A stretch of 64,000 nucleotides of DNA from Alcaligenaceae bacterium (GTDB lineage Bacteria > Pseudomonadota > Gammaproteobacteria > Burkholderiales > Burkholderiaceae_B): positions 1-64,000 of the forward strand of contig CANCOC010000006.1 in the NCBI GenBank assembly GCA_947379755.1, in the 5' to 3' direction. The translations under genes were made by a program, and so were the position numbers. Below the pieces are notes generated by a model. That model worked only from the letters and a program-made list of their open reading frames with translations. It searched no databases and was not told where the DNA came from. The first letter of the stretch is position 1; each line of letters opens with the position of its first letter. This document shows, one piece after another, positions 1 to 64,000 of the stretch.

Positions 1-130
1 CTTCGCCTACGGATAACACCTGATCTAGCGTGATTTCTTGCCCAATGTCTGCCGGTATCTGTTCTATTTTAAGTTTTTCACCAGAAGCAATGCGATACTG
101 CTTGCCTCCAGTTTTTATGACCGCGTACAT
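1..130 (-). CDS. rplU: 50S ribosomal protein L21 (partial, N-terminus only)
   Basis: Reverse complement reads [43 protein letters not shown], the typical L21 N-terminus; runs off window edge; divergent to ispB as in many proteobacteria. Confidence 0.96.
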
Positions 131-237
131 GGGTTAACCTCGTGTTTTATTGCATTATTAATAAATACAGCTTCTCGGCCAAAATGCCGAACCCGGAATA
201 TTAACGCGTAACTATTTGAAAGTCAAAAGAAAGTCCT

Positions 238-1206
238 GTGCACACGCTTCCTAATCTCTTAGCCCCGGTAGCCCGCGACATGATCGCGGTCGACGCCGTG
301 ATCCGGGCACGGCTCAACTCTGACGTGGTGCTCATCCGCACCATTGGTGACTATATTATTGGCGCGGGCGGCAAGCGGATGCGCCCGGCGATGCTATTGC
401 TGGTCGCGCAAGCTCTGGGATACCAGGGTAGCCACCAGCATCTGATGGCTGCAGTCGTTGAGTTTATCCATACCGCTACCTTGCTGCATGATGATGTAGT
501 GGATGAGTCTGCCCTGCGTCGCGGCCGCAGCACTGCCAATGCCGTTTTCGGCAATGCGGCCAGTGTGCTGGTGGGCGACTACCTCTATTCGCGGGCATTT
601 GAAATGATGGTGGACGTCGACAGCATGCGCATCATGCAGATCATGTCGGGTGCGACCACTGTGATTGCCGAAGGCGAGGTGCTCCAGTTGCTCAACGTAC
701 ACGATCCAGAGGTCTCCGAAGCACGCTATTTGCAGGTTGTGCGGTTTAAAACCGCCAAACTGTTCGAGGCTGCCGCCGAAGCCGGAGCGGTGCTGGCAGG
801 TGCGACGCTTGAACAGGCACAGGCCGCCGCCGCCTATGGCCGTCATATTGGCACGGCCTTTCAACTGGTCGATGATGTCCTGGACTACAGCGGGGATGCT
901 GCTGCCCTTGGCAAGAATGTGGGCGATGATTTGCGCGAAGGCAAGCCCACATTGCCGTTGATTCGCGTACTGGAGGTTGGCACAGAGGCGCAAAAGCAAC
1001 TGATTCGTCATGCAATTGAACATGGCGAGGCTGATTTTGATGCCGTCGCACAGGCGATTCAGGAGACAGGCGCACTGGGGCATGCGATGCAGAGCGCCGA
1101 AAAAGAAGCGGAAATGGCTAAGGTCGCTTTATATGCATTCCCTGCGTCCTCTGCGCGCGATGCGCTGCTGACATTCTGTGAATTTGCGGTGAATCGCGAT
1201 CGTTGA
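238..1206 (+). CDS. ispB: Octaprenyl/polyprenyl diphosphate synthase
   Basis: 322 aa; GGKRMRP, LLHDDVVDES and LVDDVLDY prenyl synthase motifs; next to rplU. Starts at GTG. Confidence 0.94.
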   Translation: MHTLPNLLAPVARDMIAVDAVIRARLNSDVVLIRTIGDYIIGAGGKRMRPAMLLLVAQALGYQGSHQHLMAAVVEFIHTATLLHDDVVDESALRRGRSTANAVFGNAASVLVGDYLYSRAFEMMVDVDSMRIMQIMSGATTVIAEGEVLQLLNVHDPEVSEARYLQVVRFKTAKLFEAAAEAGAVLAGATLEQAQAAAAYGRHIGTAFQLVDDVLDYSGDAAALGKNVGDDLREGKPTLPLIRVLEVGTEAQKQLIRHAIEHGEADFDAVAQAIQETGALGHAMQSAEKEAEMAKVALYAFPASSARDALLTFCEFAVNRDR

Positions 1207-1267
1207 AGTCTGTGTGGGTTCCTGTACCCGTTCGGGACTGGAACCCCCGCAATCTGACGGTCTGCCT

Positions 1268-2530
1268 TTAGCTTGAATAGACTATTTTTTCAAAGTTGCT
1301 GAACAGGGCGAGTGCCTTCGTATCGACAAACGGCAACACCTGCATCATGACAACACCCGCCAGATCTCTGGTTGGATCAATCCAGAAAAACGTATTAGCT
1401 AAACCTGCCCATGAAAGACTGCCCGGCGAACGTCCTGTAGGAGCCTGGTCTTCATTGATCATAAAGCTCAGGCCCCAGGTCTTTGTCACCCCGGGGAAGA
1501 ACTCGGCATCCAGTGAGGTGGCTGTGTTCTGGGAAGGCAGCATGTTGACCCGCAACGATCCCATTGCATTTCTGGACATCATTGCGACGGTTTCAGGTTT
1601 GAGCAGCTGATGGCCGTTTCCCTTGCCATGATTCAGAATCATCCGCATAAACCGGACATAGTCACTCGGGGTCGAATACAGGCCTCCGCCACCGGGCTCA
1701 AACTCAGGTTCCTGAGGCACTTCATTCTGTGTGACGGTCAGTCGGGTGCCGAGCGCGTCGCGCTGATGCACTTTGGCCATGCGCGCGCGCATGTCAGGCG
1801 TGATTTTGAATGCGGTACTCGACATGCCAAGCGGATCGGTAATGTGTTTCTGGATGTACTGGCCAAGCTTCATGCCGCTTGCGGCTTCTATGACCTGGCC
1901 CGCCCAGTCCAGATTAATGCCGTACTCCCACTGTGTGCCGGGATCGAACGCAAGCGGGATATCCAGCCCAGCCTTTTTGCCTGATCCAGCACGCGGGATA
2001 TTCAAATTTTTTTGATAGCGCGCTGTGTGCGGGTTCCATGTGTCGTAAGTAAAGCCTGCCGTATGGGTCAGGAGCTGTCTGAGTGTGACGGGGCTTTCAG
2101 GCGGCCGGGTCAGTGGCCTGCCATCCGCATCCCATCCAGTCAGCACTTTGACCGCACCGAGTTGTGCAACGAGTGTGAACAGTGGTTCGTCCAGACTGAG
2201 CTTGCCCTGTTCAACCAGTTGCATGGCCGCAGTGCCGACAATGGGCTTGGTCATCGAGGCCAGCCACATGACGGTATCCATTGACATGGCCGCTCCCTGT
2301 CCAAGGACACGCTCTCCAAAGGCACCCTCGTACAACATCTGGTCAGAGGTGGTGACTGCGGCCACCACGCCTGGCACATCGCCAGCGTGAACAGCGGCTT
2401 TGAGTAAGGCATCTTCTTTCAGGGTCAATGAGGAATGTGCAAAAGTATGGTTCATTGTGGCTGATCCCGTTGCAGATTCTGTATCTGATGTAGCGCTCGA
2501 TTGAATCAACTGGCGTCTTTCTCTACGCAT
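1268..2530 (-). CDS. Serine hydrolase / class C beta-lactamase-like esterase
   Basis: SMTK motif (WLASMTKPIVG), YGINLDWAGQVIE, beta-lactamase fold features. Confidence 0.88.
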   Translation of the reverse strand: MRRERRQLIQSSATSDTESATGSATMNHTFAHSSLTLKEDALLKAAVHAGDVPGVVAAVTTSDQMLYEGAFGERVLGQGAAMSMDTVMWLASMTKPIVGTAAMQLVEQGKLSLDEPLFTLVAQLGAVKVLTGWDADGRPLTRPPESPVTLRQLLTHTAGFTYDTWNPHTARYQKNLNIPRAGSGKKAGLDIPLAFDPGTQWEYGINLDWAGQVIEAASGMKLGQYIQKHITDPLGMSSTAFKITPDMRARMAKVHQRDALGTRLTVTQNEVPQEPEFEPGGGGLYSTPSDYVRFMRMILNHGKGNGHQLLKPETVAMMSRNAMGSLRVNMLPSQNTATSLDAEFFPGVTKTWGLSFMINEDQAPTGRSPGSLSWAGLANTFFWIDPTRDLAGVVMMQVLPFVDTKALALFSNFEKIVYSS

Positions 2531-2747
2531 GATCTCTCCCCGGTTTATTTTTTATTGTTCAGTGGTGATCTTACATGTCTTCGGGTATGAAACCCTGTAC
2601 CAGAAAACGGATAATCTGCCCGCATCTGTGTTGAACACGATCCACGATGACGGGCAACTTAAAAACTCTATTAAACTGCCGCCAGGAGACATATTCCCCA
2701 TTCAGTTCGTGTTTAAAACCGCCATTTATAAAGAACGGAAACAAAAA

Positions 2748-3344
2748 ATGAAAATCACTTTTTCGCACGCCAGTCCCTATGTTCGTAAAGTCATGGCCTG
2801 CGCGATTGCGCGTGGCATTGAAAACCAGCTTGAAAAGTGGAGTATTCCTGCAACGGATCCCTCCATCCGGCCTTATAACCCGCTGAGCAAAGTGCCTACG
2901 CTGGTCAAAGATGATGGCGGCGCGCTGTTTGACAGCCCTGTCATCTGCGAATATCTCGATACGATCGGCACGGCTGCGCCAGTCTTTCCGGTGGCGGGAC
3001 CTGCTCGCTGGAATGCGCTGCGTTTGCAGGCCCTTGGTGACGGGATCATGGATGCGAGCCAGCCAAGGCGCCGTGAGATGGGCTTGCCACAGGATGATGG
3101 GCGCATTGCCTATATCGAGCTGCAGCAAGGAAAAGTTGCAAGGGCCCTTGATGCCCTGGAACAGGAGGTTTCAGCTTTTGGCAGCCTGACAACAATCGGT
3201 GAAATAACCGTTGCCTGTGCGCTGGGGTATCTGGATTTTCGTTTTGCCAGTGAGCCGTGGCGACCAGGCCATCCTAAGCTCGACGCGTGGTACGCACAGG
3301 TGGTGCAGTTGCCACCCCTTGCCCACAGCATGCCAGCAGGCTGA
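2748..3344 (+). CDS. Glutathione S-transferase family protein
   Basis: MKITFSHASPYVRKVMACAIARG...NPLSKVPTLVKDDGGALFDSPVICEYLD; start chosen at internal ATG of the 2529..3344 ORF. Confidence 0.88.
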   Translation: MKITFSHASPYVRKVMACAIARGIENQLEKWSIPATDPSIRPYNPLSKVPTLVKDDGGALFDSPVICEYLDTIGTAAPVFPVAGPARWNALRLQALGDGIMDASQPRRREMGLPQDDGRIAYIELQQGKVARALDALEQEVSAFGSLTTIGEITVACALGYLDFRFASEPWRPGHPKLDAWYAQVVQLPPLAHSMPAG

Positions 3345-3402
3345 GCTTGTCAGAGCTGTTGCGTGATGTCTGGCAGGTCATGCCAGGGACAGATGCCTGA
3401 GA

Positions 3403-4035
3403 TCACTCACCTGAGATCTCAGGCGTTCCTGAATGCTTTTTTAAAAATACAAAAGTGTGGTCGCCAAATTCGAAGGTTGAAGCACCGAGCCCAGGAGCGT
3501 CCGGTGCATACTCATCAAACAGTCTGTATGCAGTGGTCTGTTTAACCTTGAAGTTCACAAAGTCCGGACCGTCGTTGTAGCCCAGGACTAGCAACCCATC
3601 CTCTTTCAGGAGCGCATGGGCTCCCTTGAGTAACTGATCACATTGTTCGGGTTGATTCATGCCAAATCCAATCAGCCCGTTACCAATGATGACGTCAAAG
3701 GAGGCTGCATCATAATATCGGTCGAGTTCCGTCGCGGAGCCGACAATGTGATGCTGATGATTGCCGTAAATTGCCTTCTTCTTTTCTATATCAATCGTGT
3801 GTAAAACCAGATCCAGTTTATTTGGATAGTGCCAGGAGCGTTTGTCTGTTCCGATGAACAAACATGCTGCACGCGGGCTTTTTGCCCCAAAATTTTGATT
3901 GATATATTGAAAAATCGCATTTTCCAGAAAGACGCGATTGGGGGATTTCATGGGGAATTCAATTCCCATTTTGACAGCCAAATGCGGAGACAGTTTAAAG
4001 GCAATATTTTTGAGTTTGTCTAGGATTTTTGTCAT
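3403..4035 (-). CDS. Class I SAM-dependent methyltransferase-like protein
   Basis: 210 aa; ACLFIGTDKRSWHYP...FDVIIGNGLIGFG...LLKEDGLLVLGYND methyltransferase-like layout. Confidence 0.7.
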   Translation of the reverse strand: MTKILDKLKNIAFKLSPHLAVKMGIEFPMKSPNRVFLENAIFQYINQNFGAKSPRAACLFIGTDKRSWHYPNKLDLVLHTIDIEKKKAIYGNHQHHIVGSATELDRYYDAASFDVIIGNGLIGFGMNQPEQCDQLLKGAHALLKEDGLLVLGYNDGPDFVNFKVKQTTAYRLFDEYAPDAPGLGASTFEFGDHTFVFLKKHSGTPEISGE

Positions 4036-4093
4036 GACTCAATTTAGCATGTAAAAAAATCCAGACAGCATGGAGTGAAGCAAACGCGTTGTT

Positions 4094-4975
4094 TCAGGGA
4101 GAGGTCAGTACTTGTAAATCTTGCTGACTGAGTCTGGCAACACCGCTGCTGGTGTTGATATATTTGCCAAGGTCAAGACGGCTCTCGCCAAGATACACGC
4201 TGGTTGCGGGCGCGTTGCCAATGACGAGCAGTGAAAGATTGAGTGGATCGATTTCCAAGGTGTCTGTTGGCGTGTAGGTTTTTTCAGATCTTTTGCCCCT
4301 CTGGTCGGCAAACTGCACCCAGGAAGTCGCGGCAAATTTCAGTACCAGCATCTTTGCGTTTAATGCAGGCGCTGCGATGGGTAGCTGGTCGTCGGCGGGA
4401 GCAGGTTTTTGATTGGTTTCTACCGTTTGCGGCGGTGAGTGCGCTGTTGCTGACTCAGTCGCGACTGGGTGCGGGACTGCCGAATCTGGTTGCGGTTCAG
4501 GTTGACTGACTAACGGTGCGGAAGTTTTTTCACTGGACATCACCACAATGATGCCAATACCTAAAACGATTGCGATCATCAGGGCAAGAAAACGCAGGCG
4601 GCCAGTTGAAAGTAAGGGTGCTGTTGTGGAGTGACGCAAAACAGAACCGACCAGCAGGCTGACTTCGTTCTGGTTCGTGTGGGTCGTCTGTTCAGTGGCC
4701 TGAATTTCAACTTCTGCAAGCAATGAAATCATGGGTTCCTGTTCAGGCAGCCCCAGATAAGTCATGTATTTTTTCAGTGCACGCAAATAGTAAGTTCTGT
4801 TGTGAAAAGCGGTCAGCAAGCCGGATTCCAATCCGTTGACTTGCGCAATTGACAAAATGAGTGCGCGTGCAACTTCGGGCACGCCAAAGGTCTTTTGGTC
4901 GCGCGCCTGACGCAACAGCGCACCGAGCGTGGCCTCAGGTGATGTCGGAAGATGGTGCGTGCCGCTGCTTGTCAT
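4094..4975 (-). CDS. Helix-turn-helix/RodZ-like membrane protein (C-terminal DUF4115-like)
   Basis: N-terminal HTH (LGALLRQARDQKTFGVPEVARALILSIAQVNGLE), one TM segment, proline-rich linker, C-term LKFAATSWVQFADQRGK typical of RodZ. Confidence 0.75.
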   Translation of the reverse strand: MTSSGTHHLPTSPEATLGALLRQARDQKTFGVPEVARALILSIAQVNGLESGLLTAFHNRTYYLRALKKYMTYLGLPEQEPMISLLAEVEIQATEQTTHTNQNEVSLLVGSVLRHSTTAPLLSTGRLRFLALMIAIVLGIGIIVVMSSEKTSAPLVSQPEPQPDSAVPHPVATESATAHSPPQTVETNQKPAPADDQLPIAAPALNAKMLVLKFAATSWVQFADQRGKRSEKTYTPTDTLEIDPLNLSLLVIGNAPATSVYLGESRLDLGKYINTSSGVARLSQQDLQVLTSP

Positions 4976-5119
4976 GGTTCTTGTCTTTCCCGAATGCGGA
5001 GCGCAGCGAAAAACGATGAGTTGATTTTCAAAATGACCTATATTTTAAATCCACGCGTGAATCTTAAGGCAGTTCATCATAAATTGAAATCCGCTGAATG
5101 TTGATTATGGTCTAAAAGG

Positions 5120-6142
5120 ATGTCTAATGAAGCACTGCCTCATCAACCCCGTCCAGGATACGTTTGCATGACATTGTTTACTTTGCTATTCAGAATTTTG
5201 GTGTTGCTTTGTGTGACAGGTGTCCCTTTGGCTGCGCAGGCGACTTATCCAGAGCGTGCGGTCACGCTTGTGGTGACATATCCGCCAGGCGGCACGGCTG
5301 ATACGGTTGCGCGCATTCTGGCACCCGAGTTGTCCAGGCAGCTTGGACAGACAGTGATTGTTGAAAATCGTGGCGGAGCAGGGGGAATGATTGGTGGTGC
5401 GTCAGTCGCCAAGGCACAAGCCGATGGATACACCATTATGCTTGACGCGGCCAACCACGCGCAGAATCCAGCTCTCCAGCCCAAAATGCAGTTCGACACA
5501 CTAAAAGACTTTGCCTCAGTTTCATTGGTCCAGCGTGTCCCGAATGTGCTGGTTGTCAGGCCGGATAGCAGCATTCACAGCGTTGCCGATTTGATCAGGC
5601 TTGGTTCGCAAAAAGACGCGACGGTGTATTACGCCACCTCTGGTACAGGAAGTGCCCAGCACCTTGCGGGCGAACTCTTTAACGCTCTGACCGGAACCCA
5701 TCTGGAGTATGTGCATTACAAGGGTGGCAACGCTGGCATCATGGATGTCATGTCGGGTCAGGTTCCAATGATGTTCTCCAGCATGGGGCTCGCCCAGCAG
5801 CACGTCAGGGCAGGCAAGCTACGCATGGTTGCAGTGGGTGGTGAAAAGCGTTCGGTCAATGTGCCTGACGTTCCAACTATTGCACAGTCTGGTGTGCCCG
5901 GTTATGCATCATACGAATGGAACGCAATTTTTGCGCCTGCAGGAACACCTGCGCCAGTGATTGAGCGTCTCAATCAGGCAATCGTAGCGGTTTTGACACA
6001 GCCTGAAATCGCTGCACGGTTCAGTGAATTTGGTGGTGAAGTGATCGGGTCATCGCCAGCCGAGCTTGAGGCGTTCCGGCGCGCTGAAATTGCCAAATGG
6101 CAAAAGCTGGCGAAAGATCACGGTTTGAAACTGGATCAGTAA
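5120..6142 (+). CDS. Bug/TctC family tripartite tricarboxylate transporter solute-binding protein
   Basis: Signal peptide, YPERAVTLVVTYPPGGTADTVARIL, FAPAGTPAPVIERLNQAI; true start may be ATG at 5168. Confidence 0.92.
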   Translation: MSNEALPHQPRPGYVCMTLFTLLFRILVLLCVTGVPLAAQATYPERAVTLVVTYPPGGTADTVARILAPELSRQLGQTVIVENRGGAGGMIGGASVAKAQADGYTIMLDAANHAQNPALQPKMQFDTLKDFASVSLVQRVPNVLVVRPDSSIHSVADLIRLGSQKDATVYYATSGTGSAQHLAGELFNALTGTHLEYVHYKGGNAGIMDVMSGQVPMMFSSMGLAQQHVRAGKLRMVAVGGEKRSVNVPDVPTIAQSGVPGYASYEWNAIFAPAGTPAPVIERLNQAIVAVLTQPEIAARFSEFGGEVIGSSPAELEAFRRAEIAKWQKLAKDHGLKLDQ

Positions 6143-6150
6143 TATTTTTG

Positions 6151-7251
6151 ATGAGAAACACCTTGCCTAAACCGTTGCACGCGTGCGTACGTCCCGTCTG
6201 TATTGCACTGTTACTTGCAGCACAGACTTTGGCTCCTGTATTGAGTTCTACTGCTTGGGCACAAGCAGTATCGCCAGTAGTTTCAGAGTCGGGCGCACTG
6301 ATGAGCGCACCACAATTGCAGTCACTCGTTGCACCCATTGCGCTATATCCGGATGCCTTGCTTTCGCAGATGCTGATGGCCTCAACCTACCCGCTTGAAG
6401 TGGCTGCTGCGAGCATCTGGTTACGCAATAATCAGCTCACAGGGGCAGATTTTGATGCTGCGATCGGTCAGCAAAGATGGGATAACAGTGTGAAATCTTT
6501 AGTGCACTTCCCAGACGCACTCAATCTGATGGGCAATCAGCTGGACTGGACACACCAGCTTGGAGACACATACCTTGCGCAGCCCGTCGAATTGATGCAA
6601 TCGGTACAGGCGCTGCGGGTGCAGGCTCAACAGGCAGGTTTTTTAAAGTCAGGCAATCAAATGCGGGTGACAACCGATGCGCAGTCGCACATCATTATTG
6701 TCCCTGCCAATCCCGAAGTGGTCTATGTGCCCGCTTACAACCCGATGGTGGTCTATGGTCCATGGCTCTATCCGGCATATCCACCTTATGCAGTCTATAA
6801 CCCTGCGTGGGGAGCCATTGCTTTTGGCGCCGGGTTCGGTGTGGGCTACGCACTGTGGGCCACGCCCTATTGGGGTCGGGGCGGGTTTTATATCAACAAT
6901 GGTTATTACAACCGCTTTAACTATCGTTACAACGCTGCGCCATACCGTTATCCTGCTCAGGTTGGAGCCCGCAGTGCCTGGGCATTTAATCCTGCGCATC
7001 GCTATAACGTGCCTTACGCATCGCCCTCCGTTCAAAAAAGGTATGGGGGTGCGCCAGCTCCGGTTCGCAATGTGAACCAGGCCAGACAGTCGGCACAAAA
7101 CTACTGGCACCAGAATCCGCCTTTAAGTCAGGCGCCGCGCGCAAATCCTGCCCGTGCAGCAACCGCTGCGCAGGCTGCTGTCAGGACCGGTGGGGGCAGG
7201 TCATCAGGTCAGTCAGGTCAGTCTGGACATTCGGGTCGTTCAGGGCATTAA
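6151..7251 (+). CDS. DUF3300 domain-containing exported protein
   Basis: LQSLVAPIALYPDALLSQMLMASTYPLEV, VYVPAYNPMVVYGPW, low-complexity C-tail GQSGQSGHSGRSGH. Confidence 0.85.
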   Translation: MRNTLPKPLHACVRPVCIALLLAAQTLAPVLSSTAWAQAVSPVVSESGALMSAPQLQSLVAPIALYPDALLSQMLMASTYPLEVAAASIWLRNNQLTGADFDAAIGQQRWDNSVKSLVHFPDALNLMGNQLDWTHQLGDTYLAQPVELMQSVQALRVQAQQAGFLKSGNQMRVTTDAQSHIIIVPANPEVVYVPAYNPMVVYGPWLYPAYPPYAVYNPAWGAIAFGAGFGVGYALWATPYWGRGGFYINNGYYNRFNYRYNAAPYRYPAQVGARSAWAFNPAHRYNVPYASPSVQKRYGGAPAPVRNVNQARQSAQNYWHQNPPLSQAPRANPARAATAAQAAVRTGGGRSSGQSGQSGHSGRSGH

Positions 7252-7353
7252 ATTGTCTTGTCATCACCTATACTAAATTAAATAATCAGCAGGCAGTACA
7301 TAAAGTGTGCGACAACAGCGCGCTAGACAAATAGACTTTTTGAGGGAGACAAC

Positions 7354-8289
7354 ATGAATATTGCAGTTGTGGGTTCGGGTTTGATTGGTCAGGCATGGGC
7401 AATTGTTTTCGCGCGGGGTGGTCACGAGGTCAGGCTGTGGGATGGTGATCCCAAGGCGGTTACCTCGGCACTGACCCTCATAGCGGGGCAGGTGGCTGAC
7501 TTGAAAGCAGCGGGTTTGATCGATCATCCTCAAGCCCTGCTGGAGCGGATTTGTGGTGCCCAGACGCTCGAGGAAGTACTAGATGGCGCCGAGTACGTTC
7601 AGGAAAACCTCCCTGAGCGTGTCGAAATGAAAAAAGAAATCTTTGGCCGCATGGACAAGATTGCTGCGCCTGGCTGTGTGCTGGCCAGTTCAACTTCAAG
7701 TATTCCTGCCTCAGCCTTTACCGAGGACTTGCCAGGACGCGCACGCTGCCTGATCGCCCATCCGGTCAATCCGCCATATCTTGTGCCTGTGGTTGAAATC
7801 TGTGGTGCTCCCTGGACCGATGCTGCAATCGTTCAAAAGACATGGGATGTCATGGAAAGCGTTGGCCAGAAGCCAGTCAAAATTCATCGAGAGCTGCAGG
7901 GTTTTATTCTCAACCGGCTTCAGGGTGCTTTGCTTCGCGAAGCTTTCAAACTTGTCGAACAGGGCTATGTCGATGCCGAAGGGCTCGATGTGACTGTGCG
8001 CGAAGGCCTTGGCTTGCGCTGGTCCTTCATGGGGCCGTTTGAGACAATTGATCTGAATGCCCCGGACGGGCTGGCAGATTATGCACGCCGCTTTGGTGGC
8101 ATGTATCAGTCAATCGCCGAGGAGCAAACCTCTACAGAACCCTGGTCTGAGGCACTGATCGAAAAGCTTGAGGCGTCGCGTCGCAAGATTTTGCCCAAAG
8201 AACAGTTGCTGGCACGGCGGTTGTGGCGTGACCGCAGGCTGATGGGTCTGGCGGCGCACAAATTGGCCGCTGAAAAAAATACAAAGTAA
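7354..8289 (+). CDS. 3-hydroxyacyl-CoA dehydrogenase family protein (lambda-crystallin/carnitine dehydrogenase-like)
   Basis: N-terminal Rossmann VVGSGLIGQAWAIVFARGGHEV; STSSIPAS; AHPVNPPYLVPVVE motif. Confidence 0.88.
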   Translation: MNIAVVGSGLIGQAWAIVFARGGHEVRLWDGDPKAVTSALTLIAGQVADLKAAGLIDHPQALLERICGAQTLEEVLDGAEYVQENLPERVEMKKEIFGRMDKIAAPGCVLASSTSSIPASAFTEDLPGRARCLIAHPVNPPYLVPVVEICGAPWTDAAIVQKTWDVMESVGQKPVKIHRELQGFILNRLQGALLREAFKLVEQGYVDAEGLDVTVREGLGLRWSFMGPFETIDLNAPDGLADYARRFGGMYQSIAEEQTSTEPWSEALIEKLEASRRKILPKEQLLARRLWRDRRLMGLAAHKLAAEKNTK

Positions 8290-8346
8290 ATTTTCCAGGT
8301 CGCTGCACGTTTAATCTCATCACAAATTCAGAATAGAGGACTCAAC

Positions 8347-9279
8347 ATGGCCACATCACGTAAAGTCATTATTACTTGTGCTGCAACAGGCGCAATTCAC
8401 ACACCCAGCATGTCTCCATATCTGCCCGTCACGGCCGATGAAATTGCAAAGTCAGCGATTGACGCCGCAAAAGCGGGCGCCGCGATCCTGCACTTGCATG
8501 CGCGCGATCCTAAAGATGGCAAGCCATCCCAGGACCCTGAGCTGTTTCGCCCTTTTCTGGACAAGATTAAAGCCGCAACCAATGCCGTGATCAACATCAC
8601 GACCGGTGGCAGTCCACATATGACGGTTGAAGAGCGTATGCGTCCGGCAATGACCTTCCAGCCGGAAGTTGCATCCCTGAACATGGGTTCGATGAACTTC
8701 GGTCTGTTCCCAATGCTGGATCGTTTTAAAGAATTCAAGCACGATTGGGAGCGCCAGCACCTTGAAAACAGCCGCGATCTAATTTTTAAAAACACCTATA
8801 ACGATATTGAAACGATTCTGCGTCGCGGTTCGGAAAACGGCACAAAGTTTGAATTTGAGTGCTACGACATCAGCCATCTCTACAATTTGTCGCATTTTGT
8901 CGACCGCGGCCTGGTCAAAGGGCCAATTTTTATTCAATCGGTTTTTGGCATCCTTGGTGGTATTGGGCCACATCCGGAAGATTTGATGCACATGCGCCGG
9001 ACAGCTGATCGTTTGTTCGGTGATCAGTATCAGTGGTCGATCTTGGGCGCTGGCCGCAACCAGATCGCGCTTGCCTCGATTGGTGCTGCGATGGGTTCGC
9101 ATGTGCGGGTGGGCCTGGAGGATTCGCTCTGGATTGGCCCCGGCAAACTCGCTTCATCCAATGCCGAACAGGTCACACGCATCCGGACCGTTCTCGAGGC
9201 GCTTAACCTTGAAGTGGCGACACCAGACGAAGCGCGGCAGATTCTTGGCCTCAAAGGTGCCGCGAACGTCAACTTTTAA
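8347..9279 (+). CDS. BKACE family (DUF849) beta-keto acid cleavage enzyme
   Basis: KVIITCAATGAIHTPSMSPYLPVTADEIA...AAILHLHARDP...GGSPHMTVEERMRP. Confidence 0.93.
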   Translation: MATSRKVIITCAATGAIHTPSMSPYLPVTADEIAKSAIDAAKAGAAILHLHARDPKDGKPSQDPELFRPFLDKIKAATNAVINITTGGSPHMTVEERMRPAMTFQPEVASLNMGSMNFGLFPMLDRFKEFKHDWERQHLENSRDLIFKNTYNDIETILRRGSENGTKFEFECYDISHLYNLSHFVDRGLVKGPIFIQSVFGILGGIGPHPEDLMHMRRTADRLFGDQYQWSILGAGRNQIALASIGAAMGSHVRVGLEDSLWIGPGKLASSNAEQVTRIRTVLEALNLEVATPDEARQILGLKGAANVNF

Positions 9280-9343
9280 ATGTATAGTTTGATCCGCAGG
9301 TACACCGTACTTGCTGCTCAAACTATCTTTAAGAGACCCCCCC

Positions 9344-10312
9344 ATGTTTACGACCGGCCTGAAATCCCGACTTCTATCTCTGACGTTCGCCTCAATGTTT
9401 TTGACTGGTGCTGCGTTCGCGCAAGATAAAACGATGCGGATTGTGGTGCCGTTTGCTGCGGGTGCGGTGCAGGACACGCTGGCACGCAGTATCAATGGAG
9501 AGCTCAGCGCTGCGCTCAAACAAACCGTCATTGTTGAGAACAAAGCGGGCGCGGGGGGCACGATCGGAACGGCGCTGGTTGCAAAGTCTGTACCTGATGG
9601 TTCAATGATGGACCTGGCTGCAGCCAGTCATCTGATTGCAAAATATTTGTATGGCAACCTCGCCTACGATCCGGTCACAAGTTTTGCACCGGCTGCCTAT
9701 ATTGGAAATGCAAGCTATATCCTGATGGTACCGGGTGATTTGCCCGTGACCAGCGTCGCAGATTTCATCCGGCTGGTCAAAGCCTCTCCCGGTAAGTTCA
9801 ACTATGCCTCTGCAGGCAACGGTAGTGCAACGCATCTGTCCATGGCGTACTTTGCAGGAATGGCAGGGCTCGAGATGGAACATATTCCGACAAAATCTAC
9901 CGGCGAAGCTGTGATGGAGGTTCTGTCCGGACGTGCGCAGGCTGTGATTGCCGCCAACGTTGCTGCGCTGGGCTATCAGCAGGATAAGCGCGTGAAGTTA
10001 CTGGCGGTGACCTCGGCGACCCGCTCTAAATTCATTCCAGGCTTGCCAACGGTTGCCGAGTCGGGTTTGCCGGGCTTCGAGTTCACCTCCTGGTTTGGCT
10101 TGTTGGCTCCGAGCGCCACCCCCGTCGCTATCCTGGACAATACCCAGGCAGCAATGGCCGGCTTGCTCAAGGATCCCGTTGTCCTTGAGCGCCTGGCCAA
10201 GCAAGGCATTGAGACTGAGATTCTGACCAATGCCCAGTTTGGAGAAATCCTTAAAAAATCGGATGTCCAGATGGCCGATGTGGTCAAAAAGTCTGGCGCA
10301 AAGGTTCAATAA
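9344..10312 (+). CDS. Bug/TctC family solute-binding protein
   Basis: Signal peptide; MRIVVPFAAGAVQDTLARSI; VENKAGAGGTIGTALVAKS; start chosen at ATG 9344. Confidence 0.92.
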   Translation: MFTTGLKSRLLSLTFASMFLTGAAFAQDKTMRIVVPFAAGAVQDTLARSINGELSAALKQTVIVENKAGAGGTIGTALVAKSVPDGSMMDLAAASHLIAKYLYGNLAYDPVTSFAPAAYIGNASYILMVPGDLPVTSVADFIRLVKASPGKFNYASAGNGSATHLSMAYFAGMAGLEMEHIPTKSTGEAVMEVLSGRAQAVIAANVAALGYQQDKRVKLLAVTSATRSKFIPGLPTVAESGLPGFEFTSWFGLLAPSATPVAILDNTQAAMAGLLKDPVVLERLAKQGIETEILTNAQFGEILKKSDVQMADVVKKSGAKVQ

Positions 10313-11506
10313 ATGAAACTTGTAGACGCGTTCGCCGATTACAGCCGTTTTGTCAGTATCAGGCGTGATATTCATGCGCATCCTGAACTTGGCTTTGATG
10401 AGCACCGGACCTCGGAAATTGTTGCGACCCTGCTGCAGGAATGGGGCATTGAAGTGCATCGCGGGGTAGCCGGCACCGGTGTAGTCGGCGTGCTCAGGGC
10501 GGGAACCAGCACGCGCAGTATCGGGTTGCGTGCGGATATGGATTGCCTGCCTTTACAGGAGCTTAATCAGTTTGCCCACAAATCGACTCAGGATGGGCAG
10601 ATGCATGCCTGTGGCCATGATGGCCATACGACCATGTTATTGGCCGCTGCATGGCACCTGTCAAACACACGGCATTTCGATGGCACGGTCAACTTTGTGT
10701 TTCAGCCCGCCGAAGAAATGGGACGTGCCGGCGCAAAAAAAATGATTGAAGACGGTCTGTTTGAAAGGTTTCCGTGTGATGCAATTTTTGGGCTGCACAA
10801 CTTTTCAATAGGTAACGTTGGAGGCTTTGCGCTCAATGACGGTGCGTTCATGGCCTCAAGCAATACCTTTAAAGTCACCATGAAAGGTCGTGGCACCCAC
10901 GCCTCCATGCCGCATACCGGGGTGGATCCCGTAGCACCCGTGCTTGCTCTGGCGACAGCTTTACAGGGCCTTGTTTCAAAGGTGATCCCTAGCACCGAAC
11001 GTGCACTGCTCGCCGTCACCCAGTTGCAGGGTTCCGTTGCCCCCAACATTATTCCGGATGAGGCAACCCTGGGCGGGACGGTACGTACTTTTTCATTGGC
11101 TGCACTCGACCGGATTGAGGAGCGACTGCGCACGCTTGCGACCCATATTGCCCAGTCCTTTGAATGCGAGGCCGAGATTTTTTTCAGACGCGCCTCCCCA
11201 CCGGTGATGAACCATCCGCGTGAGGCGCATTTTGCTGCCGAAGTGATGCGAGAGGTGGTCGGTGCCGAGCTGGTCAATGACCAGTTCCCCGGTGTGCTGA
11301 CGGCAGAAGACTTCGCCCATATGCTGCTTGCACGGCCTGGTTGCTATGCATTCATCGGCAATGGAGAGGGCAAGCATCGTCTGGAAGGCCATGGTGAAGG
11401 CGCGTGCATCTTGCATAATGCGTCCTACGATTTTAATGATTCCATCATTCCTGTCGGGGCTAGCTACTTTGTACGTTTGAGCGAAAAGTGGCTCAAGCCA
11501 GAGTGA
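10313..11506 (+). CDS. M20 family amidohydrolase/peptidase (hippurate hydrolase-like)
   Basis: IRRDIHAHPELGFDE; HACGHDGHTTMLL; FVFQPAEEMGRAGAKKMIEDG; ATG follows directly after the preceding TAA. Confidence 0.93.
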   Translation: MKLVDAFADYSRFVSIRRDIHAHPELGFDEHRTSEIVATLLQEWGIEVHRGVAGTGVVGVLRAGTSTRSIGLRADMDCLPLQELNQFAHKSTQDGQMHACGHDGHTTMLLAAAWHLSNTRHFDGTVNFVFQPAEEMGRAGAKKMIEDGLFERFPCDAIFGLHNFSIGNVGGFALNDGAFMASSNTFKVTMKGRGTHASMPHTGVDPVAPVLALATALQGLVSKVIPSTERALLAVTQLQGSVAPNIIPDEATLGGTVRTFSLAALDRIEERLRTLATHIAQSFECEAEIFFRRASPPVMNHPREAHFAAEVMREVVGAELVNDQFPGVLTAEDFAHMLLARPGCYAFIGNGEGKHRLEGHGEGACILHNASYDFNDSIIPVGASYFVRLSEKWLKPE

Positions 11507-11592
11507 TGCCAGTTCGTTTGCGGCAGGTCGGTATCTCATGCGATCCTGGTCTCTCTGGCACAAAATTTAGTCTGAGTTAGGGTATTCGCCCG

Positions 11593-11623
11593 GTAAAAAC
11601 GCCCTTTTCCGGGGCGTTTTTAC
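11593..11623 (+). terminator. Intrinsic terminator-like hairpin
   Basis: GTAAAAACGCCC-TTTTCCG-GGGCGTTTTTAC, 12-bp perfect stem with T-rich arm, after M20 gene and before dctQ. Confidence 0.85.
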
Positions 11624-11705
11624 TGCTAATTTCGTTATGATCTAGGGTTGATGCTTTCCCCCCAATAATTTTTAGTGCTGGAGTGGGGATGGCTGCGGAG
11701 ACGAA

Positions 11706-12245
11706 ATGAAACAGTTACTGACAGTGGCCCGGTTAATCGACCGGGTAACTGATTTTTTTGCAGGATTTGCCAAATGGGCGGTACTGATGTGTAGCTTCAT
11801 CAGCGCTGCGAATGCGGTGGTGCGATACACCATTGGCTATAGCTCGAACGCCTGGCTTGAAATCCAGTGGTATTTGTTTGCCGCCTGCGTCATGCTGGGT
11901 GCTGCTCAAGTACTGCGTGTCAACGAGCACGTACGCGTTGATGTGATTTATGGAACATTGAAAAGCCGTAGCCGAGTCTGGATCGATCTTTTTGGACTGA
12001 CCTTCTTTCTGATGCCGGCCATGCTGCTATTTACCTATCTCTCCTGGCCACTGTTTGTCAGCATGCTGATTTCCCAGGAAATGTCCGGCAATTCTGGAGG
12101 TCTGATCCGCTGGCCCGCGATGATGCTATTGCCACTTGGATTTGGTTTGATGGTTGCACAAGGGATTTCAGAGATCATCAAAAGGGTGGGCTGGCTCACA
12201 GGCCAATATGAAATGGATCTCCATTACGAGAGGCCACTGCAATGA
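11706..12245 (+). CDS. dctQ: TRAP transporter small permease (DctQ type)
   Basis: 179 aa, four TM-like segments; LEIQWYLFAACVMLGAAQVLRVNEHVRVDV motif. Confidence 0.9.
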   Translation: MKQLLTVARLIDRVTDFFAGFAKWAVLMCSFISAANAVVRYTIGYSSNAWLEIQWYLFAACVMLGAAQVLRVNEHVRVDVIYGTLKSRSRVWIDLFGLTFFLMPAMLLFTYLSWPLFVSMLISQEMSGNSGGLIRWPAMMLLPLGFGLMVAQGISEIIKRVGWLTGQYEMDLHYERPLQ

Positions 12246-13735
12246 GCATGCAAAATTTTGCCCCCCTGATGTTCCTGGGGCTGATCATCATCATGCTGAT
12301 TGGCTTTCCCGTCGCATTTTCACTTTCTGCCCTGGGGCTGCTGTCCGGGTTCATTGCTATTCAGATGAACTGGTTTCCTGTCAGCTTTATGTACAACCTG
12401 CCACTGAATATTTTCAGTATTCTGTCTAACGACCTGCTGCTGGCAATTCCCTTCTTTACCCTGATGGGAGCTGTGCTTGAGAAGTGCGGCCTGGCGGAGG
12501 ATATGCTTGATTCGATGGGGCAGCTCTTCGGTCCGATCCGTGGTGGCCTGGGTTACTCGGTGATTCTGGTTGGCTTCATTCTTGGTGCGATCACCGGGAC
12601 GGTGGCCGGACAGGTCATTGCCATGTCGATGATTTCCTTGCCTGTCATGATGCGCTACGGCTACAACATGCGTTATGCAACCGGGGTGCTTGCTGCCTCC
12701 GGGACCATTACACAGCTTGTGCCACCTTCGCTGGTGCTGGTTGTCATGGCAGACCAGCTCGGACGTTCCGTCGGGGATATGTATAAAGGAGCCTGGGGGC
12801 CATCGATTCTGCAGGTCTTGATTTTCCTGCTCTATACCTTTGCACTGTCACGCTTTCGCCCTTCCCATTTGCCAGGGCTGCCGCGTGAGGCACGCACGCT
12901 TGATGGCTGGGCACTCTGGAAAAAGTGCCTGCGTGGCATCATTCCCTCGGCCATCCTGATTTTTGCAGTGCTGGGCAGTATGGGTGGCTTGCCAGGAATG
13001 AACACAGCCATCGCTACGCCGACTGAAGCGGGCGCCATGGGTGCCATGGGCGCCATCCTCCTGGCAGCGATTCATGGCAGGCTGAACTGGCCGATTGTGC
13101 GTGATGGCATGACAAACACCATGCGCATTACGGCGATGGTGGTGTTCATTCTGATCGGTTCGCGCACCTTCTCACTGGTATTCCAGGGTGTGGATGGGGC
13201 GCTCTGGATTGAGCATCTGTTGTCAAGCCTGCCCGGTGGACAGATTGGCTTTCTGATCGTCGTCAATATATTTGTATTCTTTTTGGCCTTCTTCCTCGAC
13301 TTTTTTGAGATCGCCTTCATTATCCTGCCGATGCTGGCACCCGTGGCAAACAAGCTTGGCATCGACATGATCTGGTTCGGTGTGTTGCTATGTGTCAATA
13401 TGCAGACAAGCTTTATGCATCCTCCTTTTGGATTCGCATTGTTTTATCTGCGCAGCTCCGCTGACACGTTGTTCAAAACTGGCTCGCTTCCGTCGAAAGT
13501 CCTTTCGCGCGATATCTATCTGGGGTCAATTCCCTGGGTGTTGTTGCAGCTGATTCTGGTCCTCGTGGTGATCTTTTTCCCTCAGACGGTGACTGTATTC
13601 CTGGACAAACCAATTGTTGTGGATGTCAACACGATCAAGATTGAGCTGCCAGAAAGTGATCTGGACCAGACCGATATTCAGGACGATCAGACGATGAACA
13701 ACCTGATGCGCGGCATGACGAAAGAAAGCAAATAG
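12242..13735 (+). CDS. dctM: TRAP transporter large permease (DctM type)
   Basis: 497 aa, polytopic; ILGAITGTVAGQVIAMSMISLPVM, TPTEAGAMGAMGA; 4-bp overlap with dctQ. Confidence 0.93.
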   Translation: MSMQNFAPLMFLGLIIIMLIGFPVAFSLSALGLLSGFIAIQMNWFPVSFMYNLPLNIFSILSNDLLLAIPFFTLMGAVLEKCGLAEDMLDSMGQLFGPIRGGLGYSVILVGFILGAITGTVAGQVIAMSMISLPVMMRYGYNMRYATGVLAASGTITQLVPPSLVLVVMADQLGRSVGDMYKGAWGPSILQVLIFLLYTFALSRFRPSHLPGLPREARTLDGWALWKKCLRGIIPSAILIFAVLGSMGGLPGMNTAIATPTEAGAMGAMGAILLAAIHGRLNWPIVRDGMTNTMRITAMVVFILIGSRTFSLVFQGVDGALWIEHLLSSLPGGQIGFLIVVNIFVFFLAFFLDFFEIAFIILPMLAPVANKLGIDMIWFGVLLCVNMQTSFMHPPFGFALFYLRSSADTLFKTGSLPSKVLSRDIYLGSIPWVLLQLILVLVVIFFPQTVTVFLDKPIVVDVNTIKIELPESDLDQTDIQDDQTMNNLMRGMTKESK

Positions 13736-13737
13736 TC

Positions 13738-14181
13738 ATGACCTCCAAGCAGATACCTGAGGATGCAACACCTCTTGCAGAAGGCCCCGCCTTTCCCTTG
13801 CTGGTCAAGGGCATGGCGAGCCTGATGATGCTTGCCATGATTTACTGGGGTGTCGGTGCTGCGGGTCAGATGGTGTGGGAAGATTTTTCAACGGGTGCCG
13901 CGCTCTTGTATGGTGGCGCACTATTGATTTCTCTCGTCGTCTATGTCTGGATCCTGAAAAGCCGGACCCTGATTAGCAGATCGACCATTGAGCAAACCTG
14001 GATCTGGAACAAACGTGTGAATATCGCGGATATCCGTCAGGCCAAGTTCATTTATGTGCCTTATCTGAGCTGGCTTGTCGCTCCGCGGCTGATCGTACGT
14101 GCAGGTCCGGCAGTGAGTGTGTTTTATACCGCAAGTCCAGAGGTTCAGCGGGCGTTTGCCTGTCTGATGCTGGGAAAATAA
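13738..14181 (+). CDS. Small membrane protein of unknown function, TRAP-linked
   Basis: 147 aa; two hydrophobic segments followed by a hydrophilic domain; starts 3 nt after dctM stop. Confidence 0.7.
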   Translation: MTSKQIPEDATPLAEGPAFPLLVKGMASLMMLAMIYWGVGAAGQMVWEDFSTGAALLYGGALLISLVVYVWILKSRTLISRSTIEQTWIWNKRVNIADIRQAKFIYVPYLSWLVAPRLIVRAGPAVSVFYTASPEVQRAFACLMLGK

Positions 14182-14250
14182 AAAAGCATCGCAGGCATCC
14201 AGCCTAAGCGAGCGAGACAAGTTATTCATCTGTACGATGGGGAGTCGAAC

Positions 14251-15264
14251 ATGACCGCAAATCATATTGCATGCCTGTTGCCACGCGCGCTGACGGGATT
14301 AATCATAAAAATCTCAGGCATTGTGGCATTGAGTTGTCTGGCACTGGCCGCACGGGCAGCCGATTATCCTGATAAGCCAATTTCAATCCTGGTGGGGTTT
14401 CCTCCTGGCACCTCTACAGATTCTGTTGCACGGATTCTGGGTGAGCGACTCAGCAAAGAGCTGGGACAGCCCATCATCATTAAAAATCGACCCGGCGTGG
14501 GGGGCAGTCTAGCGGTCAGTGAGCTGGCCAAAACCAAGCCGGATGGATATACGATCGCGCTGTCAGCCTCTGGTCCACTGGGGATCAATCCCCATCTGCT
14601 CAAGAACCTTAATTATGATGCACTGAGCGATTTTGCCGCGATCGGACAGACATCATGGCTGCCCTTTTTATTGGTCACCAATAAAACGAAAGGTCTGGAT
14701 ACTTTTCCCAAGCTTGTTGAGTATGCCCGTGCAAATCCTGGAACACTGACCTATGCCTCGACTGGCCTGGGTACAACCAGTCATTTGCTCATGGCCATGC
14801 TGCTTGAAAGAACGCATCTAAAAATGGTGCACGTACCCTATACAGGGAGCAGCCAGTCTCAGGGTGATGTGATTGGCGGCAACGTCGATATGACACTCGA
14901 TACGCTGGTGACCACGTTGCCCCATGTCAAGTCCGGTCGACTCAATGGCCTTGCTGTCAGTACGAGTGATCATGCCAATCTGGACAAGTCGATTCCAACC
15001 TTACAGGAACAGGGCGTACCGGACTTCAACATGGGGGCATGGCTTGGCTTTGTTGCCCCAAAAGGTACGCCACCTGATATCGTGAAGCTGTTGCACGACA
15101 AAATCAATCAGGCCCTGAGTGATCCCGAGATCGCACAAAAACTGGAGTCGCTTGGTGCGCAAGTGGTCATGAGCCCAACGCCTGCAGCATTTGAATCCTT
15201 GATCGTGAAGAACTATGACACGTGGGGTAAGCTGATCAAACAAGCAGGACTTGAGCAGCAATAG
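14251..15264 (+). CDS. Bug/TctC family solute-binding protein
   Basis: ADYPDKPISILVGFPPGTSTDSVARIL; NRPGVGGSLAVSELAKTKPDGYT. Confidence 0.93.
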   Translation: MTANHIACLLPRALTGLIIKISGIVALSCLALAARAADYPDKPISILVGFPPGTSTDSVARILGERLSKELGQPIIIKNRPGVGGSLAVSELAKTKPDGYTIALSASGPLGINPHLLKNLNYDALSDFAAIGQTSWLPFLLVTNKTKGLDTFPKLVEYARANPGTLTYASTGLGTTSHLLMAMLLERTHLKMVHVPYTGSSQSQGDVIGGNVDMTLDTLVTTLPHVKSGRLNGLAVSTSDHANLDKSIPTLQEQGVPDFNMGAWLGFVAPKGTPPDIVKLLHDKINQALSDPEIAQKLESLGAQVVMSPTPAAFESLIVKNYDTWGKLIKQAGLEQQ

Positions 15265-15317
15265 CAGCACAGCGTTTAATTTTTTCAGAACGATATTCAA
15301 TAGGCAGAGAGGAAGTC

Positions 15318-16112
15318 ATGTTAAGACTAGACGGCAAGGTCGCATTGGTCACAGGCTGCGGCACACACGGTGAAGGTTGGGGCAATGGCAAAGCTATTTC
15401 TGTACTGTTGGCCCGGCAGGGCGCGAAAGTGTTTGGTGCAGATCTGAGTCTGGCTGCTGCGCAGGAAACACAGCGCATCATCAACGAGGAGGGCGGTGAG
15501 GCACACGTGATGGCCGCCAATGTTACACAGTCGGCAGGCGTCAAAGAGATGGTCGATGCCTGTATGGCTCAATATGGCCGGATTGATATTCTCATCAATA
15601 ACGTCGGACGTTCAGAGCCGGGTGGTCCGGTGGAAATGAGCGAAGAGACCTGGGATGAGCAGATGGATGTCAACGTCAAGACCGCATTTCTCTGCTGTAA
15701 GGCGGTTCTGCCCATTATGGAAAAACAAGGGGTGGGTGCCGTAGTGAGCATTTCCTCCGTTGCCGGATTGCGCTATGTGGGCAAGCCGCAGGTTGGCTAT
15801 GCAGCCGGTAAGGCGGCGCTCATGCAGCTCACTCAAACAACGGCTGTCATTTATGCTGATCGTGGCGTGCGGCTCAATTGCGTGGCCCCCGGACTCGTTT
15901 TTACACCGCTGGTTAAAAGACTGGCTGATAAATATGCAAAAGGCGATTTCGAAGGCTTTGTTGCACATCGCCACAAACAGGTGCCGGCCGGATTCATGGG
16001 CGATGCGTGGGATGTCGCCAATACCGTTGTATTTCTTGCCAGTGATGAGAGTCGCTACATCACGGGTCAGACGATTGTGGTGGACGGCGGGTTGATTTCT
16101 GCCACTCGCTAA
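15318..16112 (+). CDS. SDR family oxidoreductase
   Basis: VALVTGCGTHGEGWGNGKAIS; NNVG; YAAGKAAL catalytic YxxxK; GQTIVVDGG. Confidence 0.92.
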   Translation: MLRLDGKVALVTGCGTHGEGWGNGKAISVLLARQGAKVFGADLSLAAAQETQRIINEEGGEAHVMAANVTQSAGVKEMVDACMAQYGRIDILINNVGRSEPGGPVEMSEETWDEQMDVNVKTAFLCCKAVLPIMEKQGVGAVVSISSVAGLRYVGKPQVGYAAGKAALMQLTQTTAVIYADRGVRLNCVAPGLVFTPLVKRLADKYAKGDFEGFVAHRHKQVPAGFMGDAWDVANTVVFLASDESRYITGQTIVVDGGLISATR

Positions 16113-16147
16113 TTCGTAACTATCCTTTACAACAGGAAAATCACATC

Positions 16148-17122
16148 ATGAAAGCAGTTGTTCTCAATACAGAAGGCTTCAGCATTACAGACACCGTGCG
16201 TCCAGTGCCTACGGATGAACAGGTGTTGGTGCGCGTCAGGGCGTGTGGTTTGAATCGTGCGGATCTTGGTGTGATTGCCGGTGGCAAGCATGGTGCACAG
16301 GGTGGTGCTGGAACAGTTCCTGGTCTGGAATGGGCAGGGGAAGTCGTTGAGGTTGGTGCAAAAGCACGCGGTCTGAAAGTGGGTGACCGTGTGATGTGCT
16401 CTGGCTCTGGAGGGTATGCCGAGTATGCCGTCTCGGATTGGGGGCGGACGATGGAGTTGCCTTCAGCCAACATGTCGTTTGAGCAGGCTGTGACACTGCC
16501 GATTGCAGTGTTGACGATGCATAATGCACTCGTGACGGTTGGCGGGTTGCGGGCCGGAGAAACGATCCTGATTCAAGGTGCATCTTCGGGCGTCGGCCTG
16601 ATGGCTATGCAAATCGCAAAAGCCATGGGTGCAAAAACCGTGATAGGTACCTCCTCTAATCCCGCGCGCCGCGCGCAACTTAAAAATCATGGCGCAGATA
16701 TTGTGCTGGATAACAGTGATCCACAGTGGCCACAGCATGCGCTTGATGCGACGCAAGGTCAGGGCGTGGACCTGATCATCGACCAGTTGTCGGGATCATT
16801 TGCGAACCAAAATATGCAAGCCTGCAAAATTCTGGGCCGCATTGTCAATGTCGGCCGACTTGCCGGACGTTTCGCCGAGTTTGACTTTGATCTGCATGCG
16901 CTTAAACGCATCACATACACCGGCGTGACATTTCGTACTCGTAGCGTGGATGAAGTGCGTGACATTACCTCGCGCGCGATTGCAGACCTGGGCGTACATC
17001 TCAAATCCGGCAAGCTTGCGCTGCCGATTGATAGCTCCTTCAAGTTTGAAAAAATTGCTGACGCTTTTGCACGGATGCGCGCCAATCAGCATTTCGGCAA
17101 AATTGTTGTCACGATGGATTGA
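16148..17122 (+). CDS. Zinc-binding/quinone oxidoreductase-type MDR dehydrogenase
   Basis: PGLEWAGEVVEVGAKARGLKVGDRV; ETILIQGASSGVGLMAMQIAKAMGAK. Confidence 0.92.
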   Translation: MKAVVLNTEGFSITDTVRPVPTDEQVLVRVRACGLNRADLGVIAGGKHGAQGGAGTVPGLEWAGEVVEVGAKARGLKVGDRVMCSGSGGYAEYAVSDWGRTMELPSANMSFEQAVTLPIAVLTMHNALVTVGGLRAGETILIQGASSGVGLMAMQIAKAMGAKTVIGTSSNPARRAQLKNHGADIVLDNSDPQWPQHALDATQGQGVDLIIDQLSGSFANQNMQACKILGRIVNVGRLAGRFAEFDFDLHALKRITYTGVTFRTRSVDEVRDITSRAIADLGVHLKSGKLALPIDSSFKFEKIADAFARMRANQHFGKIVVTMD

Positions 17123-17127
17123 GTAGC

Positions 17128-17751
17128 ATGCACATCGACTCCATCGCAAAGCTCAGAGAGCTGTATGCAGCACCGAAGGAACGTGCAGTTAAAAAACAGC
17201 TGTCTGAACTCGATGAGTATTGCCAGCGATACATTGAACGATCTCCTTTTGTCGTGGTGGCGAGCGGATCGGTGTGTAATGAAGCCGGTCGTGTCACGGA
17301 GCAAGGGCTGGATGCATCTCCCAGAGGTGGTCCGCCCGGATTCGTCAAGATCCTGGATGCCAAAACTCTGTTAATTCCTGACTCTCCGGGTAATAACAGA
17401 CTGGATACGCTCGAAAACATCATCCTCGCAGGTCAGGCCGGATTGCTCTTCCTGATCCCTGGGATGGATGAAACCTTGCGTGTCAACGGTGTCGCCACCC
17501 TGCACACGGATGCGCACTACCTGGATACCTGTACGACAGAAATCAGGCATCCCAAGCTTGTGATCAAAGTGGTTGTGTGCGAAGCCTATTTGCACTGCGC
17601 TAAGGCATTCATGCGTTCAAAGCTATGGGATGCACACAGCCACATCGATCGTTTAAGTATGCCGACCATGAACGAGATGGTTGGTGCCCAGACGGGCATC
17701 AGTTCGGAGTCGCAAGAAGAAACAATGAAAAGATATCTGACCGAGCTCTGA
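17128..17751 (+). CDS. Pyridoxamine 5'-phosphate oxidase family (FMN-binding) protein
   Basis: IERSPFVVVASGSVCNEAGRVTEQGLDASPRGGPPGFVKILDAKTLLIPDSPGNNRLDTLENI. Confidence 0.87.
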   Translation: MHIDSIAKLRELYAAPKERAVKKQLSELDEYCQRYIERSPFVVVASGSVCNEAGRVTEQGLDASPRGGPPGFVKILDAKTLLIPDSPGNNRLDTLENIILAGQAGLLFLIPGMDETLRVNGVATLHTDAHYLDTCTTEIRHPKLVIKVVVCEAYLHCAKAFMRSKLWDAHSHIDRLSMPTMNEMVGAQTGISSESQEETMKRYLTEL

Positions 17752-17765
17752 GTATGAGTCACTTA

Positions 17766-19805
17766 TTATTTCGGTGTGATGCCCATCCAGTCTGGCGCGA
17801 TTACACCACCGAGTGATGCCTGCAGGAGCTTGAAAAAAACGTCGGTGTTGTCCTGTACGCCTGTAAAAGACCAGGCACCCGGGCCAAAGGCGGACAATGG
17901 AATGTCTGTGCCGGTGTGTGCAGCCGATGTCCCAGGAACCTGGCCGGTCACTAAATAATGCCCCGCCTCATCTCTTTTTGTCGGGTTGGCCGGGTACGCT
18001 GACAGTGGCTCTTGTTTAACCAATGGTTGCTGTTCGTCCTGAAGCGGTCGCAGATTTGTCCGCCTGTCTTCCGTACGGTCAATGTTGGAACCGTAGCCAA
18101 TCAGCAGCCTATGGTCGATGTCTGTATTGACGGGGTATCCATCCAGTGCAAGTGTGTAGGTCGGAAATTTGGCTTTTTCGTAGACGCCAACGACTTTATC
18201 GCGCAGGTTTTCTGGACCACCTGCTTGTATAAGCTCCTGCAGCCGCTGGTCACTGACGATGGAGCCTCCAATCAAAGAGGCTCCTGCGCACTCGTGATCT
18301 GCTGTGACAATGACAAGCGTGTCGCCTTGTGCCTGAGCAAAATCCTGCGCCACTTTGACAGCACGATCAAACTCCATGACATCGAGTATCCAGCGTTCAG
18401 TATCCATGTTGTGCGCCTGCTTGTCGATCGAGGCACCTTCAACCATTAGTAAAAATCCTTTTTCATTTCGATTCAGGACGCCCAGGGCTTGTGTAGTCAT
18501 TTCATCGAGCATCGGCTGATCTGTGAATCCGTAATCTGCAACGACAGACGTCACGACTCCATTTTTAATACCTCTTCGCCCATCAATTTTATCCAGCGCG
18601 ACGTTCATATTTGAAAATGCAAACAATCCAAGCAAACGATCCGTTTGAGTGGGATCAAGATGCATAAGTGTGGCTCTGTCCGGTGCGTATTGAAAGCCTG
18701 CAGTTTTGAAGTCTGCAATCAGATCTCTTTTGGGATCCAGGGCGCCTGTAGAGGCTCCCCACTTGCTCGCGATTTCAGAAGAGTGTGGATGCTCAGTTGA
18801 AAAGACATAGTCATTTTTTTCTGATCGCGCAGAACCAATGCTGTCTGAAGGTAAGAACCATTTTCTGCCCCCACCCATCAGGACACGTAAACCTGTCAAG
18901 TTCCTATCATCAAAAAACTGATCCACAATTCCCGTGCCTGCAGCACGGCTGCTGGTGTGAACGGCGTTGCCCGCAGGCGTTGCATCAAAGACATCGGCAG
19001 TTGTCACAATGCCGAGTGCCTTGCCCTGTGTACGAGACAGATATTCACTCAGATATTCAATGCGAGGATTGTCGAATTGCGAAAGCGTATCGTCGGGAAA
19101 GACGCCCTCTTCATTGTTGTCATTCTTGTTGCCCGAGACATAGGCGGTCATGCCGGGAGCAGAATCGGTCACAATTGAATTCAGCGAGGCGGTCTTGACC
19201 ATTCCTGTCACAGGAAAACGATCCATTGCAAGGGTGTTCAGGGATTTTCCTTGCGAGTAGCCGCCGGCCATGATGCGTGCAGCGGTTCGATGCGCCGCAC
19301 CCATTCCATCCCCTACCATCAGGATAATATTGCGAATTTTCTTTCCGCCTGTTTCTATCGTAATGATCTCGAAATTACCGGTGGCGGTGACGGTCTGGCC
19401 ATCGCTTTGTGTCCCCTTCACGCTAAAGGTATGTAGACCAGGCTGCTCAACGGCGACGGCACGAATAGTTGCAATGCTGGCATTGTTGGGTACTGCCGGT
19501 TTACAGCCAGATGAACAGTTCATCAGCGAAACTGTTGACTCAATTTTTATTCCATCGATCAAAAACTCAGCTCCCTGAATTTTTTTATCAGGACTATCCG
19601 GACGCAGGGTTGCCTGCAAATCAAATCGTTGACCGGTCATAAATCTTGCAATGACAGGTGCCGGACGATTGTTGGAAAATAGTTCGCTCGGTGGAGTCAG
19701 GCGTGAAACGGTCGGCGCTGCCCAGGCGATTGGCATCGTGAGCATTGTCAGCACGATCAGGCCTAGAGCCTTGGGTTTGTTCATGTATGAAAAGCTGTTC
19801 GACAT
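17766..19805 (-). CDS. Exported alkaline phosphatase
   Basis: ILMVGDGMGAAHRTAARIMAGG; VTDSAPGMTAYVSG; VIVTADHECAGASL metal-site motifs. Confidence 0.92.
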   Translation of the reverse strand: MSNSFSYMNKPKALGLIVLTMLTMPIAWAAPTVSRLTPPSELFSNNRPAPVIARFMTGQRFDLQATLRPDSPDKKIQGAEFLIDGIKIESTVSLMNCSSGCKPAVPNNASIATIRAVAVEQPGLHTFSVKGTQSDGQTVTATGNFEIITIETGGKKIRNIILMVGDGMGAAHRTAARIMAGGYSQGKSLNTLAMDRFPVTGMVKTASLNSIVTDSAPGMTAYVSGNKNDNNEEGVFPDDTLSQFDNPRIEYLSEYLSRTQGKALGIVTTADVFDATPAGNAVHTSSRAAGTGIVDQFFDDRNLTGLRVLMGGGRKWFLPSDSIGSARSEKNDYVFSTEHPHSSEIASKWGASTGALDPKRDLIADFKTAGFQYAPDRATLMHLDPTQTDRLLGLFAFSNMNVALDKIDGRRGIKNGVVTSVVADYGFTDQPMLDEMTTQALGVLNRNEKGFLLMVEGASIDKQAHNMDTERWILDVMEFDRAVKVAQDFAQAQGDTLVIVTADHECAGASLIGGSIVSDQRLQELIQAGGPENLRDKVVGVYEKAKFPTYTLALDGYPVNTDIDHRLLIGYGSNIDRTEDRRTNLRPLQDEQQPLVKQEPLSAYPANPTKRDEAGHYLVTGQVPGTSAAHTGTDIPLSAFGPGAWSFTGVQDNTDVFFKLLQASLGGVIAPDWMGITPK

Positions 19806-20392
19806 TATTGGGTCTCTCGTGAGGTGGAGTTGGGCAGAGGGTCGCTCAGCTCGAGTTGTATCCAGGACACTCTGCCTTCGTCGAGCTCACGCCGACCGAC
19901 TCTGAGCATTCCGTCTAAGGCAACCTGTCCGGTGACGTGTGGCACTGTCCATGTTTGTTGATCCGAAGTCAGCAGAACGGTGACGGTAGTCACGGGAAGG
20001 TCGTCCGCCTCGCCGTCGGCATGCTCACTCATGACAACAGGGACGGGTGTCAGCAGGATTTGGCCAGGGATGGGAGACTCCATTTTCACCATGTATCCAG
20101 CTATACAAACTCTCGTTCCATTAGCAAGGCTTAATTGTTCTGTAGGCTCTAAGCCTGTCGTACCAACAGGCATCTTGAAAAATTCATTGAATTTCAGTTC
20201 CTTTACTGTTTGTGCGGTGTTTGCATTCAAGCCGTGATTGCATGCTCCCGCAAAAACACTGGCAGGCGTCAATATGATGGACAGCAATACTCCCAGGCAG
20301 ATATGCCTTTTCAGCGCGTATCCAGCTGGCCGTCGTTCCTGAGTGGGTGTGACGGGCGCAATCAGGTATGTTTCATTCAATAAGGAATTCAT
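19805..20392 (-). CDS. Exported protein of unknown function preceding the alkaline phosphatase
   Basis: Signal-like segment RHICLGVLLSIILTPASVFAGA; TAATG overlap with phosphatase start; start placed at internal ATG to avoid overlap with panE-like gene. Confidence 0.7.
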   Translation of the reverse strand: MNSLLNETYLIAPVTPTQERRPAGYALKRHICLGVLLSIILTPASVFAGACNHGLNANTAQTVKELKFNEFFKMPVGTTGLEPTEQLSLANGTRVCIAGYMVKMESPIPGQILLTPVPVVMSEHADGEADDLPVTTVTVLLTSDQQTWTVPHVTGQVALDGMLRVGRRELDEGRVSWIQLELSDPLPNSTSRETQ

Positions 20393-20444
20393 CTTATGAT
20401 TATGACTACTGATTGTGACTTTTTTATAACAGCCTGGATGCGCC

Positions 20445-21404
20445 ATGCCAACCACTATGCCTGATTTAAATTTCCCAAAAATTGTCGTGATGGGAGCAGG
20501 CGCTGTCGGCTCGTTTTATGGCGGCATGCTGAGTCGCGCGGGCAACGATGTCACACTGATCGCCCGTCCGGAGCATGTCTCGGCGATTAGGATGCACGGG
20601 CTGTATATGGATTGCCTGGGCTTTCAGGAATATGTTGCGATTCATGCCAGCCAGGATGTCGCTGCCATTGCCCAGGCGGATCTTGTGCTCTTTTGTGTCA
20701 AGTCGCCAGATACACGACAGACAATTGAGGCGATCGCCCCATATTTAAAGTCCGATGCCACGATTCTGAGCTTGCAGAATGGTGTGGATAATTGCGAACG
20801 GATCAGGGCGGTGGTTGACCACCCAGTGTTCCCTGCGGTGGTTTATGTGGCCACCATGATGGCAGGACCGGGTCAACTCAAGCATAACGGGCGCGGCGAA
20901 CTCGTCATCGGCCAGTGGGAGAATCCGGATGTGTGCACCCCTTCTGACCAACAGGCGCTCGTCAACATTTCAAAGTTGTTTGGTGATGCGGGAGTGCCCT
21001 GTCAGATTTCACCTGATGTGCGCAAAGAGCTATGGTCCAAGTTCCTGGTCAATTGCAGCTATAACGCCATTTCGGCAATTGGTCAGATCGAGTACGGGAA
21101 AATGGTTCAGGTCGACTCAATTCAAGCACTGATCCACCAGCTCGCCGATGAGGTGCTTGCTGTGGCTCAAAAAGAGGGTGTCCAAATCTCTCGTGAAGAA
21201 GCTACGACAGCGAATGACATGATTGCACGCACAATGGTCGCACAGCGATCATCAACGGCGCAGGATATTGCGCGTAAAAAAGCGACCGAGATCGATTTTT
21301 TGAATGGTCTGGTTGTTGCAAAGGGCGCATTGCATGGTATCCCCACTCCGGCTAATCTGAGTGTTTATGCGCTCGTCAAGATGATTGAACGGTTTAACGC
21401 TTAA
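20445..21404 (+). CDS. 2-dehydropantoate 2-reductase family protein
   Basis: KIVVMGAGAVGSFYGGMLSRAGNDVTLIAR; ELWSKFLVNCSYNAISAI. Confidence 0.9.
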   Translation: MPTTMPDLNFPKIVVMGAGAVGSFYGGMLSRAGNDVTLIARPEHVSAIRMHGLYMDCLGFQEYVAIHASQDVAAIAQADLVLFCVKSPDTRQTIEAIAPYLKSDATILSLQNGVDNCERIRAVVDHPVFPAVVYVATMMAGPGQLKHNGRGELVIGQWENPDVCTPSDQQALVNISKLFGDAGVPCQISPDVRKELWSKFLVNCSYNAISAIGQIEYGKMVQVDSIQALIHQLADEVLAVAQKEGVQISREEATTANDMIARTMVAQRSSTAQDIARKKATEIDFLNGLVVAKGALHGIPTPANLSVYALVKMIERFNA

Positions 21405-21766
21405 ATGTCGGATGCTGCACGGTCTGCGTTTGTTCGCTGCCAGGGCCACCTGCCTTCGCTCTCGAGAATGAGAGACCAGCTCAGGAATGTCCGGATCAGT
21501 ACGATTGCAGCCAGAATTGCAACGCTACTCAACGAGGGGCTGACAGCAACCGTTCGGATGATGTCAGATGCTACTAGCACTTCAAGCCCCAGCAACAGGG
21601 CACGCACGAGTTGCAATCGAAAGTCTTTGTATCCGGTCCCCGCCTGACCTTTCATCACAGACAACAGAAATCTCGCTGCGCCCCAGATAAAACCTGTCGC
21701 AATGATGAGCACACCAGATAAGTCACCCAACTCACCAATGGTATTGACTAGTTTCTGCAGTTCCAT
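21401..21766 (-). CDS. DUF1622 family membrane protein
   Basis: FRLQLVRALLLGLEVLVASDIIRTVAVSPSLSSVAILAAIVLIRTFLSWSLILE. Confidence 0.82.
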   Translation of the reverse strand: MELQKLVNTIGELGDLSGVLIIATGFIWGAARFLLSVMKGQAGTGYKDFRLQLVRALLLGLEVLVASDIIRTVAVSPSLSSVAILAAIVLIRTFLSWSLILESEGRWPWQRTNADRAASDI

Positions 21767-22031
21767 ATTCTTCTCTCGTCAGGACATTGGTCAAATCGCA
21801 TCATATCTTTCCTTAAGATGTTTTGTCATGACGGCAGTGTGCGGACCTGGTAATAGTCATTGCAAGAGATGGTTCGGTCATATTGTTCACCTTTCATTAC
21901 ATTAAGAAAAGTATTGGAAATGTAAGCAAAATGGCAAGCATATACGTTAAAATTTATCTTATATTGTCTGAAGAATTTCACTTGAACTTCTGAAGGATGC
22001 CCTTGCTGGCCAGGCACTGCAGGTTAGATGA

Positions 22032-23918
22032 ATGATGTTGTACAGAAAAGAAATAGACGGCCTTCGGGCGGTTGCAGTGCTTGCGGTGATGTTTTTTCAT
22101 GCAGATGTTCCCTTTTTTCGTGGGGGGTTTGTAGGCGTTGATGTGTTCTTTGTTATCAGCGGCTATCTGATTACCCAAATTATCCTGGCCCAGGCACAGC
22201 GCGGGTCATTTTCGTTTGTCAGTTTTTATGATCGTCGAGCCAGGCGCATCCTGCCTGCCTTGTTCGCGATGATGTTTGTGTGCCTGCCTGCGGCGTGGCT
22301 GATTCTGATGAATCCCGCTGATTTCAAGGATTTTTCAAAATCTCTGTTGGCAATTCCGCTTTTTGTCTCCAATATCCTTTTCTGGAGAGAAAGCGGATAT
22401 TTCGACCTCAGCACACACCTCAAGCCACTATTGCATACCTGGAGTCTGGCCGTAGAAGAGCAGTATTACGTGTTCTTTCCCGTCTACCTGGTTGCGTTAT
22501 GGAAGCTGGGCTCCAGATGGGCCCTCGGGCTGACATGTATTCTTGCGTTGCTCAGCCTGGCGTTTGCCCAGTGGGGCAGCCTGCATGTTCCTACTTTCAA
22601 TTTTTACTGGCTGCCCGCACGCATCTGGGAGTTGCTGGCAGGCGCATTGATTCCTATTTTTAATTTTGCAAAAAATCCACTTGCGCCGTTCCCTGGACCG
22701 CGCTCAGGAACCGTCGCGCAAGTGCTAGGCATGTCGGGGCTCACCCTGGTTGCATGGTCGATCTTCATGATGGCAGAAACAATCCTGTGGCCAGGTATGT
22801 GGACGCTGGTTCCCGTGTCAGGCACTGTGTTGATTTTGATATTTGCTTCGGACAAGACCCTGGCAGGTACGCTACTGGGCATCAAGCCCATGGTGGCGAT
22901 GGGTTTGATCAGTTATAGCGCTTATTTGTGGCATCAGCCCCTGCTGGCCTTTGCAAGATATCTGTCCGATGACTTGTCTATCGGATTACGAACAGCGCTG
23001 TTGACTGCAGCCGTCGTGCTGGGATGGCTAAGCTGGAAATTTGTGGAAACCCCTTTCAGGGACCGGCAAAAATTCACGACAAAACAGATTTTTGTCACTG
23101 CAATTGCTTGCAGCGTTTTTTTTGTATCCGTTGGCTTGACTGGATATTTCAGGGCAGGATTCTTATACAGATTGCCGAGTCAGAATGAACCTGTATTCAC
23201 TTACACCATGCAGACATTCATGCGTGATATTCGTGGTGACACCTGCTTCATTCAAAATAGTCAATTTGCTGATCACTATGAGACCGTATGTTCGCAGACG
23301 AATCATCCTGAAGATGCCACGCTGATCTGGGGTGATTCGCACGCAGCTGCATTGTTGAAAGGTTTTCAAAAGCAAATCAGTGATGTCATGCAGTTCACTG
23401 CAGGCTCCTGCGCCCCGATCTTCTGGAAAAAAGATGAGAGCCCGAGTTGCCGTGCGTTGAATCAATACGCGATGCAGCAGATTCAACGTATCAGGCCGCG
23501 CACCATTTATCTGCACGCAAACTGGTTGGGTTACGTGCCAGATCAGGTGGCTGGCGCAGCCGCGATCCGACAGATACGAGAATGGATTCCTGGCGTGCGT
23601 ATCGTCCTGATTGGCAATATTCCGCATTGGCCCAAAGGCTTGCCCAGAGTGGTGCTGCAATCAGGGGTGAGCTTTGATGGACCGGTGTATTTCACTTCGC
23701 CACTTTTCTCACAGCTGGCGAATTCAGATCAGCAGCTTGCTGAATTCGCCCAGCAGTCGGGCATACAGTTTGTTTCGGCGCTGGACCTGCTTTGCAGACA
23801 GGACGCCTGTCTGGCCGTCACCCTCACAGATCTTGGGCCGAGGCTGACGGCGTTTGATTATGGACACTTAACAGAAGCAGGTTCTGACCATCTAGTGCGC
23901 GCATTATTGAATCAATAA
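22032..23918 (+). CDS. OafA/YrhL-type acyltransferase with C-terminal SGNH domain
   Basis: YRKEIDGLRAVAVLAVMFFHADVPFFRGGFVGVDVFFVISGYLIT; C-term LIWGDSHAAALLKGF...DYGHLTEAGSDHL. Confidence 0.93.
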   Translation: MMLYRKEIDGLRAVAVLAVMFFHADVPFFRGGFVGVDVFFVISGYLITQIILAQAQRGSFSFVSFYDRRARRILPALFAMMFVCLPAAWLILMNPADFKDFSKSLLAIPLFVSNILFWRESGYFDLSTHLKPLLHTWSLAVEEQYYVFFPVYLVALWKLGSRWALGLTCILALLSLAFAQWGSLHVPTFNFYWLPARIWELLAGALIPIFNFAKNPLAPFPGPRSGTVAQVLGMSGLTLVAWSIFMMAETILWPGMWTLVPVSGTVLILIFASDKTLAGTLLGIKPMVAMGLISYSAYLWHQPLLAFARYLSDDLSIGLRTALLTAAVVLGWLSWKFVETPFRDRQKFTTKQIFVTAIACSVFFVSVGLTGYFRAGFLYRLPSQNEPVFTYTMQTFMRDIRGDTCFIQNSQFADHYETVCSQTNHPEDATLIWGDSHAAALLKGFQKQISDVMQFTAGSCAPIFWKKDESPSCRALNQYAMQQIQRIRPRTIYLHANWLGYVPDQVAGAAAIRQIREWIPGVRIVLIGNIPHWPKGLPRVVLQSGVSFDGPVYFTSPLFSQLANSDQQLAEFAQQSGIQFVSALDLLCRQDACLAVTLTDLGPRLTAFDYGHLTEAGSDHLVRALLNQ

Positions 23919-24017
23919 AAGCGGAAGGGCTCGTTCGTAAATTTGAAATATCCTGTCGCGCCAGAGACTTGCACAATGGGCTATAGTCATTTCACAACTT
24001 TTTTAAAAGATTGAGAC

Positions 24018-25187
24018 ATGTCTATAAACGGTAAAGCCTATGTTGTCGGTGCGTATGAACACCCCACACGATTTGCTCCTGATAAGTCTGTTGCGCAATT
24101 ACATGCGGAGTGTGCGGCCGGTGCCCTGGCCGACGCGGGGCTGTCTTTCTCGGATGTTGATGGTTATTTTTGTGCTGGTGATGCCCCTGGCGCGGGGCCA
24201 TTGCCACTCGCAGACTACATGAACCTGAAGTTAAGCTGGGCCGATGGTACAGAGATGGGGGGGTGTTCCTATCTTGCGCATATTGGTCATGCTGCCGCCG
24301 CTATTGCCGCAGGCAAATGTAATGTAGCTTTGATTACCCTGGCGGGTAAGCCCCGGAGCCAAGGTGTCTCTGTCGGAACTCAGCCTCGCGTGCTCAGCCC
24401 TGATCGTCCTGAAACACCTTGGGACCCTCCGTCACGCTGGGGCATTGCAGGGATTTATGGCATGTATGCCATGCGTCACATGCACCAGTATGGGACGACG
24501 GCCGAACAGCTCGCCTGGGTCAAGGTTGCGGCGTCACATCACGCGCAGCACAATCCCAACGCACTGCTGCGCAAAGTGGTCACTGTCGAAGATGTGCTGA
24601 CGTCGCCCGTGATTGCGCGGCCGCTTCACAAGCTCGACTGCTGTGTCATCACAGATGGTGGTGGAGCCCTGATTCTGACGCGACCCGAAATCGCCCGCAC
24701 GCTCAAGCGACCACTGGTCAAGGTGCTGGGCTGTGGCGAGACCATTAAAACCAACAATGGTGGTGATCTCGATGTGACCCGCACAGGTGCGGAGCGCTCT
24801 GGCGCCTCTGCTTTTGCCGAGGCGGGGATCACGGTCAATGATATCAAATACGCTTCAATTTATGACAACTTCACCATCATGGTCATCATGCAGCTCGAAG
24901 ATCTGGGCTTTTGCAAAAAAGGCGAAGGTGGAAAATTTGTTGCAGATGGCAACCTGATCTCAGGTGTGGGTAAATTGCCCTGGAATACGGATGGAGGTGG
25001 TTTGTGCAATAACCACCCCATGAATCGTGGCGGGATCACCAAGGCGATTGAGGCAGTACGTCAGTTGCGGGGCGAGGCCCACCCGGCCGTACAGGTCAAG
25101 AACTGTGATCTCGCGATGGCCAGTGGCCCGGGGCTGGTTCTGGGTGACGGTCATGCACACGCCACCGTTATTTTTGGACGAGAATAA
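24018..25187 (+). CDS. Thiolase family protein (SCP-x/lipid-transfer thiolase-like)
   Basis: VGAYEHPTRFAPDKSVAQLHAECAAGALADAGL; NHPMNRGGITKAIEAVRQLRGE. Confidence 0.88.
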   Translation: MSINGKAYVVGAYEHPTRFAPDKSVAQLHAECAAGALADAGLSFSDVDGYFCAGDAPGAGPLPLADYMNLKLSWADGTEMGGCSYLAHIGHAAAAIAAGKCNVALITLAGKPRSQGVSVGTQPRVLSPDRPETPWDPPSRWGIAGIYGMYAMRHMHQYGTTAEQLAWVKVAASHHAQHNPNALLRKVVTVEDVLTSPVIARPLHKLDCCVITDGGGALILTRPEIARTLKRPLVKVLGCGETIKTNNGGDLDVTRTGAERSGASAFAEAGITVNDIKYASIYDNFTIMVIMQLEDLGFCKKGEGGKFVADGNLISGVGKLPWNTDGGGLCNNHPMNRGGITKAIEAVRQLRGEAHPAVQVKNCDLAMASGPGLVLGDGHAHATVIFGRE

Positions 25188-25191
25188 ATCT

Positions 25192-25611
25192 ATGACAACA
25201 GCGAATATCCAAAGCCAGGCATCGTCAGGCTTCGATCACGATCCTTATACAGCAGCCTTTCCTGAATTGCGAGAGTTCTGGCAAGCCACAGAGCGTCACC
25301 AGTTACTCGTCAAGACCTGTAAACAGTGCGAGCGTGCCCATTGGTATCCCCGCATGTTTTGCCCCTTTTGTTCAAGTCCGGACACTGAGTGGCGCGAGGC
25401 CTCAGGCGAAGGCCGCATTTACGCGTTCAGCGAGGTGCTGCGTACCGAGGTGCCTTATGTGCTGGCATACGTCAGGCTTGCCGAGGGGCCCGTGGTGATG
25501 ACGAATATTGTGGATTGCGATCCTGATCAATTAAAGATTGACCAGCCTGTCCGCGTATTGTTTCGGCCCGCACAGGAAGGCCGCAGCTTTCCAGTCTTTA
25601 CACCCATCTAG
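25192..25611 (+). CDS. Zn-ribbon/OB-fold (DUF35) protein
   Basis: CKQCERAHWYPRMFCPFCSSPDTEWREASGEGRIYAFS; directly follows thiolase gene. Confidence 0.9.
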   Translation: MTTANIQSQASSGFDHDPYTAAFPELREFWQATERHQLLVKTCKQCERAHWYPRMFCPFCSSPDTEWREASGEGRIYAFSEVLRTEVPYVLAYVRLAEGPVVMTNIVDCDPDQLKIDQPVRVLFRPAQEGRSFPVFTPI

Positions 25612-25681
25612 CTGTCAGATTGAAGATATTCATCGAACCGTGCGGCGCACCCCTCCTGTCAGAATGGAGGGGGTCACAGTG

Positions 25682-26689
25682 CTAGTCGACTGTTGCGCCT
25701 GAAGCTTTCACGATATCGCGCCATTTCTGTATATCACCATCCAGTCGCGTTTTGAATTGCTGCGGTGTGTCAAAAGACAATTCAACGCCGAGATCAGTGA
25801 GCTTGTTCTGGACGACAGGCTTTTGCATGACACTGGCAGTCGCCTCATAAATCTTGTTCGTGATGTTTGGTGGCGTGCCAGCAATTGCAAACAGACCAAT
25901 CCAGAGTTCACCGGAAAAACCTGGAATTTTTTCACTGATCGCTGGGACATCCGGCAAGGCAGGCGAGCGCTTTTCAGAACTGACGCCTAGCGCGCGCAAC
26001 TGACCCTGGCGAATGTTATTCAAGGCAGAGGGGAGGCTGGCAAATGCTATCGGGACCTGTCCGCCGAGCACATCGGCCATGGCGGGTGCGACGCCCTTGT
26101 ATGGAATATGTTCCATTTTGACGCCTGCACGCTGATCAAGCATGACACCCAGCAAATGATTCACGGTGCCGTTTCCGGCCGAGGCATATTGATATTTGCC
26201 TGGATTGGCTTTCACAAGAGCCAAAAACTCATCCAGCGTTTTGGCAGGAAACGAAGGGTGAACGACCAGCACGTTGGGCACACTGCCAACCATGGTGATT
26301 GGAATAAAGTCCTTGATCGGATCAAAGCCGACGTTTTTATACAGCGATGGGTTGATTGCCTGTGCACTGTTGACAGTCATCAATAGTGTGTAGCCGTCCG
26401 GTGCAGCTGACTTTGTCTGTGCCGTACCAATGTTGCCGCCCGCGCCCGGTTTATTGACAATGACGACCGATTGCTTGAGTGTCTCTGCCAACTCGGCGGC
26501 GATGAGTCTTCCAACAATATCGTTTGTGCCGCCAGGGGATTGTGGAACGACCATTGTGATGGCATGGTTTGGATAGCTGGCACTGGATTGCGCCGTAGCT
26601 GAGGTTGCTGTGATCGCGGTTAAGGCCGTGGCAAGCGTCACCATCAGGCCCGAGATCCGGCAAAACCGGTATATAGGTGCAATTGTCAT
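25682..26689 (-). CDS. Bug/TctC family solute-binding protein
   Basis: YPNHAITMVVPQSPGGTNDIVGRLIAAELAE; NKPGAGGNIGTAQTKSAAPDGYT; start at internal ATG. Confidence 0.92.
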   Translation of the reverse strand: MTIAPIYRFCRISGLMVTLATALTAITATSATAQSSASYPNHAITMVVPQSPGGTNDIVGRLIAAELAETLKQSVVIVNKPGAGGNIGTAQTKSAAPDGYTLLMTVNSAQAINPSLYKNVGFDPIKDFIPITMVGSVPNVLVVHPSFPAKTLDEFLALVKANPGKYQYASAGNGTVNHLLGVMLDQRAGVKMEHIPYKGVAPAMADVLGGQVPIAFASLPSALNNIRQGQLRALGVSSEKRSPALPDVPAISEKIPGFSGELWIGLFAIAGTPPNITNKIYEATASVMQKPVVQNKLTDLGVELSFDTPQQFKTRLDGDIQKWRDIVKASGATVD

Positions 26690-26854
26690 GGTGAGGCGCC
26701 TGTTTGTAATGGTTGTCATATTGAGTGCTCCCGCCAATCATATACGACAGGTCCCATGGATTGCTTCGTGATGACTTCTTGTGAGTCATTCTCGCAGATA
26801 CAATACGTCCGCAGCGAGGTATGCGGCCGCTCAAGACACGACTTTGGACAAACG

Positions 26855-27430
26855 ATGACTTCTCACGAACGACAGCAACCCGAATCACTGAGTGATGTGT
26901 TTTTTTCGTTCAGCCGCCTGGCCATACAGGGCTTTGGCGGTGTGCTGGCCTACATGGAGCATGAACTGGTTGAAAAAAAACACTGGCTGACGCGCGAAGA
27001 GTTTATTGAAGAGTGGGCAGTTGCCCGCACGATGCCGGGTCCTGCTGCGTTGAATCTGAGCATGATGGTCGGCGCACGCTACTACGGAATTCGAGGTGTT
27101 TTAGCCGCCCTGGCAGGCATGTTCCTGCTGCCATCGATCCTGATCCTGCTGCTCGCCCTGGGTTATGCCCGCTTTGGCGAAAATTCTTATGTTCTGGGGG
27201 CCATCCGTGGAATGGGTGCAGTTGCCTCAGCCTTATTTATCGCGACTGGACTCAAGTTACTCTCGGCGCTTCAAACAAATACGCTAGGGATTTATATATG
27301 CAGCGTGCTGGTGGTCCTGAGCTTTCTTGGGATCGTTGTTTTCCATTGGGGCGTTGTGAACGTGTTGCTGGGTCTGGGTGGTCTGGGCTGTGTAATCGCC
27401 TATCTGAAACTCAAGGCCCAGACAGCATGA
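26855..27430 (+). CDS. Chromate transporter, half-size protein 1
   Basis: FFSFSRLAIQGFGGVLAYMEHELVEKKHWLTREEFIEEWAVARTMPGPAALNLSMMVG. Confidence 0.9.
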   Translation: MTSHERQQPESLSDVFFSFSRLAIQGFGGVLAYMEHELVEKKHWLTREEFIEEWAVARTMPGPAALNLSMMVGARYYGIRGVLAALAGMFLLPSILILLLALGYARFGENSYVLGAIRGMGAVASALFIATGLKLLSALQTNTLGIYICSVLVVLSFLGIVVFHWGVVNVLLGLGGLGCVIAYLKLKAQTA

Positions 27431-28011
27431 ATGAGTCGAATTCAATACTGATGCAGTGGGCGCAGTGGCTGGATCTGTTTCAACATTTCCTGTCTTACTC
27501 CATCGCTTCAATTGGTGGGCCACTGGTGTTGCTGCCAGAGATGCATCATTACCTTGTGACAGAGCAGCATTGGCTGACGGATGGTCAATTTAGCGCTTCG
27601 ATTGTGCTTGCACAGGCGGCACCCGGACCTAATATTTTGTTTGTGGCACTGATGGGCTGGAATATCGGCTTGAATGCAGGGGGCTATTTGCTGGGTGTCG
27701 GAGGTGCGATGCTCTGCATGGTAGGAATGCTGCTGCCAAGTTCGGCTGTGGTGTATGTGACGGCTGGCTGGGTGCAACGCAACCGGAACCTGAGGACGGT
27801 CCGGGCGTATAAGCAGGGCATGAGTCCGATTGTGATCGCCATGCTGATTGCGTCGGGCTTCACGCTTGCGACCGCCAATACAGAAGCCTCACACGACTGG
27901 CCACTCTGGGTCGTGACGGCCACCACCACCCTGATCGTGTGGCGCACCAAAGTCCCCATGCTCTGGTTGCTGGCCGCCGGTGCTGTCCTGGGCGCGACGG
28001 GTATGCTCTAA
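27427..28011 (+). CDS. Chromate transporter, half-size protein 2
   Basis: YSIASIGGPLVLLPEMHHYLVTEQHWLTDGQFSASIVLAQAAPGPN; 4-bp overlap with upstream half. Confidence 0.9.
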   Translation: MNESNSILMQWAQWLDLFQHFLSYSIASIGGPLVLLPEMHHYLVTEQHWLTDGQFSASIVLAQAAPGPNILFVALMGWNIGLNAGGYLLGVGGAMLCMVGMLLPSSAVVYVTAGWVQRNRNLRTVRAYKQGMSPIVIAMLIASGFTLATANTEASHDWPLWVVTATTTLIVWRTKVPMLWLLAAGAVLGATGML

Positions 28012-28029
28012 GTCATTGGCTGGAAGGGT

Positions 28030-29160
28030 TCAGTAAAAAGATTTTTCCTCAAGCGAAAGCAACGGGAATGCACTTAACATGTGCGACGGTCCGAGGATGG
28101 GGGCCTGATGTAAATAGCTTGAGTCCAGTTCCGTCATCGAATTGACACCGACCAACCCCATGCAGCTGCGCACTTCCTGTTCAAGAATCTCAAGCAGGCG
28201 CACCAGCCCGGCCGACCCGCCCGCTGCCAGCCCCATGCATTGCATGCGACCGATGCCCACCATGTCGGCGCCTGAGGCGATGGCCTTGACGATATCCGTG
28301 CCACGATTGATTCCACCATCGACAATCACTTTTGCACGCCCGTTGATGGCCTGCACGACTTCGGGCAATACGTCGAGCGAGCCACGGTCATGGTCAAGCT
28401 GACGACCTCCATGGTTTGAAACATAAACCATGTCCACCCCGTGTTCGACGGCCAGAGATGCATCTTCGGCCGTGGCAATGCCTTTGAGAATCAGCGGGAT
28501 TTTTAATATGGATCTCAGTCGTTCGACGTCCTTCCAGGTCAGCGTTGCCTGATGTTCACGACCCGGTACGACACTGCGTCGGATATTTCTTTTTGCCATA
28601 TCCCGTTCGCGCCGGCTGTAGTATGCCGAGTCTACTGTCAGACAAAATGCGCTGTAGCCTGCGTCCATTGTGCGAGCGGCCATATTGTCGACCCAGTTCG
28701 CATCGCCGTGCACATATAGCTGAAAAATACGCAACGCCTCAGGGACTGTTTGCGCAACATCCTCAAGAGTGGGTTCGCAAACGGAGCTCAGCATATGGGC
28801 AACGCCATAATCTAGCGCTGCACGCGCTGACGCTGCACCTGCCTCTTTGGCAAACAGTTCGAGACTGCCTACCGGTGCGAGAAGCAGGGGAAGGCGTAAC
28901 TTACGCCCTAAAAAAGTCGTTCCGGGTTCAATATGGCTGACATCGCGCAAGACACGCGGCCGAAAGGCCAGGGAGTCGAGTGCTGCACGATTACGCCTGA
29001 CGGTGGTTTCGGTTTCTGTTCCACCAACGATATAGTCCCAACTGTCATGGTTGAGCTTCTGGCGTGCCTTCTGAACGATTTCATGCAGCGTTAAAAAGTC
29101 TGGGTCTGCCGCGGATCGACGGCCAGACGGATTGGATGCTGTCATTGTGACTTGTCTCAT
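28030..29160 (-). CDS. FMN-dependent alpha-hydroxy-acid oxidizing protein
   Basis: WDYIVGGTETETTVRRNRAALDSL; VSNHGGRQLDHDRGSLDVLPE; VDGGINRGTDIVKAIASGADMVGIGR. Confidence 0.93.
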   Translation of the reverse strand: MRQVTMTASNPSGRRSAADPDFLTLHEIVQKARQKLNHDSWDYIVGGTETETTVRRNRAALDSLAFRPRVLRDVSHIEPGTTFLGRKLRLPLLLAPVGSLELFAKEAGAASARAALDYGVAHMLSSVCEPTLEDVAQTVPEALRIFQLYVHGDANWVDNMAARTMDAGYSAFCLTVDSAYYSRRERDMAKRNIRRSVVPGREHQATLTWKDVERLRSILKIPLILKGIATAEDASLAVEHGVDMVYVSNHGGRQLDHDRGSLDVLPEVVQAINGRAKVIVDGGINRGTDIVKAIASGADMVGIGRMQCMGLAAGGSAGLVRLLEILEQEVRSCMGLVGVNSMTELDSSYLHQAPILGPSHMLSAFPLLSLEEKSFY

Positions 29161-29214
29161 TATTAGAATGTTTAACAGTCACTTTAGGCATCCTCGCCAC
29201 CTTTGTCAACGCGT

Positions 29215-29607
29215 CTAGTTCGCGCACATCTGCTGATACTGCGTCACACGTCCGTACTGATCAACGATCGGCACAGAAACGAGCTGGCAGGGGCGTGGTG
29301 GAACATAGGGAGCATAGGGCACCACGGGTTGCGGCACGACAACGACAGGTGGTGGTGCATAGTAAACAGGAGGGGCGGAATAGGTGTTTGCAATCGCTGC
29401 ACCCACGCCCACGCCGATGACTGCACCCACCGCAGCGGCTGCCCAGGGATTGACTGAATTATTGTAGTAACCCCCTCTGTAGCCACCGCCATAACCACCC
29501 CTGTATCCGCCATAGCCGCCATAACCATAACCACCGGCCTGGGCAGGACTGACTGCAGCTGCGGCAAGTGCCAACGCAGCAAGAACAAGAGTAAGTGACT
29601 TTTTCAT
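29215..29607 (-). CDS. Gly/Tyr-rich exported protein with glycine-zipper-like segment
   Basis: MKKSLTLVLAALALAAAAVSPAQAGGYGYGGYGGYRGGYGGGYRGGYY; AAAAVGAVIGVGVGAAIA. Confidence 0.75.
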   Translation of the reverse strand: MKKSLTLVLAALALAAAAVSPAQAGGYGYGGYGGYRGGYGGGYRGGYYNNSVNPWAAAAVGAVIGVGVGAAIANTYSAPPVYYAPPPVVVVPQPVVPYAPYVPPRPCQLVSVPIVDQYGRVTQYQQMCAN

Positions 29608-29752
29608 AACGCCTCCAACGAATGGACTGTCCACCGTATGCGTGCATTTTAAAACAAAGCCATACTTGGGGGGGTAAAAGTGCAGTTCCGGTCTAGATAG
29701 GCATTTCAATCTGTTACGCAGAAAGTCGCGTCAGGCGTCAGTAGCTTTTGCC

Positions 29753-31450
29753 TCACGGCGAGCGCCATTTGACTGTTCTGGCGATTATTTGCGTGGTCAC
29801 TGCATAATGCAGGAGTCGAACGGCAAGGCACGTATAGACAATCAGCATTGCCATTGCGGCAGCAGATGCAACACGCCCTGTCTCATCAATATGAATCACT
29901 GCAATTGATGCCAGCATGGTCTCGGATGCATACAGAAAAATCACGGCAGAGAGTGTAGTCATACTGCGCAGGAATAAATAGATCCAGATATCAAATAATG
30001 CTGGCAGGCACACACGGATCGTCACCCTGGAGAACAGACACCAGAAGGACGTATTCAGTGATTTGCCGACTGATTCAATTTCTTTATCCAGGCCTTTGAG
30101 CGCTGTGAGCGATGTGAGATGTGGCACGCTGTACAGATGCGTCACTGTGCTGACGACCAAAATCGACAGGCCGCCATACAAGAACCCAAATGGGTTACCT
30201 GGTTGATTAATGAACATCAGATACGCCAGGCCCAGAACAAGTCCTGGTATCGCCATCGGTAATAACATGAGCATCTGCAACGCTTTGCGCAGCCCAGAGT
30301 CATGTCGAGGTTTTTCGACGATATACGCACCAAGAAAAGAAATGACGCAGCCAAAGCTGGCGACAAGAAATGACATGAGTAGCGAATTTGTAAAGTTTGA
30401 CCAGCCGACCCCCTCAATCTGAAAAACATAATTTTGAAGCGTCAGACTCAGGTTATAGGGCCAAAACTTGACCAGTGCGGCATACTGCGCCATTCCTAGG
30501 ATTCCCAGTATGCAGAGCGCGATGAGGGAGCAAAATAGGAAATAAAACGTATCACGTGGGCAAGACGGCTTGGGCTGATATGGAACAGAGCGTGCCGTGA
30601 GTTGAGAGCTTTGTCTGTTTGCAACCATACGCTCTAATGCAAACACGAGGATTGCCGGGATCATGAGCACCACAGAGATCACGGCACCCATTTCAAAATT
30701 TTGCAGACCCACAACCTCTTTGTAAATATCTGTAGCGAGAATATTAAAGTCACCACCAATGACCTTGGCGATTCCAAAGTCAGTAAACACACTGATGAAT
30801 ACGACGAGAAAGGCTGTAATCACGCCGTAGCGGCAGGTGGGCCACGTCACCGTCAGGAAGGTACGGGTTTGACTCGCATGAAGAATTTCGGCAGCATGAT
30901 AAAGACGCTGGTCAGCATGCATCATCGCCGTCAGCATGATCAGGGCCGCATGTGGAAAGGTCCACACCACAGATGCAACAATCATTCCCAGAGGGCCATA
31001 GATTGAATGCCCGAAGAGATAATCTTTGAATAGCCCCTGATTGCCGAACAGATAGATCAGAGCGATGGCTTTGAGGATGCCGGGGATGAGCAGGGGGACG
31101 AAAGCAATTCCCTTGAAAAATCCCTTGCAATGCATACGGCTTCTAGTTAAGCCATAGGCATATAAAAAAGCGAGCGGGATGACGATCAAACTCGTCATCC
31201 CGGCAACAAACAGACTGTTAAAAAAAGAAGAGAACAGTGTTTGTGTACTGAAATAAATGGAATAGTTCGCGAGTCCGACGAACTGTCCCTTTGTGTCACG
31301 TAAACTTCTCAACACCAGAATTCCGATTGGCAGGACAATGGTCAACACAGCAGCGAAGCAATAGGTCAGCAACACGACGCTCAGCCAGCGATCACTCCTG
31401 TCTTTCGGTGGCGAGGTGGGCGAGGCAGATTGCAGACTGAGCACACTCAT
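29753..31450 (-). CDS. ABC transporter permease, fused double-domain (PhnUV/FbpB-like)
   Basis: 565 aa with two BPD permease domains; MLLPMAIPGLVLGLAYLMF. Confidence 0.88.
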   Translation of the reverse strand: MSVLSLQSASPTSPPKDRSDRWLSVVLLTYCFAAVLTIVLPIGILVLRSLRDTKGQFVGLANYSIYFSTQTLFSSFFNSLFVAGMTSLIVIPLAFLYAYGLTRSRMHCKGFFKGIAFVPLLIPGILKAIALIYLFGNQGLFKDYLFGHSIYGPLGMIVASVVWTFPHAALIMLTAMMHADQRLYHAAEILHASQTRTFLTVTWPTCRYGVITAFLVVFISVFTDFGIAKVIGGDFNILATDIYKEVVGLQNFEMGAVISVVLMIPAILVFALERMVANRQSSQLTARSVPYQPKPSCPRDTFYFLFCSLIALCILGILGMAQYAALVKFWPYNLSLTLQNYVFQIEGVGWSNFTNSLLMSFLVASFGCVISFLGAYIVEKPRHDSGLRKALQMLMLLPMAIPGLVLGLAYLMFINQPGNPFGFLYGGLSILVVSTVTHLYSVPHLTSLTALKGLDKEIESVGKSLNTSFWCLFSRVTIRVCLPALFDIWIYLFLRSMTTLSAVIFLYASETMLASIAVIHIDETGRVASAAAMAMLIVYTCLAVRLLHYAVTTQIIARTVKWRSP

Positions 31451-32580
31451 GACGCAAAAAGCTGAATATGTTCTGCCGGAATGGTCGCCTCAAATTGCTG
31501 GCCCATTGCAAGTTGGTGCACAGAGAATGCCTTTTTGGAAACATCAACTTTCAGGAGAAGCGTTTGGGCAAGATTGAGTTCCAGGCGCACAATTGCGCCA
31601 AGATACTCAACCTTGGTAATCGTCGCGAGACGGTCACACTTGACTTCAGATGATGCGTTTGCCACATGGGGGCGCCTAACGGCGCTCAGGACAATGTCTT
31701 CTGGCCTGATGAGTGCAGTGATCGCTTGCCCGTTTGCAAACGTATGCTCAGGGCACTGGATGCTCAGGCCGGACACCTCGATATGATTCGTGTCGAGGAT
31801 GTGGCCCGTTAATAAATTGCTCACCCCGATAAAGTCGGCGACAAAGGGCGTGCGTGGCTGGTTGTAAATCTCCCAGGGTGTACCAATCTGCTCAATTCTG
31901 CCTTGATTCATCAGAATGATTTTGTCAGAAAGGATTTGTGCCTCTTCCTGGTCGTGGGTCACCATGATGGTTGTAATGCCCAGCCTGATTTGCAGATCGC
32001 GAATCTCGGTTCGCAAACGTGTTCTAACTTGGGCATCCAGTGCTGACAAGGGCTCGTCGAGCAGTAGCAATGAAGGGGATACGGCCAACGCCCTGGCAAG
32101 CGCCACGCGCTGTTGTTGACCACCAGAGAGCTGACTTGGGAATTTTTTTTCATGCCCCGAAAGTGAAAGTAGACTGATCAGCTTAGTGGCAGCCTCCTGC
32201 ACAAATTTTTTCGGTTTATTTTGATTCACCAACCCAAAACCAATATTGCTCACCACATCCAGGTTGGGAAACAAGGCGTAGGACTGAAAAACGATACCAA
32301 CGTCTCTTTTTGATGGAGGCAGATCGTTGATGCCTTCCCCTTTTTTAATCATGTCTCCAGACGATGGGTGCTCCAGTCCTGCAAGGCAGAGCAGTAGCGT
32401 TGTTTTACCGCACCCAGACGGGCCGAGAAAACAGACAAACTCGCCCTCATCAATTGTGAATGAGACATCTTTAAGTACTGAGGTGCGTCCATAACTCTTG
32501 GTTAGGTTGCGGACTTCAAGATAAGCAGGCCGTATGCTCTGTTTGATCGGAGTCGCTGTGAGCGCTGTATTGACTGGCAT
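31447..32580 (-). CDS. ABC transporter ATP-binding protein (PhnT/PotA-like)
   Basis: Walker A GPSGCGKTT; LSGGQQQRVALARALA; Walker B LLLLDEPLSALD; C-terminal TOBE-like region. Confidence 0.95.
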   Translation of the reverse strand: MPVNTALTATPIKQSIRPAYLEVRNLTKSYGRTSVLKDVSFTIDEGEFVCFLGPSGCGKTTLLLCLAGLEHPSSGDMIKKGEGINDLPPSKRDVGIVFQSYALFPNLDVVSNIGFGLVNQNKPKKFVQEAATKLISLLSLSGHEKKFPSQLSGGQQQRVALARALAVSPSLLLLDEPLSALDAQVRTRLRTEIRDLQIRLGITTIMVTHDQEEAQILSDKIILMNQGRIEQIGTPWEIYNQPRTPFVADFIGVSNLLTGHILDTNHIEVSGLSIQCPEHTFANGQAITALIRPEDIVLSAVRRPHVANASSEVKCDRLATITKVEYLGAIVRLELNLAQTLLLKVDVSKKAFSVHQLAMGQQFEATIPAEHIQLFAS

Positions 32581-32583
32581 GAC

Positions 32584-33618
32584 TTATTTCTTCGGTTCTG
32601 TTTTGACGTCATAGCGTTTGCGCCATTCACTGATGATCGAAGGGTGATTGTTTGCGGCCCAAGCAAAATCATTTTTAATCATTCTGCTAGCCAGCTCAGG
32701 CGGAAGATTTTCTGCAGATTGAGACTTGACTGGGAACGCAACAACTTCCGCCCGTTTTGCGTATGCGTCCATGGCTGCTTCTGAAACGGCCCAGTCCACA
32801 AAGGTTTTTGCATCGTCTGGATTTTTGGTCGCTTTCATGATTGCGACCGCTTGCATTTCCCAGCCGACACCTTCTTCAGGAATGATGATTTCAATCGGCG
32901 CACCCATTGTTTTCAAGGTTGCAGCGCGCCAGGGCAGAGAAATCCCTACGACATATTCGCCCGTTGCAACCTGTTCGCAGGGTTTAGAGCCCGAGTGAGA
33001 ATATGAGGCCATATTCTGGTCTAGTTGATCCATGAATGCCCAGGCTTTCTCAGGACCCCACATTTGCAGCCAGCCAGATACGTTTAAAAATCCTGTGCCG
33101 GAAGATGCTGGATTTGGCATCGTGATTTGCCCTTTGTAGGCCGGCTGTGCGAGGTCAGACCAATGCTCAGGTTTGGGAATGTTTTTCTTTTTTGCCTCAA
33201 TGGTGTTGAAGCATATTGCAGAAGCAAATCCCCATAATCCTGTCCACGTTGGCGGGCTACGTGGATCGCGATAACGCGCATCAAGCTGCTCGAGCCCTTT
33301 TGGGGCATAGGGCATGAACAGATTCATTGCATCGAGCGCTAGCATATTGGTCGCCGCATGACCAAAGAACACATCGTTTCTCGGGTTCTCCTTTTCGGCA
33401 ACCGCCCTGGCCTGTATGACACCTGTTGAGTCCCTGACCCAGCTCACCTTGATTTCCGGATGCGCCTTTGCAAACCTTGCCGAAAAGTCTTTCAGGTTGT
33501 CACCTTCAACCGAGCTGTAAATCGTCAGCTCACCTGCGTATGCCAGTGCTGCGGATATTGTCAGGGCGAAACCCGTTAACAGGCACGAGACAAGGTGTGT
33601 GACTTTACTTGGATGCAT
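32584..33618 (-). CDS. ABC transporter substrate-binding protein (PhnS-like, 2-aminoethylphosphonate/iron family)
   Basis: Signal peptide; ELTIYSSVEGDNLKDFSARFAKAHPEIKVSWVRDSTGVIQARAVAEKENPRNDVFFG. Confidence 0.88.
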   Translation of the reverse strand: MHPSKVTHLVSCLLTGFALTISAALAYAGELTIYSSVEGDNLKDFSARFAKAHPEIKVSWVRDSTGVIQARAVAEKENPRNDVFFGHAATNMLALDAMNLFMPYAPKGLEQLDARYRDPRSPPTWTGLWGFASAICFNTIEAKKKNIPKPEHWSDLAQPAYKGQITMPNPASSGTGFLNVSGWLQMWGPEKAWAFMDQLDQNMASYSHSGSKPCEQVATGEYVVGISLPWRAATLKTMGAPIEIIIPEEGVGWEMQAVAIMKATKNPDDAKTFVDWAVSEAAMDAYAKRAEVVAFPVKSQSAENLPPELASRMIKNDFAWAANNHPSIISEWRKRYDVKTEPKK

Positions 33619-33679
33619 TATGTTCCTTTGCAGTGGGTAGATAACGATTGATCGGCGAGATCGCGTGTGATGTCAATAT

Positions 33680-34663
33680 TTATTTAAAGCAATTTCCATG
33701 CCGCTTGCGCGCATCAGCAAGCACGCATAAAATTTCAAACATCATGGTCATGCCAACAAGTGCGGTATTGCCTGTGGGATCAAATGGAGGGGAGACCTCC
33801 ACTACGTCACCGCCGATCAGATTGAGACCCTGTAAGCCTCTGATCAGTTGTTGTGCTTCATATGTTGTCGCGCCGCCAATTTCGGGCGTGCCCGTTCCCG
33901 GTGCATACACAGGATCCAGAAAATCAACGTCAAAACTGACATAAGTGGGGCCATCTCCAACTACTTCTCTTGCAAGCTTGAGTACGCCTTGAACACCCAG
34001 ACGGTGGTATTCATCGATATCAACGACGCGAATGCCTTGCTCGATCCCCCAGTTATTTTCACTGTCGTTGTATAGCGCACCTCTGATTCCGATCTGAATC
34101 GTTCGGTGAGGGTCTAGCAGCCCTTCTTCAATTGCACGTCTGAAGGGTGTGCCATGGGTGTATTTGCTGTGGCCAAAGTACCGATCCCAGGTATCTGTGT
34201 GTGCATCAAAATGAATCATGCCAACAGGACCTTCTTTTGCAATGGCACGCATCACGGGCAGCGTCACAAGGTGATCTCCTCCTGCCACAAGCGGAATAAT
34301 ATTTTTTTCCTTGAAAATTTTAAAAAATGCTTCAATTCGCATTAATGTGTCTACAAGATCAACTGGGTTGACTGGTGCGTCCCCTAGGTCGGCGCACCGG
34401 CATAGCTCAAAAGGGCTGATGCCTGAGGCGCGATTGACATTGCGTGCCAGAGTCGACAGGTCACGAATCTGCCTAGGCCCATGCCTGGCGCCTGCTCGGT
34501 TGGTTGTGCCTCCATCCCAGGGAATGCCCGCTAGACCAATATCCACCTGCTCAATCAGTGGATTATCCATTTCAAGATAAGGCAGGCGCATGAACGTCGC
34601 GATCCCGGCAAACCTGGGGAGCACGGTGCCAGTGACTGGCAGGAATTTATTTTCGAGATTCAT
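33680..34663 (-). CDS. Agmatinase/guanidino-acid ureohydrolase family (guanidinobutyrase/guanidinopropionase-like)
   Basis: GGDHLVTLP; HFDAHTDTW; SFDVDFLDP metal motifs; N-term LPRFAGIATFMRLP resembles GbuA/GpuA. Confidence 0.9.
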   Translation of the reverse strand: MNLENKFLPVTGTVLPRFAGIATFMRLPYLEMDNPLIEQVDIGLAGIPWDGGTTNRAGARHGPRQIRDLSTLARNVNRASGISPFELCRCADLGDAPVNPVDLVDTLMRIEAFFKIFKEKNIIPLVAGGDHLVTLPVMRAIAKEGPVGMIHFDAHTDTWDRYFGHSKYTHGTPFRRAIEEGLLDPHRTIQIGIRGALYNDSENNWGIEQGIRVVDIDEYHRLGVQGVLKLAREVVGDGPTYVSFDVDFLDPVYAPGTGTPEIGGATTYEAQQLIRGLQGLNLIGGDVVEVSPPFDPTGNTALVGMTMMFEILCVLADARKRHGNCFK

Positions 34664-34815
34664 GTTCGCTCTTGAAAAATAGTGATTAGATGCTGATGAC
34701 GGCTGTTACCATCTCGTGATTGTTTGATCCTACTGAAGGATCATGTAAACAAAAATACACATTTCACGAAGTTCACTTATCAGTTTTTCCAACTTTCATT
34801 TCCGGATGTCAGTCA

Positions 34816-35703
34816 ATGCTCAGAAATATTGACTTAAAGCGCTTGAAGTTATTCAAACAAGTCGCAGACTGTGGCGGACTGACGGCTGCTGAAACCGCCC
34901 TAAATATCAATCTTCCTGCGATCAGCGCACACCTTGCCGCGCTTGAGGCTTCATTAGGTCTGAGGTTGTGCGAACGAGGGCGCAAGGGATTTCGATTGAC
35001 AAGTGAAGGCCAGGTTGTGCTGGCAGCATGCAATCGACTGTTGGTCTCGCTCGAAGAGTTTCGCTCTGAAGTCAGTGCTGTCAACGACAGGATTTCGGGA
35101 CATCTGAGAATCGGGATCGTCGACAATACGACGACAGACAAGAATTGCAACGTGGTCCACGCGCTTGAAAAACTCAAGAGCCAAAGTCGGGATCTCGAAA
35201 TCAATATTGATATTGATAAACCATTCGAACTTGAACGTGCAGTGTTGGATGAAAAGCTAGATATTGCGATCGGCCCTTTTCACATCACAAACCCTGGTAT
35301 TGATCAGTTCTCTTTATACAAAGAAAGGGTTTCGCTATATGCCGGGTCCACGCATGCGGTCTTTCATTCAGGCAAACCCGTCCAGCTTTCTGATCTGGTC
35401 GGTCGGGATTACGTCACCAGAGGATACCTGCGAGAGTCTCAGGTTGTGCAACAGCATGTCTCCATGCACTCCTGCGCCATAGCGCAGAGCCTGGAAGGTA
35501 TTGCGATTTTGCTTCTAACAGGCAATTACCTGGGTTACTTGCCGGACCATTATGCGCTAAGCGGGACATTCAACGATACATTGCGTGCAGTCATGCCTGA
35601 GACATTTAGCTATGACACCGAATTTAAAATCATTACACGCAAGAGCAAACAGCCTACACGCGCAGTGGCAGCACTATTGACGCTACTGCTCAACAAAGAG
35701 TAA
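34816..35703 (+). CDS. LysR family transcriptional regulator
   Basis: LKRLKLFKQVADCGGLTAAETALNINLPAISAHLAALEASLGLRLCERGRKGFRLTSEG; divergent from ureohydrolase gene. Confidence 0.92.
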   Translation: MLRNIDLKRLKLFKQVADCGGLTAAETALNINLPAISAHLAALEASLGLRLCERGRKGFRLTSEGQVVLAACNRLLVSLEEFRSEVSAVNDRISGHLRIGIVDNTTTDKNCNVVHALEKLKSQSRDLEINIDIDKPFELERAVLDEKLDIAIGPFHITNPGIDQFSLYKERVSLYAGSTHAVFHSGKPVQLSDLVGRDYVTRGYLRESQVVQQHVSMHSCAIAQSLEGIAILLLTGNYLGYLPDHYALSGTFNDTLRAVMPETFSYDTEFKIITRKSKQPTRAVAALLTLLLNKE

Positions 35704-35716
35704 AGGTATAAAACTG

Positions 35717-36286
35717 ATGCACCTACCTGCCCATCCGAATACGCCAGTGCCCGATTTAAGCCCCTTTCTTTGCGGGCCCTTGCATATGGATTTTGTATCG
35801 AGCCCCATAGGCGGAGAGATTGGACTCACGCATTGTCCAGGCCGAAACAAGGTTGATACAAGAGGGCGCCTCTGGCAAAGAGATCTGGCCAGTGATCTGG
35901 ACGCGATGGTGACTGTCGGCGTCAAGACTCTTGTCACGCTGATTGATGATCAGGAGCTTGACAGACTTGGGGCGGGTGCGTTGCCGTCACTTGTTCACTC
36001 ACGTGCAATCCAATGGCTTCATCTCCCCATCACTGATTACGGCGTTCCGAACGGCAAAGTCCTCTTACAGTGGCGTGGATTACTCGGTGGATTGCTGGAT
36101 CAATTGCGTAAAAACGAACGTGTGCTGCTTCATTGTGCTGCAGGCATGGGGCGCTCGGGAATGATGGCAGCGACACTGCTGAAAGCTTCAGGAATGACGC
36201 CAGAAGATGCGATTGGTCTAATTCGTCAGAATAGGCCCGGTACTGTTGAAACATCCGAGCAAGAAAAGTTTATTCATGATTTTTGA
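35717..36286 (+). CDS. Dual-specificity/tyrosine phosphatase family protein
   Basis: VLLHCAAGMGRSGMMAATLL matches HCxxGxxR phosphatase loop. Confidence 0.87.
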   Translation: MHLPAHPNTPVPDLSPFLCGPLHMDFVSSPIGGEIGLTHCPGRNKVDTRGRLWQRDLASDLDAMVTVGVKTLVTLIDDQELDRLGAGALPSLVHSRAIQWLHLPITDYGVPNGKVLLQWRGLLGGLLDQLRKNERVLLHCAAGMGRSGMMAATLLKASGMTPEDAIGLIRQNRPGTVETSEQEKFIHDF

Positions 36287-36329
36287 TCGACACACCACTG
36301 ATGTGAAGTTGAGTTGCAAGCATACAAAC

Positions 36330-37841
36330 ATGAGTATTATCAATATGAGCAATTTGAAGCAGCCTGTTTTGTTTTTTTGTACTGTATTACTGACGATATT
36401 TTTTTCACACGTCACCTGTGCTCAAACATACGTTGCGAATCAATCTGATTATGCAGTGACACAAAATTACTATGTCACGATCATTGGAAAGGGATTTTCT
36501 GCAATACCCAGACTCGCTCAATTAAATTTATTCGCAAACCTGTTACCCAAAGGAGGAGATATTCATCATCATTATTCCGGTGCACTGTATGCCGAAACAT
36601 ATCTCGACTGGGTTGAGGCAAAAGGGTTGTGTATTGACCGGACAAACTACAAGGTAGAGTTCAGTGTGCCACCACCGATTGGTGCAGATTGCTTACCCGC
36701 TGCACAGGTGCGTGCTGATGAGGCCTTTTATCGCCAGTTGCTCATGCGTTGGTCCGATAAGGACTATAGCAACCATTCCCATGAAACGCTGCCACCAGAC
36801 CAGCAGTTTTTTAAAACCTTTGAGTATTTCACCACTATTTCCGAGGCCGATCACAAGGATGGTTTGCTGATACTGAAGCAAAGGGCAATGGATGAAGGCT
36901 TGCAATATATTGAGACCATGCTGATACGCGCCCCGAGCGCGCAGCCCACTGCGCTGGATACTGCGTTAGATCGATTAAGCCCACTCGATCGTGAAGCAGA
37001 CATCGATGCAGAACTGGACGTCGCATGGACCCGCATGGAAAATGATACAGAATTCCAGCGATCAATTCTCTCCTATGCCGCGTCAATCGACAAGGCAACT
37101 GACGGTCTGGATGGACCTGAGTTCATGTTGAGGACACAGGCCTATGTCATGCGAAATGATCGTCCCTCCGCGGTCTTTTCCAGTATGTATGCTGGCTTTA
37201 ACGCAGCTCAAAAAACAGATAAGTTAGTCGGTATGAATATTGTAGGTGCAGAAAATAACGCCATTGCGATGCGCGACTATCGGCTGCACATGAGAATGCT
37301 TCGTTATCTGAAAGGTAAGTTCCCTGGCTTGAATCTGGCGTTGCATGCTGGTGAACTTTCTCTTGGTATGGTGCCGCCCGAGGGTCTGCGTCATCATATT
37401 CGGGAGGCAGTTGATATTGCTGGCGCCCGGCGCATTGGTCATGGTCTCGATATTGCTTATGAGTCAGACGCGGATCGGCTTTTAATGAAAATGAAGCAAA
37501 AAAAAGTTGCAGTCGAGATTAATTTATCTAGCAATGCATTGATTGCAGGAGTCGAGGGCTCCGCACACCCGGTGACTATTTACATGCAGCATGGGGTTCC
37601 GATTGTGATCTCAACGGATGATGAGGGTGTGTCGCGTAGCAGCATCAGTCATGAGTATTTTCTTTTTATGAGCCGGTATCAGCCGTCTTATGCCGTGCTC
37701 AAACAAACTGTGTACAACAGCATACGCTACTCTTTTTTGACGCAGGCAGATCAGGCTGTACAAATTCAACTGCTCGATCAACGGTTCACTGCCTTTGAGA
37801 AGAAGATCGCTGCAATGGTCAGAGGTTTTCCGATGCAATGA
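36330..37841 (+). CDS. Exported adenosine deaminase-family protein
   Basis: Signal peptide; GGDIHHHYSGALYAETYLDW; LHAGEL; RIGHGLDI; STDDEGVSR metal/active-site motifs; start at internal ATG. Confidence 0.85.
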   Translation: MSIINMSNLKQPVLFFCTVLLTIFFSHVTCAQTYVANQSDYAVTQNYYVTIIGKGFSAIPRLAQLNLFANLLPKGGDIHHHYSGALYAETYLDWVEAKGLCIDRTNYKVEFSVPPPIGADCLPAAQVRADEAFYRQLLMRWSDKDYSNHSHETLPPDQQFFKTFEYFTTISEADHKDGLLILKQRAMDEGLQYIETMLIRAPSAQPTALDTALDRLSPLDREADIDAELDVAWTRMENDTEFQRSILSYAASIDKATDGLDGPEFMLRTQAYVMRNDRPSAVFSSMYAGFNAAQKTDKLVGMNIVGAENNAIAMRDYRLHMRMLRYLKGKFPGLNLALHAGELSLGMVPPEGLRHHIREAVDIAGARRIGHGLDIAYESDADRLLMKMKQKKVAVEINLSSNALIAGVEGSAHPVTIYMQHGVPIVISTDDEGVSRSSISHEYFLFMSRYQPSYAVLKQTVYNSIRYSFLTQADQAVQIQLLDQRFTAFEKKIAAMVRGFPMQ

Positions 37842-37910
37842 AATGCGTGCGCTCAGTTCAGGACGGGTATCCCGTGGGCCGCCTTTTTAAAAAAAAGCCT
37901 TCACGAGAAA

Positions 37911-38228
37911 CTAAAAAAATTTGTTTAGTTTTTTCAGACGCGCCAGCGCCATCTCGCTTGGCTCAGGATATTTAACCCGTTCGTCATCTTCATTGAAGGT
38001 CATGACGAGCATTTTCTTTTTGATTAATTTTTTGATCGCAGCATGAATCGATGCGGGCGAGGCAATTTCTTTATGCGCAATGATGGTCGAAATGTTGATT
38101 TTTTTTCGTACAAAATAGCTTGCTGTAATGAGATTCAGCACGCGAACTTCGGTTGTATCCATCCCATAAGCTTTGTCAATTTCTTGGGAAAGGGTATAAA
38201 AATGTAAATAGGGGTTGTCATTTTTCAT
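37911..38228 (-). CDS. Small winged-helix (MarR-like) protein
   Basis: 105 aa; TTEVRVLNLITASYFVRKKINISTIIAHKEIASPASIHAAIKKLIKKKMLV wHTH-like. Confidence 0.65.
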   Translation of the reverse strand: MKNDNPYLHFYTLSQEIDKAYGMDTTEVRVLNLITASYFVRKKINISTIIAHKEIASPASIHAAIKKLIKKKMLVMTFNEDDERVKYPEPSEMALARLKKLNKFF

Positions 38229-38445
38229 TGCAATCGCGCACAGGCGTGCGTGTAGTTGAATATTAAAATTTTTCGTAACTTATTGAAAAATATTAACTTC
38301 TGCAACTATGTATATAAAATATATCTTATGATTAAAAATTATTAACTTAATGGAATATGCAGATTGATCGCAAAGCGGTCTCGATTTCTGCGACGGTCGC
38401 TCGGTCGCTTGTCATCCTGATGCAGACGGGTATCAGGAAAGAGAA

Positions 38446-39429
38446 TTATTTACTCAGTGAAAATTCCTGTAGTTGTTGGCGAGCATAAGGTGTAAGTCCC
38501 TCGGACATCGACTTCCACGGTATGACAACTCCATCGAATACCTGAACGACGTGTGGCAGAAAACCTTCCACTGTTATTCCGGTTTTATCAAAGCAATAGG
38601 GGAATTCCTTCTCGGCACTGAGGGAAAATTGTTCGTAGCCAGATACCATATCGAGCGTGAAATCCTTTTCTTTCTTTGCCAGTGCAACGAAATGATACTG
38701 AGCAATAGACTGAGCAATTCGTTGCCAGGCGTCGCCGGCGAAAACATCTCCAATCAGGACGGGTCGGCTCATGCGCAGTGAATACAGGCCACAAGATTGG
38801 TAGGTGCTGGGGTACGGTCCCGTCATGTTGTCCGTCCGGATTTCTTTGTACATCCAATCTGTTGCCGGATGTTTCAGGCTGACGGTATATGATTCAGAGC
38901 CGCGTGTATCTTCAATTTTGATCTTTTCTTTAAATGCCAGGTACGCGTTGAGTTTTTGTGTGCTGGCCGTGTCGAGATCGAGCTGAATATATGAGCGTTG
39001 AACCGTATACACAGCTTGCTCTGAAGGCGTCACTTTGATTGCGTCGTCAATCACAACGAATGATTTGAAGTTTGCAATCATTTGACCTGTCGATTCAATC
39101 TCTGTGATGCGTTGTGTGTAGGCATCGAGTAGACACTGACTGGATTGAACGTGCGTTGCCAACGCAGCGTTGTCATCAATAAAGCAATAGCTGGAGGTAA
39201 AGCGCAGCCATGACACTTGTCCTGCCGTGAATATTTTTGCTGCATTTGGCGAGAGCCGCCCTTTGGCTAACTGAAAGGCGCCTGTCAGCGCATCATCGAG
39301 TGTCGACAGCTGTGCAGAGTTGCAAATTGCGCGCTCCATCCTGGACTGTGCCTTGGCACAATCAAAACTTGCTGCCTGTGCACTGCCGGCCAACAACAAC
39401 GCAACAGCCAGGTTGAATGATATTTTCAT
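38446..39429 (-). CDS. Exported LprI/DUF1311-domain protein
   Basis: SFDCAKAQSRMERAICNSAQLSTLDDALTGAFQLAKGR; signal peptide MKISFNLAVALLLAGSAQA. Confidence 0.78.
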   Translation of the reverse strand: MKISFNLAVALLLAGSAQAASFDCAKAQSRMERAICNSAQLSTLDDALTGAFQLAKGRLSPNAAKIFTAGQVSWLRFTSSYCFIDDNAALATHVQSSQCLLDAYTQRITEIESTGQMIANFKSFVVIDDAIKVTPSEQAVYTVQRSYIQLDLDTASTQKLNAYLAFKEKIKIEDTRGSESYTVSLKHPATDWMYKEIRTDNMTGPYPSTYQSCGLYSLRMSRPVLIGDVFAGDAWQRIAQSIAQYHFVALAKKEKDFTLDMVSGYEQFSLSAEKEFPYCFDKTGITVEGFLPHVVQVFDGVVIPWKSMSEGLTPYARQQLQEFSLSK

Positions 39430-39565
39430 ATTTGACGATTCTGATCCATTCTGTTTATTTGGCTGATGCGAATGAAAGGCATTCCTGCTTGAGTTTGCCG
39501 TGCTTACAACCGTCGGGCGCATGATAAATTCCATCATATCGGTTTATATGCAAAGGAAGGCCGCC

Positions 39566-39871
39566 ATGTCGCGTAGAAAATTTATGACCGCAAGCCTGGC
39601 GTTTACTGCGGTTGTCATTTCGCTCGTCAATGATAGCGCGGGTGCGCAGACATATCGGCCCGTGCCAGAACTGAGATATGAGGTGATTCCACCCATCCCT
39701 CCCGGACGGCCAGTGATCTGGCGCCCAGGTCACTGGCGCTGGAATGGCTGGCAGTACATCTGGGTTCCGGGAGCCTATATTTCTCGTGGACCGCGGTACG
39801 GCAGGTGGGTGCATGGCCACTGGGTCAATCGGGGTGGCGCGTGGGTTTGGGTTGGGCCGCACTGGCAATAA
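39566..39871 (+). CDS. YXWGXW-like Trp-rich exported repeat protein
   Basis: Repeated WRPGHWRWNGWQYIWVPGAYI...WVHGHWVNRGGAWVWVGPHW; start placed at MSRRKFM. Confidence 0.7.
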   Translation: MSRRKFMTASLAFTAVVISLVNDSAGAQTYRPVPELRYEVIPPIPPGRPVIWRPGHWRWNGWQYIWVPGAYISRGPRYGRWVHGHWVNRGGAWVWVGPHWQ

Positions 39872-39929
39872 TACGCGCATAAAGCAAGTCATCCCTCCAA
39901 TACAGATTTAAAACTTTTCGAGATTATCA

Positions 39930-41615
39930 ATGACAATACGCATGCCTACCGTTGCTGAATATGTTGTAAACAGGTTGGCTGATTTAGGTGTTGATCGTGT
40001 GTTTGGTGTGCCAGGTGACTACGCGTTCCCCTTTGACGATGCCATTGAAGCTTGCGACCGGCTGCAGTGGATTGTTTGTGCCAATGAATTGAATGCTGCC
40101 TATGCTGCAGATGGTTATGCGCGGGTAAATGGAGTATCCATTCTCTCAACCACCTATGGCGTAGGTGAATTAAGTGCCCTCAATGGTGTGATGGGCGCTC
40201 GAGCGCAGCGCCTTCCCGTCTTTCATATTGTGGGTGCTCCGAGTACTCAAATCCAGAAGCGGGGTCTGATTACCCATCATACGTTGGGTGATGGAGTGTT
40301 TAATAACTTTCAACATTTGTCAGCAGCGGCCTGTTGTGTCTCGGCCTATTTGACTCCTGATAATGTCATTGACGAAATGGAGCGCGTGATTCGAGAGGCA
40401 TTGCGACTCAGTGCACCAGCCTACATTACGGTGCCGATGGATATGGCCAAAATGCCGGTCATAGGCACCCCGGTTAAAGGTGTGCCATTAGGAAAAATTA
40501 AAAGAGCCCTGAGCGATCCCGCATCTCTAGACGCGGCACTTGATTTTGTAGTGAGCAAGATCCAGCGTGCCAAAAGCATCGTCGCCTTACCTGCGTATCT
40601 GGTCGCCAATTATGGTTTGACGCATGCCTTGTTAGCACTTCTGGCTCAAACCAAGATGCCATATGCAACGACGCCGATGGATAAAGGCGTTATTTCAGAG
40701 TCTCATCCGAATTACCTTGGAATCTACAGCGGGGCATGGTCAAGTCCAAAGGATTTGAAGGGCGTGGTTGAGGATGCTGACCTGATTTTAGATATCGGAG
40801 GCATTGTTTTTGAAGATTTCAACACAACATTCTGGACGGACGATATTTCCCCGTTAAAAATGATTACGCTAGGGGATAACTTCGTCAGATTAGGGAGCAC
40901 TATTTTTACCGGAGTGATGCTTGAAGACATGCTGACTGGTTTGACAGCACGTGTTGGTGCTGTTCCAGCACAGGATTTCAATTCAACACTTTCAGTAATG
41001 CCAATGAAGGGAATCGCAAGTGATCCCACTGCATCCGTCAATTTTTATCCTCGCTTGCAAGAGATGCTGAAGTCTGGGGATGTACTTGTTGTGGAGACGG
41101 GGACGTGCACGATCCATTCAACGCCGATGTGGCTCCCCGATGGAGTCGGATTCCAGACGCAGACTTTGTGGGGCTCCATTGGCTGGGCAACCCCTGCGGC
41201 ATCAGGTATTTGTATGGCGAACAAAAAAGGACGCACGATTCTGGTGACAGGAGATGGCTCTCATCAGTTAACCGCAAATGAAATTGGGGTCATGGGCCGC
41301 TATGGTGTCAAGCCGATTATCTTTGTTTTGAATAATGGTGCTTTTGGTGTGGAGATTGTTTTAAGTGAACAAGGTCCTAGCTATGACGATTTGGCAAAAT
41401 GGAACTACTCTCAAATTCCTGCAGCGATGGGTTGTACTGAATGGTTGAGTGTCAGAGTGCATACGGTTGCCGAACTTGATGCTGCGATCGAGAGAGCCAA
41501 TAAACATGATGGCGCTTCTTATATTGAAGTCATGATTCCTGCTGCAGAAAGTCAGCCACTTCCAGAAAGCATTCAGAATCAAATCTATCAATCAAATATC
41601 CCTGCCCAGGCTTAA
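39930..41615 (+). CDS. TPP-dependent alpha-keto acid decarboxylase (indolepyruvate/pyruvate decarboxylase-like)
   Basis: FGVPGDYAFPFDDAI; NELNAAYAADGYAR; HHTLGDG; GDGSHQLTANEIGVMGRYGVKPIIFVLNNGAFGVE. Confidence 0.92.
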   Translation: MTIRMPTVAEYVVNRLADLGVDRVFGVPGDYAFPFDDAIEACDRLQWIVCANELNAAYAADGYARVNGVSILSTTYGVGELSALNGVMGARAQRLPVFHIVGAPSTQIQKRGLITHHTLGDGVFNNFQHLSAAACCVSAYLTPDNVIDEMERVIREALRLSAPAYITVPMDMAKMPVIGTPVKGVPLGKIKRALSDPASLDAALDFVVSKIQRAKSIVALPAYLVANYGLTHALLALLAQTKMPYATTPMDKGVISESHPNYLGIYSGAWSSPKDLKGVVEDADLILDIGGIVFEDFNTTFWTDDISPLKMITLGDNFVRLGSTIFTGVMLEDMLTGLTARVGAVPAQDFNSTLSVMPMKGIASDPTASVNFYPRLQEMLKSGDVLVVETGTCTIHSTPMWLPDGVGFQTQTLWGSIGWATPAASGICMANKKGRTILVTGDGSHQLTANEIGVMGRYGVKPIIFVLNNGAFGVEIVLSEQGPSYDDLAKWNYSQIPAAMGCTEWLSVRVHTVAELDAAIERANKHDGASYIEVMIPAAESQPLPESIQNQIYQSNIPAQA

Positions 41616-41625
41616 GGAGTGCGCG

Positions 41626-43323
41626 ATGCGTATATTAAATTCATTCATTTTCATTGTGTTGTATGTTCAAAGCGGTTTGCTTTTTGCAGCAGCAGATACG
41701 ATTTTCCTGGGTGGCCCCATCGTGACGGTGAATGCCAAAAATGAAGAAGTTCAGGCACTCGCCGTTCAGAATGGAAAGATTGTCGCAGTCGGTTCTGAAA
41801 CAGATATCAAAAAAAAATGGCTCGCTCAAGATACAAGGGTGGTCGACTTGCATGGACAGACGCTTATGCCTGGTTTCGTAGAGCCTCATGTGCATATTGT
41901 GCTGACTTCGATGGTAGAAGGTTTGTGGCTCGACCTTTCTAACTTTACGTTGCCGTATGACACAGTCGAAACGATCAGCCAAAAACTGAAGATGCAGCTC
42001 AAGACGCTGCCGGCTGGTGGGTGGCTAGCTGGCTTTGGAGTGGATCCTTCCAGAACCTCTCCATTTATGGATGAATTAAATGCCGATATTCTGGACAAAG
42101 TATCTACTGATGTTCCCATTTTCATTATTAATCAATCGGGTCATATTGCTTATGTGAATCACAAGGCACTCGCGCTCGCTGGTGTGACCGATCAGACACC
42201 TAATCCTCCCGGTGGTGGTATCTATGTCAAAGATGCACAGGGCAAACTCACTGGCAAGCTGATTGAGCCGCCAACTTATTTGCCATTTCAGGCAAAGATG
42301 CCAGCCCCTACTGAAGCTGAGCTCGTCCAGGCAATGCAAAAAACTACCAGGAAGATGGCTGCAAAAGGTATCACGACGTCTGCAGAAATTACCCTGGGAG
42401 CAAATCTGGGTCTCGAAAACGAGCTCAAGCTATTTAAAGGCCTGACAGCAAGTGAAGGTTTGCCGATCCGTATTCGAGCTTATCTGTATGGACCTGCCAT
42501 CCCTCAGGGATTTAATGCTCTTGCACCCAATGATGGCGACGACCGTTTACGTTTTGTCGGTGTAAAATTTCTTTCTGATGGTTCAACTCAGGGATTAACT
42601 GCTGCGTTAAATGAACCCTATGTTTATCCAATCGGAACGAAAGAACGGGGCGAACTTGATTACAAAGATGAAGAACTTTTCAATTTAATCAAACCTTACT
42701 TTGATCAGGGCTGGCAGATTTCTATCCATGCGAATGGTAGTCGGGCCATTGACCAGACACTCAGTAATTATTCAAAATTACTGGCCGGCAATGCTCATCC
42801 AGAATCTCGCAGACTACGAATTGAGCATTTCACAATCAATACGTCTGACCAGGTGAAAAAAGCCAAACTGTTGGGTGTTGTTCCAGGATTTACGATTGGA
42901 CACGTTGACTACTGGGGTGAAGCTTTTCATGATCATATCGTGGGGTCAGACAGGGCGGATCGCATTGACCCGTCTGCTTCCTTTAAGAAAGAAGGGGCGC
43001 GGTTTACTTATCATAGTGACTCTCCTGTTTCGCCTTATGGTCCCTTGAGATACATCTCTCAGGGCGCCACACGCTTGTGGCAGCTTCCTCCTCAAAAAGT
43101 ACTCGGTGCCGGTGAGCGCGTGTCCGTAGATGATGCGATTCGGGCGGTCACAATTGATGCGGCATACCAAATGATGTCGGATGACAAGATTGGAAGTTTA
43201 GAAATCGGTAAGTTGGCAGATTTTGTGATCCTGGATAAAAATCCGCGTAAAACAGAACCAGAGCAAATTGCCAACATCAAGGTTAATGAAACCTGGGTGG
43301 ATGGTAAGAAGCAAAATTGGTGA
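41626..43323 (+). CDS. Exported amidohydrolase (YtcJ-like)
   Basis: Signal peptide; TLMPGFVEPHVHI; QISIHANGSRAIDQTL; FTYHSDSPVSPYGPL. Confidence 0.92.
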   Translation: MRILNSFIFIVLYVQSGLLFAAADTIFLGGPIVTVNAKNEEVQALAVQNGKIVAVGSETDIKKKWLAQDTRVVDLHGQTLMPGFVEPHVHIVLTSMVEGLWLDLSNFTLPYDTVETISQKLKMQLKTLPAGGWLAGFGVDPSRTSPFMDELNADILDKVSTDVPIFIINQSGHIAYVNHKALALAGVTDQTPNPPGGGIYVKDAQGKLTGKLIEPPTYLPFQAKMPAPTEAELVQAMQKTTRKMAAKGITTSAEITLGANLGLENELKLFKGLTASEGLPIRIRAYLYGPAIPQGFNALAPNDGDDRLRFVGVKFLSDGSTQGLTAALNEPYVYPIGTKERGELDYKDEELFNLIKPYFDQGWQISIHANGSRAIDQTLSNYSKLLAGNAHPESRRLRIEHFTINTSDQVKKAKLLGVVPGFTIGHVDYWGEAFHDHIVGSDRADRIDPSASFKKEGARFTYHSDSPVSPYGPLRYISQGATRLWQLPPQKVLGAGERVSVDDAIRAVTIDAAYQMMSDDKIGSLEIGKLADFVILDKNPRKTEPEQIANIKVNETWVDGKKQNW

Positions 43324-43340
43324 TGATTGAGTTGAGCGAT

Positions 43341-43373
43341 GTGTGCGGCTTGAATCAGCCTCGGGCCGCACAC
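43341..43373. terminator. Hairpin between convergent amidohydrolase and metE
   Basis: GTGTGCGGC...GCCGCACAC, 9-bp perfect stem between two stop codons. Confidence 0.55.
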
Positions 43374-43383
43374 GGTAGATTAT

Positions 43384-45666
43384 TTAGCTCGTGCGTTGAG
43401 CGCGTAGTGTTTTGGCGGCCGAAATCATATTCGTCAATGCAGGAATGACTTCTGACCATTGACGCGTTTTGAGTCCACAATCTGGATTGACCCACAGTCT
43501 TTCTGATGGAATACGCTCAGCCGCTTGTCTCATTAATTGAACCATATGTTCTTGCGTCGGAGTGTTGGGCGAGTGGATGTCGTACACGCCTGGTCCAATC
43601 TCGTTCGGATAGTTGAAGTCATCGAACGCATCGAGTAGCTCCATGTCAGAGCGTGAAGTTTCAATAGTAATGACGTCTGCATCCATATCGGCAATAGATG
43701 CGATGATGTCATTAAACTCCGAATAGCACATATGTGTATGAATCTGTGTTTCATCCCGCACGCCATTTGCTGTGATGCGAAAAGACTCTATAGCCCAAGT
43801 GAGATATTCGCGCCATTCTGACTTGCGCAAAGGTAAGCCTTCTCTAAGCGCCGCCTCATCAATCTGAATAATCTGAACTCCCGCATTTTCCAGGTCGAGT
43901 ACTTCTTCACGAATCGCGAGTGCCAGCTGGTAGCAAGATAGCGAACGAGGCTGATCGTCACGCACGAAAGACCAGTTGAGAATCGTCACGGGGCCTGTCA
44001 GCATGCCCTTCATTGGCTTATGCGTCAGTGACTGAGCGAATGTTGTCCATTGCACGGTCATCGCACGAGGTCGGCTGATATCGCCATAGAGTATTGGTGG
44101 TTTGACACAACGCGATCCGTAAGACTGTACCCAGCCGTTTTGGCTAAAGGCATAGCCGTCAAGTTGTTCTCCAAAATATTCGACCATATCATTGCGCTCG
44201 GCTTCACCATGTACAAAAACATCAAAGCCAAGCTGTTCTTGTTGTTCAACGCAATAGCTAATTTCATTTTGTATGATCTGGACATAGGAGGCTTCATCGA
44301 TATCGCCACTTTTAAACTGACTGCGTGCGAGTCGTAACGCCGTAGTTTGCGGGAATGAGCCGATCGTAGTCGTAGGATATGCCGGCAAATTTAATTTCGC
44401 AGCTTGTAATCCAGAGCGTGCATGGTATGCGCTTTGTCTCTTACCCATTGCTTCATTTATCTTTCCCAGGTTAGTCTTCACTGTGGGGTTATTGACACGT
44501 CTGGATTTAAGTCTTTTGTCTACGGCAGCAAAGTTTGAGACTAGTGTTTCCTGGACTGCGACCCGCCCTTTATTCAGTGCAATTGCCAAAATGTTCAGCT
44601 CGTCTAGCTTCTGTACCGCAAATGACAGCCAAGACAATATTTCAGAGTCAAGTTTGTGCTCGTTTACCAAATCAACAGGCACGTGTAGCAGTGAGCACGA
44701 TGGAGCTATCCATAAGCGGTCACCCAGTTCTCTATGAATGGGTTCTAACCATGCCAGAGTGGCATGCAAATTTGTCTTCCATATATTGCGACCACTGATG
44801 ACACCTAAGGAAAGGATCCGGTTGGCAGGCCATTCTTTCACTACGGTTTTGACTTCATTGCGCGCCGAAATCGCGTCCAGATGCAAGCCATCAACCGGCA
44901 ATGAGCAAATGAGCGAGAGGTTATCCTGCAGCCGACCGAAGTAGGTTGCTAGCAGGATTTTTAGTGGGCAGTTTGCAAGTGTTTGATAGGCTTCACTCAA
45001 TGCGTCCTTCCATTGTTGCGTCAAATCAGTGACCAAAACAGGTTCGTCTATCTGCACCCATTCAAGCTTCTTTGATCCTAGCAATTCAAGTAAAGCTGCA
45101 TATTCTTTGAGTAGTTTTGGTAACAGATCTAACTTGTCGGAGCCATCTTTTGATTTACCTAACCACAGGTACGTCAGCGGTCCAATCAATACGGGCTTAG
45201 CTTTGAATCCTGCTTTTTGTGCTTCTTCAATCTGTGCGAGTAATCTTTCCGGATTGAGTGCAAAAGTTGTGTTGGCACTGAATTCTGGCACGATGTAGTG
45301 ATAGTTGGTGTCAAACCACTTCGTCATTTCTCCAGCGCGTACACAGCTGCAGTCGTGGCCGTTTACTGAGCGGCCGCGTGCAATACGGAAATATTGGTCA
45401 AGTTCATCAGCATCTGCGTGACGCACGCGATCAGGGATATGACCTAGCGTAAAACTCATATCCAGCACTTGGTCGTAAAAAGAAAAATCGCCTACTGGAA
45501 CATAGTCTAAATTTGACTGGTGGTGCCAGTGACGTTTACGTAATTCAGCGCCTGTCGTAAAAAGATTCTCGCGGGGCGTTTGTTGCTTCCAGTAGTCTTC
45601 TAATGCAAACTTAAGTTCGCGTTTTGATCCTATCCGTGGAAAACCCAGATTGTGTGTCGTAACCAT
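43384..45666 (-). CDS. metE: Cobalamin-independent methionine synthase
   Basis: 760 aa; [42 protein letters not shown]. Confidence 0.98.
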
Positions 45667-45743
45667 TTGTGATGTTGCTCATAAAAAGTAAATGATGCGA
45701 CATCGTATGGCCTTCAATACATGAATACAAATGATATGATTTC

Positions 45744-45762
45744 ATAAATCTATTAGATTTAT
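45744..45762. promoter_or_regulatory. Perfect 19-bp palindrome, candidate MetR operator
   Basis: ATAAATCTA-T-TAGATTTAT in the metE-metR divergent intergenic region. Confidence 0.55.
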
Positions 45763-45794
45763 TCATGCTTTATATTTTTAGAAATCAAGCCCTT

Positions 45795-46688
45795 ATGATT
45801 GATCGAACACACCTGGCTGTTATAAGAGAGGTCGAGCGTAGCGGATCCGTGACCGCAGCAGCAGATGCTTTGTGCCTAACGCAATCAGCATTAAGTCACA
45901 CGATCAAAAAAATTGAACAGCATTTGGGTGTGGCAATCTGGTCGCGTGAAGGCAGGCGAATGCGCTTGACACAAGCGGGCCAATATTTACTGACACTGTC
46001 AAACCGATTGCTCCCACAATTTGAGTACGCAGAAGAGCGCATGAAACAGTTTGCTCTGGGTCAACGAGGAACGCTGCGTGTCGGAATGGAGTGCCACCCC
46101 TGCTACCAATGGCTTCTGAAGGTCGTGTCACCTTACCTGGCTAATTGGCCCGATGTTGATGTGGATGTCAAACAAAAATTCCAGTTTGGTGGAATCGGCG
46201 CTTTGTTTGGACATGAGATTGATTTATTGGTGACACCAGATCCCTTGTATCGCTCGGGTTTAGTGTTTGCACCTGTTTTTGATTACGAACAAATCCTGGT
46301 GGTCAGTCAATCTCATCCGCTTGCAAACAAACAATACGTTATGCCAAAACATCTGGCGGATCAGGTTCTGATCACTTATCCAGTAGAAATTGAACGACTC
46401 GATATTTACAACCAGTTTTTGTTACCTGCAGGTCAGGCACCCAAACGTCACAAAGTGATCGAAACGACAGACATTATGTTGCAGATGGTTGCGAGCGGGA
46501 GGGGGGTGGCAGCCTTGCCACGATGGCTCGTCAATGAGTATGCAAATAAATTGCCTATTACTGCTCTCAAGCTTGGTCGCTCTGGAATTGCAAAACAGAT
46601 ATTTTTAGGCTTTCGTCAAACCGATGCCGAGCTTGATTATCTGAAGGGGTTTGTTAAGTTGGCCGAATCAATCAAGGACAGGGACTGA
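45795..46688 (+). CDS. metR: LysR family regulator, MetR-like
   Basis: MIDRTHLAVIREVERSGSVTAAADALCLTQSALSHTIKKIEQHLG; divergent from metE. Confidence 0.92.
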   Translation: MIDRTHLAVIREVERSGSVTAAADALCLTQSALSHTIKKIEQHLGVAIWSREGRRMRLTQAGQYLLTLSNRLLPQFEYAEERMKQFALGQRGTLRVGMECHPCYQWLLKVVSPYLANWPDVDVDVKQKFQFGGIGALFGHEIDLLVTPDPLYRSGLVFAPVFDYEQILVVSQSHPLANKQYVMPKHLADQVLITYPVEIERLDIYNQFLLPAGQAPKRHKVIETTDIMLQMVASGRGVAALPRWLVNEYANKLPITALKLGRSGIAKQIFLGFRQTDAELDYLKGFVKLAESIKDRD

Positions 46689-46739
46689 ACTTGATTGATG
46701 CCCCGCACGTCAGGCCATTCCTGAGTGCTCTATCGTGCA

Positions 46740-46774
46740 CGTCGTGCTACAGCATGCCCTGCTGTAGCACGACG
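46740..46774. terminator. Perfect 15-bp stem hairpin between convergent metR and nitrile hydratase genes
   Basis: CGTCGTGCTACAGCA-TGCCC-TGCTGTAGCACGACG. Confidence 0.6.
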
Positions 46775-46777
46775 CGT

Positions 46778-47395
46778 TTAGTCCTCGCGCTGCAAGTAGC
46801 TCTGGAAGACGCCGACGTGCACAAGCGCAGAGTCCGAGGCATTGGGCCACAGGTCTTCGGTGCGAAAGGCGACATCGAAGGTTGGCTCGTCCTCAGCTTC
46901 AATACCGTGTGCATGTGCGTCAGGTAATGGATATGCAGGTGTTTCTCGTATCACGACACCTTGCTTGCCGCGAATATATGCGGGCATGCGGATGTGTCCT
47001 GCAAAGAATTCATTCCGTACGCGCACACGGTCACCTGGCTTGAACTGTTCCCGGTCAGGCTTGTTGCTGCGTCCCGCAGCACTCGGGCCTGCCAGGGGAA
47101 AGTATCCATGAGCGAGTTTTTCAAGTTCTTCCCGGGTAGTGACTCCCTTTTCGACGAGCAATGTTGCGAGGCTGGTCAGAGTGCGCTCGTAATAACTTGC
47201 TGACATGTAATGGTATGGCGACATGCGCTCAATGGCATGACGATATTCGTCCATGTTGAATATGCCGTGACGAACGGCCAGACCGTAAAGAGCATTTGCT
47301 CTTCTTTCCCATTCCGCGTGAAATACTGACGCATTGGGCGCATAGCGGATGACGCCAAATCCCTGGCGTCCGCCCATATCATGTAGACCGTCCAT
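46778..47395 (-). CDS. nthB: Nitrile hydratase beta subunit
   Basis: MDGLHDMGGRQGFG; F.PGDRVRVRNEFFAGHIRMPAYIRGKQGVV. Confidence 0.93.
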   Translation of the reverse strand: MDGLHDMGGRQGFGVIRYAPNASVFHAEWERRANALYGLAVRHGIFNMDEYRHAIERMSPYHYMSASYYERTLTSLATLLVEKGVTTREELEKLAHGYFPLAGPSAAGRSNKPDREQFKPGDRVRVRNEFFAGHIRMPAYIRGKQGVVIRETPAYPLPDAHAHGIEAEDEPTFDVAFRTEDLWPNASDSALVHVGVFQSYLQRED

Positions 47396-47398
47396 GGC

Positions 47399-48004
47399 TC
47401 AGTTCCCCATCAGGCGTGCAACGCCGATCATAGATTCTTTAGTGATGATATCCACAAGCTTATCCTCTGGCCAGCCGATTGTCTCGGGCGGTTGGTTGGG
47501 TACGACCATGTAGCGGGTATCAGTGGTGGTATCCCAGACTTTGATTTCGATGGTCGCAGGCAAGTCCAGCCCCATTTCTTTTAGTACTGTGCGGGACTCC
47601 CTGACAACACGCGCCCTATATTCCAGATCTTTATACCAATCAGGCGGCAGTCCGATAATCGAAAAGGCCGTGCAAGAACAGAGCGTGCAAACAATCACGT
47701 TGTGCAGGTTCGGCGTGTTTTCAAGTGCGACAAGATAGCGATGATGCGGCGGCATGTCGAAACCCAGCTCGGCAGCCGCAGCTTTACCATTTGTCAGAAG
47801 GCGCTGTCGATAGGCTGGATCAGTCCATGCCCTGGCGATGATCCGGGCACCATTGCGTGGTATCCAATCTTCTTCGGCTAGGTGAAATGCTTTTTCGATC
47901 GCGACGTCAGGCTCCAGGCCCCGTGCCTGCAACACAGACTGGATCGCATCAATTCGCTGTTCTACTGATGCAAGTTTGTTGGAATTCATGCGGTTTTCGT
48001 CCAT
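47399..48004 (-). CDS. nthA: Nitrile hydratase alpha subunit (Co-type CTLCSC metal site)
   Basis: VIVCTLCSCTAFSIIGLPPDWYKDLEYRARVV; GWPEDKLVDIITKESMIGV; start at MDENRMN. Confidence 0.95.
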   Translation of the reverse strand: MDENRMNSNKLASVEQRIDAIQSVLQARGLEPDVAIEKAFHLAEEDWIPRNGARIIARAWTDPAYRQRLLTNGKAAAAELGFDMPPHHRYLVALENTPNLHNVIVCTLCSCTAFSIIGLPPDWYKDLEYRARVVRESRTVLKEMGLDLPATIEIKVWDTTTDTRYMVVPNQPPETIGWPEDKLVDIITKESMIGVARLMGN

Positions 48005-48157
48005 TGTTATATTTCTCCAAACGCGATGAGGTAATGGGCAGTGCATCCAACCGTTCAGGAAGGGGGCTCAGCCAGGCAATGACTAGTTAGTGTATATCCG
48101 GGAGGCTGACTTTTGCGGGATGATGCATGATTTTAGGCAAGTAGGGTAGTCATGTGT

Positions 48158-48577
48158 TTATTCGTCGCTGATCAGTCTCTTTCCCATACTGACAGCGGCA
48201 TCGATTTGGTACCCTAAGGCCTCGTAAAACCCCACGGCCTGAGTATTTGTGGTGCGAACCTGCAAGCTTAGCTTTGGGCATCCCGCAGCCAGTAGCAGGT
48301 CCTCACCATGTTGCATGAGTTGTTTGGCGTAACCACGTCGCTGGTGCAGAGGAGCAACTGCTAAATAGTTGACCCAGCCTCTGTGACCTTCATAGCCAAA
48401 CATTGCGCAGGCCACTATTTCGTGATTGACCTCACCAACCACAAACCACTCAGGATTTACAGCAAGTTTGCGTTGAATATCCAGGCGAGGGTTGTTCCAG
48501 GAGCGTGTCAGTCCACAGTCATTCCATAGCGTGATGACCGCATCAATGTCGTTGGTGTTGAAAGATCTGATTTTCAT
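48158..48577 (-). CDS. GNAT family N-acetyltransferase (YpeA-like)
   Basis: MKIRSFNTNDIDAVITLWNDCGLTRSWNNPRLDI; VAPLHQRRGYAKQLM. Confidence 0.93.
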   Translation of the reverse strand: MKIRSFNTNDIDAVITLWNDCGLTRSWNNPRLDIQRKLAVNPEWFVVGEVNHEIVACAMFGYEGHRGWVNYLAVAPLHQRRGYAKQLMQHGEDLLLAAGCPKLSLQVRTTNTQAVGFYEALGYQIDAAVSMGKRLISDE

Positions 48578-48775
48578 TGAAGCGCTCGTCAACGCGTTGT
48601 AGGGTGTGCGATGGCTACATAATATCTGCTAAAGGCCCGGCCCGGGCGATCTGGACAGCGGCAACTATGTGCTCTCAAGTAAGGCAAGGTACGCTGCTTC
48701 CAAAATGTGTATATCATTGGTGCGATGCATTTTCCATCGGCTTGAAATTAAAAAGTTTATCGTTAAAAAAAGCGA

Positions 48776-50608
48776 ATGAAAAATTATAAAAAAATAAGTT
48801 GGCCTGTGCTGTTGCTCATGATCAGTGCATTAGCTGGTTGTACTGCAAACAATACCTCGCGTAAAAGTGAAGCCCCAGTCAATGTGAAAATCATTGCATT
48901 CAACGATTTTCATGGTTATTTAAAACGCTCGGATAATGCCGAATTATTTTTAAGCAATCCAGATAGACCTGGTGAAATCGCTCAAGTGAAAGTTGGGGGT
49001 GTTGCATATCTTGCAACGCTTGTAAAACAGCTTAAAGAGCAAAATTCAAATTCCATTGTTGTTGCTGCGGGCGATCTCGTTGGAGGATCTCCATTTATTT
49101 CTGCGTTTACGCAGGACGAGGCAACGGTCAGTGTCCTGAGTCAGATTGGGCTGGAAGTCAGTGCCGTCGGAAATCATGAATTTGATAAGGGAAAGGCAGA
49201 GGTTTTGCGCTTGCAAAATGGAGGGTGCGCACCTGGCAAAGTGATCGGCAGTGAGACCTGCATTAAAAACGGTGCATTCCAGGGTGCGCAATATAAATTG
49301 CTGGCTGCAAACGTGATTAATGATGACACCGGAAAAAGACTCTTTCCGGCGACATACACCAAAAAATTTGGTGATGCGACAGTTGGCTTCATTGGCATCA
49401 CTTTGAAAGGTGCGCCTGAAGCCACGCGTGGCGCTGGAGGGTTAACGTTTCTTGATGAAGCCGAGGTCATTAATTCTCAGGTGGTCAAACTCAAGGAAGA
49501 GGGTGTCGATGCAGTAGTGGTGCTCATTCATCAAGGGGGGAGCACTTCAGCAGTCACCATCAATGATAAGAGCTGCCCTGCACTCGCGGGTGAAATTTTG
49601 CCGATCGTCAACGCTCTCAAAAATGTTGATGTTGTTGTCAGTGCACATACACATAGAGAGTATGTGTGCCACGATCGGAAAACCGGGGTACTGCTGACGC
49701 AGGCAAATTATTATGGCAATGTAGTCACTGATATAGACCTGAGTGTCGTACCAGGCAAGGGCGTGATCTCAAAGTCCGCAAACAGCATTCCTGTCATTAC
49801 AGACCAGAATAAGGATGTCCCAAGAGGATACCGGATGTTGACTAAGGATAAGGAAATTGATGCTGAGGTTCAGTTTTACGATGACCTGTCTAAACAGAAA
49901 AGTGCTGTGATCCTTGGTTACACAGCGACAGCGCTTCCAGCGATTGATATTGAAGGCTCAAACGTTCGTAACAATAATGCTGAACACCTGATTGGTGATG
50001 TCATTGCTGACGCGTTTTTAGCCAGCGTTCCCAGGGAATTTCATGCAGATATTGCAGTGATTAATCCAGGCGGGGTGCGTTCAGGCTTAAATCGGGCGGG
50101 ACCAGTTACGTATGATGATTTATTCAGCATTCTTCCGTTTGGGAACAACTTGTTTTACACCGACCTGACGGGAGAGCAGATTATTAGAATGCTTGAGCAG
50201 CAGTGGGAGCAGCAAAACTGTAGGGACAAGCCACTTACAATAAATAAAATCAACATGTGTGGCAGGTTGCTGCAACCTAGCGCTACGCTTTCTTATACAT
50301 GGGATGTTACGCGAGGTCCTGGCAAACCTGCGGGCAAAGGTGACCTAGTATTAGTTGAATCTGTCCGCATCGGCGCGAACCACGAACCAATAGATTTGAA
50401 AAAAATATATCGAGTGGTCAGCCTTGCCTTCTTGTCTGAGGATGGTGGAGATAATTTTGGTGTGTTCAAAGATGGAAAGAACTTGCAGGACCTGGGTGCT
50501 GTCGATATTGATGTAGTGAGTGCATATTTCAGTCGATACTCCAAAAACGCGCCCTTGCCAAAACCTGTCCGACGTATTTCGTGCCCCACGTGCCCAGCTA
50601 TCTACTGA
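48776..50608 (+). CDS. Exported bifunctional metallophosphatase/5'-nucleotidase
   Basis: Lipobox-like LAGC; IIAFNDFHGYL; GDLVGGSPF; GNHEFDKG; VVSAHTHREY; NPGGVRSGL. Confidence 0.94.
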   Translation: MKNYKKISWPVLLLMISALAGCTANNTSRKSEAPVNVKIIAFNDFHGYLKRSDNAELFLSNPDRPGEIAQVKVGGVAYLATLVKQLKEQNSNSIVVAAGDLVGGSPFISAFTQDEATVSVLSQIGLEVSAVGNHEFDKGKAEVLRLQNGGCAPGKVIGSETCIKNGAFQGAQYKLLAANVINDDTGKRLFPATYTKKFGDATVGFIGITLKGAPEATRGAGGLTFLDEAEVINSQVVKLKEEGVDAVVVLIHQGGSTSAVTINDKSCPALAGEILPIVNALKNVDVVVSAHTHREYVCHDRKTGVLLTQANYYGNVVTDIDLSVVPGKGVISKSANSIPVITDQNKDVPRGYRMLTKDKEIDAEVQFYDDLSKQKSAVILGYTATALPAIDIEGSNVRNNNAEHLIGDVIADAFLASVPREFHADIAVINPGGVRSGLNRAGPVTYDDLFSILPFGNNLFYTDLTGEQIIRMLEQQWEQQNCRDKPLTINKINMCGRLLQPSATLSYTWDVTRGPGKPAGKGDLVLVESVRIGANHEPIDLKKIYRVVSLAFLSEDGGDNFGVFKDGKNLQDLGAVDIDVVSAYFSRYSKNAPLPKPVRRISCPTCPAIY

Positions 50609-50679
50609 CAGACAATCAAGATGATGTGAGCGTTGGTCAGTGAGTGCCAAATGAATGCCAAATTTCTTGCTGGAAGCCA

Positions 50680-51330
50680 ATGATTCAACTGCACTATTAC
50701 CCCAGTACCGCCAGTATGATTCCTCATCTGCTGCTACAAGAAATGAGCGTTCCTTTTGAGCTGGTTCTGGTAGACCGCGCCAGTGATGCCCATCAAGCGC
50801 CGGCCTACCTGCGCTTAAACCCCAACGGTCTGCTACCTGTCTTGACGGATGGAAAGTTGGTGCTATACGAAACCGCGGCTATTTGTCTGCACCTTTGCGA
50901 CACCCATGCTCTGGCGGGTCTGGCACCAGCATTTGGTAGTGTCGAGCGTGCCCAGTTCTATAAGTGGCTGATATGGTTGACCAACACACTGCAATCCACG
51001 CTGCTTGTGTATTTTTATCCCACCCGTTGGGTTCATGAAGGCAACGTTGTCGGTGCCGCCCAGGTCAGGGACCAGGCACAGGTAAAAATCGGGGGCTTAC
51101 TGGATCAACTCGACGCCGAACTTGCGCGTCACGGGGGCGAGTGGTTCCTGGGCGAAACCTTCTCGGCACTGGATTGCTATGTGTTCACTTTGTGCCGCTG
51201 GACCCGCAACTTCAGTACTCGACCTGCGCGTGCTTATGCGCAACTCGGTCCCTACCTGCAGCGCGTCTTGGCACGACCCGCGACGCAGCAAGTGATGGCT
51301 ACCGAGAATTTAAGTGCGCCGTTTGTCTAG
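50680..51330 (+). CDS. Glutathione S-transferase family protein
   Basis: MIQLHYYPSTASMIPHLLLQEMSVPFELVLVDR...LNPNGLLPVLTDGKLVLYETAAICLHLCD. Confidence 0.92.
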   Translation: MIQLHYYPSTASMIPHLLLQEMSVPFELVLVDRASDAHQAPAYLRLNPNGLLPVLTDGKLVLYETAAICLHLCDTHALAGLAPAFGSVERAQFYKWLIWLTNTLQSTLLVYFYPTRWVHEGNVVGAAQVRDQAQVKIGGLLDQLDAELARHGGEWFLGETFSALDCYVFTLCRWTRNFSTRPARAYAQLGPYLQRVLARPATQQVMATENLSAPFV

Positions 51331-51422
51331 ATCAGGTAACAAAATTGAAGGGCCTCTTTTTGACTTGAGGAACTCTGTCAATGCCACGATCATTTCCCAT
51401 TTTTTTGATCATGCAATAACGT

Positions 51423-51637
51423 AATTGGAATTCGAATATCGCCTTGGGCGGAGCGCGAAATAAATATGTGAACCCTCTTCTGAACCAGCAGCTCTCGTAC
51501 AATCCTGAAAGGATTTCGTCAGCGTGTGGGTGTGGTACGGCATCGTCGCACCAGTTGGTACCCCATCCGGTATCATTGAAAAGCTTAATCAAGCAATTAT
51601 TATTGCCTCTAAAGATAAGTTGTTTAATGAGCCCTAG
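51423..51637 (+). pseudogene. Remnant of a Bug/TctC solute-binding protein gene (frameshift, internal deletion, early stop)
   Basis: Frame 1: SNIALGGARNKYVNPLLNQQLSYNPE; other frame: KDFVSVWVWYGIVAPVGTPSGIIEKLNQAIIIASKDKLFNEP*; matches N-terminal and C-terminal Bug motifs joined without the middle. Confidence 0.8.
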
Positions 51638-51680
51638 AAAAAAACGGGTTGGTGATCGTTAAAATTAAAAAAGAGAAATA

Positions 51681-52874
51681 ATGAAACTGCCGCTAGAAGG
51701 ACTCACTGTACTTGACCTGAGCCACGCACTTGCAGGCCCATACTGCTCCGCGATGCTGGCCGATTACGGAGCAAACGTTATCAAGATCGAGCCCCCTGGA
51801 CATGGTGACATTGCGCGGGCTTGGGGGACGCCACTACCGGGCGGTGAGACGGACTACTTCGTTAGCCTTCATCGTAATAAGAAAGGTGTCGTGCTTGATC
51901 TTAAAAATCCCAGTGGCAAAGAAATATTTTTGCGCATGGTGGAAAGCGCAGATGTCATTCTGGAAAATTTCCGAGTCGGCACGCTTGAGCGCCTGGGACT
52001 CGATTATGAAACGGTACGTCAGCGTAATCCAGGCATTGTTTACTGTTCAATCTCAGGTTTTGGTCAAGATGGCCCCTATCGAAACCGTCCCGCTCTTGAT
52101 CTGATTGTGCAAGCTGAAAGTGGCATGATCAGCGTAACTGGCGATGCTCAAGGACATGGATCTCGGGCCGGGGTATCAATCGCCGACTTAACCGCAGGAA
52201 TGAATGCAGCATTTGGCATTATGGTCGCGCTGCGCGCAAGAGAAACTACGGGCGTTGGTCAGTCTGTCGATGTATCAATGATGGAAGGTCAGTTGTCTTT
52301 GCATAGTGTTGCAATCGGCAACTACTTTGCGACGGGAGAGATTCCTGGCCCCCTGGGTACAGCCTATAAGGCGTTATTGCCTTACCAGACCTTTCGCACA
52401 AAAACGCTCGATCTGGCGCTTGCCGTTGGGAGTGACAAACTATGGAAAGAATTTTGTCCTGCGATTGGATGTCCTGAATTAACGAACGATCCCCGATTTA
52501 ATAACAATAGCAACCGCAACGCTAATCGAAGCGCATTGATCGACAAGCTTCAGGAGGTTTTTCTGACGCGTAATTACGAAGACTGGGAAGCTGTATTGGT
52601 TAACGCTGGTATTCCCGTTGGAGCAATCAATAATATTGCCCAGGTAGTGGAGCATCCGCAAGTCAAAGCACGTGGTTCTATTGTCGAGATGGATCATCCG
52701 CATGCAGGTAAAGTAAAGGTTGTTGGTGTGCCTGTACGCCTTTCCGCAACGCCTGGTGCTGTGCGCACGCCATCGCCAACGTTAGGTGAGCATACGGACG
52801 ATGTGCTGCGCGAAATGCTCGGGCTTGATCATCACGAGATTGAAGCATTGCGCGTGGCTGGGGCGCTAGGTTGA
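51681..52874 (+). CDS. CaiB/BaiF family (class III) CoA transferase
   Basis: LEGLTVLDLSHALAGPYCSAMLADYGANVIKIEPPGHGD; ENFRVGTLERLGLDYE. Confidence 0.96.
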   Translation: MKLPLEGLTVLDLSHALAGPYCSAMLADYGANVIKIEPPGHGDIARAWGTPLPGGETDYFVSLHRNKKGVVLDLKNPSGKEIFLRMVESADVILENFRVGTLERLGLDYETVRQRNPGIVYCSISGFGQDGPYRNRPALDLIVQAESGMISVTGDAQGHGSRAGVSIADLTAGMNAAFGIMVALRARETTGVGQSVDVSMMEGQLSLHSVAIGNYFATGEIPGPLGTAYKALLPYQTFRTKTLDLALAVGSDKLWKEFCPAIGCPELTNDPRFNNNSNRNANRSALIDKLQEVFLTRNYEDWEAVLVNAGIPVGAINNIAQVVEHPQVKARGSIVEMDHPHAGKVKVVGVPVRLSATPGAVRTPSPTLGEHTDDVLREMLGLDHHEIEALRVAGALG

Positions 52875-53079
52875 TTTTCACTCAGATCAGTGGGTTTTTT
52901 GCACGCACTGTACGAGACACCGCCCCAGGTATCGGGCTGCAGTAAAAAGTAAGTCGCGGGCTGCGTAACGTTTATTTACTCGCCGAATCCAACTTTTGTG
53001 TCACGAACAAATCTGCCCAAGATTGAGGGGTTGAATGGCTGTTTTTTGAATTTATCCTTGAGAATCAAGGATTTAAAGA

Positions 53080-53164
53080 TGGTGCCCGGGGCCGGAATCG
53101 AACCGGCACGCCTTGCGGCGGGGGATTTTGAGTCCCCTGCGTCTACCAATTTCACCACCCGGGC
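53080..53164 (-). tRNA. tRNA-Leu(CAA), CCA encoded
   Basis: Reverse complement GCCCGGGTGGTGAAATTGGTAGACGCAGGGGACTCAAAATCCCC...GGTTCGATTCCGGCCCCGGGCACCA; loop CTCAAAA. Confidence 0.95.
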
Positions 53165-53322
53165 ACGGGGGACAGAGCAATAACTGCTCTAGCAGGAAGA
53201 ACAACATTATAGTGCGTCTTGAAATTTTTGTTTTTCACCCCAGATAGTCTGCAGATCAATGCGTAATGCAATAGCATGAGCATTGCTATTTCGCCCTTCA
53301 GATAACCTTTTTTGCGAACACT

Positions 53323-55230
53323 ATGACTCAGACGACTTCTTCCGGGGATGCATCCCAAACCCTTGGCTTTCAGGCCGAGGTCAAGCAACTGATGCACTTG
53401 ATGATCCACTCGCTCTATAGCAACAAAGAGATTTTCTTGCGCGAGCTGGTCTCCAATGCATCAGATGCATGCGACAAATTGCGATTTGAATCCATCGATC
53501 AGCCTGACTTGCTTGAAGGCGAGGGTGAGTTGCGCGTGCGTGTTGATTTTGACAAGGACGCTCGCACCATTACGATTTCTGACAATGGTATCGGCATGTC
53601 GCGTGACGAAGCTGTCACAAATCTGGGTACGATTGCACGCTCAGGCACAAAAGAGTTCTTTTCGAAGCTGACTGGCGACAAACAAAAAGATGCGCAGTTG
53701 ATTGGTCAGTTTGGTGTGGGCTTTTATTCGTCGTTTATCGTGGCCGACAAAGTGACGGTTCGCACGCGTCGTGCTGGAGCCTCGGCAGATCAGGGCGTGA
53801 TCTGGGAGTCCAACGGCGAGGGCGAATTCACAATTGCAAGTGCCGAAAAAGCGACCCGCGGCAGCGAAGTCACCCTGCATTTGCGTGCGGACGAAGATGA
53901 CTTCCTGAATGGCTATAAACTGCGCGAAATCCTGCGACGTTATTCCGATCATATTTCCTTGCCCGTTGAAATGCGTAAGGAAGAATGGGACAAGGACGCC
54001 TCGGAGCAGAAAAAAACCGATGAGTGGGAGGCCGTCAACCAGGCCAACGCACTCTGGACGCGTAATAAATCTGATATTACGGACGAGCAGTATCGTGAGT
54101 TCTACAAGCATGTTTCACACGACTTTGATGACCCGCTTGCCTGGACGCATAATCGGGTTGAAGGCCGTAGTGAATACACGCAGTTGCTGTTCATTCCCAA
54201 GCATGCACCGTTTGATATGTGGGATCGTGATGCACGCCGTGGCGTAAAACTCTACGTCAAGCGTGTCTTCATCATGGATGATGCAGAGCAGTTGCTGCCG
54301 TCCTATTTGCGCTTTGTGCGCGGTGTGATTGATTCTGCTGATTTGCCTCTGAACGTGTCACGAGAAATTCTGCAGGAAAGCCGTGATGTCAAGGTGATCC
54401 GCGACGGTTCTGCCAAGCGCATTCTGAGTCTGCTTGAGGATCTCGCAGAAAATCGCAAAGAAGACTACGCAACGTTCTGGACTGAATTTGGTCAGGTGCT
54501 GAAAGAAGGCACTGGCGAAGATTCGGCTAATCTTGAACGCATTGCCAAGCTGCTGCGTTTTGCCTCGACAAAAGATGAGTCTGATGCGCAGGTTGTCTCG
54601 CTGGCTGATTATGTGAGCCGTATGAAAGAAGGTCAGGACAAGATTTATTACGTCACGGCTGACAACTATATCGGCGGCAAGAACAGTCCCCATCTTGAGA
54701 TTTTCCGCAAGAAAGGCATTGAAGTGCTGGTGATGTGGGATCGTGTGGACGAGTGGATGTTGTCGCATTTGCGCGAGTTTGATGGCAAGCAGATGGTTTC
54801 AGTTGCCAAGGGTGGCCTGGATCTTGAGGCCTTGGCTGATGATGCTGAAAAAAAGCATCAGACCGAGGTCGCTGAGCAATTTAAACCTTTGGTTGATCGC
54901 TTGCAGGAAAGTCTCAAGGACCGGGTCAAAGAGGTGCGCGTGACTGCGCGTCTGGTGGATTCTCCGTCATGCGTAGTGGTTGGAGAGAACGACCTGAGTC
55001 CGCATCTGATGCGCATGCTCAAGGCCGCTGGTCAGGAAGCACCCAACGTCTTGCCCGCACTCGAGATTAACCCTGAACATCCGCTGGTTGCGCGTGTGCA
55101 GGCGGCTTCGGACGAGACCTTTGGTGATTGGGCCTCGCTGTTGTTTGAGCAAGCGATGCTGGCCGATGGCTCGCAGCTGCCAGATCCAAGCGCCTTTGTT
55201 AAACGGGTCAATCAGCTCCTCCTGAGCTGA
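53323..55230 (+). CDS. htpG: Molecular chaperone HtpG (Hsp90)
   Basis: [58 protein letters not shown]. Confidence 0.98.
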
Positions 55231-55242
55231 TCATCGCCCACT

Positions 55243-55274
55243 AAAAAATAACGCACATCTGTGCGTTATTTTTT
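55243..55274. terminator. Bidirectional intrinsic terminator htpG/ampD
   Basis: AAAAAATAACGCAC-ATCT-GTGCGTTATTTTTT with A-tract/T-tract. Confidence 0.9.
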
Positions 55275-55853
55275 TGCCTGCCGATTGCCCCAGTCGTCCC
55301 CGGACTGTGCAGCGTTTGCTCCATATCTGTCCCAGTCAAAGGAGGCGCCTGGATCGGTCTTGCGGCCCGGCGCAATATCGCAATGCCCGCGCACCGCACA
55401 CAGTGGGTAGTGCTGGCGCAGGCACAGCGTCAGCGTTTGAAGGGTTTCGTATTGCATATCGGTATAGGGATCGGTGTCTGTGCCCTCCAGCTCAATACCA
55501 ATTGAAAAGTCATTGCACTGTTCACGGCCATTAAATATTGAAACGCCAGCATGCCAGGCGCGTGCATCACAGGACACAAATTGCGTGACCTCACCCTGCC
55601 TGTCAATCAGGAAATGTGCAGAAACCTTCAGTCCTTCCAGACATGAAAACCATGGATCTGCGCCGAGATCAATCTGGTTCAGGAAGAGATCACAAATATA
55701 TGGTGTGCCAAACTGACCCGGCGGCAGGCTGATGTTGTGAATGACGAGCAGACTGATATCATCGCTAATGGGCCGTTCATTGAAATTTGGGGATGGTTTG
55801 AGGTGCACACCAGCTGCGGGTTGCAACCAGCCATGTGCATCTAACAGCATCAT
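55266..55853 (-). CDS. ampD: 1,6-anhydro-N-acetylmuramyl-L-alanine amidase AmpD
   Basis: DISLLVIHNISLPPGQFG; ARAWHAGVS; FSIGIELEGTD; VRGHCDIAPGRKTDPG. Confidence 0.95.
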   Translation of the reverse strand: MMLLDAHGWLQPAAGVHLKPSPNFNERPISDDISLLVIHNISLPPGQFGTPYICDLFLNQIDLGADPWFSCLEGLKVSAHFLIDRQGEVTQFVSCDARAWHAGVSIFNGREQCNDFSIGIELEGTDTDPYTDMQYETLQTLTLCLRQHYPLCAVRGHCDIAPGRKTDPGASFDWDRYGANAAQSGDDWGNRQAKK

Positions 55854-56128
55854 GTGCCCGACTTGACACCGAGCTTTGCATGCTCCTGGCTGCACCATAT
55901 ATGGGAACCCGTGCGAATTGCCTCTGATACTGGCAGGTGCACGCCGCACTGTTCGCAGCGCACCATCTGCTCAGAGCTCCGGAGGGCTGCAGGTTTTCGG
56001 GAGGCAAAGGGGCTGTTTGTGCCTGATTGCCCGGCCTCGAGTCCTCTTTGTGCGGCTTTACGTGCCAGCAGACGGGTCACCAGGAGTGATCCAACGAAAA
56101 TTGCGACCCAAAAAAGTGCTTTACCCAT
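55850..56128 (-). CDS. PP0621-family small membrane/zinc-site protein
   Basis: MGKALFWVAIFVGSLLVTRLL...MVRCEQCGVHLPVSEAI...WCSQEHAKLG; ATGA overlap with ampD. Confidence 0.8.
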   Translation of the reverse strand: MGKALFWVAIFVGSLLVTRLLARKAAQRGLEAGQSGTNSPFASRKPAALRSSEQMVRCEQCGVHLPVSEAIRTGSHIWCSQEHAKLGVKSGT

Positions 56129-56129
56129 A

Positions 56130-56984
56130 TCAGACTCTCTGAAGAATGACTTCAACCACGAAGCGACTGCCGGTGTACGCCAGCACAATAAAGGCAAACC
56201 CCACGAGGGTATAGCGCAACGCAATGCGTCCACGCCAGCCTCGTATATGGCGGCCTGCCAGCAGCACACCGAAAGTGAGCCACGACAGTAGTGTAAAAAT
56301 GGTTTTGTGATCAAACGGCAGCCATTTGCCAGTTGCCGCCAGCGAAATGAGCGAACCGGAGGCGACAGCCAGGGTCAAGGCGCCAAAGGCGACCCAGATT
56401 ACACGGAATAGCAGTTGTTCCTGGGCCAATAATGGCGGCTGGGCATCTAGCAATCGACCCGCAACAGACAGGAGACCTTGTTTGGTCTGAGCAGATTCAC
56501 TTGGAAAGTGCAGCCGTCGATCCAGAGCAGACATCAGCAGGGCTTGCAAGGCAGCAACAGTAATCAGGCCATAGGCGGCCAGAGCGATGAGCAGGTGCAC
56601 CCTGAGAGAGGTGTCCGCTGCATGGGCGATAAGCTGTGTACTGGGAAATATTGCGGCTAACAGGCATGCAATGGCACCGGCAGGCAAGAGCAGCAGCTGC
56701 AACCCATCAATCCTGATAATCAGGCTTTCGAGCCAGAACACGATCATCCCTAGCCATACCGCAGCAGAAAGTGCCAGGGACCAGCTTAAATGCAGGTGTT
56801 CGTCGCGCAAAATCGACTGTTGCAGGGCGATACCATGCAACACGAGGGCAACCAGCACGCCCAGCCGTACCAGCCTGCCAGCTTGAATGGCAGGTTGGCC
56901 GGACGCGAGCGCACGCCAGAGAGTGAGTGCCAGGCAGGAATATGCCAGCGCAGCGAGAGAGTGAAATACAATGCCTGTAGACAT
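56130..56984 (-). CDS. Cytochrome c assembly (CcsA/YpjD-like) membrane protein
   Basis: Polytopic; LRVHLLIALAAYGLITVAALQALLM; TIFTLLSWLTFGVLLAGRHIRGWRGRIALR; upstream-adjacent to ffh as typical. Confidence 0.9.
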   Translation of the reverse strand: MSTGIVFHSLAALAYSCLALTLWRALASGQPAIQAGRLVRLGVLVALVLHGIALQQSILRDEHLHLSWSLALSAAVWLGMIVFWLESLIIRIDGLQLLLLPAGAIACLLAAIFPSTQLIAHAADTSLRVHLLIALAAYGLITVAALQALLMSALDRRLHFPSESAQTKQGLLSVAGRLLDAQPPLLAQEQLLFRVIWVAFGALTLAVASGSLISLAATGKWLPFDHKTIFTLLSWLTFGVLLAGRHIRGWRGRIALRYTLVGFAFIVLAYTGSRFVVEVILQRV

Positions 56985-57012
56985 ATGACTAGTGTAAAGC
57001 GAAACTGCAACC

Positions 57013-58425
57013 ATGCTTGAAAACCTCACCCAACGTCTTTCCCGCGTCGTCAAGACTATCCGTGGCGAAGCGCGCCTGACAGAAGCCAATACCCAGGACA
57101 TGCTGCGCGAGGTGCGCCTGGCGCTCCTTGAGGCCGACGTGTCTCTGCCTGTCGTCCGTGACTTTGTTGCGCGCGTTAAAGAAAAAGCACTCGGTGAAGA
57201 GGTCGCTGGCAGCCTTTCGCCTGGTCAGGCACTGGTTGGCGTTGTGCACAGTGAGCTGACCTCGCTGATGGGAGGCGATCTTGGCCCTGATGCCAGCGAG
57301 CTTTCTCTTGCGATGCAGCCACCTGCCATTATCCTGATGGCAGGCCTGCAGGGAGCGGGTAAAACCACCACCACCGGTAAGCTCGCACGCTGGCTGTCCG
57401 AAGGCGGACACGTTCAGCATGGTCGCAAGACGGGCAAGAAAAAAGTCGCGGTCGTCAGTGCCGACGTGTACCGGCCCGCTGCAATTGAACAGCTCAAAAC
57501 TGTCGCAGCCCAGGTCGGTGTTGAGTGGATCCCTTCCGATGAGACACAAAAGCCCGAGGACATTGCCCGCTTTGCCCTCGACTACGCCAAGCGCCATCAT
57601 TTTGATGTGTTGATTGTCGATACGGCAGGCCGTCTCGGTATTGATGAAGCCATGATGCGAGAAATTCGCGCGTTGCATGACTTGCTCAATCCTATTGAGA
57701 CCTTGTTTGTGGTCGATGCGATGCAAGGCCAGGATGCCGTTAACACCGCCAAGGCGTTTGGTGAGGCATTGCCCCTGACTGGTGTGGTGCTGACCAAGCT
57801 GGATGGCGATGCACGAGGGGGAGCCGCTCTGTCGGTGCGTCATGTCACGGGAAAGCCGCTAAAGTTTGTTGGTATCTCCGAAAAACTCGACGGACTGGAG
57901 CCTTTTCACCCAGAGCGTATGGCCCAGCGTGTGCTCGGCATGGGCGATATTGTGTCGCTGGTCGAGCAGGCGCACAAAAATATCGATATGGCCGAAGCCC
58001 AAAAGCTTGCAGCCAAAATCAAATCAGGTGACAAGTTTGATTTGAATGATTTTCGGGATCAGCTGCAGCAGGTCAAAAAAATGGGCGATATGGGCTCTTT
58101 GCTTGAAAAACTGCCAGCTCAATTCGCTCAGGCCGCCGGTCAGTTGCAAGGTGGTCAGGCCGAAAAGCAATTGCGTCGAACTGAAGGCATACTCAATTCA
58201 ATGACGCCACTCGAGCGGTCAAAGCCCGATCTGCTGAAAGCTTCACGCAAACGCCGGATTGCAACAGGTGCAGGCGTTCCAGTTCAGGAAGTCAATCGCA
58301 TGCTCAATCAGTTTGAGCAGATGCAGGGCATGATGAAACAGATGAAAAAAGGCGGAATGGCCAAAATGATGCGCGCCATGGGCGGCATGAAAGGCCTGGG
58401 CAAGCTGGGTGGGTTTGGTGGTTAA
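57013..58425 (+). CDS. ffh: Signal recognition particle protein Ffh
   Basis: MAGLQGAGKTTTTGKLARWL; DTAGRLGIDEAMM; Met-rich C-terminal M domain. Confidence 0.98.
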   Translation: MLENLTQRLSRVVKTIRGEARLTEANTQDMLREVRLALLEADVSLPVVRDFVARVKEKALGEEVAGSLSPGQALVGVVHSELTSLMGGDLGPDASELSLAMQPPAIILMAGLQGAGKTTTTGKLARWLSEGGHVQHGRKTGKKKVAVVSADVYRPAAIEQLKTVAAQVGVEWIPSDETQKPEDIARFALDYAKRHHFDVLIVDTAGRLGIDEAMMREIRALHDLLNPIETLFVVDAMQGQDAVNTAKAFGEALPLTGVVLTKLDGDARGGAALSVRHVTGKPLKFVGISEKLDGLEPFHPERMAQRVLGMGDIVSLVEQAHKNIDMAEAQKLAAKIKSGDKFDLNDFRDQLQQVKKMGDMGSLLEKLPAQFAQAAGQLQGGQAEKQLRRTEGILNSMTPLERSKPDLLKASRKRRIATGAGVPVQEVNRMLNQFEQMQGMMKQMKKGGMAKMMRAMGGMKGLGKLGGFGG

Positions 58426-58439
58426 CGCGTGATGAGTCT

Positions 58440-58461
58440 CTCAGCGTTGCTGGACGCTGAG
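58440..58461. terminator. Hairpin between convergent ffh and trmB
   Basis: CTCAGCGT-TGCTGG-ACGCTGAG, 8-bp stem. Confidence 0.5.
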
Positions 58462-58477
58462 GCTCTGATATGCCGGT

Positions 58478-59146
58478 TTAGCGTTTCTTGAAAATGATAT
58501 CCCAGACGCCATGACCCAGCCGTAGCCCACGGTTTTCAAACTTGGTCAGTGGACGAAAGTCGGGGCGGGGTGCAAAGCCTTCGCAGGTGTTTTGCAGGCT
58601 GGGTTCGGCACTGAGTACGTCGAGCATTTGATGTGCATAGTGTTCCCAGTCGGTCGCACAATGAATATAACTGCCAGGCGCCATACGGCTCGACAGCAGG
58701 GTAATCAGGGGTGACTGGATCAGGCGCCGCTTGTGATGGCGGGTTTTGGGCCAGGGATCGGGGAAGTAAATATGGACTCCCGCCAGGCTTTCGGGGGCGA
58801 TCATGTCACGCATCACCTCAACGGCATCGTGCTGGATAATCCGGATGTTATTGAGGCCAGAGCCTTCGATACGCTTGAGCAAGGCGCCTACGCCTGCATT
58901 AAAGACCTCAACACCAAGAAAATTATCTCCCGTGCGAGCGATTGCGATCTGTTCCGTCGTCTCGCCCATGCCAAAGCCGATTTCTAGAATGGTGGGTGCA
59001 ACACGACCGAATGCCTCGGGAATATCTAGCAGTTTGGGTGCGTAGGGAACCGACCATTTTGCGAGCCATGTATCCAGGGCTTCTTGCTGGCCCTGGGTAA
59101 TGTGGCTGCGGCGATTGACGAAACTTTTGATATGTTGGTTTTGCAT
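58478..59146 (-). CDS. trmB: tRNA (guanine-N7)-methyltransferase
   Basis: [35 protein letters not shown]. Confidence 0.97.
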
Positions 59147-59347
59147 TTAGCCACCGCCTACTGCGACAACGATTTCAAGTCGATCTGCGCATGCGAGATC
59201 ACAGGTGGAGTATTGGCTCTTTGGCACGATTTCGCCATTGCGTTCGACCGCGATGCGTTTGCCAAGGAACCCCAGTTGTTCAACCAGTTGGGCCACAGAT
59301 ATAGGTGCAGTCAGCGACATGGGCTGACCATTCAAAACGATTTCCAT
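59147..59347 (-). CDS. thiS: Sulfur carrier protein ThiS
   Basis: MEIVLNGQPMSLTAPISVAQLVEQLGFLGKRIAVERNGEIVPKSQYSTCDLACADRLEIVVAVGGG; C-terminal GG. Confidence 0.94.
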   Translation of the reverse strand: MEIVLNGQPMSLTAPISVAQLVEQLGFLGKRIAVERNGEIVPKSQYSTCDLACADRLEIVVAVGGG

Positions 59348-59414
59348 AGCCCGCATTGTAGTGGTTCTAGCAGGTCGGGCTCAAGCCCGGTCGTTCAGGG
59401 TTGCGCTCATCTCG

Positions 59415-59420
59415 TATAAT
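59415..59420 (+). promoter_or_regulatory. -10 box upstream of tRNA-Gly
   Basis: Perfect TATAAT 20 nt before the tRNA 5' end; no clear -35 seen. Confidence 0.5.
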
Positions 59421-59440
59421 GCTGCCTGAGCGTTCAGCAT

Positions 59441-59514
59441 GCGGGTGTAGTTCAATGGCAGAACGGCGGCTTCCCAAGCCTCAAGCGTGGGTTCGATTCC
59501 CATCACCCGCTCCA
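59441..59514 (+). tRNA. tRNA-Gly(CCC), CCA encoded
   Basis: GCGGGTGTAGTTCAATGGCAGAACGGCGGCTTCCCAAGCCTC...GTGGGTTCGATTCCCATCACCCGCTCCA. Confidence 0.94.
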
Positions 59515-59558
59515 GTTTTTCATACAACATGCTGCGTTTACGACGAACAATGCGCCCC

Positions 59559-60296
59559 ATGACTCAAATTATCAATATTGCTGCCTATAAGTTTGTTGCA
59601 CTTGATCGCCTCGATGAGCGTCGCGAGGTGATGCTGGCGCGGGCCGAGGCCTGTGCACTCAAGGGCAAAGTGATCCTGACGCCAGAAGGAATCAATATCT
59701 TTTTGGCTGGTACCCAGGTCTGTATCGATGCATTTTTAAACTGGCTGCGCGAAGACCCGGCTTTCACTGAGATTGAGGTCAAATTCAGCTTGTCCGAGGA
59801 CGTGCCCTTCAAGCGCATGCTGGTCAAAGTCAAAGCAGAAATCATTCGTATGAATCACCCGACGATTCGTCCTGAAGCCGGCCGCGCGCCTGGCGTCGAT
59901 GCCAAAACCTGCGCACGCTGGCTGGCGCAAGGGCAGGATGACAACGGTCGTCCTGTTGTGATGCTCGATACGCGCAATGATTTTGAAGTACAGGCAGGCA
60001 CCTTTCGCAACGCCATCAACTGGCACATTACCAAGTTCACTGATTTCCCGGGAGCTGTGCTGGCGCACAAGGATGAGCTGGTCGGCAAAACGGTCGTCAG
60101 TTTTTGTACTGGCGGCATCCGGTGCGAAAAAGCTGCAATCTACATGGCTGAAGCTGGTGTGGAACACATCTATCAGCTCAATGGCGGGATTCTGAAATAT
60201 TTCGAAGAGACAGATGCCTCGGATTTTGAAGGCAACTGCTTTGTCTTTGATGAGCGCGAGACGCTTGATCCGCAGTTAAAACCTCAACCAGTCTGA
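59559..60296 (+). CDS. trhO: Rhodanese-domain tRNA uridine hydroxylase TrhO/YceA-like
   Basis: INIAAYKFVALDRLDERR; VILTPEGINIFLAG; VVSFCTGGIRCEKAAIYM. Confidence 0.92.
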   Translation: MTQIINIAAYKFVALDRLDERREVMLARAEACALKGKVILTPEGINIFLAGTQVCIDAFLNWLREDPAFTEIEVKFSLSEDVPFKRMLVKVKAEIIRMNHPTIRPEAGRAPGVDAKTCARWLAQGQDDNGRPVVMLDTRNDFEVQAGTFRNAINWHITKFTDFPGAVLAHKDELVGKTVVSFCTGGIRCEKAAIYMAEAGVEHIYQLNGGILKYFEETDASDFEGNCFVFDERETLDPQLKPQPV

Positions 60297-60343
60297 CACG
60301 TCTGTCGTTGCCAGGAATCGGATTCAGGTTGATCCAGGTGCCA

Positions 60344-60363
60344 GGGCGCGCCAGAGCGCGCCC
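60344..60363. terminator. GC-rich hairpin between convergent trhO and metG
   Basis: GGGCGCGC-CAGA-GCGCGCCC, 8-bp stem. Confidence 0.55.
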
Positions 60364-60372
60364 CTTATGGGC

Positions 60373-62469
60373 TCAGTGAATGCGCATGCCAGGCTGCGCG
60401 CCTGCTGACGGATCCAGTAAGTAAATCCCTGCATCGGCTTTGTCATCGGCGTGACTGGCTGCGAGCACCATGCCCTCTGATACGCCAAACTTCATCTTGC
60501 GCGGGGCCAGGTTGGCGACCATCACGGTCATTCTGCCAATGAGCTGCTCAGGCTGATAAACCGCCTTGATGCCTGAAAACACGTTGCGATGACGGCCTTC
60601 GCCCACATCGAGTGTCAGACGTAACAGCTTGGTTGAGCCTTCAACATGTTCGCAATTGACGATGCGCGCCACGCGCAAGTCCACTTTGACAAAGTCATCG
60701 ATCGAAATGGTTGGCGCTAATGGTTCGCCACCAGGAATGCGTGCGGGGACAACAGCTGCGGCAAGCGCTGCAGGCGGCTCAAACAGTGCATCGAGCATTG
60801 CAGGCTCAACGCGCTGCATCAGGTGCTTGAAAGGATTGATGCGGGTCGGCAGCTGGGCGGCATCCCCCCAGATAAAGTGACGGTCCAGGCCGAACAGTTC
60901 TGTCGCAACACGGTGTGCCAGCGTTGGCAGAATCGGTGCAAGCATGACAGAGAGTGCTTTAAAACCAGCCAGGGCGGTTGAGCAGATGTCTTGCAGGAGT
61001 GCGCGTTTTTCGGTGTCTGTTTCGAGCAGGCCTTTTGCAACGAGCCAGGGTTGGGCAGCGTCGAAGGCCTGGTTGATCAGATCGGCTTGCGCCATGATCT
61101 CGCGAATGGCGCGCCCATACTCACGTGCCTCGATATCGGTACGCACGCGTTCGGCAATTTGCGCCCAGTGTGAGGACAAGCTTGCCTGGTCGCCGGTAAA
61201 ACTCAGCGCTCCATCAAAGTATTTACTGATGAAGTTCGCAGCACGGCTGGCGATGTTGATGTACTTGCCCACCAGGTCGCTATTGACGCGTGCAATGAAA
61301 TCATCGGGATTAAAGTCAATGTCCTCGACACGTGCATTGAGTTTGGCCGCGATGTAATAGCGCATCCATTCCGCATTCATGCCCAGCTCAAGGTAGCGCA
61401 GCGGTGATATGCCGGTGCCGCGACTTTTGGACATTTTTTCACCGCTCACGGTAATGAAGCCATGGACATTGAGCTGGTCAGGTGTTTTGCGACCGGCAAA
61501 TTTCAGCATGGCTGGCCAGAACAAAGCATGGAAGTAGACGATGTCTTTGCCGATAAAGTGCACTTGCTCGGTTGTGCCTTGCGGATCCAGCAGGGTATCG
61601 AAATCAATGCCGATTTTGTTGCAATAGGCTTTGAGCGAGGCCAGGTATCCGACCGGAGCATCGAGCCAGACATAAAAATATTTACCGGGCGCATCAGGGA
61701 TTTCAATGCCGAAATAGGGGGCGTCGCGAGAAATATCCCAGTCACCCAGATTGACTGCATCGCCCTCTTTGCCGTGTCCGAGCCATTCGCGGGTCTTGGC
61801 GAGGACTTCAGCCTGCAGACGTTTGTTGCCCTGGGGATTTTCGCCCGTAGTCCAGGCCTGGAGGAACTCCACGCAGCGCGGATCAGAGAGTTTGAAGAAA
61901 AAGTGTTCTGAAGTCTTCAGAATGGGTTTGGCTTGTGTCAGCGCTGAATACGGTTCAATGAGTTCAGTCGGCGCATACACCGCGCCGCAGACTTCGCAGG
62001 AGTCGCCGTACTGATCTTTGGCGTGACATTTTGGACATTCGCCCTTGATGTAACGGTCTGCCAGGAACATGCCTTTGACTGGATCGTAAAACTGCTCAAT
62101 CTGCTTGGTTTCAATCAGATTGGCCTCGCGCAGGTGGCGATAGATATCTTGCGACAAGGCGACGTTTTCTGGTGAGTCTGTCGAATGCCAGTGATCAAAC
62201 TCAACATGAAAGCCATGGAGATACTGTGGGCGCTCTGCACCATAGCGTGCAACCAGCGCCTGGGGCGTAATGCCCTCGGACTCGGCCTTGAGCATGATGG
62301 GGGCACCATGCGTATCATCGGCGCCGACAAAATGTACGGTATGCCCCGCCATGCGCATCGCGCGCACCCAGATATCGGCCTGGATGTATTCCATGATGTG
62401 GCCAATATGGAAAGAACCATTGGCATAGGGCAGGGCGGTCGTAACAAAGATAGTTCGGGACATGTGCAA
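60373..62469 (-). CDS. metG: Methionyl-tRNA synthetase
   Basis: [39 protein letters not shown] (KMSKS); C-terminal tRNA-binding domain. Confidence 0.98.
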
Positions 62470-62498
62470 GGCCGGACGGTGGAATCAAGCCCTGCATT

Positions 62499-63050
62499 TT
62501 AAACCAGAGGGAACAGCCCGGAATAATGTGCACCCAGTGCGATCCCTGCGCTGGCAATCAGTGCCCAGACCGGATTGAGCCGGGTAAACAGCACAAAGGC
62601 CACATTGGCGGCAATCAGCAGGGGGGTCATCCACCCACGATAGGCGGCAATTGCGAGGTCTAGACCGCCTGCCAGAATCAGGCCAATTGCGACAGGCACC
62701 AGTGCGTCCTGAGCCAGTCTGAATCCAGCCGTGCCGGCGACCTTGCTGGTCAGGCGCCCGACCGTAAAGGCCAGCAGGCAGGCCGGCAGCAACATGGAGA
62801 ATGTTGCCACAAGCAATCCCGGCAAGCCTGCAACTTGCCAGCCCACCAGGCTCACAATCACTACGTTCGGACCCGGTGTAATTTGTGTGACGGCAAAGAG
62901 CTGCATAAAGGTGGCGTCATCCATCCACAGCAATACGTCCACCACCTGGTGACGCAGCGCAGGCAGGACTGCATTCATTCCACCAATCGCAATCAGCGAA
63001 ATCATTGAAAAGGTTCGCGCCAGCTGACCGAGAATGCCGGTTTCGATCAT
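62499..63050 (-). CDS. Chromate transporter, half-size protein
   Basis: MIETGILGQLARTFSMISLIAIGGMNAVLPALRHQVVD; ITPGPNVVIVSLVGW; start at internal ATG. Confidence 0.88.
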   Translation of the reverse strand: MIETGILGQLARTFSMISLIAIGGMNAVLPALRHQVVDVLLWMDDATFMQLFAVTQITPGPNVVIVSLVGWQVAGLPGLLVATFSMLLPACLLAFTVGRLTSKVAGTAGFRLAQDALVPVAIGLILAGGLDLAIAAYRGWMTPLLIAANVAFVLFTRLNPVWALIASAGIALGAHYSGLFPLV

Positions 63051-63610
63051 TTTTTTCTTACCAGTATGGTGAGCATGACGGCGACGGGCACAAGAATCAG
63101 CACCACATAGACCAATGGCCAGCGCAGGACCAGGACGCTTGCAATTGCCAGACCAATGATGAGCCATCCAGCAATGCCGGGCTTAAGTTTGATGGCCATT
63201 TTGAGGCCGGTGGCGATGACCATGCCTGCGGCGGCGGCACCTGCCCCCGTCAGGGCAATGCTGACCGCGGGAAGATCAGAAAACCTGTTGTAGAGCATCG
63301 CGAGCGCCATCAGGATCAGAACCGGGAAAAGCATGATCCCCAGAACGCTGACCAGCGAACCCCTGACCCCTTGAAAGCGGTCACCGATGATCACGGAAGC
63401 GTTGACTACGTTTGCACCAGGCAGGACTTGCCCCATGCCGAGTACGGTTGCGTATTCTTTTTCGCTAAGCCACTGATATTTTTCAACAATGACGTGGCGA
63501 GCCATCACTGCTACTCCACCAAATCCCAGTACCCCGATGGTCGCAAAGCCCTTAAACAGCTCTGAAAGGGAGACGGTACGGGGAGCGGTGGCAGTCTTCA
63601 TTTTCGTCAT
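63047..63610 (-). CDS. Chromate transporter, half-size protein
   Basis: LFKGFATIGVLGFGGVAVMARHVIVEKYQWLSEKEYATVLGMGQVLPGANVVN; 4-bp overlap with the next half. Confidence 0.88.
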   Translation of the reverse strand: MTKMKTATAPRTVSLSELFKGFATIGVLGFGGVAVMARHVIVEKYQWLSEKEYATVLGMGQVLPGANVVNASVIIGDRFQGVRGSLVSVLGIMLFPVLILMALAMLYNRFSDLPAVSIALTGAGAAAAGMVIATGLKMAIKLKPGIAGWLIIGLAIASVLVLRWPLVYVVLILVPVAVMLTILVRKK

Positions 63611-63643
63611 GCGTGGTCGGGTGGCTGTCTATTGCAAAGCGCG

Positions 63644-63895
63644 CTAACGGATATCCCGGGACTCGACATCTGTCACGTCGGCGGGCCGTAAAGAACCTTT
63701 TTCCTGTACGGCTTTGCGACGCGACTGGCGCGTCATCCAGTATTCTTTCATCGCGAATGGTTTGCCACGGATCGCAGAGGCGACCACGAGTACCAAAATC
63801 GCCAATACGGTCGAAATTGTAAAAATGACCGCCATCGCCAGGCCAACCAGGGCAAGCAGTCCGAAAATCACTGCGCGTACGATACGTTGAATCAA
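63644..63895 (-). CDS. Small membrane protein of unknown function
   Basis: 83 aa; two-helix hydrophobic N-terminus, basic C-terminus; intergenic position between chromate transporter and apbC. Confidence 0.55.
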   Translation of the reverse strand: MIQRIVRAVIFGLLALVGLAMAVIFTISTVLAILVLVVASAIRGKPFAMKEYWMTRQSRRKAVQEKGSLRPADVTDVESRDIR

Positions 63896-63959
63896 AGTGG
63901 TTATCTCTAGTTACCTGGCCCGTAAAAGCCAGGATTATCAGTCACAACAGGAATATGAA

Positions 63960-64000
63960 ATGAGTGTAACGCTAGCAGACGTGCGCAAGACGCTGGAAAC
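63960..64000 (+). CDS. apbC: Mrp/ApbC-type Fe-S carrier P-loop protein (partial, N-terminus only)
   Basis: ATGAGTGTAACGCTAGCAGACGTGCGCAAGACGCTGGAAAC = MSVTLADVRKTLET; conserved metG-mrp neighbourhood; runs off window. Confidence 0.6.
   Translation, partial: MSVTLADVRKTLE

Follow-up and report, generated by a model that had tools for sequence, protein, structure and literature searches.

The TRAP permease genes dctQ and dctM of the window (the whole 64,000-nucleotide stretch of DNA that was analysed) very probably encode the membrane part of a TRAP transporter of the ordinary, TakPQM-like kind, with the gene for its binding protein at another place in the genome. As receptor, DctQM probably uses P0008 and/or P0007, two DctP proteins. 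In the periplasm they would capture a small 2-oxo (keto) acid and pass it to DctQM, which would then import it by means of an ion gradient; we infer the physical pairing of receptor and permease, the substrate and the coupling ion. The Bug proteins encoded around the permease would be TctC receptors of the unlinked type that share its catabolic cluster and, if they take part in transport at all, they would presumably use the single TctAB of the genome or another permease. The original prediction had offered two alternatives for this locus, an unlinked DctP or a Bug protein working with a TRAP permease, and the analysis favoured the former over the latter.

The genes for DctQ, DctM, the 147-aa protein and the three Bug proteins were all recovered intact (Table 1). 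As first described, dctQ, dctM and a small membrane gene lie among three Bug genes, which scored 209–220 bits against PF03401, and a fourth Bug gene, absent from the original list, was detected further along the window. Both TRAP permease domains, that of DctQ and that of DctM, were present, and the two genes overlapped by 4 bases. The reported lack of DctP, TctA and TctB in the window also held, as whole-genome HMM searches detected none of the three on contig C6, which carries it. The locus has the TctC component of a TctABC system (PF03401) but not its TctA/TctB permease. From the enzymes encoded nearby, the cluster may serve to break down a keto acid or a similar acyl compound. The NCBIfam model passed by the beta-keto acid cleavage enzyme, NF053538, is that of 3,5-dioxohexanoate:acetyl-CoA acetone transferase. 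On the 3′ side of the cluster are short-chain dehydrogenase, quinone-oxidoreductase-like and FMN-binding-like genes, named by inspection only.

Table 1. Genes of the permease locus and other Bug genes in the window, with their profile matches.
Feature	Position	Strand	Profile evidence
Third Bug/TctC binding protein	5120..6142	+	PF03401 1.5e-62
3-hydroxyacyl-CoA dehydrogenase family enzyme	7354..8289	+	PF02737/PF00725; NF004783 443 bits (cut-off 347)
Beta-keto acid cleavage enzyme (BKACE)	8347..9279	+	PF05853 4e-111; NF053538 573.8 bits (cut-off 430)
BugU, Bug/TctC binding protein, upstream neighbour	9344..10312	+	PF03401 1e-61
M20-family amidohydrolase, between BugU and dctQ	10313..11506	+	PF01546; TIGR01891 above cut-off
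dctQ (179 aa), small subunit of the TRAP permease	11706..12245	+	PF04290 4.5e-19, 69 bits
dctM (497 aa), large subunit of the TRAP permease; TakM-type, judged from the DctPs linked to it in relatives	12242..13735	+	PF06808 6e-83, 279 bits; TIGR00786 280.7 bits (cut-off 268.45)
147-aa membrane protein	13738..14181	+	no Pfam match
BugD, Bug/TctC binding protein, downstream neighbour	14251..15264	+	PF03401 6.1e-65
Fourth Bug gene	25682..26737	-	

Genome-wide HMM searches of the source draft assembly (3.37 Mb, 94.6% complete) returned 10 DctP, 9 full DctM plus 1 fragment at a contig end, 124 TctC, 1 TctA and 1 TctB. A linked DctP was present at 7 of the 9 full DctM genes, a fused DctM on contig C72 was adjoined by a TAXI-like protein, and the DctQM of the window was the only full DctQM in the genome without a linked receptor. 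Three DctP genes had no neighbouring permease, namely P0007 on contig C4, P0008 on C2 and a further gene on C5. Thus the numbers of receptors and permeases match, with one receptor-less permease set against permease-less receptors of the TakP type. The unlinked tctAB genes envisaged by the original prediction were found as a single pair, both on contig C57, on which the genome-wide search detected no TctC.

P0007 (13.47–14.56 kb of its contig; L150 8467–9564) adjoins pmbA and argC, and P0008 (about 88.5–89.6 kb) lies behind a panE-like gene. In a maximum-likelihood tree, both grouped with the DctM-linked DctPs of relatives in one TakP-type clade (support 100/99), whereas the remaining 8 DctPs of the source genome fell outside it; a receptor of the matching clade is therefore present in the same genome as DctQM. 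The linked DctPs of relatives were mostly 43–58% identical to P0007 and P0008, and far less so to the 6 other source-genome DctPs that were compared. Both proteins matched TakP along their own length (E 1e-128 for P0007 and 1e-123 for P0008). When the ligand and cation residues of TakP (PMC1839085) were read from the alignment, P0007 retained all five side-chain positions checked (Q156, R177, E214, E240 and Tyr100), as did P0008 save for Asp at E240. In many genera across the family P0007 is an orphan beside pmbA, with no adjoining permease, and it may therefore be shared with permeases other than this one. A further type of orphan TakP-like DctP, often near a hydantoinase/oxoprolinase-like gene, was observed at same-genus loci such as L228 and L231, and also in two genomes without window-type DctQM.

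Comparison of synteny within the genus placed one of these receptor types at the locus itself. Orthologues of DctM, 85–92% identical over their length, occurred in more than 20 same-genus genomes, and in two of them the orthologous locus contained an orthologue of P0008. The gene order was DctQ-DctM-small-DctP-Bug in G173, where the DctP was 78% identical to P0008, and DctQ-DctM-small-panE-DctP-Bug in G213, the panE-DctP pair of which is the pair found on contig C2 of the source genome and on contig C3 of G209. These arrangements indicate that, within the genus, some genomes have the receptor as part of the locus and others have it elsewhere. A receptor gene beside the permease, a usual though not universal trait of TRAP transporters, was thus absent at the window locus but present in G173, G213 and most relatives. 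With two TakP-type orphans in the genome and one type inside sister loci, the earlier suggestion that DctP lies elsewhere is well supported.

The distribution of P0007 followed that of the permease. Of the same-genus genomes with a completeness of 90% or more, all 17 that have window-type DctM also had P0007, and none of the 4 that lack this DctM did (Fisher 1.7e-4, a value that ignores shared ancestry). Five same-genus genomes, the fifth of them 86% complete, lacked both DctM and P0007 although the pmbA neighbourhood was intact, and in none of the five did that site contain a remnant of a DctP gene. Since these genomes form one clade, the co-absence may be a single event; close BugD relatives were missing from this clade too. 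When 41 genera of the family were compared, DctM and P0007 were both present in 30, both absent in 8 and discordant in 3 (p = 4e-6, again ignoring shared ancestry). P0007 was not detected in one DctM-bearing genome, G214, which is 79% complete. Overall, clade placement and the receptor inside sister loci point, to a large degree, to a distant dctP that co-evolves with this DctQM, the very finding that the original prediction had named as contrary to a Bug-fed permease.

Outside the genus, receptor and permease were commonly found together. Scanning named genomes yielded 80 loci, 6 from the same genus and 74 from outside it. Within the locus sequence examined, a DctP was found near the DctM orthologue in 54 of the latter, as a rule in convergent orientation on the downstream side of DctM or the 147-aa gene. 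In several genera, DctQM and DctP together adjoin pmbA. At about 20 of the 74 loci no DctP was found in the examined sequence, several of these being cut by contig ends. DctQM genes without a DctP in that sequence included those of L076, L077, L079, L082, L083, L085 and L088, from which it follows that unlinked permeases of the TakQM-like type are not rare. TakP-type receptors are often unlinked from their permease in the family of the source organism.

The main rival explanation, which we consider very unlikely, is that a neighbouring Bug/TctC protein, most likely BugD, replaced DctP to give a cross-class TRAP transporter. BugD is encoded directly downstream of the permease cluster on the same strand, and this neighbourhood was kept in 9 same-genus genomes, including G026, which is basal in the DctM tree and has Bugs flanking both sides; by that tree, the position of a Bug next to DctQM is old within the genus. 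A precedent has also been proposed in the pairing of a TAXI receptor with GltS (PMC12344293). However, no adjoining Bug was present in one 14-genome clade that retains the permease (13 loci were readable; the contig of G220 ends too soon). A Bug-TRAP hybrid would be expected to keep its Bug wherever the locus lacks DctP, but at these 13 same-genus loci neither a Bug nor a DctP was found beside DctQM. In addition, BugD and DctP occurred together at the locus in two genomes, and P0007 was kept in 9 of 9 BugD-bearing genomes. Thus, in terms of gene content, the permease can be retained without the Bug, and the Bug does not stand in for DctP. Relatives of BugD at 59–62% identity did occur unlinked in the Bug-less clade; as this is lower than the 69% of the basal linked copy, they are probably paralogues. 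Beyond the genus, a Bug adjoined DctQ at only 1 of 74 loci (L126), and a DctP was present there too.

Bug genes also adjoin TRAP permeases in the source genome that have receptors of their own, as at the loci on contigs C1 and C132, each with its own DctP. In total, 3 of 9 TRAP loci abutted a Bug, relative to ~0.7 expected (P 0.03, assuming 3200 genes); this enrichment was set aside as support for coupling because 2 of the 3 loci own a DctP. Since the genome holds 124 genes for TctC but only one TctAB, Bug neighbours are common in it. The pairing of DctP with its QM partner is, moreover, reported to be specific, as SiaP of V. cholerae does not substitute for that of H. influenzae (PMC5812351). 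Hence the Bug genes next to DctQM are most likely neighbours and not evidence for a new kind of transporter, and the new architecture suggested at the outset is not needed; apart from a neighbourhood conserved in part of one genus, nothing found here speaks for it. A mixed arrangement, in which the permease is fed by TakP-type DctPs and BugD also docks on DctQM in the nine genomes, seems to us similarly improbable.

Still less probable is that DctQM operates without any binding protein. The DctP-less loci outside the genus could be read in this way, but those TRAP permeases that have been studied depend on a binding protein (PMC5812351), and TakP-type DctPs are encoded elsewhere in the source genome. 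That DctQM is a non-functional remnant left after receptor loss, as the lack of a linked receptor in the source genome might suggest, is equally hard to credit given intact, overlapping dctQ and dctM genes and the conservation of DctM across more than 20 genomes.

The preferred reading, a TakPQM-like transporter with an unlinked receptor, has its closest known counterpart in TakPQM-type TRAP transporters. The receptor TakP of Rhodobacter sphaeroides (PDB 2HZK/2HZL) takes up keto acids in its binding site together with a cation (PMC1839085); the DctQ and DctM families are shared with TakPQM, and most cation and keto-acid residues are retained in the candidate DctPs. Unlike in TakPQM, receptor and permease genes lie apart here, and there are two candidate receptors. 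Receptors of the TRAP class that have no permease next to them are already on record (PMC12344293), so that a TRAP transporter with an unlinked receptor is a known arrangement. With a single permease and two orphan candidates for its receptor, this genome is a concrete case in which to ask whether TRAP permeases share receptors.

The Bug proteins, for their part, resemble the orphan Bug/TctC proteins of Bordetella and Cupriavidus in that they carry PF03401 and have no TctAB nearby. Bordetella has an excess of orphan Bugs, placed near catabolic operons (PMC5812351, PMC11452294), and the TctC:TctA ratio of 124 to 1 observed here is an excess of the same sort (PMC5812351). Unlike orphan Bugs that lie only beside catabolic genes, the Bugs of this locus adjoin a TRAP permease. 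The TAXI-GltS system of Bordetella pertussis is a published example of what the original prediction imagined, a receptor proposed to serve a permease from a different class. That proposal drew on translational coupling of the genes, on their recurrence in disparate organisms and on gene fusions (PMC12344293); none of these three was found here for Bug and DctQM. In a window from a draft genome, the absence of a neighbour gene is a weak argument for a new class of transporter, and the wider question raised by this genome is that of the partners of its 124 Bug proteins.

The membrane gene that follows dctM was itself conserved, with homologues of the 147-aa protein encoded 3′ of dctM in about 50 relatives. 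The AlphaFold2 model (mean pLDDT 88.8) has two predicted transmembrane helices and a PH-like domain, and its Foldseek matches were PH/PTB folds (best E 2.9e-3). The protein is possibly an accessory part of TakQM-type TRAP transporters.
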